Source: Polytrichum commune
Taxonomy: Eukaryota; Streptophyta; Polytrichopsida; Polytrichales; Polytrichaceae
Assembly: GCA_950295325.1 (NCBI GenBank)
Contig: OX485803.1
Location: forward strand, 56,993,554-57,057,553
DNA length: 64,000 nucleotides
Reading direction: 5' to 3'
Of this stretch, positions 1 through 64,000 are shown piece by piece. How positions within the stretch are numbered: the first letter of the stretch is position 1; each line of letters begins with the position of its first letter. The position numbers and the translations under genes were made by a program. The notes beneath the pieces are model-generated. The model worked only from the letters and a program-made list of their open reading frames with translations. It was not told the DNA's origin and made no database searches.

Positions 1-8
1 GACTACAT

Positions 9-107
9 GTAGTCTAATGTATCAATGTTTTATTGACTGACTATAGTCTAATGTAAAGTTCAAAAGCATAGTCTAATGTACATACCCAGCCCATAGTCTA
101 ATGTACA
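9..107. repeat. Short repeated motif TAGTCTAATGTA (4 copies)
   Basis: The 12-mer TAGTCTAATGTA occurs four times in the first 107 bases (near 10, 47, 72 and 96), spaced 24 to 37 bases apart with unrelated sequence between. It is cut by the window edge, so the array may extend to the left. I see no gene associated with it. Confidence 0.5.
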
Positions 108-664
108 CCATGTGTTTTAGACTGCGTAACATTTGACTATGCCTTATTAGACTAACCTGAAACGACTAGGAAGTCAAAAAGTATTTGAGTGTTTTGTAAA
201 CTCAAAGTAGTCATATGTCCAGTCATATAAGCCATGTTTTTGTAGTAGTGAACGGTGGGGAACAGTGGGACAATGACTTGACCACCATAACCATCATCAA
301 AGTCTTCCATTGTATATAGATAGTATGGAGCCATGCCATCATGCCCTTACACGTGTACTATGACACATCACTCCCTCATCTTTTTGAAATGATGGGGAAC
401 GGTGGGGAACGGCCTCACCACACCACCATGTTGTCCATTGTATATAAGGTGGATGAGTCTTAAGTGGCTTTTTCTTAATTAGACCCCTATACATTGATTT
501 AGTATGTGATTTAGTGAGGATCAAAGATCAAAGTGCAACTAGAGAGCGGACTCACCAAGGGGGCTGTGCAACAGAGAAGTTGCAGGCTCAAGAAAGAATA
601 TGAATTGGGGAATGCGGGTGAAGAAGGCATTCCGAATGATGAAGAGTGGCCAACCTTCTGATTT

Positions 665-749
665 GGGCGAAACCAACCCATACACTCGTTCCTTGTTGGA
701 TGCCTAAACCCTTGCCTCCAAGGAACCAGTGTACGGGTTGGTTCGCCCC
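665..749. repeat. Inverted repeat (hairpin), arms about 30 bp
   Basis: The left arm (665-695) begins GGGCGAAACCAACCC and ends GTTCCTTG. The right arm (719-749) begins CAAGGAACC and ends GGTTCGCCCC. The arms are complementary except for about three substitutions and one bulged base, and the loop is about 23 bases. The structure could be a small foldback or MITE remnant or a small-RNA precursor. The sequence alone does not decide. Confidence 0.6.
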
Positions 750-3225
750 AACCCCAACCTTCTCCACTGCATTCCTTTTTTTCTTCCTGGATGCCCATGC
801 TTTTACTTACAAGGAAGGTGAACATGTGGTGCACGAATCTCGTAGCTGGGCTGATGTAGTAAAAGGAAACCGATGCAGTCCCTAAGACCCGTAAATTCTA
901 GGTCCCCACCCATTGTCCCAGTGAAAATTACACTAGCATCTTAACATGCTCTCCACCCATCATGTGCAACAAATAACAAGAACTCTAGAAACGTATAGTT
1001 GCTAGACTTGGCGCTAGAGGCCGGACCCACCTTAGGAGGAAATGAATAACGCTATGTTTTCAGTAAAATTTAGACTTCGTCACAAGTTCTGGACATAATG
1101 AAATTCTACATGTGCAGTTCTATCGGTCAACCCTATGATGGGATTGATAGCAAATCTACCTAGATATGGACTGCATCTTTTGTTGTAGCATGCTTTAGTT
1201 GCATGCATATTGTGTTATTTGTGGGAAAATACACATCTACAAAGAGTATTTGATCATATTGCTTTCTCAAAGTATATATAATTGGAGTTTCATCATATTC
1301 TCCTAGTTTCTTCCTCCAAATAAATTGTTTTACAATGTGCATATCTTAATTGCGCAAAAAACACTTTCATAAGCATTATTATTTCGGTACAAGTCTTTTG
1401 TCCAAATCACTTCAATATATCAACATTGTGTTGCTCGATGTGATCAGTTTGGTTAAAGACAAGGTTGCATGGGGGGTGCACTGTGCAATGCAGTACCTAA
1501 GGCGCAAGCACGGTCAGTTACACAACTCCATTACCTTGCACAAGTTTAAGTGAAACTGATTAAAAACTATATACTAACTTTGAATTTTTCCACTGTGCTG
1601 TACAATGTAATACCTACTCATATGGACACATAAATTCGGGTGTTAGATGAAGAGGTCGTGTACATTATACACATAGGAGGGTTATTGTCGACGGTGGGGT
1701 TTGTCATGGCATTAAATGATTGTTTCATTCAAATCGCCAAATCGATCTTCAGATTACATTGTTTATGATAATTGGAGTCATATACACTACTTGTGAACAA
1801 CCAGTAAATTGTCTACAACCCTAGAACATGCCACATCTACTAGATATCAATTTCACATTAGTTGTCGATATAAGGTCATTGTATTGGATTTAATATATCA
1901 TACAAGTTGTTAAAAATGACATTGAAGTATATAATAAAATCTAATTTCTACCAGCCTTATATGCTCAATAATCTTATAATCATAACCAAGACGTGCATTC
2001 TTATTAGATTCCACTGAGATGTTGAGTTTGATACAACTTTGGAACTTTCTTCTAACTTAGGTTTTGCATATTATTTGTCGTGTCACTAATTGGAAACGTG
2101 CGGGCAATTAGTGTAACCTATATATTGGTTTCAATACAAGGTAAGTGACAATGTTGCCAAGATGGTGACATAAGTTGACATCCGTGTCATAATGTGCAAA
2201 ATAGGAAAGTGTTCAAAATGAACAGTATACAAGACTTTTATTTCTATGCCTCAATGTTAGATGTTACTGATGGTGGAAGATGCTATGTTTCATAACCTTC
2301 AATATAAAATTACTGAAATTTGCCATATTTTCAAATAGGAACTCAAAGTTGAATGATATGTATGGCGTTAAAGTGATGCAAGCACCCTGTCAGAATTGGA
2401 CTAAGTAAGTTGCAAGTGTAATGAACATGCATGATAAAATGGTATTCCAAAAAGGAATCTTTTGGTGCCATCAATATATTATGTACTTCACTATAATGCA
2501 ATTTTATTTTAATTTTTTTGGAGGGGAGGGGGGTGATACAATTCGGGTCTAATTAAGACCTTGCTTGGATTAATTAAGACAATTCAATATGTGCCTTTGA
2601 AAATAGTTGTGAATGGCCCCAACCTCATGCACTTCACTCAACCCTTTTTCCTACAATTATGTAAATGGGCACTAGTTAAACTTATATATGACGTAGGACC
2701 CCAAGTGGCAACCACTTTAGGAGTGGTGGAGCCAATGACATCCTTCTTAATAGAGAAGATTATGCTTAAAAACACACATCCTCGTTCACGTACGTGCATA
2801 CTCATCCGTAATATGACAACTTGATCATCATTTCCTATTCCAGACAACAAGAGGGAATTATCACACATGAACTCTCCTCTCATTCATCCAACATAAATGC
2901 CATGAATTAATATGAACCCTAAGGTCACTTCATTTAGATTTGATATGGCACATGTAGTAGCTTCAACAAAGACCCTGAATTAAATTATTTGGTCGAGGTT
3001 GTTTGAGATAAATCAGCCACAAGCCTAAAGAGGTTCAAGTTTTTATGTTGGATGGGATAAGGGGTACGCTTGCATGCGATAGTTTGCCCTTGACACGTTA
3101 GACCTGTAGTTGGGGTTGTGATCTTTTGGGTTTTCTTTATCAATTTGAAGCATATTCCATAGATTCCTCTAAATATATTGGTAGTTTTCTGAAGTCTTAG
3201 ATTTTCAACCGGTTCATTTGTCACT

Positions 3226-3248
3226 ACACTAAATATGATATTTAGTGT
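3226..3248. repeat. Dispersed palindrome ACACTAAATAT/ATATTTAGTGT
   Basis: The 23-base palindrome ACACTAAATAT-G-ATATTTAGTGT is preceded by CACT. The same palindrome is at 28308-28330. Variants are at 28629-28645, 55103-55116 and 56095-56116. Repeated occurrence in unrelated surroundings suggests the end of a dispersed small transposon family. No target-site duplication was established. Confidence 0.5.
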
Positions 3249-4389
3249 CATATGGTATTTCATGTCACTATGCTGACTATTTTAGAAGACACTTCATTGA
3301 TTGGAAAGCAATTACAATATATTCCCATTATATTCATGAATTTGAGATTATTTGAAGTTTCAATTTAAATGACTACCTTGATGGCACCCTAACATTGGGC
3401 AAAACTTATTCAAGAATATTTAGACGTAGAATATTGTGGCATTGTGACTAGTTATAATCAATTGATGCAAGTAAGAATAGTGTAGAAAACAAATATTACT
3501 AAAAATATAATCTCATTAAATTTACATATACTAAATTTGAACACGCACATCAACCACACCTTGCAATCACAAAATATCATCCAATCCAAAAGCTCAATAT
3601 ATTTTACCAAATTTATTTATTATGTAATGGATGTAATCGTGATATAATCCAAAAGAAAAAATTGTCAGAGATCACATTGGTGATCCCTCTTACAATGTGT
3701 GAGCCCAAAATGGTGCCCACATGTGGTGATTAAGTCTTCGAAACCAATTTTAGTGTGACTTTGATGTGCTATGATTATTCACAAAACATAAAGAGTGATA
3801 AAGAGTGAAGTGTGGTATGGATTTAAGTTTAGGCATTAGAATGTGTTGTGTAGTAATTTCAAGGTTTAACTTCAATAAGAGGATGCCTTGATTAGGTGAG
3901 TGGGGGGTAAGGTGAAGCAAGGTGAGCTCCGCGAGTTAAATGCCCACTTTTGGATCCACCTTGGTAGTTTGGGAAGAAGGAAGCTTGGTGGATGGGGATT
4001 AGTCCCTACTTTGGAGGAGAGGGTTAAAGGATTGTGATTGGAGGTGCCAATCCTCTCACCCTATCCTCACCTCTTTCCCCCTCTCTCCCTCTCTCCCTCT
4101 TTGCTACTTAAGGTGTTTTTTCTCTCATTTCTCTCTCTCTTCATCAAGCGCTCTCAAGGGAGCAAGCTCTTAAAAGCTTGAGCTACGCGTGTAGGACATT
4201 AGTTTTTAGTGAATTTAATTAGTTAAGTTCTCTCTCTCAATTCCTCTCAAGTGGAGTGAGCTCTTAGAGCTTGAGACAACATGTGGGGATTAGGTAGTTA
4301 TTTAGTGGAATTAGTGGGTTAGATTAATTCATTAGTAAAGGATCGAAAACAAAGACTTAGGGAAATGCTCGATTAGCGGCTAGGGGAGA

Positions 4390-4957
4390 CTGTATCAAGA
4401 GGCAACTGGTTAACTGCGGCTGCGACTGCATTGGAGGCAGCTGGTTAGCTGCAGTTGCGACTGCATTGGAGGCAGCTGGTTAGCTGTGGCCGGGACTGTA
4501 TCAGGAGGCAGCTGGTTAGCTGTGGTTGCGACTGCATTGGAGGCAGCTGGTTAGCTGTGGTTGTGATTGCATTGGAGGCAGCTGGTTAGCTGTGGTTGCG
4601 ACTGCATTGGAGGCAGCTGGTTAGCTGTGGCCGGGACTGTATCAGGAGGCAGCTGGTTAGCTGTGGTTGTGAGTGCATTGGAGGCAGCTGGTTCGCTGTG
4701 GCCGGGACTGTATCAAGAGGCAACTGGTTAACTGCGGCTGCGACTGCATCGGAGGCAGCTGGTTAGCTGTGGTTGCGACTGCATTGGAGGCAGCTGGCTA
4801 GCTGTGGTTGTGATTGCATTGGAGGCAGCTGGTTAGCTGTGGCCGGGACTGTATCAAGAGGCAACTGGTTAACTGCGGCTGCGACTGCATCGGAGGCAGC
4901 TGGTTAGCTGTGGTTGCGACTGCATTGGAGGCAGCTGGTTAGCTGTGGTTGTGACTG
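4390..4957. repeat. 35-36-bp minisatellite inside LTR copy 1
   Basis: About 16 tandem units carry the recurring core GGAGGCAGCTGGTTAGCTGT followed by GGTTGCGACTGCATT or GGCCGGGACTGTATCA. Units differ by a few substitutions. Units with CAACTGGTTAACTGCGG recur at intervals, suggesting higher-order duplication. The array sits between the CT-rich upstream part and the conserved 3' part of the LTR. The array in LTR copy 2 occupies the same place and shares the GCTGTGG..CCG.GACTGTA core, so the two are diverged homologues. Confidence 0.85.
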
Positions 4958-5219
4958 ATTAGTTTATATTATTACATTAGTTTATAGACTATATTAGACT
5001 ATATTAGTTTATAGATAAGTAGTTGGCCACATTAGGTTAGATGGAGGCACGTGTGGGTTTCATAAGTAATTGCACTTAGGATTGATTATGGGAAATAGCG
5101 TTTTTTAACGCTTGTATCCTCTCTATTAAATAAATCAAGTGCACAAGTAATGGAGAAGGTGGAGGACTTCCGCGAGGGGAAGACAAAGGAGGTTGGGTCA
5201 AAGTATGCAAGGGGAAAAT

Positions 5220-5444
5220 CATTGAGGGCATGTGCGGCTAAAGCCGCGGGTTGGACTCTTGAGAAAGCCAACTCTAGCACAAGCCAAGAGGCCAACATTA
5301 ATAAAGTACAATGAGTGAGACAATGCATGTTCATTTAAACATGAAAATCACCTTGCATATGGTTCCATGTTGTGATAGATAAATGTGATTCTCAAAGTCA
5401 TCACCCGGACTAGGACGCTTAAGGGTGGTGGATTTGGTCTCACA
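5220..5444 (+). promoter_or_regulatory. Conserved 3' block of the LTR: hairpin plus polyadenylation signal
   Basis: This block is the part best conserved between LTR copies 1 and 2 (the second is at 25140-25362). It contains the perfect hairpin GCGGCTAAAGCCGC, the sequence TTAATAAAG (AATAAA signal) and the terminal phrase GGACGCTTAAGGGTGG. In both copies an open frame crosses it, ending RACAAKAAGWTLEKANSSTS..EANINK. It may be a transcribed R region. Whether the short frame is translated is unknown. Confidence 0.45.
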
Positions 5445-5819
5445 CAATGTTATGCCATTTGAAGAGCAATGCATAATTGCGCTATATCTAAGTTAGATTG
5501 ATGTCATACTACATCTAAATTAGATTGATATGAAAATTTGTTTATTCATTGGATTCTTCAGATCCATAGCCAATTCTGAGCCATTGACACAAGATGTTTT
5601 GTCCTTTGCATGTTTAATATGCTTTGCCGGGAAAAAAATTTGGGCCGTTCCCCTTCACTCATTGCTTCCAAGCAATGAGTATTGCATCTATGTCTATCCA
5701 ATCCTGGGAAAATTTTGAATCAACAAATCCACTTGAAGGCCTTTTTGGTATCCCCTCCAATGTCTACATTCTTCCCATAAGGATGGAAGTATTCCATCTA
5801 GATTTGTCAAAAATGTGGA

Positions 5820-6600
5820 CTAGTTGTCACAATATTTCGGTGCAGACAAAGCTTTTGCCAATCCCATGGGTTTTGGAAACTCTTCATTCACTGGGTGCGA
5901 CAACACCATGACAATCCACTTCCACTTAAATAGATTGTTGCAGGCGATCACACTATGAACCGACATGGGGTTCAATTGGGTGAGGTCCAAAAAAGTTTCT
6001 ATTTCATCGTTGGGGAGACATTCAACGCGCATATAAACCCAAAATTGTTGAGGTTTTGTGTGCTACAAGACGGTCCTTACCATCAACAATATAAGGTTTT
6101 ATGAAGGCCCTGGAATCATGAACCTCTTCAATCAGATGGTGAATCATTGGGATAGTGTCCAAATTCATATAAGGTTTCTACAAATTGTGTGGCCCATGGT
6201 TCGAGGGCTTGAGTCGTGTGTGATGAAATCTCTAGCCTATGGGATGAACATTACGATGAGCACTAGAAGAGTAGAACCAACTTTTGCAAGCTTTATCGAA
6301 CCCAATTGAATCAAGTTCATCCTTCAAGAATACGTATTTGAATGAATTGCAAAATATCCAATTTCGGGTACGAGACCAAAAATGGTCATTGCAGTTCAAG
6401 GATGAAGGGGCCTGTGGGTTCTCATGTCTATTTGGAAACCCTTTTTGTGGTGGTTATATTGGTTTTCGCTTTCCACATATACGCTCCAATTATGGATGAA
6501 ACACAAGTTCAATGGAGGTCCTGTGCAGCCCAGGGCTCAAAGTGAAGATGATATTGACGGACTCTCATTCATGAAGAAGAATGACATCAAGGTGTATTTG
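5820..6600 (-). pseudogene. Degenerate DUF7869-type transposon gene fragment
   Basis: On the minus strand, broken reading frames resemble parts of the longer gene at 20263-23398. PMIHHLIEEV here matches PVIPHMIEEV there. KDRLVAHKT matches GDRLVGHTK. NEEFPKPMGLAKALSAP matches DEEHPKPIWLVKALSSP. The pieces are in the same order but in shifted frames with stops, so the fragment is an old C-terminal relic. It lies directly beside LTR copy 1, as the longer gene lies beside LTR copy 2. Function is as for the 20-23 kb entry. The family name rests on remembered motifs. Confidence 0.6.
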
Positions 6601-7034
6601 TGAACTAAGCAGAAAGAAAGAGATGACCTAGTTGAGAGGGAAGTTGGTAATAGGATTTAAGTAAATATGGACAAAAGACTTGTTCAAAATTCAGTTAGAT
6701 TTATATGAATATGTATTTGAACGTATTTTTATGCATTCTTAATTCATACACATTGTATTTGGGGAAAAAAAAACTGAAGAATTTGATATAAACCTTAGTT
6801 AGACATGCTTTGAGAAGCACTGTGGTCAAATAATCACTCTAGGTGTATATTATTCACAAACAACAAAGTGTGCATGCAACTAAAACATGTTATAAGAGAA
6901 CATGTAGTCTACGCCTAATAAAACTAGTATTTGTCATTTCTATCATAGGGTTTGCTAATAAAAGTACATGTGTACATATCCACTATGTTCAAAATTCATG
7001 CATAAGTCTAGACCTACTTAAACTCCATGTTTGG
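6601..7034. other. Downstream flank of the SUVH gene
   Basis: AT-rich sequence lies immediately beyond the stop codon of the minus-strand SUVH gene. It probably includes its 3' UTR. No clear coding sequence is seen. A polyadenylation signal could not be assigned with confidence among several AT-rich hexamers. Confidence 0.35.
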
Positions 7035-10000
7035 TCAAAACATTTGTTTGCGACACTCTGCAGCTCCACAGTAACATGGCATTTTCTTGATAGTTCCGTC
7101 CGCTTGCACCACACTGTTCACGGCAAAGCCATAATCGTAGCTCAATTCCTGTAAAAGAAACCTCCAATGATCAAAAGTTGTATCAAGTTATCATAAACCC
7201 ATGACCTCCATCAATGACCTCACCAATTCACCTAGTATATAACTTTGATGTGGCCTACCTCATGCCACAAATCTACCCAAGCACATAATTATCATGCCCC
7301 AAAGAGCTAATCTTAGTAATACGATGTCAGGCAATTTCACGACTAGATTATTAGAACAGAGGTGACTAAAAAACTTCATGTCCCTTGTCACATTTTGTCT
7401 ATAATGACGAAGTGTATGACGTTGCTTGACAACTATATTAGATTGTCTAAAAGGGCAAGGAGAATATAGAGAAATGCAATAGATCTGGTCAAAATGGTTA
7501 ATTGGTCACAATAGGTCTTCAGAAATGAACAAGGTCAACAACGAATGGAGGAAACCATGCAGTCTTTTGTAAAAACAAATCTAAAGTATGTGAGGTGACT
7601 TAATATGAACGATAATAACTTTTTTCCAATCACATGATGTGTCTCAGTATGCTTTGACCACATTATGACATAGAATTGTGCAAAAAACTTCACAACATAA
7701 AATCAACAGCAATCATTAAGAAGCCACATCTTGGTTGAGATTGAAAACTAGCCGATATAAAACATGAAAGAGCTGACCCATATGCAATAGAAATGAGATT
7801 TTGCAAGCAAATGTACCTCCAGAGGATGTATATGATCCGCAGCAAACATAGCAATCCGAGGCAGAGAAAAATCATCATGGCTGCTGAGCACACACTGGAT
7901 GAACACGTTGGGATCACAACTATGATTGAGAAACCTTGAAACATTTCCAAAGTCTTGAGCATCGATAACATACTTTGGAAACTCTCGCCTCAGTTCCTCT
8001 CCATTGAACTTAGCGACAACATCACCTACTCGCTTCTGCACAAACAACAAGTTAAGGATGAGAGGAATCAAATGACCTTTTCCTTTTTGATCCCTTGAGT
8101 TATTGAACAACATTTAATAAACAAGTTGAATTGCATCGTAGATAGACCTGAAAGCTGTCAAGAAACAAAACAATCTTGAAGAATTTGTTTCACACCTCTA
8201 TCAAAATTTGTGAAATACACGTTCCACACATCCAAGTGGTAGCTAAACAACTAATTATATTGGTCCCACACTAGAACGCACTTCTCTAGGATTCAGCCAG
8301 AACAATGCACCTTGCGTCCTTCCAAGCCCTTCATAGTTTCCACCAAGTCGAGCTCAAGGATGTAGGTGTTGTCCACCAAATGCTCGATCCGGTGATCATT
8401 CCGTTTTAGTTTCCCAACATATTCACAAATGAATGCTCCGGCTGGAATGTAATCCCACGACCGACAACCCCACCCCTTTGAAGCTGTTTTGAAGACCTGC
8501 CATAATCTCAAGGTCTGTCTCAATCACTTGGGAACCAACAGTGGCACACTGGGCTCAAAATTTGAAGTACATCATATTATGAATCGGCTCTATTTGAACT
8601 CCTGAGATAAAAACATCAAGCCAATAACTTCAGTGGTTGGGATTCATCTTCAAGTGGTGCCACTTTCACTCCATCAAACTGCTCTACTGTTACATGTTAT
8701 AGTCCACCCGTCAGTGTGGGGTTTACTAGATCAACGAATCATCTGCAAAGTTGTGGGTATTGAGGGGTTAAGTGAGCCTAGTTAGAAGAGGAAGACTGGG
8801 TGAATTAAAAGTTGTCTTAATTATAGTTTTTGAAAAGAGTCCACCCAAGTAATGGGCAGAATTTAAAGGCCCTCAACCAAGATTCTAAGCGACACTTTAC
8901 TTTAGACCTTGAGGCATGTAACTATTTTCCTTGATAAATGAAGATTTGGTGGTATAACAATTGTTTCATCACACGGTGAATTGAAAATTTTCCTCTTTTT
9001 TCTTAACCAAATGAAACAAGTTTGCCATCCCCCAAAAAACATGTACAAAGCCACTAGAGACCCGACGTGGCATCCCATGGTGCACTCAATTGTCACACAT
9101 ATGTTTGTGACAACTTACAAGGATAATCTTGGTAGATGTGAGGACTTGAAATAGGGTAAGATGCCAAAGTGACACAGTGCATGATTCGTATAAAATAGAT
9201 TTGTGTCAAACCTCAAGGTTGTATTGTAGGCCTTGTTGAGATGCACGATTGATACATTGAGGGCCGCATGCACATTGCGGACCACACTCGTACACAACAT
9301 CCACGGGTTGCACCAGCCTGCAGATCAATTGAACCTTAGGAAAATTGAAGTTACAAAATACGAGATATGAATGGAGCAACAAGTGACCAAATCTCCAAAG
9401 CCCAAATTAGGGGTTGCATCTCATGAGAACATCACACAGAAAGTCACCATAAACTTCTACATGCTTAAATATCATGTAAGAACAATAAAATGTCAAAATA
9501 ACATCATAAATTCACAATCAACGTCATGATAATTGCATAATTGGTTTTTTTCAATGTTTCTCTAGTATTATATGCCACAATATATTGCTACAAAAGATTA
9601 ATGTGTACATTATTATAAGATAAATCAATTATCCAAGATGATGTGCAAAAGTGGTAGAATTTTCCACAGCTAGTCCTACAAATAAATACACTTACCTCAC
9701 ACCCCGATTGGATACATAAGGAAACTTTGATCCATTCTTCTTGGCACAAGCACACGTTTGATGATCTGTGCACGAGCCCACACAGCTGCATCCCTTTGCT
9801 CGATAAGGAATCGGGACATCCTTTGACACAATGGTTCGGCTGATGTATGTGAACTCTGTTGTCAACCGGTGGATCGCACATCAGGCTTTGAAGGAACAAT
9901 TACTAAGACAGAAATAAGTCCAATGTCTGTCAACACTCCCATGAGTTGAGGGTCTCTTCACTCAATGCACTAGTTTGTCAATTGGAAGGTGGAAACTTTG

Positions 10001-13000
10001 CAACAAGCCATAACTAGGATGACAGGATGTATTTATAGCCCAATATTTTGTAGAGTCTGTGCTTGGTACTTGCATTCTTTCTTTTCGATGATCGGTTGAC
10101 TAGGGAACCCCACTGTAGTTGAATGACTATCACAAGCATTCTTGACATAGTATGTTTTGATGCAAAACGAAATCAACACTACTCACAAGGCGGAAGTGAA
10201 TGCAACCAATGAAGCCATTGCCACATGATTAAATCCTGCACAACAATGATAGAATGTACAATAACTTAAGATAATAAATGTTTCTTGATTCATGAAAGTT
10301 GCAAGTTGAAGTGTACTCGTAGGAGGTCGTGGAGGTTATCAACAATATTTGATGCAGGCACACGAATCCGTTCTAGGCCATTTGAAATGTCTTGACATAT
10401 CAACCTGGAGACATTCAACCCTACTACTTACATTAGGATTGGTGGTAGTAAAAAAATTAAGATTAAAAACCAATAATTGCGGGACACCCTGTTTTCTAAA
10501 GATAAAGAGTTGACAGATGGCAACCAAAACACTTACGGTATATCCCGTTCAAATTTTCGCCCACCTCCTTGAACAAATTGTACCTGCCAAAGGTGAGAAT
10601 CTTATTGTGATCAAGAGGGCTCTAGTGATGATTCAAGAAAGAGAACTTTTAAAATTTAACCTCAAATAGCGTCTGCATCTCAACCCCAATTTTAGAGCTT
10701 AAAATGACTTAAAACAACATGAGTGATTCTCAATTGCTAATCAAATGAGCACTTCTCAATTCAATCCAATAGTCAAAGTTGTCTACAGAGTTAGGAGCGC
10801 CCACAAAAGGCCCTATTCCTCAAGTTACGGCCCAAATGGTTTGCTACTGTACTCACAAGTGGACATAATAAGTAGCATACCTTGTTGGATATTGTGAGCT
10901 TTGGTTGGCCGGCCAAACGTTGGAGTTTGTACTTACACACCATGAACCCAGAATGACCTCTCTCTGTCCAAAAATCGGTCACCTGAAAGCATGCAAATTT
11001 GTTGCTAGGATGTTGGTACATCTATTGAATGGCACGAAATGTTAACACAAAGCATGACATGATTGAGAGGCTCTTCATCTTAACAACTCTGAACTCCATA
11101 ACCAACAAGAGAAGAGTGTCTGAATGATGCATTACAATGGTAGCAAAACATCCATCAACTCAAGTCGATCAAGGGGCATAAATGGTTTGCTCATGAGATA
11201 GCACAATCATGCTCTTTGCGTGGATAGAATAGCACAATCATGGAATTATTGAAAACTAAACTTGTGTGTACATCTCTTGAAAAAACTCAAAGTTTCAATG
11301 AAATGGAAAAAATCGATGACTTACATTATACAACCCATCATATGTATAGAACTTGCCACCATATTTATTTTGGACATCCATATGGCCACGAATAACACGG
11401 ACAGGCGTAGAACCCTCCATACTGTTCTGTAACATCAAATAGTTGAAACAGCTCGTTTGTGTAAGTGCAACATAGATGTCTATCTAGTGATGAATATTGC
11501 AGGTGAGATATTTGTAGGCAAGAACATTGTAGGCCAAGAGAGATACCATTCATGAGGAACACCATCTCATAGAATTGTTGATTAGTGTAGTGCATTCTCC
11601 CTAAATCAACAACTCCCAAGTATATACTAGTATGTGCAAGGTACAAATTTTGAAGTAGAGTGCACCCCTCAAGATCTGATGTAAGTTTAGAAAGAGGACA
11701 TGGGAGACCCTAATAGGATTGTTATGCATATATAGGAATTCCTCTGTGCTCTGTTTCTAAATAAATCATGGCTTGCTATCATTAGTCAACAGACAATTCT
11801 TTAAGGACATATTCTCTGATATAATCTTGTACATCATGTACAAGAATATCTCAGGGAGGTTCTATTTGGTGGTGTCACTCCATCAATGTACTATAGAATT
11901 TCATGAAAGATTTTACATCATCAACACTACCAAGTTGGGTAAAGCAAACATACCCTTTTTGGGTGGGAAGCAAAGAATAATCCTCATAATGCATTGTTCC
12001 CATAAACATATAAGTCACTTACTTTGAGGGATAAATTGCTCTTGTCAAATACTCGCTGGTCTCGGTATTGCCTTCGGTCGCCCCTCAAATCATTCCCTCC
12101 TTGGCCAGTGTAGATCAATTCATCTAGTTTGTCCACATCATCTTCATAGCATCCAGACATGACAATGGCTGTAGCAATCGGTAGCTTTGCACGTGGCCAT
12201 TCCGTTTTTATTTGGATTTTCCTCTGCGAAAATGAGGAGCTTAGAAGAAACCTCCATTCAAACCTTGTCAATATCAAACATTCCATTACAAGGAACCCTC
12301 TATCCCCTTCTCTTGGACTTGTTTAGTTAGTCTTTGAAAAAAATAAAAAATTCTTCTGAAAACTGTCTTTCCTTAGTGGTTGTAATTCTTCTGAAAAGGT
12401 TCTTGTTTATGGCAAGGTTGAATGATACAATTGGAATGGAAGCTCACTTTGTAATAAAAGAGAAATGGGATTGAAACCAGGTTGGTTGGACCGATGTTAT
12501 GTAGATGAATGCGAGGTGTCAATCAAAAAGGTTAATCATAGCTAATAGTATGAAAGAACCTCCTAGCCCATTTTCAAGTTGTGAAACTAGTCACATATTG
12601 TTAATCACTGGACATCACAAGATGAGAGAATCTATGCAAACCCAAGTCATTATGTGTTTCAATACCTTCATAGTGCCATGTTCATATTAGATAATTATAC
12701 CCTGGTATGAAACTATGTGGATGGTATATGATATAAAAAATAAACATCTACAAATATGCATATCATATCAATACTAAAAATATATAAATATAAATATTAT
12801 ATATCCTTGAGTGATATGAATAATAAGGTAGGATTCTACATTTTCCTTCAAAGATATGTGTATTGTTTTAATGGTGACCAGCAAGTAGTTTTCCACTTAA
12901 TATCCACTTAATGACTAAATAGCCAGGCCTTACATCAACCACATAATTATCTAAGGAGACTCTTGGTTTGAATTCAAAACCACCACTTACTTTGTCTGTG

Positions 13001-15091
13001 GCTTTGTCAACAAAGTCAATGCCTTTCAAGGAATGACTATGAAGGCCTATGGATACCATCTCAGCTCTTGAAAAAAACTTATGCCCCACATTGAGACCTG
13101 CAGAAAAACAGAAAACAATGCAACATGGTTAGTATTAAACTTTAAGTGCCCAAGATTGGGCAACTTGAATGTGTTTTCTGTATCTTACATTAAATACTTG
13201 TTTGAAATTTTATCCTTCTTGCCTACCATAATCCTAGTTTAGATGATCCATACTTTTTTATTGTACTCTTTCAACTAGAGAGACACATAAATTTGGATAC
13301 AATAACGGATTCTAAAAATTGAACACATATGAACACCATAGTATGAAGAATAGAATAATGAAGTCAAGTGTTGTTTTTGTTGCACCTGGAAAGCTACCAA
13401 TTATCTTCTCAGAGTGGAGAAGCGCTTTGAGCTTAGCCATCTGTACATAACCAACCAAAACACTGAAAATTGAAAATTGCAATTATAGAGATTGACCACA
13501 AACTACACATCTACCTTGATCATTATTTGGAGGGGGGGAGTGGATGTCTCTTATATCCATACATGTTCGATGTTCCAAGAATCGGAACCGCTAAAGGCTA
13601 GAATTAAAGTGCAGGATGTCTGCATCAGATCTCATACTCAGAGTCTAAAGTTGAAATGTGCAAGGAGACAGAAAATGAGTTCTATTGAGAATAGTAAGAG
13701 AACAAGGTTGGCATGCTGATTGAACTATGGTTTGTTGCCCAAGCGTTGGAAGGTCTTATTATGATTTCCTTGACAGGTTCTTGTATCCCGCATTGAGTTT
13801 TGTCTAAATTATTGTGGAGTCCTGTCTATGCCTGGAAGTTGAACAAGTTGGCACTAGGAATTATGCATGCAAGCACAAGGCTGGAATATTTTAGATTTTG
13901 GTGAAGGTAATATAGTCTGATGGGAGGAATAGTTTCACTTGCATCATTAACAACAAAATTTTCTATCTTAAGGAGATAAAACCTCCATCTTGTATTTCTC
14001 TCTTTTTGTTCATCATGCCCAAAAATAAATCCTGCATATCATGCTTCTCACCATTGCCAGGGCCTTCAAATCAGGTCGTTGTAATGCTTTCTTTCCAGAA
14101 CCAGAAGTAGCTCGTTTCTCTGCACGGGTCTTCTCAACCTGGAAGTACACACAGGAAATGTTGGTGGATCAGATGGACATAACATACCAATCAAGTGCTT
14201 GTATACAAGCAGGAGGTAGTGAGATCAAAAGGTTAGAGAAGCGGGAAACCCAAAAAGAAACAGACAGGGACAGAGTCTCGTATAGCTTCAAAGTCCTCTG
14301 ATTCCACTCTTTACTGACACTTTCAAGACGATAGATTGTATGAACTATATTATGCTAGTTAGATTGTGGCAATATCTCAAATTCCACAATTAATACAAGA
14401 ACGAAAAATTTCCAGTTTTGTCAATTATTGTGCGATTATAGAGCTATAGGACTCAACACTTGCAAGACGAAAATAAATCTCAAAGAACTCAAACTACGGG
14501 TTTAGTCTTCACTTCGATACACATAATAATAAAAGGAAAGAAATTTGGATTCATGATGTCAAACATAACAAGCACGGCGAACAAACAGATGAAGAGCAAT
14601 TTGCTATTAGCACATTTTCATGTGGATAAAATGAGGTATATTTTGATTACCTGAGTGGCTCTGAGATGCAGCATGTTGTAGATCCGAAACGTGATTCGAA
14701 TTTGCTTAGCATTTGCCAATCTACTCCGATCTTCCAATATCTTCAAAACACCAACTGTATTGCCATCACTATCATGACATGTAGCATCATGTGCAACCTC
14801 ATTCACATCCATGTGAGAATCTTGCAAGTTGTGCTCTTTCTTGGACTCTACAATCTCTTCACCGTCAACTGGGGAAACTCTCCTACGCTTCTTTCTTCGG
14901 GAGTCTCCCACCACTACTACCCTTGCCCTTGATCTTGATCTCGATCTCTTTCTCTTTGCCATCCATTTAAGAATAGGACGCGGTTCCGGCAAGAGTTTGT
15001 GCTCCACTGCTTTGAGTGAATTCCCTGCAGCTGTACTTAAGAAGTTCTTTCCCGTTCGATTTGGTGACGCCATGGCTAAGTCTAGTACCAA
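7035..15091 (-). CDS. SUVH4/KRYPTONITE-like histone H3K9 methyltransferase, 14 exons
   Basis: The product is predicted to methylate histone H3 lysine 9 and to bind methylated DNA through its SRA domain (established for plant SUVH4/5/6). Exons, each with GT..AG borders and matching phase: 15091-14651, 14138-14052, 13440-13386, 13097-12991, 12223-12023, 11426-11325, 10982-10881, 10583-10537, 10404-10317, 9853-9696, 9317-9212, 8496-8311, 8035-7817, 7148-7035. They give about 670 aa. The first exon carries a basic nuclear signal (KRKRSRSRSR, RRKKRRR). The SRA/YDG domain runs from VGHKFFSRAEMVSIGLH through TGQGGND to TYDGLY. Cysteine-rich pre-SET follows (GCSCVGSCTD, ECGPQCACGPQC). SET motifs GWGCRSWDYIPAGAFICEY, RFLNHSCDPN and ELSYDYG and post-SET CYCGAAEC are intact, so the enzyme is probably active. 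ATG 15073 (MASPNRTG) is an alternative start. The junction between 10317 and 9853 is the least certain. Confidence 0.9.
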
Positions 15092-16430
15092 GTGTTCACT
15101 TATCCTCCCTTCTCAACCCTTTGCAAATGCTTTACAAAATCCTTTCTTCAATAAAGCACAGACTTCCTTCGCCTTTGCCTCGACTCGGCGACAACCACTG
15201 TGAGCTTGACACTAGGAGTAGTGAAGAGACAATTTGCCGTGATAAGTTGAAAGAAGTTTCTAAGGTTCAACTCCAAGCTCCAACTATTGCATGCAGCATC
15301 TTGATGCTCTTAACCTGATTATTCCCACACCCCCAAGTGCTCCCAACTATGAGAGAAAATCACGACTTTATGTTAGCACTGCAAAAAGAAAAGTGATTTT
15401 CATCTACTTTTCATCTGGTTTTCAGTCATCTACTTTGCATCTACTTTCATGAGGCCTATGACGTAGAAGCACATCCAAGTGGAGTCCAGGAGATTAACTC
15501 CTTAGAGTGTAGTGACCTTTGTAAAAAATGGCTAATATCAACATGATGATCAAGTTGGTAGAAAAACTTGAGATTACCTTGCAATACATTCTGAAATAGG
15601 AAAGCAAATTGAGCTCTCTAATCAAAAAGAATTTTTAGCACAAAGCAAATTATGTATTCCAATGTAGAGCATGGTTGAGCAAGTGATTGAATTAGCAACA
15701 TCATGCTCCACTACCATTACAAGGGCCTTCAAACCATGTAATTTTAATGCTCCTATTCCAGATTCAGATCCCCGTTAAGCTCGTAGATATTCCTACATAT
15801 GTCTTCTCGGTCTAGAAGTACCCACAAGTCTTTGCACAAATCCTAGTTTAGGGGGCACTTATTATGTTTGGATCTCTTTTTGCAACTTGATTTATTGGCA
15901 CCAGTACCTCTCTGTTATGCTAGTAGTTGAAGGGGCAAAAAAGGATCCACACCATGACAAAAGTGAGAAATTTCTTATCCACATGGTTCAAGTGCAAACT
16001 TGTGATTGAATTAGCGGAAAGGACAAGTTGTCTACATAGAAGTTGTCTCTTATATAAATGTCCACACAACCACCCCCCCCCCCCCCCCATTTCTCAACCA
16101 TGTAAATGGCATTGACTAACTTAAATGGCAACCACCTTCCATTCTCAAACACTGAGTGTTCTGTTGACCCCCAAATTTACATTTGAATTTGCAGCTTCGA
16201 TCAATGGTGAAACGTCTCTCATTCACATGACCCTCTGGCAGCCCAAAAATTGTATATAAGGGTATTAATTTAATAGCAAATGCACAAGTCATTCATCATG
16301 ATATTGAAGTGTGGCTGTCTGTAGACACAAGTTCAACTTTGTGATTAGTACAAATGCAATACATCGCAAGGCTTGACTCCCTTACTACAAATTTTGGTTT
16401 GTGCACTAGAAGGCAATAATTTAGGTGCTC
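15092..16430. other. Upstream region of the SUVH gene and intergenic DNA
   Basis: The first few hundred bases upstream of the minus-strand start must hold the SUVH promoter and 5' UTR. I could not identify a convincing TATA box. An uninterrupted C homopolymer of about 17 bases lies near 16074-16090. No gene is supported. Confidence 0.4.
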
Positions 16431-16434
16431 CAAT

Positions 16435-16740
16435 CTAATAGCATGGCATGCCAGTGCATGAAATCATAGCGTTTCTAAAGATTATCAAGCCTGCAGTGGT
16501 AACTGAACAAAGAACAGTAGCATCTCTTGAGAATCTCGGATCATAAGAGTCACCAAAGCTTTTTGGGAAATGATTCCACCTTTTTTGCCGTCTGGCACAT
16601 GGAGACCTTTCGAATCCCGGCAAAACCTCTATTTCGGATGCACATGAAGAAGCCTTGATATCGATGGTGAAGGTTAGTATCAATACTAACACTGCCAGTG
16701 ATGATATGGATTGAAGTTAATATGCCTTGAAGTTATGCAA
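16435..16740 (-). pseudogene. Fragment of the LRR-like repeat family seen at 58 kb
   Basis: The stretch around 16540-16730 resembles 58090-58180 and 58818-58870. Shared blocks include AGCTTTTTGGGAAA, TGGCACATG, and GATGGTGAAGGTTA followed by CAATACTAAC or TAATACTAAC. On the minus strand one frame reads FPKSFGD, reminiscent of LRR consensus. It is a short broken relic with no intact gene. The LRR assignment is weak. Confidence 0.35.
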
Positions 16741-18400
16741 ATGTGGAATTCTATCTTCAGGTCTAGTACAAGCATTGATTTGGTTTGTTTTCTACCGTAC
16801 ATGTACCATAAAATTGTGTACTACTAATTGAATCTCTGCAACAGGATTTTTGTTTCTTCATGTTCAAACACTAGAAGCCACTTGCAGCTTCACTACTGGA
16901 TTTTGGACTCTAAAGGCCTTTGAGTTTAACATTTTCTTTGAAATGATTCATTGCTTATCCAAAATCAATTCTTGAAATGGTCTCAAGTCCTCATTCCATG
17001 CTATCCCCTCCTCCAAGTAAAAAATATGAATGCTATGAGGCTATTCTGTAATTCACATCTTCTATGGACAAACGAAACTTGATGAATCTCTGGTGTGTCA
17101 AAAATTAAGCTTCCAGTTTAGCATATTCTAGTCCAAACTCCAGTGCAAAACTTCCTGATGTTGTTGTACCAATATTTTTGAATATACTGAATTCCTCCTG
17201 GAGTCAACATGCAAGGCAAAGTTCAACTGCAGGCCCGCTACAAAGCACAAATACATTATCACCCAGTCCAGAACAGTAACAAACACATCCAGGTAGATGC
17301 ATGCCTCGAGTTGAGAGCATTGTAGTTGCTGGTAAGGAATATCACATGGTCTTAAAAGGAAGAAGGTTTGTCTGTACAAAGCAGATACCTAAAACAAATT
17401 TATAAAATTTGGTTTGTTCTGCTATCCCCAAGCTCACATAATGCTCTGATAATCTTGGTAGTGTCTCTAATTCATTACTAGTCATGACAAACTGACATTA
17501 TCTCTTGTTACTGGAGATGGACCTGTATGGCAATATAGACATGGACCTTTACATAATAGTGCAGTAGCAACTTCTTTTAACAAGATATTGCAGCCATGCA
17601 ATTGTAACAAGTTCTATAAAGATCAAAATGCGGAACAAAAAACCTCAAAAACTGTGCAAACAAGTGGATAACAACATGTGGATGTTCTGTAGAACGTATG
17701 TACCATTCATTATGATACTAATCAAATATCTATATCAAGTATATTCAAGCTTCGAATATCTTAGCTTTCAAGCTTTGCTTATTTTCAGCTTTAAACACCC
17801 AAAAAAACTTGGAAAGAGTTTCAATAACCTAATAGAGTTACCTTGAAAGCAGGTTAAAGGCACTGAGCTTTGTTTAAGTGAATCTAGACATATTCTCAAA
17901 ATCTTGACTTCTTGGTTGCTTCAATTCTACTATACTAGGATCCTACAAGACACTTCTAATATACCTGAATCCTATGGAAGATATGTGAATCCTTAATGAC
18001 TACTTGATTTTTATGTTGTTAAAATATGATGAAAAAATCAAATCATCAATTATTGATGTTACTTATATATGAATAAATTTTGAATGATATAGGTACAATC
18101 AAAACAACTACTATACTATTAGCATTACCAACTGTGCAAATTCTATCCAAGGATCTTACCGCACAATCCTATCATAAGATCCTATGATAAAGTGGTCATG
18201 TTATAATTTTAGACGTGAACTTAGTCTAGTTTTACTTGAATATGTGTTCTTAGTGAACGTTAAAAAATTCTCTTAGTTAAGTTATGGCTCACCTCTCACT
18301 TGTCAAAATCTAAAACAATAGTGGAGGAAAACCCATTCTTTCTCACCAATATGAATAGCCACTTTTCTACTTGTGAAACTTGATTTGCAGAGTGCATTAC
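16741..18400. other. Intergenic DNA, nothing supported
   Basis: AT-rich sequence with only short unrelated reading frames. I see no motif, repeat array or RNA gene that I can defend. Confidence 0.4.
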
Positions 18401-18439
18401 AACAAACATCACCATCTCCACTTTTTGCTTTTCTTTGCA

Positions 18440-19830
18440 CAAAACACTCTCCTCCCTTGGCTCAGATGTACATTGCAATGCCAACTTTGCATTGCAAGGA
18501 TGTCGTCAAGTCGCCCATCAATTTCATTCTGACTCATTGCCCGTGCGTGTGGGGGCCAATCAAGCTTTTCACTTGCAAGTTGCTATCTTCTGGGTGTTGA
18601 GGAGTAATCCAAGCTTGTAGAAATTTCAACAACCTCTTCACTTGCATCTCGTTGTAGAATACAAATCTAGCCCCTCCCCTCCCCTCCCCTTCTTGTGTGT
18701 TGAACAAGACACAGATGTATTGTTTAAGAATTCGAGCTTTCTTTTAGTGCCAATTCGTTGATAATAGAATTGGGTGTTTCTCATTTCAAGTCTGTGTGAC
18801 CAAAAATCCTTTTATTACATTGCAGTTGGATGTTGAATTTTTGGGAGACTTTTTATATAACTTAGTGCACAATCATACCTTGCTAAGTCATGCACTATTA
18901 GATTAAGCTAACAAACTTGTGACCACTATAACTGTGATCAACATCCATACCTGCATGTTAGCGCCACCTCTTAACATCTTGGTAACCTATTGTGGTTTAT
19001 GAATTTGCCCGCTCTAATTGGAAAAAGTTGGAGGTTGAATAATTGGATAATATCCATGCCAACCTCCAATGCATTGGTAGCAACCTTGTTTGTAACATTC
19101 AAGCATTGATGGGTAAGTTAATTTTAGTTAGGGCCATTTTTGACATGATTCACTTAGTATGCAAATCTGTGACTTAAACACATTGTTTTATTTCTTATTT
19201 TAAAGTAATTTTAAATCATTGAAAGACCCTCTCGGATGCTTAGGGATTAACTCATGTACAAATTGTTGTGCACATGGATCTTGATTGGCTTAAGAGAATG
19301 AAACAAGTGTGAAGAGGAATCATGGATAGTTAGTAAATACCAGCTAGTCTCCAATGCATTGATAGCAAACTTGCCTCTTCGTAATATTCAACCATTGTAT
19401 AACATCCCAACAAACATCACACTCTTAAGTTTTTCTAAATTCTTACATTCTCTTAAAGTTGATGTTGTCCAAGTTATTTGAAACTCTTTGCCGTGTTGAT
19501 TCAGATTGAGAGTGAGTCCATTGGACCTCTTTGCCGTATTGATTCAGATTGAGAATGAGTCCATTGGACCTCTTTGCTTTACAAAGATGTGGTTGAGCCG
19601 CCCTTCCATCTCAATCAATTTCTACTTTCTTACTTTTTTGAAGTGGATGTTGTCCTTCAAAACTCTTTGCCGTGTTGATTCAGGTTGAAAGTGAGTCCAT
19701 TGCACATCTTTGCATTACAAGGATGTGGTTGAGTCACCCCTCCGTTCAATTAGTTTATGTTATCTTGTTTCTTGATGTTAATGTTGTCCTTCAAAACTCT
19801 TTGCCATGTTGATTCAAGTGTGAAAGTCTC
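18440..19830. repeat. Dispersed and locally repeated 150-190-bp sequence
   Basis: A block containing GAGTCCATTG, CTCTTTGC.TTACAA and GGATGTGGTTGAGTC recurs at 19500-19560, 19560-19660 and 19670-19830. Each repeat includes the phrase ACTCTTTGCC.TGTTGATTCA. A related block is at 18440-18600, and another at 54500-54620 (GCAAGGATGTGGCTGAGTCG). The copies are diverged and non-coding as they stand. They are probably remnants of one transposon family, locally duplicated. Confidence 0.5.
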
Positions 19831-20262
19831 AATTTGCAAGTGTAGGGGATTCTTATCTAACACTATATTCGTTAATTGGAGACTTTTGAAAGTCTCAAAA
19901 TAAAATATGCCCATAGTTTGGGATGCCAATATTGTGGGCATACGGAATATTGGAAACATCAAGAACATGACGATTTAAAAATTCGTACGTAAAGGATATT
20001 CTTATTACTAAAAATAGAGAATTTCAATTAAAATGAAAAGTGAGCTCCATGTGGAAAATAACAATCCACTCCAAAAAAAAACAAATGGTTTATGTCATTA
20101 TAGAGTTTGGGGTGCGCATCCCATAAGTAAGGCTCTTATGAATTTGGATGGCACATCCCAAACGTATACCACAATGGAGTGTGACAAGTCCACTAAGTCT
20201 ATTAAAAACCAAATCTACTAATCGCCCATGTTTTTCGCCATTAACTCCCACCTATGTTATGT

Positions 20263-23200
20263 TTACACATCTCCATCTTCCGCTTCATATCCATTCTCGA
20301 CGTCATTTTCTGCCGCTGCAATACGTGCCAAGTTGTCTTTGGCAAAATCTATATGTTTTTGGGGGATGGTCATTGTTTCTGTTTTGGACCCTTTGCGCGG
20401 CTTCCAAGCACAAAGTATAGTATCCGTGTTTATCCAAACCGGTGTGTACGCTGAGTCCACTGTCCACTTAAAATTCTTTTTGGTGTCCCAACCTAAATAA
20501 GTGCGTAACACGTTCTGGTCTTTAGTACTTGGACAACAATATTCCACCTCAATCTGACGAAAGTTGGGGCTAGTTCAAACAAAATTGGGTGAAGACAATG
20601 CTTTCACCAACCAAATTGGCTTGGGATGTTCCTCATCCCCTGCTCGTACAAGGACCAAATAACCTTCATGGCAATCAACACCTACATGAAACGACGGTGC
20701 CGGTCGATTGCGGGCAGGGCCAACGTAATGCTCGTCCATTGCGAACTCTTCACGAACGTCTCCATTGCTAAAAACCATGGTGTCGGACTCGACAAACGGC
20801 AAACGACTTTGTGGCCAAAATCCTTGTGTTAAAGTTGTACGGATGTCACCACCAAGTGTCATTAGGGCGGAACGAATGCGATCCCAATACGCAATCAAAG
20901 GTTCATGAGTATCTCTAACACATCTAGTAATGTCCTCCTCACACAACTCTTTCCAATATTCAATGAATCCGGATATGCCTTTGATGATTTCCGGCCCATT
21001 CCTCATGGGGTCGGGTTTGCAAGGCTTTGGATCCCCATCCGGGAGCAAACATTTGCCATCATTGTCTTGACGCCATACAAGTATACCATCATCCGGGCCC
21101 CAATTAGGAGATGTGCACAAAAGCTTGAATTGCATGGCTAGCAGACCATCATCCCTTATATAGAATCGGAATTGTTGTGCTTTGGTATGCCCCACCAAAC
21201 GGTCCCCTCCCTTCAACATGTATGACTTGATGAAGGCCTTGAAATCTGGTACTTCCTCAATCATGTGCGGAATTACTGGCATATGGTCCAAATCCATATA
21301 CGATTTCATAAAAAGAGATATGGTTGGAAAATCTTCTTCATGCAACTTCATGCTCCACCGTCCGAATGATGCATCAATGTCGTCGTGTGTATGTCCCACC
21401 ATAAAAAATGACACAAACACCTCCTTGAAGATTCCTTTCGCCACGAGCAATGACCAAAAACAAAATACATATCGACATTTGTTGTCTTTCGCGCAATTAT
21501 CAAGTTGAACGTGAAGAGTTGGAGGCAATGGTTTTGCACAAATAGGTTCTCCCGGTGGTTCTGGCAATGACGACATACAAACCTCCTTCCCCGCAAGCAC
21601 TGCTTCGTAAAGGGGTGTCGTTCCACAACCATCAAAAAGTGCACGTGATGAATGTAACGGCAGCTTCTCCAGATCGCGCAAGAGTTTGCAAATGAACCCA
21701 CTGTGTGGTTAGCATCGCCAGGGTAAAAATCCAACCCATAATGGGCATACTTTACGTCTCCATGGCCGTGGGCAATCATCCCTGCGGAAAAAAACAAACG
21801 ATGCTTGAACAACAACAATAACAACGACAACTCCAAACGGAGGTATGAAATTGGACATTTGACAAACATACCCAGTAAAATTTGAGAGAATTTGAATACA
21901 TATTTGTGATTCAATACAAACCTGTGACAGATACGGGCAACTTGAAGAGACCATCCGTGGCCTTTATTTTGCGTGCATAACAAGGGCATGCGGTCTTGGC
22001 GTGGTCCATTTTATCATGGATGATTGTTAGAACCTCTGTAGGCCTCATTATGGATAGAGCATGGTTCTTGTAGTAATCTTGACGGTGAGCCTCTTGGTTG
22101 TTGACATGTTCAATATATTTTGCTTGGTGTCTAGTGTAGGATTCGGTGCCTATAGGGTGGGCGTTTCGAAGACCTTTGTATTTTTCACACGTCGTACACC
22201 TAGCGAACTTGTACCCAGGTCTCTTCAAAATGTATTCGGCAAACTGTTGGTTTTTAATCACACTCAACTTGGACAAAGAAATGGGCCCACATCCCGCTAT
22301 ACGACCCACTTCATTGATGTCCGTTAATATGTTCTTCCATTTTGTACCCGTGGGCAACACCATTTGTACAACTTTCTCCCCTGACGACAATGTCCTCGTC
22401 TTGTGGGGCATTGCATCGGCCAATGGGACTATGATGGTGGAGAGTGTCGCGGAGGCTTGGAGTGTAGCCTCCCTAGATTTCTTTGTGCCCGAATTGCCAT
22501 GAAATCGAGAGCGGCGACCCAACGATGAATACTTTTGAAACCTATAAAAGTCAGACTTTGACACGGCGTGGATAGTATACCACGCAGTACAACACACTTC
22601 CACATTTTCAAGTGTGACCACCTTATGCCCATGGGTGTCAATGTGGACATTTCTGTGGACCTCGAGTTTCTTTGCCGATCTCATACGGAAATCCGCAAGC
22701 CACATCTCTTGACGTAGGGACTTAATTTTCTCCCGCGGGAAAAATTGGCAACATTTCCTCTCGCAACAGTCCTTGGCGGACACAAGACGGATAGATTCGT
22801 CTCCCAATATGCGATCCCGTCGACGTTATTTATCTCCACGAGGCACACGGTTAAAATCATATCTGTGTAGGCCTTTGCGAGGACGTATTTTGGCCAACAA
22901 AGCTAATTGCGTTTGCTTATGGCGGCGCTCATGGTCCAACAAGCTTACTCCGTCATGGAGAACCCGACAAAGAGGCCATCGACGTAAAGAAAATCTCCAT
23001 GTCACCGAGACGTCAAGCGGAAGCAAAGAATTCAAGATGCACACACCCACATCATCGGGACCAAGGGGGTTGGCATCCACACAATCACGGGGATCGGAGT
23101 TTCTACATATGCCATCTGCCACCGGGATACCAACATCGTTGAAAAGAACAACATCAAGGCCCACCCATTGCTCCCTACCGAAACCGGCACATAACGGAAT

Positions 23201-23398
23201 GTCATCATTGTCATCCCCGGAACGTATAGATTATTCGTGCGCTTCAAATGATTCGTGGGAGGATGCATCCACAAACCCACCCATGGCATTTGCCATGCCA
23301 TGACTACCCGCCGATGCCGAAGATAGTTCACAGTCACCATCGGAAGAGGAAGCTTTTGTGGACAACTCCAATGAACTATATCCAACGTGCATCGCCAT
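20263..23398 (-). pseudogene. DUF7869-type transposon-associated gene, inactivated
   Basis: One minus-strand frame runs from an ATG at 23398 (MAMHVGYSS) to the exon end at 21922, interrupted by stops near 23231 and 22826. A GT..AG intron (21921-21782) joins it in frame to a second exon reading GMIAHGHGDVKYAHYGLD. A one-base frameshift near 21690 then leads into the 368-codon C-terminal part. A third stop at about 20575 precedes the last 90 codons. Recognisable features are the cysteine cluster CCERKCCQFFPREKI and the signature VGHTHDDIDASFGRW, which I associate with DUF7869 proteins scattered through transposon-like genes of many eukaryotes. The biochemical role of the family is not known to me. 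The breaks argue that this copy is dead. LTR copy 2 sits just upstream of its start. Confidence 0.65.
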
Positions 23399-23449
23399 CC
23401 AACCTAAACAAACCACCAATAAATGACCAACACAACAACAACCGCAATG

Positions 23450-25367
23450 CATACTGTGAGCCCAAAATGGTGCCCACATGTGGTGATTAACTCTTTGAAA
23501 CCAATTTTAGTTTGACTTTGATGTGTTATGATTATTCACAAAACATAAAAAGAGTGAAGTATGGTGTGGATTTAAGTTTAGGCATTAGAATGTGTTGTGT
23601 AGTTATTTCAAGGTTTGATTTCAATAAGAGGATGCCTTGATGACGTGAGTAAAGGGTAAGGTGAGGCAAGGTGAGCTCCGCGGGTTAAATGCCCACTTTT
23701 GGATCCACCTTGGTAGTTTAGGAAGAAGGAAGCTTGGTGGAAGGGGATTAATCCCTACTTTGAAGGTGAAGGTTAAGGGATTGTGATTGGAGGTGCTAAT
23801 CCTCCCACCCTATCCTCACCTCTCTCTCCCTCTCTCCCTCTCTCCCTCTTTGCTACTTAAGGTGTTCTTTCTCTCATTTGCAACTCTCTCCATCAAGCGC
23901 TCTCAAGGGAGCAAGCTCTTAAAGAGCTTGAGCCACGTGTGTGTGACATTAGTTTTAGTGAAGTTAGTTAGTTAAGCTCTCTCTCTCAAGGCCTCCCAAG
24001 TGAGGGAGCTCTAGAGCTTAAGTTTACATGTAGTGATTAGGTGGTAGTAGCAAAATTAGTGTGTTAGATTAGTTCATGACTTAGGAGCAAGGAAAAGAAG
24101 AACAAAAAAAAAAAAAAAAAAAAAAAACCTTTGATTAGTGAATTAGAGGGGTTGCATTAAGGGTAGCTAGCCAAATAGAATTAGCATATAGTCAATAGGA
24201 CCCTTGCTGGCCTTAGGATGTGGAGCCAAGACTGTAACCTTTGCTAGTTCAGGCTGTGGAGCCGAGACTGTAACCTTTGCTGGTTCAGGCTGTGGAGCCG
24301 AGACTGTAACCTTTGCTGGTTTCAGCTGGAGCAGCCGAGACTGCTGACCTTTCTGGTTCAGGCTGTGGAGCCGAAACTGTAACCTTTGTTGGTTTCAGCT
24401 GTGGAGCCGAGACCGTGACCTTTGTTGGTTTCAGCTGGAGCAGCCGCGACTGCTGACCTTCTGGTTCAGGCTGTGGGGCCAAGACTGTAACCTTTGCTGG
24501 TTTCAGCTGGAGCAGCCGCGACTGCTGACCTTCTGGTTCAGGCTGTGGGGCCGAGACTATAACCTTTGCTGGTTTCAGCTGGAGCAGCCGAGACTGCTAA
24601 CCTTCTGGTTCAGGCTGTGGGGCCGAGACTGTAACCTTTGCTGGTTTCAGCTGGAGCGGCCGAGACTGCTGACCTTTCTGGTTCAGGCTGTGGAGCCGAG
24701 ACCGTAACCTTTGCTGGTATAAGCTGGGCAGCCGAGACTGTGACCTTGCTGGTATTAAGAGTACTAAGTTGTGGAATCCGAGGCTATCAAGGGGCCGCCG
24801 GTAACTAGGTGGGAGTTGTACCCATGGCTAATTAGACAGTTGGTAGAATTAGTGAGCTAAGGCTAAAATTGTGTGGAGGGTGCCACTAAACTACCCAATA
24901 GGGTGTTAGACCAATCGTAAACTAGAATAGTTATTAGGCAAGTGTTAGGCTCAATAGGATAGGCAAGGAGTGTGGAAGTCTCATATGATTAAATGTAACA
25001 TTGACTATAGAATAAAGTGTTTTTCAACACTTGCACCTATCGTTCAAAATAACTTACTTGCATTATTAATGGAGAATGTGAAGGACTCTTGCAATGGCAA
25101 GATAGATGGGGTGAAGATCAAAAGAGTAAGGGGAATGTCCGTAAGGGCATGCGCGGCTAAAGCCGCGGGTTGGACTCTTGAGAAAGCCAACTCTAGCACA
25201 AGCCTAGAGGCCAACATTAATAAAGCACAATGAGTGATACAATACGTGTTCATTCGAACATGAAAAATTCCTTGCATATGGTTCAATGTTGTAATAGATA
25301 ATGTGATTCTCAAAGTCATCACCCGGACTAGGACGCTTAAGGGTGGTGGATTTGGCCTCACACATAC
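23450..25367 (+). mobile_element. Solo LTR of the same retrotransposon family (copy 2) with 5-bp target duplication
   Basis: The LTR spans 23455-25362, starts TGTGAGCCC and ends GGCCTCACA. The direct repeat CATAC lies at 23450-23454 and 25363-25367. The first 600 bases and the last 220 bases are clearly homologous to copy 1. This copy has an extra A homopolymer of about 24 bases (24104-24127) and a differently diverged tandem array. It inserted just upstream of the DUF7869-type gene. No internal retrotransposon genes are seen. Confidence 0.85.
24236..24760. repeat. About 37-bp minisatellite inside LTR copy 2
   Basis: About 14 tandem units alternate between two forms. One reads GGTTCAGGCTGTGGAGCCGA then GACTGTAACCTTTGCT. 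The other reads GGTTTCAGCTGGAGCAGCCG then CGACTGCTGACCTTCT. The alternation gives a higher-order period of about 73-74 bases. The position within the LTR corresponds to the 35-36-bp array of copy 1. Confidence 0.8.
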
Positions 25368-25453
25368 AAAAGTGGATACGAGATATGCCTACATATATGG
25401 CTGAAAAATCACAACCAACACTCGACACACCGTTGAGGGACCTCACATATGAA

Positions 25454-26759
25454 GACGAACGTGCGTTCGACAACAGCCCCATGACATACAAATCCTACAC
25501 GGGACTCAAACGTCCCTGCACAATGGAACCCCATTCCGATATATATTACCCATGAAGGGCTTTGGGTGGAGTCGCAAATAAAACATTGGAAGGGTTTTCC
25601 ACCACCAAGGGATAACACAAGCACATATATTCACGAACGCGAGGACGAAAACATCAACCCAATATACAATAAATTCTAAATGGAACATACTATAAGAGCA
25701 CCAAAAATATACTTGCCACTTTATTCACATGCAGTAAGCATCATATTTGAGGGGCGTGTATTTGATGGGCGAGTGTTTACGAACGATCGTTCGTTAGCTA
25801 CAGCCGAAATTGAGGGCTTATGTACACGAACGATCGTTCGTAAGTTCCAGCCGAAACATAGGGGCGGATGCATACAACCGATCATATGTATGTTACAGCC
25901 GTGACAGTGTTAGGCAAAAATGATTGGACACGTCCGAATAGAGATATCTATAGCCACGTTATAGGGATACATGAAATCCAATATCCAGTGGAAAATGACA
26001 ATCGACATCTATCACTAAAATCATGATTGAACAGATACGAACGAGCGTTCGTATCTATCATTAACACGGTGTAGTCCTCTACACATGCTTGCGTCAACAG
26101 GTCTGTTGGTGGATGCGTGGACGGTGGACAGGTGGTATTTACGAACGTGCGTTCGTAAAATTGGAAAACATAATTCTCCGTGGACATAAATGGTAGTGCG
26201 AAATACGAACGAGCGTTCGTATCTATCCTAAACATGGTGTAGTCCTCCACACATGTTTGCGTTAACAGGTCTGTTGGTGGATGCGTGGACGGTGGACAGG
26301 TGGTATTTACGAACATGTGTTCGTAAAATTGGAAAACATATTTCTCCATGGACATAAATGGTAGTGCGAAATACGAACGAGCGTTCGTATTTAACTTCCA
26401 TATTGTTAACGTGGCCAATGCACGGAAGTGTATAAATTAAGGAATGTTTATGGATTCTTGAAAAATAATCCCAGGTGATATTTACGAACGCACGTTCGTA
26501 AATATCCCATCATCAGATGTTCCGTTGGAGAAAACGGTTACACGGGAACTCATGCGCGTCTGGGTCTTGAAGGCATATATACGAACGTACGTTCGTATAT
26601 AATCGATACAATTTTCGTGCCTAGTTCTGTCTATAAGTAACTCAATGTCGAGTACGGTTGTGATCAACTTACGAACGCACGTTCGTAAACAATTCACATC
26701 ATCTCTATGTACCTCTTGTGCATGTGCTACCAACTCACGTTTACGAACGTGCGTTCGTA
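25454..26759. repeat. Upstream cluster of the TACGAACG..CGTTCGTA palindrome (12 sites)
   Basis: Sites (18-mers): 25454 (weak), 25778, 25825, 26036, 26140, 26204, 26308, 26372, 26483, 26580, 26670 and 26742. Eight match TACGAACGNNCGTTCGTA exactly, with centres AG, TG, CA or TA. The site at 26308 has two compensating changes (TACGAACATGTGTTCGTA), which keep the palindrome intact. The surrounding sequence is unrelated from site to site except within the local duplication. No gene is identifiable in this stretch. Confidence 0.9.
26035..26370. repeat. 168-bp tandem duplication carrying two palindromes per unit
   Basis: Units 26035-26202 and 26203-26370 are near identical. Both contain ATACGAACGAGCGTTCGTAT, then GGTCTGTTGGTGGATGCGTG, then a second palindrome. 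The second unit's second palindrome carries the paired C/G-to-T/A changes at 26308. A third palindrome at 26372 begins a further partial unit. Confidence 0.8.
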
Positions 26760-28300
26760 AACGTCCGGTATTTGCGGCGGTATATACGGGTATGTGCAGT
26801 CTGTAGTGGACCTGGGAGGTGTAGGGTTGGCGCACAAGAAAATGGTTTGAGCGCGTTCCAGTCAGGTCTGTGGAGCGCACACTTGGATGTGCCGCAGAAA
26901 AGAGCTCTTCTGTGGGGGGAAGAGCTTTAAGTACCTTTCCCCCGATGGTTCAAAATCCCTTGGATGCTATTTAAAAAGCGGATTCCTACCGCCTACTTTG
27001 ACCTAACAATATGTCATTCCATCCATGCACAATATATAAATAGCATTATGTATGGAACATGTGTTGCGTGCACGCAACATATTGTAAATCTATAAATCCG
27101 TCGCACACCTTAGTTGTTACCAAGGTAGCACGAAAATATGTCTATATGTCTATATGTCTATATGTTTATATTTATATGTATATATATATGTATAATTTAT
27201 ATTTTACTATTTTATATATAGGTTATTGTATTATATATATATGGGTTGATGGGTTAATATTGAGTATTAAATTATTTGCGACTAAGGTGTGAAGTCCAAG
27301 TGAATTGATGAAGGTCTAAGTGATATATATATATTCACACACACAATGAGGTAAGAGTGGCTAAGAACATATTGTAGAATCCCCTAAAATTGTAGGTATC
27401 ATATGATTCACATAAAAAAAAATGCTTGTAATATGGTCACCAAGTGCATGAATACCAATAAAAAGTCGCTTAATCCATAGTGGCTTGTGCTAGGTAGATT
27501 GAGGACATTTGGAACTGGAGGCTCACCAAACATCGCCCCATATTAATATGACTCATTGTTGCAATTCATCATTGGTGAAAATTAAAGTTTAATGCACTAG
27601 TATTCGATCGTTAGTTCAAGTTGACACCTAATTAAATGACTTGACGTCCTATTGGAAATTCACTTTAGGTCCACCATGGTGTGAAAATGGATAACTAATT
27701 TGGAATGGTGCATACAATAGTATGCACTTACAATTATATATTTGTATTATTTGCAACAAGAAGTATGTGCATGACCATAGCTTAAACTGTTGATTTAAGT
27801 TGAAGTCTTAAACCATTCATGTTATAATAAGACTAAGTGTGTATTTTGTGATCAAATTGCACTCAAAACTATTAAGGTGAAAGGGCTAGCATTTCAAAAT
27901 TCACTCTTCACTCCCTAAACCAATGTTTTATATCAAAATGACAATTATTGGCATGAGTCTAGATTATTATAGTTGCTATGACCCAAATAAGGCAAGTTCC
28001 AATCGAACCAACATTGGTAGACCATTTTGACATGATGCGCATAGACCACAACATGGCCATATATAAGAAAGGTTGGTAAGACAAAAAGATGTAGGGTTTA
28101 GGGTTTGGGGTTAGGGTATAGAGTTTGTGAAAGTTGTCTATGTGGTTTGCGGGCTTAGGGTTTAGATCGTTACTTCAATGCATTATATACACAAACAATA
28201 TCGACTCCTAAATAATCCATATCGCACTAACTTAATTTATGGGAAGCTCATACTATCAATTATTGATACTACTAGCAAAACATACGACCACATGGCTAAA
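26760..28300. other. AT-rich intergenic DNA with TA-rich microsatellite
   Basis: A simple-sequence tract of CTATATGT and TATATG units lies at about 27139-27245. A short run of plant telomere-like sequence (GGGTTTAGGGTTTGGGGTTA) is near 28094-28117. There is no supported gene and no copy of the 18-bp palindrome in this 1.5 kb. Confidence 0.5.
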
Positions 28301-28307
28301 ATACACT

Positions 28308-28645
28308 ACACTAAATATGATATTTAGTGTTTGATTGTATAATATAGTGTTGTTACACTATCATGGTCAACACTAAATTTCAATTCTTTGATAATTACTG
28401 TTGGACATATTAAATGGACCACCACATTTCCTACTACCATGTCCTTTATGCTTTTATCATTGTTAATTGTTTTTTTCATATTAATTTCCTTACACAAAAT
28501 TTGTGCATGCGACATCCACATATTACCATTATAGTTGAAATTAAGTGTTTGAGTTCACAATGAATAGTAGTTACTTTCATAGGGTTACTGATATTTAGTG
28601 TACTATGCGTTTGTATTTAGAGTATCTAACACTAAATATCATATT
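28308..28645. mobile_element. Candidate small inverted-repeat element bounded by the TAAATAT palindrome family
   Basis: The palindrome ACACTAAATAT-G-ATATTTAGTGT at 28308-28330 and a partial copy ACACTAAATATCATATT at 28629-28645 bracket about 300 bases of AT-rich non-coding DNA. The arrangement fits a small non-autonomous transposon. No target-site duplication could be recognised. Confidence 0.3.
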
Positions 28646-29049
28646 AAGGGTGGTTCAAGCTAACACCTCATTAAATTAATGACATCATATTGAAAATTGA
28701 ATTTTCATCCACCTCTTGTGGAGAATCAGATAGCCCCTCTCCACAATTCAAATTGAGTCATTTATATATGTAATATGTATTTGAGGAACCATTGAAGAAC
28801 TTTAAAGATGCCTCGTTCATGAAAACGACATTTGCATCTTGGGGGTGGATTCTTCATCGAAAACCTACTAAATGACATGAATTGTTAAATACAAATTATC
28901 TGAACATACTTTTCTAAAATATGTTTACAAGGAATCCATATGTCGAGGTACTAAGGGGATACGGAAAGTTAAATTTATGTCCCTAAACTAAGCTCCTCCT
29001 ATCTCCTATTTCATTTTTCCTGAACCCTCATCCCTCCATGTCCCCATGG

Positions 29050-29272
29050 TATCCCCTCATCCCCATCCCCTCCCCCTCCCCCTCCCCCTCTCCCATCCCA
29101 TCCTCATCCCATCCTCATCCCATCCCCCTCCCCTCCCCATCCCCTCCCCATCCCCTCCCCCCCATCCCCCCCATCCCCCCCATCCCATCCCATCCCATCC
29201 CATCCCCTCCCCATTCCCTCCATCCCCATCCCCATCCCCATCCCCCTCCCCCATCCCAGCCCTAGCCAGTGG
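29050..29272. repeat. CCCATCCC/CCCCTCCC simple-sequence tract
   Basis: More than 200 bases are almost pure C/T/A with the units CCCATC and CCCCTC. The complementary strand is G-rich with many GGGG runs, which could form G-quadruplexes. It lies just upstream of the presumed transcription start of the 30-37 kb gene. The long open frames across it are an artefact of base composition. Confidence 0.8.
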
Positions 29273-29274
29273 CC

Positions 29275-29943
29275 ACTAGCCACGTGGCTGCCGCTTGGAA
29301 ACCCTAGCGGCGCCGACTACCTCCCCGCGCCCCTCTCTCTCCTCCTCATTTGTCATTTGGAGTAGAGGAGGAGAGGAGCTCTTAGGTGCGGCGAAGCCCT
29401 TGCCAATTTTAGAGCCTCATTGTGAATGTTGTTTTGTTGTGTTGTCAGAACCTTGAGAATAGGAAAGCTAGAGAGTAGGAAAGGTCGAGAGGTTGAGAGT
29501 TATAGAAAGCTTGAGAGGTTGAGAGTTATAGAAAGCTTGAGAGGTTTAGAGTTTTAGAAAGCTTGAGAGGTTTAGAGTTTTAGAAAGCTTGAGAGCTTGA
29601 GTTTTAGAAAGATTGACAAGTGGAGAGTTTTAGAAAGGTTGAGAGCTTGAGAGTTTCAGAAAGGTTGAGAGCTTAAGAGTTTTGGAAAGCTTGAGAGCTT
29701 GAGAGTAGGAAAACTTGAGAGCTTGAGAGTTTCAGAAAGCTTGAGATTTCTGAAGGTTGTGAGTTGTGTACATCAGGGTTTGTGTAGGATTTGCATATAA
29801 GTTGTGAAGGCTTGAGAGTGTGACAAAGTGAAATTGCAATTGAAAGCGAATTCAGCGCTTTTGAAAGACAATTTGGTGTGCATTTGTGAGGATTTCTGGA
29901 TTTCTCAGTAGGAGGCAGGAGGTTTTCTGTGCAACAATTCAAT
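29275..29943 (+). promoter_or_regulatory. Presumed promoter-proximal region and 5' UTR exon of the 30-37 kb gene
   Basis: A GC-rich start region (CACGTGGCTGCCG; AAACCCTAG telo-box near 29300; CTCTCTCTCCTCCTC) is typical of plant transcription starts. It is followed by about 600 bases without long open frames that end at a good donor, CAAT|GTGAGTAC (GT at 29944). The acceptor CTCTGCAG at 30839-30846 lies directly before ATG 30847, so splicing would place CAATTCAAT before the start codon. Within it, 29455-29745 is a degenerate tandem repeat of AGAAAGCTTGAGAG. The gene structure is inferred and there is no transcript evidence. Confidence 0.45.
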
Positions 29944-30846
29944 GTGAGTACAGGTTTCCTTTACAAATCAGTCCTTCACAATCTGAAATTGTTGTTTGAT
30001 GAATTCCTTGTGATTTGTTTTCTGCATTATGAGGTATGGCATGTTTTGTATGAAATAACACTTTCCTCTTCATTCTGAATTATCAATCACTGACTCGCAA
30101 TTTTGTTCTGATTCCATTTTTCACTTGTGTTTCATCAATCTGATCACGAGTTGCAGGTTCATGAACAATGCAAGATCGCAACATTCATACCAACATATAT
30201 ACGTATCCGTATATGTATATGTACGGATATATATATGTATATAAATAAATATACCATTTCCTAATCCCAGATGACCAACACAAACATGCCTTACCCCACA
30301 AACATATACGAACGTGCGTTCGTAAATACGCACCTCACCCTCCATTTTTACGAACGCACGTTCGTATATTCATCTATACCCTGTACATCAGACAAATCCT
30401 CAAATCAAATTACACATACAAAAATACGAACGAACGTTCGTAATCACAAACTATAACAATATACCAAACCCTTCATTGTAATTGTCTGCTTTCCCTAATA
30501 GCATAATTTACGAACGCACGTTCGTAAATAAGAACTAAAGTATTAATTCACCTATTTCGAAGAAGCTCATGGAAATTAGAACAATCCTCGTGGAAATTAG
30601 ATAACCCTGGACAACGCGTAGACTTGTTTAGAAACAATACGAACGCACGTTCGTAAACTTTAGCCAAATACACCTTAGCAACCACATTCTTTACGAATGA
30701 TCGTTCGTAAATGAAATCAGCGAAGACATAATTAAAACTCCTCCGGGTACCCATAGCCAGCGTTCATTGATTAGTATATATGATTTGCTTGTCAATTACG
30801 AACGCTCGTTCGTAAACACAATACTAAATGTTTATGTGCTCTGCAG
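29944..30846 (+). other. Presumed 5' UTR intron holding seven palindromes
   Basis: It is bounded by GTGAGT at 29944 and TGCAG ending at 30846. Palindrome sites: 30307, 30349, 30425, 30509, 30638, 30692 and 30797. Six are exact, and 30692 has a single mismatch. They occupy only the last 540 bases of the intron. Confidence 0.55.
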
Positions 30847-33800
30847 ATGGCTAGACCGAGCAGGAGCGCCATTGAGATGTTCGCAGTGCAGATAGATCAG
30901 CTTCCAGAGTCAGTGTCCGACCCCAACGGAAACGATAATTATGTCCCGAAGGAGGACTTCATTGGGGAATGGACGGCACTGCCAGAGAAGACATCAGACG
31001 GTCTTTTCTGTCTTCGCTTCACCTACGAGCTGGAAACGACGCCGGACCAACCAGAGCAATGGGTGCAGATGAAGACTTGGGAAGTAGAATCAATTGAGGC
31101 ACAAGGAGATTATGTGATTTTAGACATGAAAAATAAGAAGGATCACATTAACCTCCTGTTAGAGTACAGGAGACATAGTTTCTCCTACACATACGCAGAA
31201 AATAACGTAGTGGCTGATGCCAAACACTTCCTCAAGGGCATGTTCACGAAGTACGCCCTGAGCTCGTACTGGACAACAAGGAAGTTGGCCGCGCTTTCCT
31301 TGAATATCTCCAAGTACAATAGCGCGGTCGCCGAAGCCAACAAGAAAAAGAAGAGCATACGAAAACCATCCGCATCCGGGGCAGGAGGATCGAGAAGTGC
31401 ACCCAGGCCGGTGCCTTCTGCGAGTAGGGTGACGGAGGGTCCCAGCCGATATTCCACGCCATCGAAGAGGTCCCGGGACGAAATGGAGAGGTCTGGGGTA
31501 ACAGAGGGCGCTGAGGTGAGCTCTCCTCCCCTGATGCCAACCCCTTTAAAGAAGGGTGAGAATCCAGATGCAGTGAAGGCAACAAAGATCCTACGAGATT
31601 TCAATAATTACTCAAAGGATTGCTGGCCCATGGGGCGCCACTTCACGTTCAACGTGGACTGCTTCAAGTGCGAAAAGTCCCCCAACAAGTGGGTGGTAAG
31701 GTCTCGCGAGAGCGGTGGGGTGAAGTGGCAGATCAACAACCTCATGAACAACGTCAAGTGGGATAGGCAGACCGTCTGCGTCATGCCCAAGGGGTTGACA
31801 TCCCGACCGACAGAGATGGATTGGCCGCGAATCCAGAATGGAGAATTCTGGATTATAGATGGTCAGCATAGCTTGAAGGCGTCGCAACAGATCCTCAAGG
31901 ACGACAACTTCCAGCACGAGCTGAAGGCTAACCTGCGGTACTGGAAGGCGTTCTTGGTCTGGTTAGACGATTGGGACAAGCTGCGCAAGACTTCAACCTT
32001 CCTGAACTCGGGGAACAAAATCAAGGCGTTTGAGGCTTCGTGGGCGGCTAACATAGTGGCTGCGAGAGACGTCTGGGTGGCACACGGATGCCCACCAAAG
32101 GAGAGGGAGAACGCCAAGGACCAGTCTCCTCAATGGAAGGTGAGTTTACGAACGAACGTTCGTAAAGTGTTGGACTCACGAAAACATCAATTACTGACTC
32201 AATTTACGAACGTGCGTTCGTATTATGTGCAACACTGACATCTTGTTTTGTGCAGGCATTTTGCGACGTGATGGTAGACAAGTTCTCTTCCATCGATATG
32301 AAGTCCACCACCACAAAGTCTGTGCTTGAGCTGAAGGGTGAGCTCAGACTCATCTGCTGCAACAGGGACACTTGGGACTTGTGGACCCAGTTTTTTGATG
32401 CACACAGCTCGGGCGATTTGGTCAACCCCAACACGGAGGAGAAGTACAGCACGGAAAAAACCGGTGAAGCGCCCCCACTACTGAGGGAGTTCTTTAGACA
32501 CCTCCAGGGATTGACGGAGTCAGAGCTGAAGAGGTGTGCGATTCATGTTCTTGGGAATACCGTGGGAAGAACCCTTCCCTATCCCAAGATCTTTTTGAAG
32601 AGGCCAAAGCACAAGCCCGGCACGTACTCTATCAAGGAGTGGTGTGACCACGGGAAGCTGAAGACTGCAGCCATGAGAGAGTTGAGCGTACTCGTACCAT
32701 AGTACAAAATCTTTGAAGTCGACGGCGACATCAACTGGCCGCAATGGCAATTGTTAAAGGTCGACTACAACATCAACAGAGCCTCCATGCGCAGTCTGGT
32801 CAAGGAGCACGCCTCGGTTTTGAAGTTGAAGGGGAACAAAAGAACTAAGAAAACCGACATGGATCCCCATGAGGTAATGCTATACTTAAAATTTTTGGAG
32901 AAGAAGAGGAACGCCACATTCGAAGGAATGGCAAGGTTTTGCGTGATCACCTCCGGCGTGGAGAGGGTCACATTTTCCAAGTGGGACAGCACCATCAGCA
33001 GGGCCGAGGTGAGGGAGGATCGACGGGGTTGCCCTTTTGCCCTCATCGATTTCAGGGGGATCCTGGGTGCGTCAAGGCAGGGGGGGAAGGACATTCCCTT
33101 CTACAACCCTTTCATGGCCAAGTTCATGGAGTTCAAATCGCCGGCCATGAGGGAGCCACACGTTTGGCTGTGGATAGTCGAACAAGAGAAGCTGTCGGTG
33201 GTCACAGAGTTGTACGAGCAGAAGATCAAATTCGAGTACAACATCTTCCACAGCACGTACGTGCCAGCGAAGACGGAGGGGATCGTGGCCATCAACGAGG
33301 CCAGGGGCAACAAGCAGGTGGGAGCGGTCAGCCTGATTTTCTTGACGTACAATGAGCTAAGGGATGGGCGACCGCCTATCAAGGCAAACAACACGTTCAA
33401 GAAAATCTACAGCATCCCGCATCCCCCTCCCAAGGATCTGCTGCAAGAGACCCTCTACACCGTCTTCCCCGCCATGGAACTCAGGATGGAGTTCTACGTC
33501 TCTGTATTGCAGAGTCTGGTTATAAGTGGAGAGACGGTATACAACGTATGTGGAGGCTCCAAATTCATGTATGCGGCCATGGTAAGTTGTCCAGACTCCA
33601 TTTACGAACGCTCGTTCGTAAAGTTAACCAACTTCTCAATGTATTGTTTCACAGTCGCTGCACGTGACGCATTCATGTTTACGAACGCTCGTTCGTAAAC
33701 ATAACCCCTTCGTAATGTAATGCTTGAAACTCGTTGCACGCTACGCTTTGATGTTTACGAACGTGCGTTCGTATTTTCTGACCTTATTGCTCTCTTCTCA

Positions 33801-36599
33801 CAGATGATGGGTCTCGTAGTCAACACATTCGTTGACGCTATCGACGAAGAAGACTTCAAGATCCACCGTGCGAAGGCGTCGACGATGGACCTCAAGGACA
33901 TCTGTGTCCCCAGGATGGACTTCAGTATGCCCGCCGACGAGGGCATACCATTCCACGATTCTGAGGACGACGAGCCCACCCCCTCCGCCAACGTGGACGT
34001 CATTCTGCAGTCCTTCGACGTACCCCCACTTCGGATCTTGCCGCCAACGACGGATCTTCCCGATCCTCAAGGGACGCCGGGTGGTTATACCGGGTCGTCC
34101 GCGGGGACAACCCTGGACGTCCTCCCCGCGAGAACATCTCTTGCAGAGCCTTTTGGAACGCCAGGCGGATGCTCGACGTCACAGTCTCCAAGGCCCGCCG
34201 TGGTTCCGAAGATGGAAACCCTGGACATCCTCGACCAACACTCGCGGCCATCTTTGGACCTCTTCCGCAACACGAGGAGGAGGATGAAGAAGACTCCATA
34301 TGTGGAGTTGCCGCCGGGAGCAATCATCGAGGTCTCGGACGAAGACGAGGGGGACATGGACATCATGGCCGAGCTTGGCGTGGACTACGACAAGAACAAG
34401 CGGGTGAAGGAGGAGGCACTCACCGTCGCTGAGCTCAACGCCAAGCTAGAGGCGAAGATGAAGGAGGAGATGGCTACAGCACAGGAGGAGAGCGCCAAGC
34501 ATCTGGCCAGGCTGCAAGAGCAGCTGAGGGATTCAGCGGCCAAAACCGACGCCATCTTCGAGATGCTCAGAAACATGCAGAGCCTCTCTGCGCCGGTCCA
34601 GCAACCTTACCCCTTCCCCCCTGGAGGATACCCCTCACAGCCCCCACCTCCAGTCATGTACCAAGGAGGGCCTTCCCACCAAACAGCGCCACACCCAACG
34701 CCGGCGGGAAGTCCATTGCCCCGGGAAGTGACGGCGGCCGCCTCAACCTCCCACGATGCAATCACGGCGGCGCTAAGGGAGGACGAAGATTTACGAACGC
34801 GCGTTCGTGAATCTTCAGGTCCGGCAGTCCTCACCCCTCCCCCTTCAAGGGTAGGACTGCCCACAGACATCGACACGGCCTCTTTCACCGTCGTCCCAAG
34901 GGTTCTAGATAGGCGGGGCGATGACACTGCGCAACACACTGACATGGTCATTGTGGAGGAAACGCAGGGGAGCCCCAATGACTCGGCAGGTCCGCGTGGG
35001 ATGGTCGTGGAGAGCCCTGACCAGGAACGACATCCGTCCGCGCACATGGAGGATGTCCGCATGGAGAGACTCGACCTGGGCGGGGACGACAACGTGGAGC
35101 TCATCCAACAGACCCAGTCGTCTCAGGAGGAGCGTCCAGCGGAGGTCATGGAAGCAGAGGCTGCTTCCCCAATGGAGTTTGTGAACGCGCGTTCGTTAAT
35201 CAAAGAGGTAACTCATCTCTGAGAATGCCAAATGTTTTACGAACGCGCGTTCGTAACATCACTAACCCCCCGCGTTGTGTTCTTGGCGCTTCAACTCCAT
35301 CGACATCACGTTGCCCGCGCGAGCATTTTTCTACGTGATCGCTTGGGCCGATCAATTTTGTAGGACACTGCATTTTTTCCTTAGGAAATTGTGATAGATT
35401 ATCACGCGAGACAAATGTACATATTCACCGAATTAATATATGAGCAGACGATCTCTGCTTGCATCCCCTAAACTTATTGCATATTCTCGCGTCTTGTGTT
35501 GTCTGTGCTCTTGCGCGTCCTTGCATTCTTTGCATGCACACCTCACTCACGAACGCTTGTTCGTAAAACTGTGCGACCCCGTCTTGACCTCCTTCGCGAA
35601 CGAGCGTTCGTATATGTATGCATCCGCGCTCACGAACGAGCGTTCGTAAATGATGCGCACCGCCCCGCAGCCTTCATTCACGAACGGTCGTTCGCAATTG
35701 TGCCCTTCTGAACATTTTCCTTGCACCCTCCTCACTTCCTCCTCTTTTCCCATAATGCATCGTCTTTATTTTCAACGCAACAATTTCTTTATTGGATCAT
35801 AGAATTAAACTAGTCGCGTTGTTCATCACAGGACCCCCCGGAGATAGGTCGCAACCCCTCGACCAGTGGACCTCGAACCCGGAACAAACCGTTCCTCGTT
35901 TTTTACCTCAACGGGGTGTTGTGTCACACCCAACACATCCCAAGGGTCCCCACGTGTCCCTTCCGTCACCCCGACGAAAGGGACTACGACGGCGAGCTCG
36001 ACACCCTCATTAACCGCAAGGCTGTCCGCGCCCGTCCCGGCCTGCGGGACTTCCTTCGCGAGGTGGTCGAGTTCGCCCACGTCGTTGTGTGGAGCTCCAT
36101 GGTCATGGAGAACACGGAGCCCATCGTCCACTTCTTGTTCCGTGATCTCCCGAGCCCTTGCCTCGTCCTCGGCCAAGAGGAATGCGACGAGCTGCTCGAC
36201 GAGAAAGGCCGACCGGTGCCCAAGTTTGGCGGTCGAGGCGGAGGACAACAGTTCCTCAAGGTCCTCCGTTCAATACTATGGCAAGGCGTCCCCCGTCTGC
36301 ATGGGACGCCCCACGGGTGGTGGCCGACTCCTGAGAACACCCTCCTCATCGATGACAGCCCCACCAAGAGCGTCTTGAACCCCCCGGGCAACGTCATCTT
36401 CCCGGACACTTGGACCGGCGATAGGCAAGACACATTTTTGGTCGATAGGCTAGCCCCCTACCTTAGAAGGCTCGTGCTCCACGCCGGTAGCATCCCATTT
36501 TTTGTTAGGTCCAACCCCTTCGGCAATGCGGCACTAAGCCCCCGCGATAATGTATTCAAGAGCATCATGAGGCTCGCCAAACTCAATAAATTGATTTGA
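30847..36599 (+). CDS. Composite DGQH / methyltransferase-like / HAD-like protein, four exons, one in-frame stop
   Basis: Exons are 30847-32139, 32256-33581, 33804-35207 and 35832-36599. Introns are all phase 0 with GTGAGT, GTAAGT and GTAACT donors. They encode about 1,596 residues, with TAG at 32700 (residue ~580) as the only break. Domains: residues 334-345 read FWIIDGQHSLKA, resembling the IDGQHR core of ParB/DndB-type proteins. At 856-880, SGETVYNVCGGSKFMYAAM then MMGLVVN resembles the SAM-binding motif of beta-class amino-methyltransferases with the final helix. A coiled coil is at ~1072-1130, followed by a Pro-rich stretch. FCP1/NIF-type HAD is at ~1362-1590, with FLVFYLNGVL, VVVWSS and LLIDDSP, the first catalytic Asp being Tyr and the second Asn. 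GC-rich coding sequence contrasts with the AT-rich surroundings. I do not recognise the family by name. Host gene versus mobile-element gene is unresolved. The domain calls are inference. Confidence 0.6.
32140..32255 (+). other. Intron 1 (116 bp) with two palindromes
   Basis: Donor AAG|GTGAGT and acceptor TTGTGCAG|GCATTT. Exact palindromes lie at 32147-32164, seven bases after the donor GT, and 32205-32222. Because each copy is self-complementary, the two can pair either internally or with each other. The paralogous intron at the same position in the 38-41 kb copy lacks them. Confidence 0.75.
33582..33803 (+). other. Intron 2 (222 bp) with three palindromes
   Basis: Donor ATG|GTAAGTTG and acceptor TTCTCACAG|ATGATG. 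Exact palindromes at 33603-33620, 33680-33697 and 33756-33773 are spaced 77 and 76 bases apart. The three segments share related flanks (TGAAACTCGTTGCACGCTAC beside CAGTCGCTGCACGTGACGC), so the intron grew by local duplication of a palindrome-bearing unit. Confidence 0.75.
34792..34809. repeat. Palindrome copy inside coding exon 3
   Basis: TACGAACGCGCGTTCGTG interrupts the exon 3 reading frame without a stop and without changing phase, encoding LRTRVR within EDEDLRTRVRESS. An 18-base insertion is six codons, so the frame is kept. Confidence 0.75.
35208..35831 (+). other. Intron 3 (624 bp) with five palindromes
   Basis: The donor is GAG|GTAACT and the acceptor CATCACAG|GACCCC. Sites: 35238 (exact), 35548, 35595, 35631 and 35679. 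The last four carry one to three changes at the outer TA, becoming CA or CG. A further degenerate site, 35180-35197, lies in the last codons of exon 3. Alternatively the true donor is GTGAAC at 35181, which would put that site in the intron. Confidence 0.6.
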
Positions 36600-36712
36600 A
36601 ATGCATCCATGTCTTTGCTTGTTATCATGTGGTTCACATATCTAATGCTTGCTCTGTTTTTGGATGTTTGTTTTTGTTTTTTTGTTGTTCTTGTTCTTGT
36701 TCTTGCCCATAG

Positions 36713-37698
36713 TCTGCCCCCATATGCGACGCCCCTGTAGTCGATGGCCCTTCCCGTCCCCTCTCGCCCCCGGCATCCCCTTCCCGCGACGTCACGGACT
36801 TCCAAATGCCATCCCTCTACCACTTCTCGGCGGTCGACGCGGCCTCGGCCGTGGATTACTCCCGCGACGTCGGCATCGACGACGGCGTTGTCAACAGCCC
36901 GCCCCCAGCACTTGTCCCCCGCGCGTACGCCCCGTCGCCCTCCCCCCTCTCCAAGGAGAAACGGACGCTCGTTCGTTTGGGGCACCTCTCGCCCTCTAAG
37001 GACGACGGCGTCGCTCGTCGCGGGCCGAGCCGGCGTCTCCGCATGGAAGGCCCCCGTTGCCACACCTCCCCCGCCGACTCCGTTCCTCCCCCCGCAACGT
37101 CCTCCGTGATCGTGGGCCCTCCACGCCTCGACTCCCCCCCGCCATCCAACAGTGCAATAGTTCCATCGGCTCCGGATGCTCCCGTCGACGCCCCCCTCGT
37201 TCCCACCGTTCCCCGCATGGACGTCCCCAAAGCCAAGGTGCCCTCCTCAACCCTAAACCCCTTTCCCGCTTTTGTTTTGCTTGTCTTCCGTGTGCGTGCC
37301 GTTCTCTTTACGAGCGCCCATCCCAAACCGCCCTCATTATTTTCCCCACTCCATTCCTATTCTTATCTTCCTATGACGTTGTTTCGCAGGTGGCTACCCG
37401 CTCGCTTGGTGCCCGGCCCTCCTCCACATCCTCCTTGGATAGGCACGCCCTCAAGGCCGCATCTTCCGAGTCCGATCGTTGTCTGGCCCTCCGGAGAAGC
37501 GCAAGACGTTCCCTTTCGCAAACGCCCTCGTATTCTACTTATAATACCACCTCGTACAATTCGGGAGCGCGTCCTGAAACATGCAAGAACGACACATATT
37601 CCTGTCCAGGCAACACACAAGGATACAGTCGTGGGCCTGAGATTTTTAGAGCCATGGAGGCCGCCAAAAAAAAAGGACTTAGCCGCAAAAAAAAATAG
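36713..37698 (+). CDS. Possible downstream exons: proline/serine-rich basic protein
   Basis: After an acceptor-like TTGCCCATAG, an open frame begins at 36713. An internal ATG at 36806 starts MPSLYHFSAVD. It continues to K at 37237 before GTGCCC, and resumes in phase after TTTCGCAG at 37390 (VATRSLGARPSS) to a stop at 37696-37698. The C terminus is lysine-rich (AMEAAKKKGLSRKKK). It may be the 3' continuation of the composite gene by alternative splicing, or a separate gene. The composite gene's own stop at 36597 lies between them. A degenerate palindrome sits at 36960-36977 within it. Low-complexity composition makes the coding call uncertain. Confidence 0.35.
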
Positions 37699-38347
37699 TG
37701 GGTCGGACTAGTGTGACTAGAAGCGTACTAGTGGGACGGACTCCCTAAATGCTTAGGTGTAGAACATATTTAAGTGCTTACTTTCTAGTATGCTATTCCA
37801 AGTTACTCAAGACATTGATGGTATTTCCATTATAATTGTATTTCAATCCCAATTAATTCATTCAACTTCCATTCATTCTTTGCATCTTCCCTTCCATTCA
37901 TAACGAGTTGTCATTTCATACGCAACTATTTTCATGTATGCCTCACATTTTTGTTCACTTCCATGCCTTTATGTATAATAATAGTAGCATACCATTATAC
38001 ATATGGGATTTTTAGTCGTCATTACTGGTCCAATTTTGAAATGTGCATCCTTATATAGTCTCATAATCAACAAAAAGTCTCCAATTACCGAATATAGTGT
38101 TATCTGATGAAAATATGATTATATCATAAGATCCATGCATAATAAATTTCCTTATTTTTCTTGTATTATTCATTGCTTGCGACAAAATGTATTGCTTAAT
38201 ATCAAAAGTTATTAAGGGCGAAAGAAGAAGGTCCAGGGGGGGACATTGTTGATGAATGTTATTGTTCAAAATAAAAATGATTTAAAAAATTAGATCTTAC
38301 AGGCACACGTCTATAAAATGTCCAATTACAAGTAGTTGAGAAACTCA

Positions 38348-41040
38348 CCAATGCGGCATAGATGAATTTGGTGCCGCCGAACACATTTTACAATCTCTCC
38401 CCTAGAATAGTCATGACCTTCAAGATGTCAATATAGAAATCCATATGCAACCCAAAAGCTAGGTATTTACTAGTATACAAAGTCTCCTCGATTAGGTACT
38501 TCGAGTGTGGTTGAGGGAATTCGTACATTTTCTTTAAAATCGTATTCTTGATTGGAACCCTTCTTGTTGAGGCTTTTCTGCATGTCAAAAAATATAATTA
38601 AACCGCCCCTACTTGCTTTAAGCACTTGGCCTCCCAAACCACGGTGATGTTGTGATATATTTCGTAGTCGGTGTTTAGAGTTGTTGTACAAATCCAAGAG
38701 TTGCATGCAGCTTCTTTTTCTAGACAATCCACAACCACACATGAGGCTCCAAATGTGAGGAGAACAATGCTTTTGAATGCAATCATAAAGAGGTCTTAGA
38801 ATGGGTTGTCCTTCATTCCAACCTTCCACGCTCTTGGAATTGCCCTGAAATCAAAAATGGCTAAAGGTGACCCCCTTGGGTCTTCCTTGATTGTTGCTCT
38901 AGAGGCGTGGTTGTCATACATGCTAATCTTCATGGTTATTGGGTCGACCGTGGAAAATATTATTAAGCCCTCGAATTGGAGTTTCCCCTCATGTCGAAGT
39001 AGAAAACGTACATAATTATTTCTCTATCATCTAAGGAAGTTTTTTTTTCATTCTTCCCAACCTTTTGCACTAGGAAATATGTGGCCTCTTTTACCAAAGC
39101 TTTCATGGAGGTCTTGTTGATGTTGTATTCAACTTTGAAAGCCCTCCAATTCTCCTAAATTATCTCCCCATGAACATCAACTAGTTGTTTTCCGGGACGA
39201 GCTTGTTGATCTCCCTAACATCCATGATCTTATGCAACTTGTACTCACACCACTCTTTGATGTGATAAGTGGAGGGCCTCATGTGCCTTGGCCACTTGAG
39301 GAAGATTTTTGGGTAGGACAATGTCTTCATGGGTGTCTAAAGCAAGAGTGTTGTGTTATGCAATAAAGCTCCAAATATGTAAGCCCCTTCAGAGGCATGA
39401 AGAAAACTTTGAGAATTGGAGGCATTTGGTCATAAGGTTGCTCTTGTACATCACCTCCTTCTCTAGATTAATGATGTCACTGGTATTGTGGCAATCAAAG
39501 ACCTGACACCACATGGCCCATGTCAGTTCAGTTGAACTTATCAGCTTGAGCCCTCGCTAGAGAGCTCCATCACTATCTTTGTTGCGTTTGTTTTCATGTC
39601 TATGCTTGAGAATTTTGTCACGATGACCTCACAAAATGTTTTCAAAGGCCAAAGACAAATGCAAATCAAAAATTGAATGAAAGCAATGTCAATGCATTGG
39701 AACAATTTACAAACACAAGTCCGTCAATTCAATAAATTCAAAGGACTCAACCCAATTGACTCAACACATGTCCATAAGTAATATAAAACACCTACCTTCC
39801 ACTTTGGATTCTTCATAGTTGCGTTTTCCTTTTTTGAGAGCATTGGTGTGCAATCCACACAGATATTGCCACTACCAGGTTTGTTGCCTAGGATGCCTCA
39901 AATTGCCTAACTTTGTTTCCTTGATTTATGAATCCAATGATAAACATCAATGTAGTGGCATTCTTACAATATACAGCAAACACCTTCCAAAACCACAGAT
40001 TTTGTTTTAAGGGGCTCTTCTAGGCATTTTTGTTCGACAATATCTTTACTACGGCCACTTTGTGTTGCCCATTGATTATGTAGATTTCCCTTTTTTTGTA
40101 TCTACTTCCAGTTTTGTTCGGACACATGCAACTAGGGATCCTTGGAAATCACACATATAGTTTGTCAATCTCACATTGAGTTGTTCATGACATTGTTCAT
40201 CTATCAGTTAGCCCCATCTTTTATTTTTGCCCTCACATTCATGGTGTTCAGAGCCCCGTAATTTTTGAATATATTGACCTCAAAAGTATAGAATGTTCCA
40301 AGAGGCTAGGAATCCTTGGTCGTCTCATCCATCTCTTGGAAGCTTTTGGCCGATAATTATGCATCAGGGGCTTGTCCTCTCTTCAAGAGTGGAGCCACAA
40401 AGAGTATGGAGCTAATCTTTGGACCTTTTGTTACCCTTAAAGTCTCCAACAAAGAGTGCAAGTGTTTAGATTTTCTACTCCGTCTCGATGTCTCGCTTTG
40501 CATTGGTCTAGTTCCTCCAAGAACTGAATTGGGAACATGGCCCACCTTCTCCAACGCAGATATTTTCTTCCCCTTCTTTCCCATCCAAGGTGCGTTCGAC
40601 ACGTAGTCTATAAATTCGTTTGGCAAGTTGAAGCACCCTACATGTGGTTGCTCATCTTGCATTCATTCTTATTGAATGAATGGTTCAAGTGATGCAAAAT
40701 AAATGTAACCTCATAATCTTTCTACTTTTCTAAATCTATCATTACATAAATTATCATCCTAGGTGACAATGCACTCTATTGCCCATGAAGTCAATTTCAC
40801 TCAATTCTCTGTAACATCTATTGGTACTCTAAGTTGGTAAGCAAATCGCAACACAAATTATCCATCCTCGTTTTTTTTTGCTATGTTGGTCAAATTGTCC
40901 ACCATATATTGTTTGGGTTGGTAGTGGTCATTGTTCTTCATGTCCTTTAAGTCATTTGGGTAAGGCTTTGATAGCAAGTTAGAGAACATATGTATAGCAC
41001 GTCTATCCCCCAATTGCAAGAATCCGCAAAATTCAAAGAG
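38348..41040 (-). pseudogene. Degenerate paralog of the 30-37 kb composite gene
   Basis: The minus strand matches exons 1 and 2 of the + strand gene throughout, with stops and frameshifts. RRAIHMFSN (41.0 kb) matches RSAIEMFAV. VAPLLKRGQAPDA matches MPTPLKKGENPDA. IYIINGQHKVA (40.05 kb) matches FWIIDGQHSLKA. INQGNKVRQFEAS matches LNSGNKIKAFEAS. FSSIDMK is shared. FKVEYNINKTSMKALVKE matches LKVDYNINRASMRSLVKE. NVFGGTKFIYAAL (38.37 kb) matches NVCGGSKFMYAAM. Both introns are at identical positions: PKWK|GTAGGT at about 39797 and IYAAL|GTGAGT at 38347. The MTase-like motif NVFGGTK here is closer to the methyltransferase consensus than in the intact copy. Exons 3 and 4 are not recognisable. No palindrome is present. 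LTR copy 3 abuts its 5' end. Confidence 0.85.
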
Positions 41041-41048
41041 TTGTACAC

Positions 41049-43693
41049 TGTCAGCCATAAGCCCCCACCCTTAAGCGTCGTAATCCGGGTGAGAGCCTAG
41101 GACTTACATACCTCTAGTTATTTCCCCCAACTCTAACCCAATACCTCCTCTACATGGTTTTCAACAATGGCTTTCTTTATTCCAGCTCACAAGTCAAAAG
41201 TATTCACAAATACTTAGACTTGCACAACATCACAACACACTTACTCTAACTATTTCTACTAGTAGTCCTACGTAATGTCATGTGCTCACAGCATGACTAA
41301 TTAACTAATAATGCCCAAAGTTTAATCCTAGCTAATATTTCCCTTAGCCTTCACTTAACCCTTCCCACTAATCACCCTCCTCTCAGCTCTGTAATAGCCG
41401 GTGGTCACTAGCTTCAGAAGTTGTCATACCCTGCTCAAATACTACGTGTGCTTCCAGCCTGTAAGCAGGTCTCTCAGCTCTCACTCCCCCGCACTGCTCA
41501 CTCCTTAGCCCCCTGACCATACTCTCCGGCAATGGTCTCTGAACCTTCCCTCTCCTCCTACCCTAGAAGGGCCCTGCCTTCACTCCTCGCCTGTGCTGCC
41601 ACGTGGGCAGCCGGTAGCTGGTCCTCGCCTCTCGGTGATCTGCAGTCTGTCGAGCAGCTGCTCCCAATCGAGGAAGCCCTCGATTTGAGTAGACTCACAT
41701 TCTGCCTCAGAATGTCGGCCTTGAACCTGCCCGGCCACACTCCAGAATAAGAATCCTCCTCTCTGCCGTTTAGCCCTTGTAATAACAAGATTCAAGCTCT
41801 GGTTGCAGAGTTCAAATTTCCACCTCCAGTTGTGTTACACCTACCCTCACATGCCTTGTGGATTCAGGATGTGAGGGATGAAGACTAGGAAATGCCGCTA
41901 ATCCCCCAACCTTCTGGCATTGAAGCTGCCGGTCAAATTCCGCGGCCTCCTCCCTCCCAGTTCAAGGGATGGTCAGCTCCTTCACTCTGTGCCGAATCTA
42001 CTGCTCTTCCAATCTGAGGCGATGGCCTTCCCAGCTCGGTCTTCCTCATTTCCTCCAATTACAGTGGTTACAGAGTCCTCAATCCCGGCATTGGACTCAA
42101 TCCTCTCCACTGCAGCCACATTGTTGGCACTGGCTCACCCTGGTGCCTCATCCTTCCTAACTCCTCTTGATTGAGACCTTGCTCTCTGCTACGCCAGGGC
42201 TTCGCCCCTGTTCCGTCAACAGTTTTCGAGAGAGAGCCAAAGCAGAGAGAGAGCCAGAGTTTTCCCCTGGACCAGGGCTGTTTTTTCACAAAGTTTTTAC
42301 CCGTCCACGTCCCAAAACCTCGAATTGAAAGGCAAAAAAAATTGCAACCCGTCCCAAAACCGGTAATTTCAAAACCAACCCGTCCATGGAAAGGTTGAAG
42401 AAAAAACAACCCGTCCCAAAACCGGTAATTTCTAAACCAACCCGTCCATGAAAAGGTTAAAAGAAAAAACAAATCGATAAAGATAACCCGAAAGATGTCG
42501 GGATGTGATTGGTGCACTTGCCACTTGGAAACAATAATATCTTACTATCTTCGTTCATTTCTATTTTTTCTATTATAATTACCAATTTGCCAGCCTGCCA
42601 CTGCCCCATTTTGTCTGTTTGTCCACAGACTAGTTCAGAGAAACTGAACTAGACTCAGTCACTCAAACTCAACCGGTTCATTTGAAACTAACTCGAATTC
42701 AAGAAGTTGGAGAGTGCCGCTGGAACAATCTCCTCCTACAATCTTGAACTTCAACAGGTGTTTTCTCAAACTCAACTGGTTCATTTGAAACTAACTCGAA
42801 TTCAAGAAGTTGAAGAGTGCCGCTAGAACAATCTTCTCCTGCAATCTTGAACTTCAACAGGTGTTTTCTCAAACTCAACCGGTTCATTTGACGACTGCAA
42901 TCAAGTTATCTCTTACCGGTCTCTCAATTGCTTTAGCTTTCAGTTGCATATGTTCGATTCATTAGCATCCTAAATCTTGAGAGTCTTATTCCTCTCTTTT
43001 GTTGTGGGTTGAGTGCAGATTCCTCTTAATTCTTATTCAATTACTAAGTTTACCTTCAATTGTAATCTTTGACATTATGTTAAAAAGGTTCTAAATTTTG
43101 TGGTTGATGAATTAATGTATGCAGGTGAATCAAGCACTTCAAGATTGATAGTTTGATTGGGTATTAGTGGTTTGATTGCATTATGCTTATATTCACATGT
43201 CATATATGACATAACGTAATTGATATTTGTACCATTTTTTTAATTTTAAAAAATGTTATTTTTAGATCCCGAGAACATGTCCCTAGACATGTTAGGGACC
43301 TTGTGAAAAAACACCCCTGCCCTGGACCCTTCTTGTTGGCCCCAAAAAATCAGGATCTCATCCACTCCCGAAGGGAACCTCCCCCTTTTAACAACACTAC
43401 CCCCACCCAAAACAAACAATTATGAGTGGCTCACGCCACCTTCCTAAGACTATTACTAACCTAGGTCCCAGTCAACTAACTTTTAGGTTTTACTTAGCAT
43501 TAATTAATCCTCAAATCAACACTTCTAGCCTCAAGCCCCCAGTTAACCACTACACTAGTCTTCAACATAATTCCATTCTAAACACAAAGCTTCACTCTTT
43601 TTATCTTTTTGATTGCTTGAATAAATATCAAGCCTAAGTGCTAATGATCTTTTTAGGATTAAGAACACATGTGGGCATCATATTGGGCTCACA
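41049..43693 (-). mobile_element. Diverged third LTR-family copy, minus strand
   Basis: On the minus strand the unit starts at 43693 with TGTGAGCCCAATATGATGCC, matching the LTR start TGTGAGCCCAAAATGGTGCC and continuing CACATGTG. Near 41055-41095 it ends with TCACCCGGATTACGACGCTT, matching TCACCCGGACTAGGACGCTT of copies 1 and 2. The middle (2.6 kb) is longer and largely unlike the others. It contains a 114-bp tandem duplication (42664-42892) and a duplicated AACCCGTCCCAAAACCGGTA block (42346-42450). No target duplication was found, so the boundaries are approximate. Confidence 0.6.
42664..42892. repeat. 114-bp tandem duplication
   Basis: Two near-identical units share CTCAACCGGTTCATTTGAAA, CTAACTCGAATTCAAGAAGT and ATCTTGAACTTCAACAGGTG. 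A related single block is at 57720-57775 (CTTGAACTTCAACCGG, AACTCAACCGGTTCATTTG), so the sequence is also dispersed. Confidence 0.7.
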
Positions 43694-43792
43694 TTTACAA
43701 GAATTGAATTCTCTACATTGCATTGAAAACAATGTCACTCTACATTCAATATTATAAGCCCTAAATACAAATAGAGGGTTATGGCCACACGT

Positions 43793-44290
43793 TTGCAACA
43801 CTATAAGTTATGGATGCCCATCTATAAACTTTGTGATTTCAAATAGACTAGAGCTTAATGCACAAATTCCATAACCTCGTGTACGTAAATTCCATGGCTT
43901 ATTAGTGTCATTATATACACAAAGTTTAAGGGCTTAGGTATGTAAAATTTGCGGCATACATTCTAGAACATTTAGATGTTCAAAGTTTACAGACGCATGT
44001 CCATAAATTTTGTGATTTTAAATGTCCTAGAGTGTAAGTCATAAATTTCACAAATGCTCATTCATAACCTTTGTGGCTTATTAGTTTTAATATATACATG
44101 GATTTGAAGGGCTTGGGTCTTTGAAATATGTGGTGTACACTCTAAAACATTTAGAATTCTAGATTTTATAGGTGCATGTCGGAAACTTTGTAGGTCTAAA
44201 TATTTTAGAATGCAATCCACAAATTTTACGGACGTTTGTAATCTCTATGGCTTGTTCATCATGTGTTTATATTTGACTTTGTGGCTAGTT
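43793..44290. repeat. Diverged satellite-like tandem repeat, period about 180 bp
   Basis: About three units begin near 43793, 43977 and 44154. They share elements such as ACTTTGTGATTTCAAAT, CATAACCTTTGTGGCTTATT and CTAGAACATTTAGATG in the same order at roughly 70-75% similarity (estimated by eye). No coding potential. Confidence 0.55.
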
Positions 44291-44299
44291 AGTTGTTTG

Positions 44300-47110
44300 A
44301 TGAATGCCGTAGTCGTTCCTTTGCAAAATAGCTAAGAGGACTCACGGTGTAACATCATGTAAATTTATAATCACTTGAAGACTACCATGCCTCATTAATA
44401 TGCTTGATTAATAATTTAGTGACTTCTCTTTCTCCTTGCGATTTGAATATGATTGTTTGGAGTTAAATGATCTCAATCTTAATAAATTCCACTCTCAATG
44501 TAAGGCTCATTGATCGTGAGAACAACTAAGATAGAGGAGGGTCTAGAGGTGTATCAATATTCTAAAGTTCCATCCATATCACTCAAACTATATTATAAAA
44601 ACAATATCATTAATTGTTGGTGACACAATAACTTTTCAAGAGCTTGCATTAAATTTTTCAAAGAAAGTCAAACTTCATAGTTCATTATATAAGTTCCGTA
44701 GTACATATACTTCGATCCCAATTATTCATACATATATATGCGTCATTATGAGTATGTGTAGCTCACTCTTTGATAAGTTATAATAGTAGTGAAGAAAATT
44801 TCATGTTCTTGAGTTTTTCTTCTTTAAGCTCACATGTTATCACTTAGGATATAAGATTATGATCTTTATAATTATAACAAGAATGCATATGACAAGTTTC
44901 ATTACATTGACACACTTATAATATCAATCTTGATTATTGTTAATCATATTACACTTCTCATAATAGCACATTATTCTTCCGTCTCTTAAACACATATTGT
45001 AATTGCTTATAATAATTCAATATCAATACTATGTATTCTTCAATGAAGAGAAGAATAGACTTAAGATTATTTTCAAAATTACTTTACTTATCAAAATTTC
45101 GTTAATCAAGTCATTGATGAGAGTCTCCACAACTTGGCTTCAATATCAAAGTTCCATTAACTCTTCATAACCTTGAGCGCTTGATCTCACCCTTACACTA
45201 CTCTTTTGAGTGTTTTGCTCAAAGAGGCTACTTTCCTCTCAACAATAATCAATTAAGTGTCACGACATCCAACAACTTGCAAGTAAATTGAGAGAGAGAG
45301 AGAGGGAGAGAGAGAGCTGACTTTTCAATGCTTTATGTAAAGCATGAACTTCCTCCTTTCAGAGGCCTAATCCTTCAACATCTTCCTCATTGCTTTGCAA
45401 GGGTGGGTGGGTGGGAACCCTCTTACCACTAAGTCCTTCGAACCACAACCTTCCTATACTATACCTTAATGCTACGAATGCATAATGTACAGTATTTGTA
45501 TCCATGCCTGATTGTATGTAAACAACATAAATGTGCTATGTTATGTCATACTGTGCCTCAAAAGTATGTGCATTATACTCAAGGTTTCAGTATTCATATA
45601 TTGTTCACAAGTACCATTAACAAATTGTGGCTGACTATTCCATACCTTGGTAGATTTAACCACCTATCTTCATGCCTTGCTCCAACATATAAGTAACCTA
45701 ACTACTATACATATGGAATACATACCAGGGTATGCGCCTAGTAGTCTTAACCAAATGAAATGCATAATATGTCATAGTCACAATACACCATTGTATTGAG
45801 AGTGTGAAGGGTCTGCCTCACATGTGCCCATGCAACCAACCAACAAATAATTGAGGATTAGTTACGTACACGAGGTAAATAACAGCAGAACCCAGTTGTT
45901 ATCCATGTCGCACACATAAACTTACATCAAATGCATAATAGTACTTCAAATAATAACACTCATTGCACGATATCAAATGAGTGCTCAAACCTGTTCCTTA
46001 GCCATGTGTGTAACACCACAAGTAGAATACTCCGCTTGGTAAATAGCTCTAGTATCCTTTACTTAACACACGTATCTAGTATCCCAGTAAGTGTGCACTA
46101 AGTTACCGCACCAAGCTCTTGTGTGAATGGTAAAAAAGAGCCTCCTTTAGGGTTTGAGGGTTTATATTGAAGATCTTACCCGTGGTAAGTTATGTCAAAC
46201 CCTAAGTTTACCATGGGTTAAAAACGTGTTCCCCTTCCTTAACCCGGGTTACTTTGCTCCATTCATCCATACCCATGAAAAATGTCTTCACATGGTAATT
46301 GCATTTGCTTTCCATGTATATAACTTAAGATAAATTTCATGATTCCACGTTCGTCTTTTTTATTATTATATTTATAACAAACAAAGCCGTATTTGCAAGG
46401 TGTATAAAGTGAAGGTTCATGAGCTTAGAGTGAACACTTGGCTATAATCCAAAACTAGAGAGAGAGAGAGAGAGAGAGAGAGATTTCAATTTTGAGTAAA
46501 AGAAAGTTGTAAGTCTATTCATAAAGGTGTCTCAAAGAGAGAAAATATAAGATAAGTTCAAGTGTTTTTGATATTAAATTTTAAGATAATTTCGCTGTTA
46601 TGAAATGAGATCCTTGTCCCCAAAAACTCCTTGCTTTATATAGTTATCTATCTCTAACCCTAAATCCATATATTGAATGGTTGTCATCTCCACTTTTCTA
46701 GATATCTACCTATCTACGACGTTTGTAGATTGTGCTATCCTGAACAGTTATACTGTCAAACTACCATATGTTTGTATTTTTAAGTTTTCCACTCTAACCT
46801 TGTTGTGGCTACATAGTAAGACTGTAAACCATTCTTTGAAAATCAATCAATTTTTAGCATAATCAATTGATCTAAACTAAAATGATTTGTTTTTGAAAAA
46901 AAAACTAATTGAATGCAAAACTAGTCCTATATACCCTTCATTACTTTCATAATATGTCCTTACATTCTACACCTAATCATCCTTGTACGTTATCTCTTCA
47001 TTAAACGTTGGTGGTCCTATAGTTGTGGGTAACGGCACCTATAACCATGTGCCTTCTTTCTAACACCGTGTCAGGAGCCCATTACCGTGGCTGAGGTACT
47101 CGGCAGAGCC
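44300..47110. other. Intergenic DNA with GA microsatellites
   Basis: GA-dinucleotide tracts lie at 45291-45317 and 46455-46482. Otherwise the sequence is AT-rich without a supportable gene. A 75-codon frame at 45469-45696 has no recognisable motif. Confidence 0.4.
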
Positions 47111-47112
47111 CT

Positions 47113-47300
47113 ACATTGGGTGCCCATACCCATGCCCATGGGTTTTGGGTGGGCATGAGTGCGATATTATTGTTCATGGGTGGGCATGGGTGGGCATGGC
47201 TGCAATATTATTGTTCATGGGTGGGCATGGGTGGGCAAGGGTGCGATATTATTGTTCATGGGTAGGCATGGGTTCAATATTATAATGGGCGGGCATGGGT
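47113..47300. repeat. GGGTGGGCAT minisatellite, left block
   Basis: Repeated GGGTGGGCATGG phrases are separated by TGCGATATTATTGTTCAT in 47130-47290. The same GGGTGGGCAT unit recurs at 47625-47812 on the other side of the hAT fragment. Confidence 0.7.
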
Positions 47301-47579
47301 GATCATGAGATCATTGCAGCGGTGAGCTTAGCATTGCCAATGAATCGGGATACCACTACTAAATTCAGTATTATCTTGTGGTGGATGCTGAAAGGAGCCC
47401 CCACATTCCCCATCATGTGGCGCGTGGCGCGTTCGGTTTTGTGCATCCCTGCATCCAACTCCAAATCGGAGTCAAACTTCTCGGATGCAGGGAATACGCT
47501 AACCAAGAAGCACTTCAGGCTGAAGCCAGCGATAGTGAACGACCTTTTACTTGTCCGATCCAATCAAGACTTGGTGTAG
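47295..47579 (+). pseudogene. hAT transposase C-terminal (dimerisation) fragment
   Basis: The frame reads WWMLKGAPTFPIMWRVARSV, then IPASNSKSESNFSDAGN and TKKHFRLKPAIVNDLLLVRS. It matches the hAT C-terminal dimerisation consensus (W....FP.L...A...L.IPASS..SER.FS.AGN...KKR..L.P..V..LL.L..N). Only about 90 residues remain and no catalytic DDE core is visible, so it is a truncated relic. Confidence 0.8.
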
Positions 47580-47624
47580 GCGGGTAATACACATTACACA
47601 ATTTTTGAATACATGGGCGCAATT

Positions 47625-47812
47625 TGAATAGCATGGGTGGGCACGTGTCATGCTATGTGTGGGCATGGGTGGGCATGGGTGGGCACATGTCATGCTATGT
47701 GTGGGCATGGGTGGGCATGGGTGGGCATGGGTGCGCACATGTCATGCTATGGGTGGGCACGGGTGGGCATAGGTCGCTGCTGATGGGCATGGTCTGGGTA
47801 TGGGTGCAATTT
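47625..47812. repeat. GGGTGGGCAT minisatellite, right block
   Basis: Decamer units GGGTGGGCAT are interspersed with GTGTCATGCTATGTGTGGGC (period about 58-60). It is the same unit type as the left block, so the hAT fragment is embedded in one minisatellite field. Confidence 0.75.
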
Positions 47813-48048
47813 AAAAGGAAAATGTTGGGCTCTGGTACTCGGTTCCGGGAGTTGCTTCTCTTTACATAGGGCCGCTCCTCTCCGCACATGGCATTCTCTC
47901 CACATGCATTCTCGGCCATTGAATTCAATGTTCCTTCTCTTTGGCCCAACTTGCTTGGCTTGATGCTACATTCTTTTTTTTCTTTTTTTTTCTTCTTGAC
48001 AATGTGGTTACTCATTGTCCAACCCATATATGTAACGTTTTGCATACT

Positions 48049-48187
48049 AAGAGCAAGAATTAGGTTACTTATGTACTACCGTTTCCTTAGGTAGTATATT
48101 TCGTTAAGTTAGATCTCAACATTTTGGGGTTCATGTTTTTTTATAGCGATAAGGTTACAGACGTATGTACCCTAATTCTTGCTCCTA
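48049..48187. repeat. Inverted repeat pair, 18-bp arms
   Basis: GAGCAAGAATTAGGTTAC at 48051-48068 is complementary, with one mismatch, to GTACCCTAATTCTTGCTC at 48166-48183. The spacer is about 97 bases. It is a possible MITE of about 140 bp. No certain target-site duplication. Confidence 0.45.
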
Positions 48188-48189
48188 GG

Positions 48190-51100
48190 TCCCACAAGCT
48201 CCAAGCAAGGAATTGTAAAGTAAAAAGAACAATAAACATTCAAGTAGCAAGCATGGAAGTGGGGAAAAAATGTTTACTAGTATATCGCACACCTTTTTGT
48301 CTATTTGGTGGATATTTGCTGTCAAATTTATCTTGTTGCCATATTATTTTTGATTGGTCTACATTGTCATGCCAATCCGCTCTTGTTACAATCATTAGAG
48401 CCTTTCGTGTGAACGTTGAGTATGGCGACTATAAACCCTATCAAATCCATAGTGTTTGGACCCATGTAGATCTTGACTAGTGAACCTCTCCATATCCAAT
48501 AGTGAAAAACATGTGGTCCATAGATATTACAAATTGTAATGCATTTATATAAACCCTTATTGTTGAGATCTAGACTCATTTTCACAATGATGACCAAGTA
48601 CTCTCAATGCAAATGTGGATAACAAAGATCCTTTAGTCCAGTCATATTCACACGTAATCAAATTACATGCCAGTAACATTATTGCCTATTGCATTCTTGG
48701 TTGTGTACCGCACTAAGTGAAAACGTGTTCCAAGTAAAACATTTGCCTGGAAGAACAAGGGTTTTTTCTTTTTTCGTTTTTTCTTTTTTCTTTTTCACCG
48801 CAGCACAGTCCACCCATATTTCTGTTGTGTTTTGAATGAGGTCCACACTCAGCCACACTCTTGTATACACTATTGTGTGAGTTCACTGTATGAAGTTGAT
48901 TTGACGTGCCTTAATGGAAGACACGGGTAGATCACTCTAAGTGCACCACGTGCGGCTCGGGGTTTCTTGTTTTGGGGCTATTTACCTTCAAGGGTTGAAT
49001 TAAAGCCTCCCTATAATTACTTAAATTTCAAAAATGGCCCATTTGTTTGCACCCTTTCATTACTTATATTGTCCAAGTCACTGCAATTTTTTGTACTCTA
49101 TATTCCTTTTAATTCATTTTTGGACAGACGGAAATCCCAATTATCATCCATCCCCGTGAGTCCTAAACCCATTTACATATCATACTAAACATACCTTCTA
49201 AGATCCTTATCTTCAGCCCCTATATTAATTTTACAAAAAAATAATGGCCCACGTTTTATGTCCATCTAACTTACTTATAATGGGATTGTCTACATTTAAT
49301 GGCCCCTTCATTATTTGGAATTCCTTATAATTTTATTTCAAATGATTTTAGTCCTCTTTATATTATGCCGCATGTCATTTTTAAAATGCATTAAGTGATC
49401 TACCCGTGATGGAAGACAAGTTTAAGGGCTCGGTGGCAAATATTTGGAAATATACTACAAGCCTGTCATAATCCAATACACTAGCCACATATTATTTATA
49501 TCACAAGCATGGGAAATGGTGCCACACCAAAAAATGGGTGATACCCCAAAAAATATACCACAAATATCTGACATAAAGTTGTGAAGAAGAAGAAGAAGAA
49601 GAACTCCGGTCTCTGAAGGAGGCCGGAGTGAATAGAGTGTATGTTCATAAAACATCCTTGATCATGCCCTAAGGACAATGACGTTAGATGTGAAACTACT
49701 TCACCCCTTCCAGGGAGTAGACACTACATTAGTAATTAGTCATTACTAATAACCGGTAGCATGTGACCATCATTAATAGAAATCATCCAAAAACGTAGCA
49801 ATATTTTAGGGGGAAAGATATAGTGACATAAAATTGTGACATATCATCACAAGTACAAACAAGGTTACAACTACATGACACAAGCATTTGACAACTTTCA
49901 TTTTGTATCGTAAGACACTCTAAACTCTGTAAAAATAACCTCCTTTATGTCACTCCTCCTCTTATATTCCAAAACCCTAGAGGTGGATGTTCTCAATTTA
50001 AATCTCACTCCTTATCGTCATATTTCCCTCCTATATATCATGGATTTTGACATTAAAGTGAACCACCAAAGGATTTAAATCACATGCCTGCACACATCAT
50101 GTTGTCATCATTGCAATCATTATGATTATTGCAAGGTTGACTTTGTGTAATTCCATAAGTTCATATGCTACAATGAATCAGATTCTCTATTATCACGCAT
50201 TCCTGTTAATAGTTAATAACTCCTTAATACCACATGCACTTTGGTTGCCACAAGCATGATATTATGGAGTTTAAATAGGCTGAAGTAGGTTCGGATAGGT
50301 TTGGCACAAAAGGTTCAGTGCTTTACTTCTAAGGTTTGGTACATTAATTTTCCCAATTAGAGCATGTTACTATTTGGAGTTACGTAGTGCTATAACTATA
50401 AAATGAGAATGTAATATTTTATCAAGTAGGGTCATTTGTATTCTATAAAGACCAAACAACCTATTGAACATAATTAATGACCACAATACGAAACTAACTT
50501 TTAGGCACACAATATTTTTTTTTCATGCTACAATTTCATCCTGGTTCTAGCATTGGGTAGCACAATAATTGTCATTTCAAACTCAAAATTGGAGTTGAGA
50601 TGAAAAATTTACAGGAGGTCGTAGTAAGAAATTATTTTCTTTCTTAAGTGATCGTGTAGGTTTTGTTAGTTATGTTTACTATTGATTCTAGAAAGCTTAG
50701 ATTTCTATATTTTGAGCACAATGTACTCCAATCTCATTGATCTTTAATGCAAGACCATTCTGCTACACTTTACATGAAAGCTTGACGGCTTTAGAAAGGA
50801 GCTTGAATAGATGAAAATCCTACATGACATAAAATGGACAATCTTTTCATGTCTATTGGGTGTTGTGAATACCCACCTAAAAGAGAGGGGTATACCACAT
50901 AACTAATAGACCATGACATTGTAAAATCTTACAACTCTTGATTTAGTACGGGATTAAAGTTGATGTGTCATGTTAATTTATTTGATTTCATGAATTATTG
51001 TGTAGAATCTAACAATGATCAAGTTTATCACTAAGGACCAAATGAAAAGGTGTCTTTACATTTCATAAGGACTCATGTCTGAGGCAATATTATGGTTTAC

Positions 51101-52500
51101 CAATTGAAATTACAAATTATTAATAAAATTTGATGACAATATTTATGATTGTGCAAAGTCTTGACTAAAAACCTATGTAAAGTTCAAAATAAAAGCATGA
51201 TAACTAATTAGGGGAGTGTCAAGGATTGTGAAAGAAGGGTGACGTGTGACACAATTTTCGTACACCTTATTGTGGTTGGACCTTGCAAACACTAAGTGTC
51301 ATGTGAGATCCTCTCTAGTTACCACCTAGTGAGACAAAGAATATGGATCAATAGTAAATAACATGGGCCAATGTGAATCAATATTTTGGGATAATTCTAA
51401 ACTTGTCAACATGTGCTTCAAAGAAGCTTGTGGTGTGAAGTTGGCTAGAGCCTTCTCCCTCACCTAAGGCCCAGTTTATACTTGGGGCCAGATTAAGGGT
51501 TGGACCCAAACGTTTGTCATCCTATGTGGTGTCCAAGATGGCAAAAAATTGGCACCAAATCTTTAGGCTAACTTGAATCACGGTCAATCCATGGAAGGTT
51601 AATTTTCTTCACTAAAGTTTCCTTTCAAGAACATCAGAACCTAAAATTGGGCCTTATCACTTTACATGTGACAAAGTTGGGCTTGAAAAAAGCTAATAAA
51701 GTTGGGCATGATCAAGGGCTTAATGCCTGAGAATTGGGTTGGCCTCAAGCTATATATAAAGTCACCCTAAGCGATTGGAGTTTGATTCCTATGTGAGCCA
51801 AATCCAATATATATACATAAATGCATGTAGAGATAATCATACAACTAAGGTGAGTTGCTTGGAAAGGCACCATGCTTTTATTATTATCACTATAAAAAGA
51901 ATGCAAACTATTAATTTTTGATGTTGATTCTTAATGACATACATAGTATCACACAACTTCTTGATTGTGTTATGTGGGACTAGGTCTCACATGAGCATGA
52001 GTTCCCTTTCATTCCGCGATTCCTTGTTTATGAGAAGCACTCAGGATGTGCACTATGAAGTTTTCAACAAGCAATTGTAAATGATCAAAGTTTTTTTTTA
52101 TTGCAACCTCTTTCTATGGAAAAGACCAATGTCATGTAATTATTTAGTAATGTTAAGTGTCAAGGAGGCTCGGAATAGGTTTGAGCAAGGTTGGCCAAGA
52201 TGACAACAACCATGAAAGGAAAATGAGGTTGGGTTGCGAACTTTGGCATAGCTTTCACTAGGACCATCCACGGTTTCTATCAATGGACATTGTAACTAGG
52301 TGTTAATATCATCACCACCTGAAGAATCTCCCATGTCAAAAATGGGTAAAACCAGTGACCATGGACAATGATGATCACTATCACTAAGCATGATAATATT
52401 TTGAATGTTGTTTGCAATGCGAGATGCTATAGCATAGTTGCAATGACAATATTATAAGAAATAAAAATAATATAAAATAACATTGGTGCTTTCTATATGC
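48190..52500. other. Long AT-rich stretch, nothing supported
   Basis: Only short, motif-free reading frames are seen. There are no tandem arrays or clear inverted repeats apart from short T-rich and GAA runs (48760-48800, 49584-49602). Confidence 0.4.
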
Positions 52501-52537
52501 ATTGACGTGAATGAGAGCTTGTTCTTTCTTATCTTGA

Positions 52538-54320
52538 TCATATTTTACCAGGTGACATGGTAGGCATATTTCCTACCTTCCGTGAGGTGAGCTCCCTTAA
52601 ATAACCATGTTTAGTGTTTTTTTTGTTTTTTATTAATAATTTTTCTTGGGGGGGGGGTGTGTTGTTTGTGAGTTTTTGATGAATTAGGTGTGGGTGTTTG
52701 GGTTCATGTGGGTTGGTCAACAAGGGCTTGGATATTATTGAGCTTTCTTTTGTTTAGGACAAGGTATGTGAGGTAATTTATGGCTATTTGATGTATGTGT
52801 TTCATGAGTTTTTTGACTTCTCGAGGGGGTATTTGAAGTTTTTCCAAGGCTTTGAGTATTTGTTTGTGTCCAACTCTTCGTTTCACTACTGTGATGATAA
52901 TAAGGGGGTTAACATTCCATCCTGTAGTTTTTAACGTATGAATGAGGGGGGTCATATTTTATTTTTATTTTTTCCTCCTATGGCAATATTTAGGAATCTA
53001 TCATTGCAATAGGTGAACTCTATGAATTGTATGGTGTTTGATGGGTTTGGGGGGATGGGTGTATGGCTATCTGCGGGGCCCCTTAGTATACATAATATGT
53101 TGGGTCTTAACTGAGCCATGCATGTGCATGTGTTGGGGAGGCATGTGCATAGTATTAACCATTCTAGGATTGTGATGTCTTGGGGTTGGTTGTTGGCATT
53201 TACTAGGGTTTAGCCTTATGTGTATTTTGGATTGCAATATGTGGGCTATTTGGTGTACTACTTTGTTGTGTAGGGCTATGCGAAGGCCTTTTATGTGTGG
53301 ATGGGTGCAAGTGGAGAGTAGGTATGGCCACGTGTCGATTTTGTGGTTTGGGCAAAGCACACAGTTGGGGTTGGGATATGTTAGTGGCTAGAAGATGTTA
53401 TTTTGGTGGTATCCCATGTATTTAAGCGCATTGGAATTTTAAGGTTTATGTAATTTGTGCATAGTATATGCTTAAGGCTTTCCTGAAGTGGTTTGAGAGG
53501 TTTTGATTGATTTGCTCGTTAGACACCCATTTGTCAATGTCTGTGAATTTGGATTTTGCAATTCATAGTTTTCGTTTGCGGTGGTATTTATTTATGTTTG
53601 TTTGGAGGTTGCAAATATCTATGTAATGTTCGCTTGTTGGGATTCCATTGAGCCCATAAGGTTTGGTGTGTGTAATGTGCATGTGGATGTGGGAGTTGGT
53701 TTGTTGCAGGTGGTTCCATCATTTGCTTGTTGGTTTGCGATTTCTTTACCCAAGAGTCCGGTGTGTGCTCTTACTTTTTGTATTGCTATGTTGTATTTGG
53801 TCCATAGAATATGCTGGACTATGGTTGAGATAAGTAGTTTGTCAAGGTGGATGTATTGGGACGAGGGGTGGCGGATGTGATTGTCAATGAGATATATGTT
53901 GTTGAGGTTGTCAGTAAATATGTACGTGTTTTGCAATTGGTCTTTTGTGGTGGTGAGGGCAATGATTAGAGTGTAGAGTATTGGAGGTAGTATGTTTGGT
54001 AGTCCAGGGAGACATTATGAATACGCACATCATTTTTTGGTCTATATACTCCTGAGCTAGCAATGTTTCTTATGTCGTGTTTGTCTAGCGGTATGAAGGA
54101 ACCATTTGTGTATATGCATTGTTGTTGGCTGTATTTGAAAATATCTATGCAGTAGAAACATGTTAGGGAGGGGAGTTGTATTACTATGTAAGGTTGATGG
54201 GGTGGTTTTTGGGGTTGCTCGCCATAGTTTTGTGAATTTGACTCTGTAATCTATGGGTGTGGGTTGTTTGAGGTTGGTTTTTACAGAAGGGTGTGGAAAG
54301 TTGGCAGAAGATGACAAATG
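52538..54320 (-). pseudogene. Non-LTR retrotransposon 3' relic (RNase H plus zinc-finger-like tail)
   Basis: On the minus strand, frames around 53936-53619 read YIFTDNLNNIYLI, then IQKVRAHTGLLGKEIANQQA. This is the RNase H pattern (D at the first strand; V.AHTG..GNE.AD..A at the last), with N and K replacing typical active-site-proximal residues. Further on (53360) LCPNHKIDTWPYLLSTCTHP resembles the CPLC..DT..H.L..C..P motif that follows RNase H in plant and algal LINEs. Frames are broken by shifts and stops. The reverse-transcriptase core was not found in the window. Confidence 0.7.
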
Positions 54321-54499
54321 GGAATTACCAAAGGTTCACATCTCCAGCACATTGTGATACCAAGCTTGCTAAGAACACTCAAGCTAGTGCTGTACACTCC
54401 AACAGACATCACAATCTTCACCGTCTTGCTTTCTTGCTTTCTTTCTCTTTGAAGTTGTGGTTGCCCCTGAAACTCTAAGACTCTGAGACGTGGTGGAGG

Positions 54500-54640
54500 A
54501 GAGTGAGTCCATAATTGTACCCACCAACTTTACAATGCAAGGATGTGGCTGAGTCGCCCATCCATTTCAGACTAACTTATGCCAGTGATTCATTGCATGT
54601 GGGCTCACTGTCCCCACTGGGCCCAATGCATAGCCTCATC
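54500..54640. repeat. Copy of the 18.4-19.8 kb dispersed repeat
   Basis: It shares GTGAGTCCA, GCAAGGATGTGGCTGAGTCG and CCCATC(C)ATTTCA with the copies at 18440-19830. Non-coding. Confidence 0.45.
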
Positions 54641-54649
54641 AACTGCTGC

Positions 54650-57500
54650 AAAATATCAATATATTATACGGCGATCAGTTGATATGTGTGGGAATCAATG
54701 CTCGATTGCATCTTCATTGGCTCTTCATACAATATTTGCAGGTGGTGCTAGACTGGGGTATTAATGAGCTCATTGCTAGCAAGCTTCCTGGTAATGTTCA
54801 AGCAATACTCTACAACCAGGCGGGGGCCGGGGGTAAAGTCCCTTCTAAGGATATTATTTGGATATTCTTGGAATATACCTAATATGAAGTCAAAACATAT
54901 GTTTAATAATATCCTATATCTAGTAAATTACTCATTGAATGTTTGAATTTTATTCCATCCTTTAACTTTGTGCACATGGTTCTTACAAAGAGTGACATGT
55001 CCGGGACTCGACATCTCAAATAATATCATATTGGCAATTAGTGGATGTGGCACTTTGAGACCTCTAGGCATCTAATTTAGGTTCTTTGCAAATAATGTAT
55101 GTGACACTAAATATCATAAATGGTGTACTACCAATATTCGCAAGGTGCATGTGTGCAATCAAGTGCACTTTCCGTATTCACAAATGTTGACTTGTATATA
55201 TTTAGTAAAATACTAGACTAACACATTGTATTTTTTTGTCGAGATTCACAAAGTCATTTAGTTGCACAACATCTCTAGTATCTAAGGTATACACTTGACC
55301 CCTTTCTTGATATGCTACGTTTTTCCTAATGCCCATGTAACGGTAAGTATTAAGTATCTCCCTATTATTTTATACTGCCAATTTTTTATCAATAAGCACC
55401 CTATGTAAATCTATTCTAACATTTTCCTCCTAGGAATTAATTGGACCTAAGTTCTAATCCACTACATTTTATAACTTTCCTAAGTGTCTGCCTTGAGAGG
55501 TAACAATTTGCCTTGAATTCACAAGTTTGTTCAACTATCATCAACTTCTTAAAGGTATTGTTTGTCACCCACCAACTTCCAAATGAAACATTTAATACAT
55601 TCACAAATGGTAGAACCAACTCTTTGTTTGTTGTTGAGCCCATGAATGAGACATCATCCTTGGAAACCAAAGCTTGGTAAGAATTGGAGCTTCATAGTCT
55701 CTACACTGCGGGAACTATCGTGTTTCCTTATCACTGGTTGTCTTCTGCTAGACAAGTCTGAAATCTATGAATACAGATTGAAAATCACATATTATACTAT
55801 TATAATAGATCATAAAACCCTCCAGTGAAAGTGAAGGTCCAACAAGGATGTGCGACTCCCGTAGCACTAACTTGTAAGTTTATCCATTTTAACTTAAGGG
55901 GTACGTGAGGTAAAACAGACCTCATTTAATTTGAGAGCTTATTTGCACCAAAGCTGCATGTATCTCGGAAGCAGAAATGTGATAGCGTCATTCTGAATCT
56001 CCATCAAGTGAGTCTAGCTTGAAGTGTATGATCCTTTGAACCAATGGTTGTACTATTTTTTTTTTTAAAAGGGCATTCTATCATTCAAAGGACTACACTA
56101 AATATTGTATTTAGTGCCGTGACCAATTCTATATGACTTGTTCAATAATTATGATTGTAAACCGCCCGTGTAGTGTCACCAACACCAAATGTAAACCCAA
56201 CATTACTTGTCATTCCTTGTAAAAAAATTTGGCCATTGTAGACTTACAATGTTGCAACTACTGTCACTTACTCTGGAATTTTACTTCAATCATTCATGAT
56301 GAACTTAAAGTGATTTGGGATGACAGTAAGTTTTGTAAAAAAATTCATTAGAAAAGTTACCACAGTGGTCACCTAAAATACCATATGACACTATGTGCAT
56401 TATTTAATGTAGATCTTCAATAGAATTGAAATGCCTTAAGACCAACTGTTCCACTGTTCCACACAAAGTTATGTACTACCTCTCATCCATCCATTGAACA
56501 ATTAATCTACCTGGACTCTAAGATTGTGGTTCATTCATCTCACTTGGTTCCCCCTAAGGTAAGTGGGGCCTGATTCAGGTGCTTTAATATTTTAAGCCTA
56601 TACTTCAAAATTTGGGTTGTGTGCAAAGATAGAACTATATCTTAAAAAAGAAACCAAAAAGAGATGTGTTTGAAAAGGACTGGATTACATGGCACTCACA
56701 TTTGTTATTAGCTATTCTAAATTCAATAGGCAATGTATTTGGGAGACTGATCACCATTGAGAAACAAAAAGAATCTTCATTTTTGATGATGATTTTGAGA
56801 TATACATACAAGCTCCATGGCTACAGTGCAATTTGGATTTGTGAGTCAACTTGTAGTAATTGAGTGTTTCCTATGCAAGGAGATATGGGCTCGTAAGAAA
56901 AACTAACAAAACATTAAGACCTGTCAACTTTAGAAATTTTCATGGTCATTCAAGAGCCTATTTGACAAACCAATTTCTTTTCAGAAATCTGGTTTAAGAC
57001 AACAATGTTTCTAATTTTTTCAGTGGGTAAACAGCTATGCATGCAATTTTTGTATGTACAAGTCAATTTGGGCAGAACTTCAAATTCTTGTAACCAAGGT
57101 CACGACTTAGACAAACTGCTTCTAAAATATTACTTGAAACTTTTGGTGTGTGCACCTGTTTTCGGGCACTATTTGAGGATGTAGAGTTTCTTGAGCATGA
57201 TGAGCATTTGCATTGCTGGTCACTAAATTATATTTTTCTGCCAAGTGAGTTATGTCAGGTAGTACTTTATATGCACTAAGTTCCTGAGTGGTGTTGAGGG
57301 CATGTGTTTAACACGTATTATGAACACTTGACATTCATTAACAGAACATTCCAAATAGTAAGCAAGCTCATTCTTTGACAAATTGAATATTGTTCCATAA
57401 TCGCAACACCTGAAGAGATACTTGATTTACACCTAATCTGACCCACATGTAACGCATGTGAACACGTGTAACTTACTATGCAAGAATTGGGCTGAGGCGG
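54650..57500. other. Intergenic DNA, no supported gene
   Basis: Contains two members of the TAAATAT palindrome family (55103-55116 and 56095-56116). The 77-codon minus-strand frame at 55670-55437 has no recognised domain and sits in low-complexity surroundings, so I do not call it a gene. Confidence 0.4.
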
Positions 57501-57516
57501 AGAGGTCCCCCTTGCT

Positions 57517-57850
57517 TACCACACAGCGATGTACTTGGGCCAGAATGCCATTAAAAGAGCGCGAAACCACCAGTGACTGGGGAGTTTTTTGGGCATAATT
57601 GGTTGAGATCCTAGTGTTTGCAAGTCCAACTGGTTACATGTTGACATCCTTCGGTTTTCCTTTATTAAATTGGGGTATATTCTATAAATTCTTCTAAAAT
57701 GATTGATAATTTTCCTGCAGTCTTGAACTTCAACCGGTTATTTCTCAAACTCAACCGGTTCATTTGTAACTAACTGCCATTCTCACTGATCATAGGAGAC
57801 CACACAGCAATGTACTTGGGCCAAAATGCCATTAAAAGAGCGGAAGCCAC
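57517..57850. repeat. Direct repeat of a 50-bp block
   Basis: CCACACAGCGATGTACTTGG with GGCCAGAATGCCATTAAAAG at 57520-57560 recurs as CCACACAGCAATGTACTTGG with GGCCAAAATGCCATTAAAAG at 57799-57840. The intervening part includes the AACTCAACCGGTTCATTTG block shared with 42.7 kb. Confidence 0.6.
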
Positions 57851-57859
57851 AGGTATTTT

Positions 57860-59740
57860 CATTGTACTGTATCAGGATGCAGTTCTGATTTGTGTGGCAA
57901 GTTGCCAAGTGTACTCAGTGACAGCAAGTGCAGCTCTGGAATTTGCTCAAATCCTGAAGGCTGCCAAGCCACCTTGGCAATAGGACCTCATCTCAATTTA
58001 GAATTGAATCTTCTGTTTAGTGAAGGTTTACAATGTCTTCAGATCTTGGTCGTGTGGAAGATTAACATTGTTTGAGAAGCTCGATTGGTGAGAGGCGACA
58101 TAGCTTTTTGGGAAACATTCCCACTCCTGTTGCTATATGGCACATGACAACATTTAATGGAATCCAGGCAAAGCATATTGTGGTGTTAACTTGGTACTCA
58201 GGCTTGTGATTTTGTGTTGCCAGGGATTCCCCAAACCATTTAAAGGTGCACATGGACATGCCTTGATGACAAAAAGAAGACTAGGACGTTATACCGCTGC
58301 CAATGCTGAAGCTGATAAGTCCATCTTATGGATAAAGAGAAGCTATTATCATGCCCCAATTTTATGGTTCCAATATCTTGAATTCAAACATAATTAGCCA
58401 GGTTGAATTTCGTATTTGAGATTATGTCTGTCAATAGATTTTTAACGCTTTAAAGGGAACATCGGGTCACAATGGCATGCCCCAACAATCTCTCGCTTCC
58501 ATGAATATCATATATTCTTGTTTGATAAAGGTGCATTTGCGAGCCTGCATTCAGAGGTACCTTTCAAGTGATGATGAAGGTCTACATGAGAACTCACCTT
58601 GTCAGTGTGGAGGTGCATTGGCAGATCCTATGGACAGGGACAATTTGTAGGCATTCCGTGATTACATGTTTCAAATGCTTGAAATAAAAAAAAGACAGTC
58701 AACCTCAATCTTACATGTGAGGTGTCTGTCAATTGATTTCAATGCTCTAGAAACATGAGTTTGTGGCACGTCATAAGTTTCTCATCCATTGTTTGCCAAC
58801 AGCTAACCTTACAAGAGATGGTGAAGGTTAACATTAATACTAACCCGGCCAGTCTTGAGGCGGAATGATTGATGTTATTGATAGACACAATCTGTTTGGC
58901 ATGCCGCAAGTTATGTTTCTACATGCTTGAAATTAAACAAAGATGGCCAACCTCAATGTCATATGGAAGGTGACTCTCAATGGATTTCAAGGCTTTGGAG
59001 ACATCACCTCATGGCATGCCACAACATTTTCATTTCTTGTTTGTCAATGACTCATTATGCCAGTCGGCCTTCAGAGCTACCTTCCGAGGCATGATGAGGG
59101 TTGAGATGAATACTAACTCTGCCGGTGTTGAGGAGGAATGATTGAGGTTATTGCCAGGCATAACCTGTTTAGCATGCTGTGAGTTGTTGTTTTTAAAAGC
59201 TTGAAATCAAACAAAGATGGCCAACCTCAAATTCGTATGGAAGGTGTCTGTCAATTTATTTTAAGGCTTTGGAAACATTCTCATTTCTTGTTTGTCAGTG
59301 ACTTATTTTGCCAGCGCTAGCTTCCAAGGTATGAATCATGATATGGGTTGACATGAATACTAACCTTACCAGCGCTGATGTGGAATATGGACAAGGAGAC
59401 TCTGTTGGCATGCTGTGATCTTTCGTTTCCAAAAGCTTGAAATCAAACGAAGATAGCCAATCTGGAACTTCACATCTGAGGATGAGTCTGTCAACCGATT
59501 TCAAGGCTCTGGAAACATCATGGCCATGCCGCAATAATCTCACCTTTCCAGCATCAATTATCTTCAAGTTACACATCGGCTGCCTGCCAATGCGGAGCGC
59601 TGTAATCCAGTTGAGGAGGGCAAGTGCGTGATCGGCTTCAAGGTTTTCAAACACGCGACCTCTCTCCAAGCTGCAAGATTCTTCATCTTCCGCCAGAATC
59701 ACTATTTCAATATTTTGACCATTTTACCAGGGCTACATAG
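57860..59740 (-). pseudogene. Tandemly repeated LRR-like gene relic
   Basis: About four diverged 200-250-bp units read on the minus strand carry a recurring peptide, VSKALKSI(D/E)SHLPYDIEV followed by GHLCLISS. The best-preserved unit is in the open frame 59702-59295 (VSRALKSVDRLILRCEVP, DWLSSFDFKLLET). The spacing and the L..L.I...L pattern resemble leucine-rich repeats of a resistance-type protein, but no NB-ARC or kinase motif is present. Stops interrupt most units. Related fragments lie at 16.4-16.75 kb and 61.8-62.1 kb. Confidence 0.4.
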
Positions 59741-60117
59741 CTACAGCGGCATACAAAATAAGAAAGCTATGAAGTTTCCTAATATTTGATGAGCAATGCG
59801 TTCAAGCTTTGACTGGATCTCAGACTTGAAGATAGATTGGCCATGTCATTAGACTAGCTTCCTAAGTAATTACTTAACTACCGGTAGACATGCTGAAATG
59901 CAGTGTGCCAGGCAGTGTGTATGTTTGACAAATTTCATGTGACGTTGAACCTCAAATCCAAAGTGTCACGTAACGTTTTCAAAAACAAAAATGAATGTCA
60001 ATTGACATCTACATTTTATTCCAAAATGTCACCTCAATTTTTGGCTTACAGAATCTTTTAGAAAACTAATATTTTGAATAATAAAAAACAAACTTGATTT
60101 GTAACAAAAAAAAACTA

Positions 60118-60822
60118 TCAATCGAGCGTAAGTATCCTTCGGTCTCGCATGTTTCTCCAAATGTTGAAGGTGGTAGCCCAATCCATTGCATCCACTTCAA
60201 GCCCACAAAGAGAAACCCGCATAAGAGCATCAAGGGTCTTCAAGTTCAACCTATTGCGCAAGTGGCTTTTGATTGCATTTTGTTTGGAAAATCCTCTCTC
60301 ACAAATAGCTATACTTGATGGAATGAGTCTAATTTTTTGCCAAAGTTGCATAAGTTTAGGCCAATTTGTGTGCCATTCCAAATTGCTAACACATATGCGT
60401 CAAGCCTCAAATATCGTTTTGTTCTCACACTCATGTCGAAGTGTTTCCGTAAATTCCAAGAGTTCTCCCTTACACATGTCACTCTCTTCTTCAGTGTATT
60501 GAAACTTCAACAATATCCTTTCGAGCCACAATTCGGTATTTGTGATTCGGTGACTATCATCGCTTGGATAATTACGAGTGCTAAAAAGTTTGGTTGCATT
60601 GAATATTGAAAGGTCTGGGAAACAATCATTCAAAGCATAAACAACTCTTTGCACATAAGATGCACCCAATAACATGCATCGTTGTAGTTCATTGGGCCCA
60701 TCGGTTGCCAATGCATGAATAATACGATCTCCTTTATTATTTTCATAACTCAATTGAAGATTTTTTGTAAATTCCCTCAAGAATTCCCAAATTCCCAAAT
60801 TCTTGCTTGTACGACCAAACAT
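60118..60822 (-). pseudogene. hAT-family transposase C-terminal region (ZNF862-like), one in-frame stop
   Basis: A single frame runs from 60822 to 60118, with a TGA at 60402-60400 between two open parts. The second part reads IPSSIAICERGFSKQNAIKS, LRNRLNLKTLDALMRVSL. It matches the hAT dimerisation signature of the ZNF862/SCAN-KRAB-like subgroup (S...CERGFS..N.IK...RNRL...TLD.LMR). About 235 codons remain. The N-terminal zinc finger and first catalytic residues are not found. It is a different lineage from the 47 kb hAT fragment. Confidence 0.75.
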
Positions 60823-61444
60823 AGGTACATTCCCATATAAAATCCTAACCGAAAGCAGGCGTTGATCTTTGTGCCACTTCTACGTCATTTTTGCAATAAG
60901 AAGCCTCTCCAGCTCCAAGAAAGCTCAAAGGGATTCAAATGCTTTCAACAAGGGAGCTTTGCGATTCAAAGGGAATTGCTCAAAACAACTTTGGTTGAAA
61001 GCAAGAAAAACTCACATTGGTTGGAAGCAAGAAAAAACTCATATGGAGTGGAGGGTGTGCAAGCACCACGGTGATACAAACATTTGCCTCGCCATGTTCC
61101 TAGTTAGTCTCGCTCTCCGATCACCGTCTTAGCTCCCGGTTACAAAGGAAATTGCAAGAGCAAAGTTGAATTTAAGTATGTGAGTGAGTGTAGGAAGTTC
61201 TCCTACTGTTATGGGTTATGTTTTCCGGATACTTGAGCTGCACTTTATAGTACTCAAGTAATACGTGTCATTTCAATTTCTAGTGTGTCAATTGACGTGT
61301 GGTTTTTTTTCTTCACAAGTCACAGTACGTGTCAATTTCTAGATTGTGCGTGTCAATTGATGTGCAATTTTTTTTTAAATTTTTTTTTGCGTGTCAAAAG
61401 AGAAAAACTTGCAAAAACTTTGTCAAACATATACACTGGTGCCA

Positions 61445-62430
61445 GGGGCTCTGTCTCCATATATAATAGCTCTAGTATGAAATTATCTTACACTGTTCCC
61501 CAGCACACATGTACCATATTTTTGTTAACAAAAGTCAAGTCTCCAGAGCAGGAAGTTTGTTCCCTCATGTTCAGATAATAATGGAGTGCAGATTTGCAGT
61601 GTCTATTCCACCTGTGGTGGTCCAAGACAATTGAAATTAGTAAGGCACTGTCAGCTCCATTACCAGATTTGGGGTTGCATACAGACTCTGGAGGCATTTG
61701 AGTGGAGGCATTTGTGTGATATGTTTCTTTGTTTATTCAGTCGTGCTATGTGCTAATTTGGATGATCAGTTCGTGAAAAAGCTTCAACTTCAAGGCTTTG
61801 GAGAAAACATGTCATGGCATGCCACAATACAATCTTGCCCTTGAAGCCATCATCAATTGGCATGTTCAATCTTCAGATCGGCTGCCTCCTAAGGTGAAGC
61901 CCTGTGATCCAATTGTGGAGAGTAAGTTTCTGATCCGCTTCAAGGTTTTCAAACGCGACTTCTCTCCACACTGCAAGATTCTTCATCTTCCACCAAAATC
62001 ATTAATTTTTTGTCATTTGTATCATTTTTGCTACATAGCAACAGTTCCATATACAATAAGGATGACAACTGCTTTCAAGTTTCCCATACTACCTAGTTGA
62101 TGATGAACAATATGGTCAAGGTCTGACTAGGCTTCCTCTGACCTGAAGATGGGAGTCTGTGATCCTCAATCAACATGAAACTCTAGATCTTAGAAATTTA
62201 CTTTCGCTAACAGATAGAACTGCAATGTGCAAGTCTAGGGGTTTTGTCTCCATATATACAGCTCTAAGGTGCAGGAATTATCTTGCACTGTTATCTAGGA
62301 TACGTGGACCATAAATTTCACTATTCATCAAATTTCTTGAGCGGCAGGGATTTTGTTTGGTCATGTTTTCATGATATTATAGTGCAGGGCCTGCAGTATC
62401 TATTTCACCAAGATGGTCTTCCCTACTGGA
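61445..62430. repeat. Direct duplications surrounding the 60 kb hAT relic
   Basis: Block A at 59480-59830 recurs at 61790-62150 (shared CAAGGTTTTCAAAC, CTGCAAGATTCTTCATCTTC, CTACATAGC.ACAG). Block B at 61445-61640 recurs at 62235-62430 (GTCTCCATATATA, AGCTCTA, ATTATCTT.CACTGTT). Similarity is about 70-85% by eye. The hAT relic lies between the two A copies. Confidence 0.6.
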
Positions 62431-62499
62431 ATGCAGTGAATGAATGTCATATTCGTTTGTCAACTTTGTGACATTCTAAGTTTTCACTGAGAGAAAGTG

Positions 62500-63370
62500 T
62501 CATATTTGTGACATTATTGTGTTTAATAAGTTAACGCAGTCAAAATGCATTAGTGAATTGCACCTTGAGTTAGTAAGGCACTTTCATATTCCTTACTAGG
62601 TTTTGGGCTCGAAACATGTTTTGGATTGTGTTGGTACCAAAAAGATCATGGATCACTATGGACTTATGACTTGATAGATCATATCATGGTAGACTTAGAA
62701 ACTATTATTGCACTAGCTACAATAACTTTTGTAGTAGAAAAAAACTTGTATGAGTTACATCCTACGGATGAAAAAGCGTTTAATGATTTTAATAATGATA
62801 AATAAGTACTTTTAAAGTGAACAATTTTCAAGCCTATTTGTTAGACCATGTTTCTCATTGTATACGTAATATGTTGGGCTTTTTCTTTGTAAATTTACTT
62901 TGAAAATATACATACATATATATTACCTTTTATATACATAATATATATGTATGCACATCATATTTTGAATGAAAGAAAAACCATATATAGGGGTATCAAT
63001 TTGGAGGTGACACACACATGTTATACCTGAATTCTAACACTTAGTGCACTCCCCAGGCTATTACTAGAGTAACAATCAAGTGACATGTTCATTGCGATTG
63101 TAGCAATCAACTACCGTGTCGACTGCCATAGTAGCAATCGACTACTATCATAAGCAATCAATTTTATGGTGAAGTTTTAACAAGGACACCATTTGGTAAA
63201 AACATTGTTACCATAGTGATGTCCGATGGAACACAATATTCATTAAAATGAGAGTTTTCCAGTGAATTGAGAGTACATAAAGCAAACTATTAATCCAAGA
63301 ATGAAATGAAAACCACTGGAAAGTTGTAGAGTACAAGTAAAAAAATAACATTTGATTTTCCGCCGTAAAT
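62500..63370. other. AT-rich intergenic DNA, nothing supported
   Basis: Only TA-rich simple sequence (62900-62950) and short direct repeats of GTAGCAATC.ACTACC (63090-63150) are seen. Confidence 0.4.
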
Positions 63371-63376
63371 TCCGCC

Positions 63377-63741
63377 GTAGTTTCCATTAAAATGAGAGTA
63401 TGTTAAGCTAGGAAATCGACTCATTTAGGTCGACTCAACCTAAATTGACAACATATTGTCCTCATTTAGGTCGACTCAACCTAAATTGACAACATATTGT
63501 CCTCATTTAGGTCGACTCAACCTAAATTGACTAACATATTGTCCTCATTTAGGTCGACTCAATCTAAATTGACTAACATAATTGTCCTCATTTAGGTCGA
63601 ATCAACCTAAATTGACAACATAATTGTCCTCATTTAGGTCGACTCAACTTAAATTGAGAACATAATGTCCTCATTTAGGTCGACTCAACCTAAATGAATT
63701 GATTTCCCAGCTTCACATACTCTCATTTTAATGGAAACTAC
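63377..63741. mobile_element. Foldback element: about 45-bp inverted termini enclosing a 41-bp minisatellite
   Basis: The left end, GTAGTTTCCATTAAAATGAG with AGTATGTTAAGCTAGGAAAT (63377-63416), is repeated inverted at the right end, which closes at 63741. Inside are seven units of about 41-43 bases (63420-63697). Each contains TTTAGGTCGACTCAACCTAA, itself a small hairpin with TTTAGGT/ACCTAAA stem and a GTCGAC core. Between are CATATTGTCCT spacers. There is no coding capacity, so it is a non-autonomous foldback or MITE-like element. Confidence 0.75.
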
Positions 63742-64000
63742 ACGTCTGAAGTATAATCTAGTATTTATCAACCTAACATGACTTTTAGGTGTCCAAATGG
63801 CCAATATTATTTTGAGAGGATCCCACTCTCTCAAAATATTGAATATCGTGTTATGGGTATCACGCCCAAATGTGACACAACATGATGACATCACATCGTT
63901 TGAGTATGATATCATTTAATGATGTGATGTCATCACGTTTTGTGCTCGTATGACATTCTCTGTGACATGATGACATCACATCATCATTGCACGCAGGCAA

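Follow-up and report, generated by a model that had tools for sequence, protein, structure and literature searches.

The element and its genes

The window analysed here, a 64-kb stretch of moss DNA, contains a complete 18.2-kb DNA transposon at positions 19859 to 38101 (Table 1). Homology with other copies begins at 19855 to 19859 and, in two of them, extends to 38101; the terminal inverted repeats are 29 bp long and the target duplication is 4 bp. DNA of the DUF7869 gene, which presumably encodes the transposase, is found at the same place in other copies. The window also has a SET-domain exon and TTTAGGG-like runs; together with the introns, these would suggest a land plant as host.

Table 1. 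Features of the transposon, in window coordinates
Feature	Position	Strand	Evidence or content
Left target-site duplication ATCT	19855..19858		Same four bases 3' of the right end, 38102-38105
Left terminal inverted repeat, AACACTATATTCG...	19859..19887	+	Arms of 30 nt (counting one flanking base) that are 97% complementary
DUF7869 gene, presumed transposase	20575..22825	-	PF25273, E 2e-35 on ORF 20578-21708
Palindrome cluster 1, 12 sites	25454..26759		Site scan
Palindrome-free spacer	26800..30290		CpG observed/expected 0.40
Palindrome cluster 2, 7 sites	30307..30814		Site scan; just 5' of first coding exon
Exon 1	30847..32139	+	Residues 265-394 predicted ParB/Noc-like domain, IDGQHS motif
Intron 1	32140..32255	+	Palindromes 32147, 32205
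Exon 2	32256..33581	+	Predicted altered N6/N4 DNA-methyltransferase fold, from clade-B relative P0043
Intron 2	33582..33803	+	Palindromes 33603, 33680, 33756
Exon 3	33804..35207	+	Low-complexity; both in-exon palindromes (34792, 35180)
Intron 3	35208..35831	+	Palindromes 35238, 35548, 35595, 35631, 35679
Exon 4	35832..36599	+	NIF/FCP1-type phosphatase domain, PF03031, E 3.5e-14, above gathering score
Last palindrome, weak (3 mismatches), 3' of exon 4	36960..36977		Inside putative open frame 36713-37711
Right terminal inverted repeat, then target duplication ATCT	38073..38101	-	Homology end and repeat arms

A second gene, on the plus strand, is predicted from the DNA alone to consist of four coding exons separated by three phase-0 introns, as read from splice-site-like borders. 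Exon 2 has one in-frame stop in the window copy, and the range taken for exon 2 of another copy (L074) has three. The gene is predicted to encode a protein that combines a ParB/Noc-like domain with a methyltransferase-like fold and a CTD-phosphatase-type (NIF/FCP1) domain. The initial annotation had guessed at a DGQH/methyltransferase-like product, and the predicted structures agree with it, placing the IDGQH stretch in a ParB-like domain and adding an N6/N4 DNA-methyltransferase fold. Both the ParB-CTPase fold and the methyltransferase fold appear in models with mean pLDDT values of 69.8 and 63.2; Foldseek returned no match at an E value of 0.001 (best, 1.9e-3), and the structure aligner's notes put the best Z score expected by chance at 7 to 8. 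No ParB family match was obtained in Pfam, NCBIfam, or PDB sequences, where the nearest family matches were weak (DGQHR, TIGR03187, E 0.09 in NCBIfam; DUF6551, E 0.012 in Pfam).

ParB proteins have a GERR-like motif, which in this product seems to be replaced by DGQH. No DNA-reading helix-turn-helix was identified in the two models, both of low confidence in the stretch after the ParB-like part, and no ParA partner was present among ten ORFs scanned. N6/N4 DNA methyltransferases carry DPPY and FxGxG motifs; at the places that we infer to correspond, most of a 17-sequence alignment reads DFRxIPG and NVFGG(S/T)K, and methyltransferase catalysis is therefore doubtful. Pfam scans listed no DUF1985, either in the ORFs that contain the four exons (E up to 0.1) or in two alignments (E up to 1).

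Palindromic sites in the window and the genome

Scanning the whole 64 kb, we found 32 sites that differ from TACGAACGNNCGTTCGTA (word A) at three positions or fewer, 20 of them exact, the first at 25454 and the last ending at 36977, with none in the rest of the window. This rescan reproduced the number, exactness, and confinement given in the initial annotation; 100 dinucleotide shuffles yielded a mean of 0.06 and a maximum of 1 site per window. The two central bases of the 8-2-8 palindrome are variable, and the TT/AA extensions of the arms that had been described are real: in 176 sites with up to two mismatches, pooled in both orientations from the window and the fetched stretches L073 to L087, A is the first base past the arm in 89% and the second in 85%. 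Perfect complementarity continues beyond the arms for 57 paired bases, versus 35 when flanks are re-dealt among sites (p 0.00025), while flank positions 3 to 12 alone show no significant excess (90 versus 82.6, p 0.19).

The sites are divided among cluster 1 (12), cluster 2 (7), introns 1, 2, and 3 (2, 3, and 5), exon 3 (2), and downstream DNA (1), so that 30 of the 32 lie outside predicted exons. Together the predicted exons and the DUF7869 gene make up 7,042 of the 18,243 bp of the element yet hold only two sites (p 3.6e-5). The first 5.6 kb of the element (left end to 25454) and its last 1.1 kb have none. As had been noted, this is not a simple tandem array, but a 168-bp unit present in two copies (26035 to 26202 and 26203 to 26370, 94% alike) accounts for some neighboring sites, and a 76-bp tandem unit also bears sites. 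At 26308, where a change compensated on both arms had been taken as a sign of pairing, ACG TG CGT has become ACA TG TGT; these are two CpG transitions, one per arm, such as deamination would give, and they are thus not by themselves evidence for pairing.

The CpG observed/expected ratio is 0.39 and 0.43 in the host flanks; with the sites masked, it is 0.93 in cluster 1 and 0.36 in intron 1, as low as in the spacer. In a comparison of five elements, the ratio was higher in cluster 1 than in the spacer in four and equal in the fifth, and cluster 2 was above the spacer in all five, on few CpGs. This pattern is consistent with local protection from methylation, although the effect is modest and other causes of composition could produce it.

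The assembly that we searched (407.8 Mb in 64 contigs, seven of them 42 to 78 Mb long), in which the window lies at C1:56993554-57057553, contains 4,680 exact word-A sites; a control pattern, the word read backwards, had none in the whole genome. Among the first 100 matches listed, 97 (counted by eye) fall in five homology-mapped family elements, with 33, 13, 23, 23, and 5 sites, and the other three (C1:2289034, C1:2367516, and C1:2485597) lie outside the mapped stretches. The link between palindrome and gene family that the initial annotation proposed to look for is thus present in these first 100 of the 4,680 matches, from which the confinement of the 18-mer to family elements is judged, and the matches listed contradict even dispersal without such a link. 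One of the elements, C1:639070-648560 (L073/L087), is shortened but has retained the palindromes: it has both ends, target duplications (CATA on both sides), and 33 exact sites, yet only part of exon 4 is matched, and neither the DUF7869 protein nor exons 1 to 3 are. In genome searches, whose copy counts are lower bounds, the best 97 of 1,084 first-look candidates were 84 to 100% identical to the exon 1 query, and the best 97 of 1,060 were 74 to 90% identical to a clade-B query.

The arms are strikingly conserved in intron 1 of clade A, the clade of the window. At its two sites, in ten related copies (four of which had a few terminal bases trimmed off), the arms differ in 0 of 1,440 pairwise comparisons; the central bases differ in 36 of 180, and the rest of the intron differs in 1,290 of 3,311 (39%). 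The window and L074 to L077 were found through exact sites, a bias that only L090 to L094, located with a protein query, escape; in these too, both sites are unchanged. Four copies of intron 2 have two sites in common, with a changed arm base in one copy, and the window's third intron 2 site sits in a stretch missing from the others. Of 57 changes at sites outside intron 1, 48 are transitions, of every kind, and a few form symmetrical pairs (26308 in the window and one in L098).

Palindrome words and protein clades

Related elements carry other 8-2-8 palindromes, TACGGACGNNCGTCCGTA in clade B (word B) and TTGGGTCGNNCGACCCAA in clade C (word C). Searching for metagenome relatives of exon 1 retrieved 42 proteins, or 63 with a profile. 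These often read through into intron 1, and the resulting peptide tail spells the palindrome. Clade A proteins (66 to 95% identical to the window) end in YERxFV, TNxRS, or RTxVR, corresponding to word A, although RTxVR alone is ambiguous and fits 16 half-sites. Tails in clade B (42 to 46% identity to the window) read TDxRP or YGRASV, which give word B with half-site CGTCCGTA, and decoded members of clade C (32 to 36% identity) have the tail WVDRP, half-site CGACCCAA. The clade-C word was tentatively deduced from protein read-throughs and afterwards found in DNA.

The half-sites of the words fit CGNNCNNA, a pattern that covers words A, B, and C in DNA and about four more from peptides. The rarer words CGGCCGTA, CGCCCGAA, CGACCGAA, and CGGCCCAA come from peptides of one to three proteins each. 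A decoder restricted to CGNNCNNA half-sites read 30 of 37 nonempty tails, some ambiguously, versus 142 of 7,400 shuffled tails, a contrast that is partly circular because the decoder was built after the first words were known; a few proteins (P0005, P0012, and P0032) escaped the pattern by which tails were cut. Relatives of exon 2 carry the same words in intron 2.

The DNA check covered 20 of the 194 places listed by the exon 1 and clade-B searches (5 and 15, picked for spread) and the loci in hand. All ten clade-A loci (the window, L074 to L077, and L090 to L094) have only word A in intron 1. Word B is present in 14 of 15 clade-B loci, L095 to L109 (11 exact, 3 decayed), and absent from L107, a truncated copy. 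Two further clade-B loci, L088 and L089, have six and three exact B words; these are the two with upstream DNA, and each also has one exact A word about 60 bp before the start codon, so the words are not perfectly separate. The clade-C locus L111 has 21 exact C words (11 upstream, 4 in intron 1, 3 in intron 2, and 3 past the exon 3 match), spaced 57 and 36 bp apart in introns 1 and 2, and lacks the other six words altogether; one interrupted element (L083 and L110) has 10 more. The phosphatase exon of the L111 element lies 11.7 kb from the shortened element L073, whose 33 exact sites are all A words, with no C word.

On a 63-row tree, word labels change 13 times (minimum, 7) versus a mean of 34.8 for shuffled labels, and 0 of 200 shuffles were as low; 10 rows are unlabeled and counted as their own group, and near-copies ease such clustering. 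In the sequences compared, each protein clade thus goes with its own palindrome word. The 168-bp and 76-bp tandem units and the 57- and 36-bp spacing in L111 indicate that local copying spreads sites.

Possible functions and known systems

We consider it very probable that the palindromes are sites of a protein that the element itself encodes. The simplest way to account for a gapped perfect dyad whose arms are fixed is a dimer reading two CGNNCNNA half-sites, and, judging from the predicted folds, the recognizing protein is likely the ParB-like one. On balance we favor the hypothesis that the palindromes serve the element as address tags of its own, read by a dimeric ParB-fold protein of the same transposon. 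Of the three options in the initial annotation, sites for a homodimeric DNA-binding protein is the best supported and probably right in outline. A dimer of the predicted protein would read both half-sites, CpGs included, and would occupy many sites across upstream DNA and introns. Such occupancy could keep copies of the element unmethylated and expressible in a lineage-specific manner, as VANC proteins do for VANDAL transposons; by this analogy, anti-silencing has somewhat less than an even chance of being the protein's main role.

The palindromes might instead be sites at which the DUF7869 protein acts as transposase, serving transposition as subterminal repeats of a motif do in some cut-and-paste elements. 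Its gene forms part of the element and moves along with it, other superfamilies are known to have repeated internal sites for their transposase proteins, and a transposase supplied in trans would also explain how the shortened element, with neither gene, keeps both ends and its sites. Any protein of the element, DUF7869 included, would covary with the words, so the covariation fits transposase sites as well. Yet the window sites avoid both ends of the element and crowd the introns and upstream DNA of the other gene, and we regard this explanation as unlikely. Less likely still is that the methyltransferase-like domain marks the palindromes with N4-methylcytosine or N6-methyladenine, labeling the element as privileged DNA. 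The predicted N6/N4-methyltransferase fold beside a ParB-like domain, the CpG-rich composition of every word, and the existence of ParB-N6_N4-methyltransferase fusions in phage (PMC12704722) are in its favor, but the altered motifs make catalysis questionable, and 18 bp is a long site for a modification enzyme.

RNA hairpins in introns or leaders, controlling splicing or giving rise to small RNAs, were another option of the initial annotation. Perfect 8-bp arms, complementarity that exceeds chance past them, and the many sites in introns or close to the gene start would suit hairpins. Pairing alone, however, should accumulate compensated variants, whereas the clade-A intron 1 arms are fixed letter for letter and changes elsewhere are mostly transitions, with a few symmetrical pairs; a two-base loop is also short for a tip. 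Hairpins are thereby weakened to the point of being very improbable. We give least credence of all to the idea that the sites are micro-mobile palindromic inserts, or gene-conversion tracts, propagated by copying. Tandem units do carry sites, and the spacing in L111 likewise points to local copying, but diverged copies have sites at the same intron positions, with arms unchanged and flanks diverged, and nearly all of the first 100 matches listed lie inside family elements.

The address tags of our favored hypothesis probably belong to a transposon-borne self-recognition system. It would work like VANC and VANDAL, by analogy, without being a member of that group, since neither DUF1985 nor the VANDAL type of target duplication was found. 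VANDAL elements are Mutator-type, with a MURA-like transposase and target duplications of about 9 bp, whereas the moss element carries a DUF7869 gene and has duplications of 4 bp, as seen in two copies. VANC proteins of Arabidopsis bring about sequence-specific release from silencing, and their motif binding and the accompanying hypomethylation have been demonstrated (PMC5735166; PMC10398659). In both elements, many copies of a short family-specific motif occupy introns, upstream regions, and other noncoding DNA, motifs multiply via tandem repeats, and related elements differ in motif and protein (PMC5735166). The VANC21 motif is a 9-base nonpalindrome and VANC proteins bear DUF1985 (PMC5735166); the moss word, in contrast, is a gapped palindrome of 18 bp, and its candidate protein is predicted to be ParB-like, methyltransferase-like, and phosphatase-like, without DUF1985. 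If our hypothesis is correct, plant transposons invented sequence-specific self-recognition a second time, in an unrelated way. A literature search found no description of a transposon family with per-lineage palindromes and its own ParB-like protein.

The system also resembles ParB-parS, Noc, and KorB in site form and predicted fold, with palindromes clustered around the gene of a predicted ParB-fold protein; sequence-level ParB hallmarks were not found. Bacterial members of this family use different sites. Here, unlike in ParB-parS, the setting is an intron-bearing eukaryotic transposon, DGQH seemingly stands in for the GERR-like motif, and the scanned ORFs include no ParA. ParB clamps can cover kilobases from a few loading sites (PMC12704722), and the moss protein may possibly spread in this way through a nucleotide-gated clamp, so that the element may combine VANC-like release from silencing with ParB-like coverage. 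We speculate, while thinking it rather unlikely, that this is a eukaryotic ParB-parS-like system, in which a nucleotide-gated ParB-type clamp with a repurposed methyltransferase loads on its own palindromes, spreads, and keeps chromatin open, a diversifying CGNNCNNA code separating sister elements in one genome. A eukaryotic nucleus would then contain a ParB-fold protein together with palindromic sites of its own. With several clades and short words in one genome, the recognition code is directly testable by swapping proteins and words, and epigenome tools could gain short, orthogonal targets that contain CpGs. The main text of PMC12704722, on ParB-N6_N4 methyltransferase fusions of phages and prophages, has no word starting with "transpos" or "plant"; those fusions share with the moss product, as modeled, a ParB-CTPase fold, an N6/N4 methyltransferase fold, and a link to mobile elements (PMC12704722), whereas in the moss system the canonical catalytic motif was not seen, and there are an extra phosphatase domain, repeated palindromes, and a eukaryotic host.

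Palindrome arrays in a shortened element

The densest palindrome arrays among the elements seen, comprising 33 exact palindromes, lie in a shortened element (L073/L087) on the same contig as the window. In this element, which may depend on other copies, neither the DUF7869 gene, encoding the presumed transposase, nor exons 1 to 3 could be detected. Its position is listed below with other repeats and a host-gene exon of the window.

Additional features of the window and the shortened element
Feature	Position	Strand	Details
CCCCAT-type and GAGAGCTT-type simple repeats	window 29052-29262, 29437-29732		spacer upstream of gene
Repeat array	window 24171-24747		spacing mostly 72 bp; between DUF7869 gene and cluster 1 (12 palindromes)
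Host-gene SET-domain exon	window 7748-8113	-	PF00856, E 3.2e-9
Shortened element L073/L087	C1:639070-648560 of G000 (host assembly)		9.5 kb

Palindrome words in clade-B loci

Clade-B loci L088 and L089 each carry one exact copy of the clade-A word, the 18-mer of the window, about 60 bp upstream of the start codon (L088:1423-1440 and L089:2856-2873), with CG at its center in both. We regard this copy as an ancestral or cross-recognised site. In intron 1 of L098 and L105, the clade-B word is altered by a CpG change (CGTCCATA), which in L098 affects both arms simultaneously, as at window site 26308.

Isolated copies and copies in a bacterial MAG

Among the first 100 places listed, exact palindromes stood alone at C1:2367516 and C1:2485597 of the host assembly; these could be remnants or host sites. 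The 18-mer was also contained in five contigs (L008, L019, L023, L030, and L037) of one Verrucomicrobiales MAG (JAEUHD). There it is embedded in longer, hairpin-like, GC-rich surroundings (ctgNacTACGAACG..CGTTCGTAgtNcag in most of the five), with additional near copies in three of them, and looks like an unrelated bacterial repeat.
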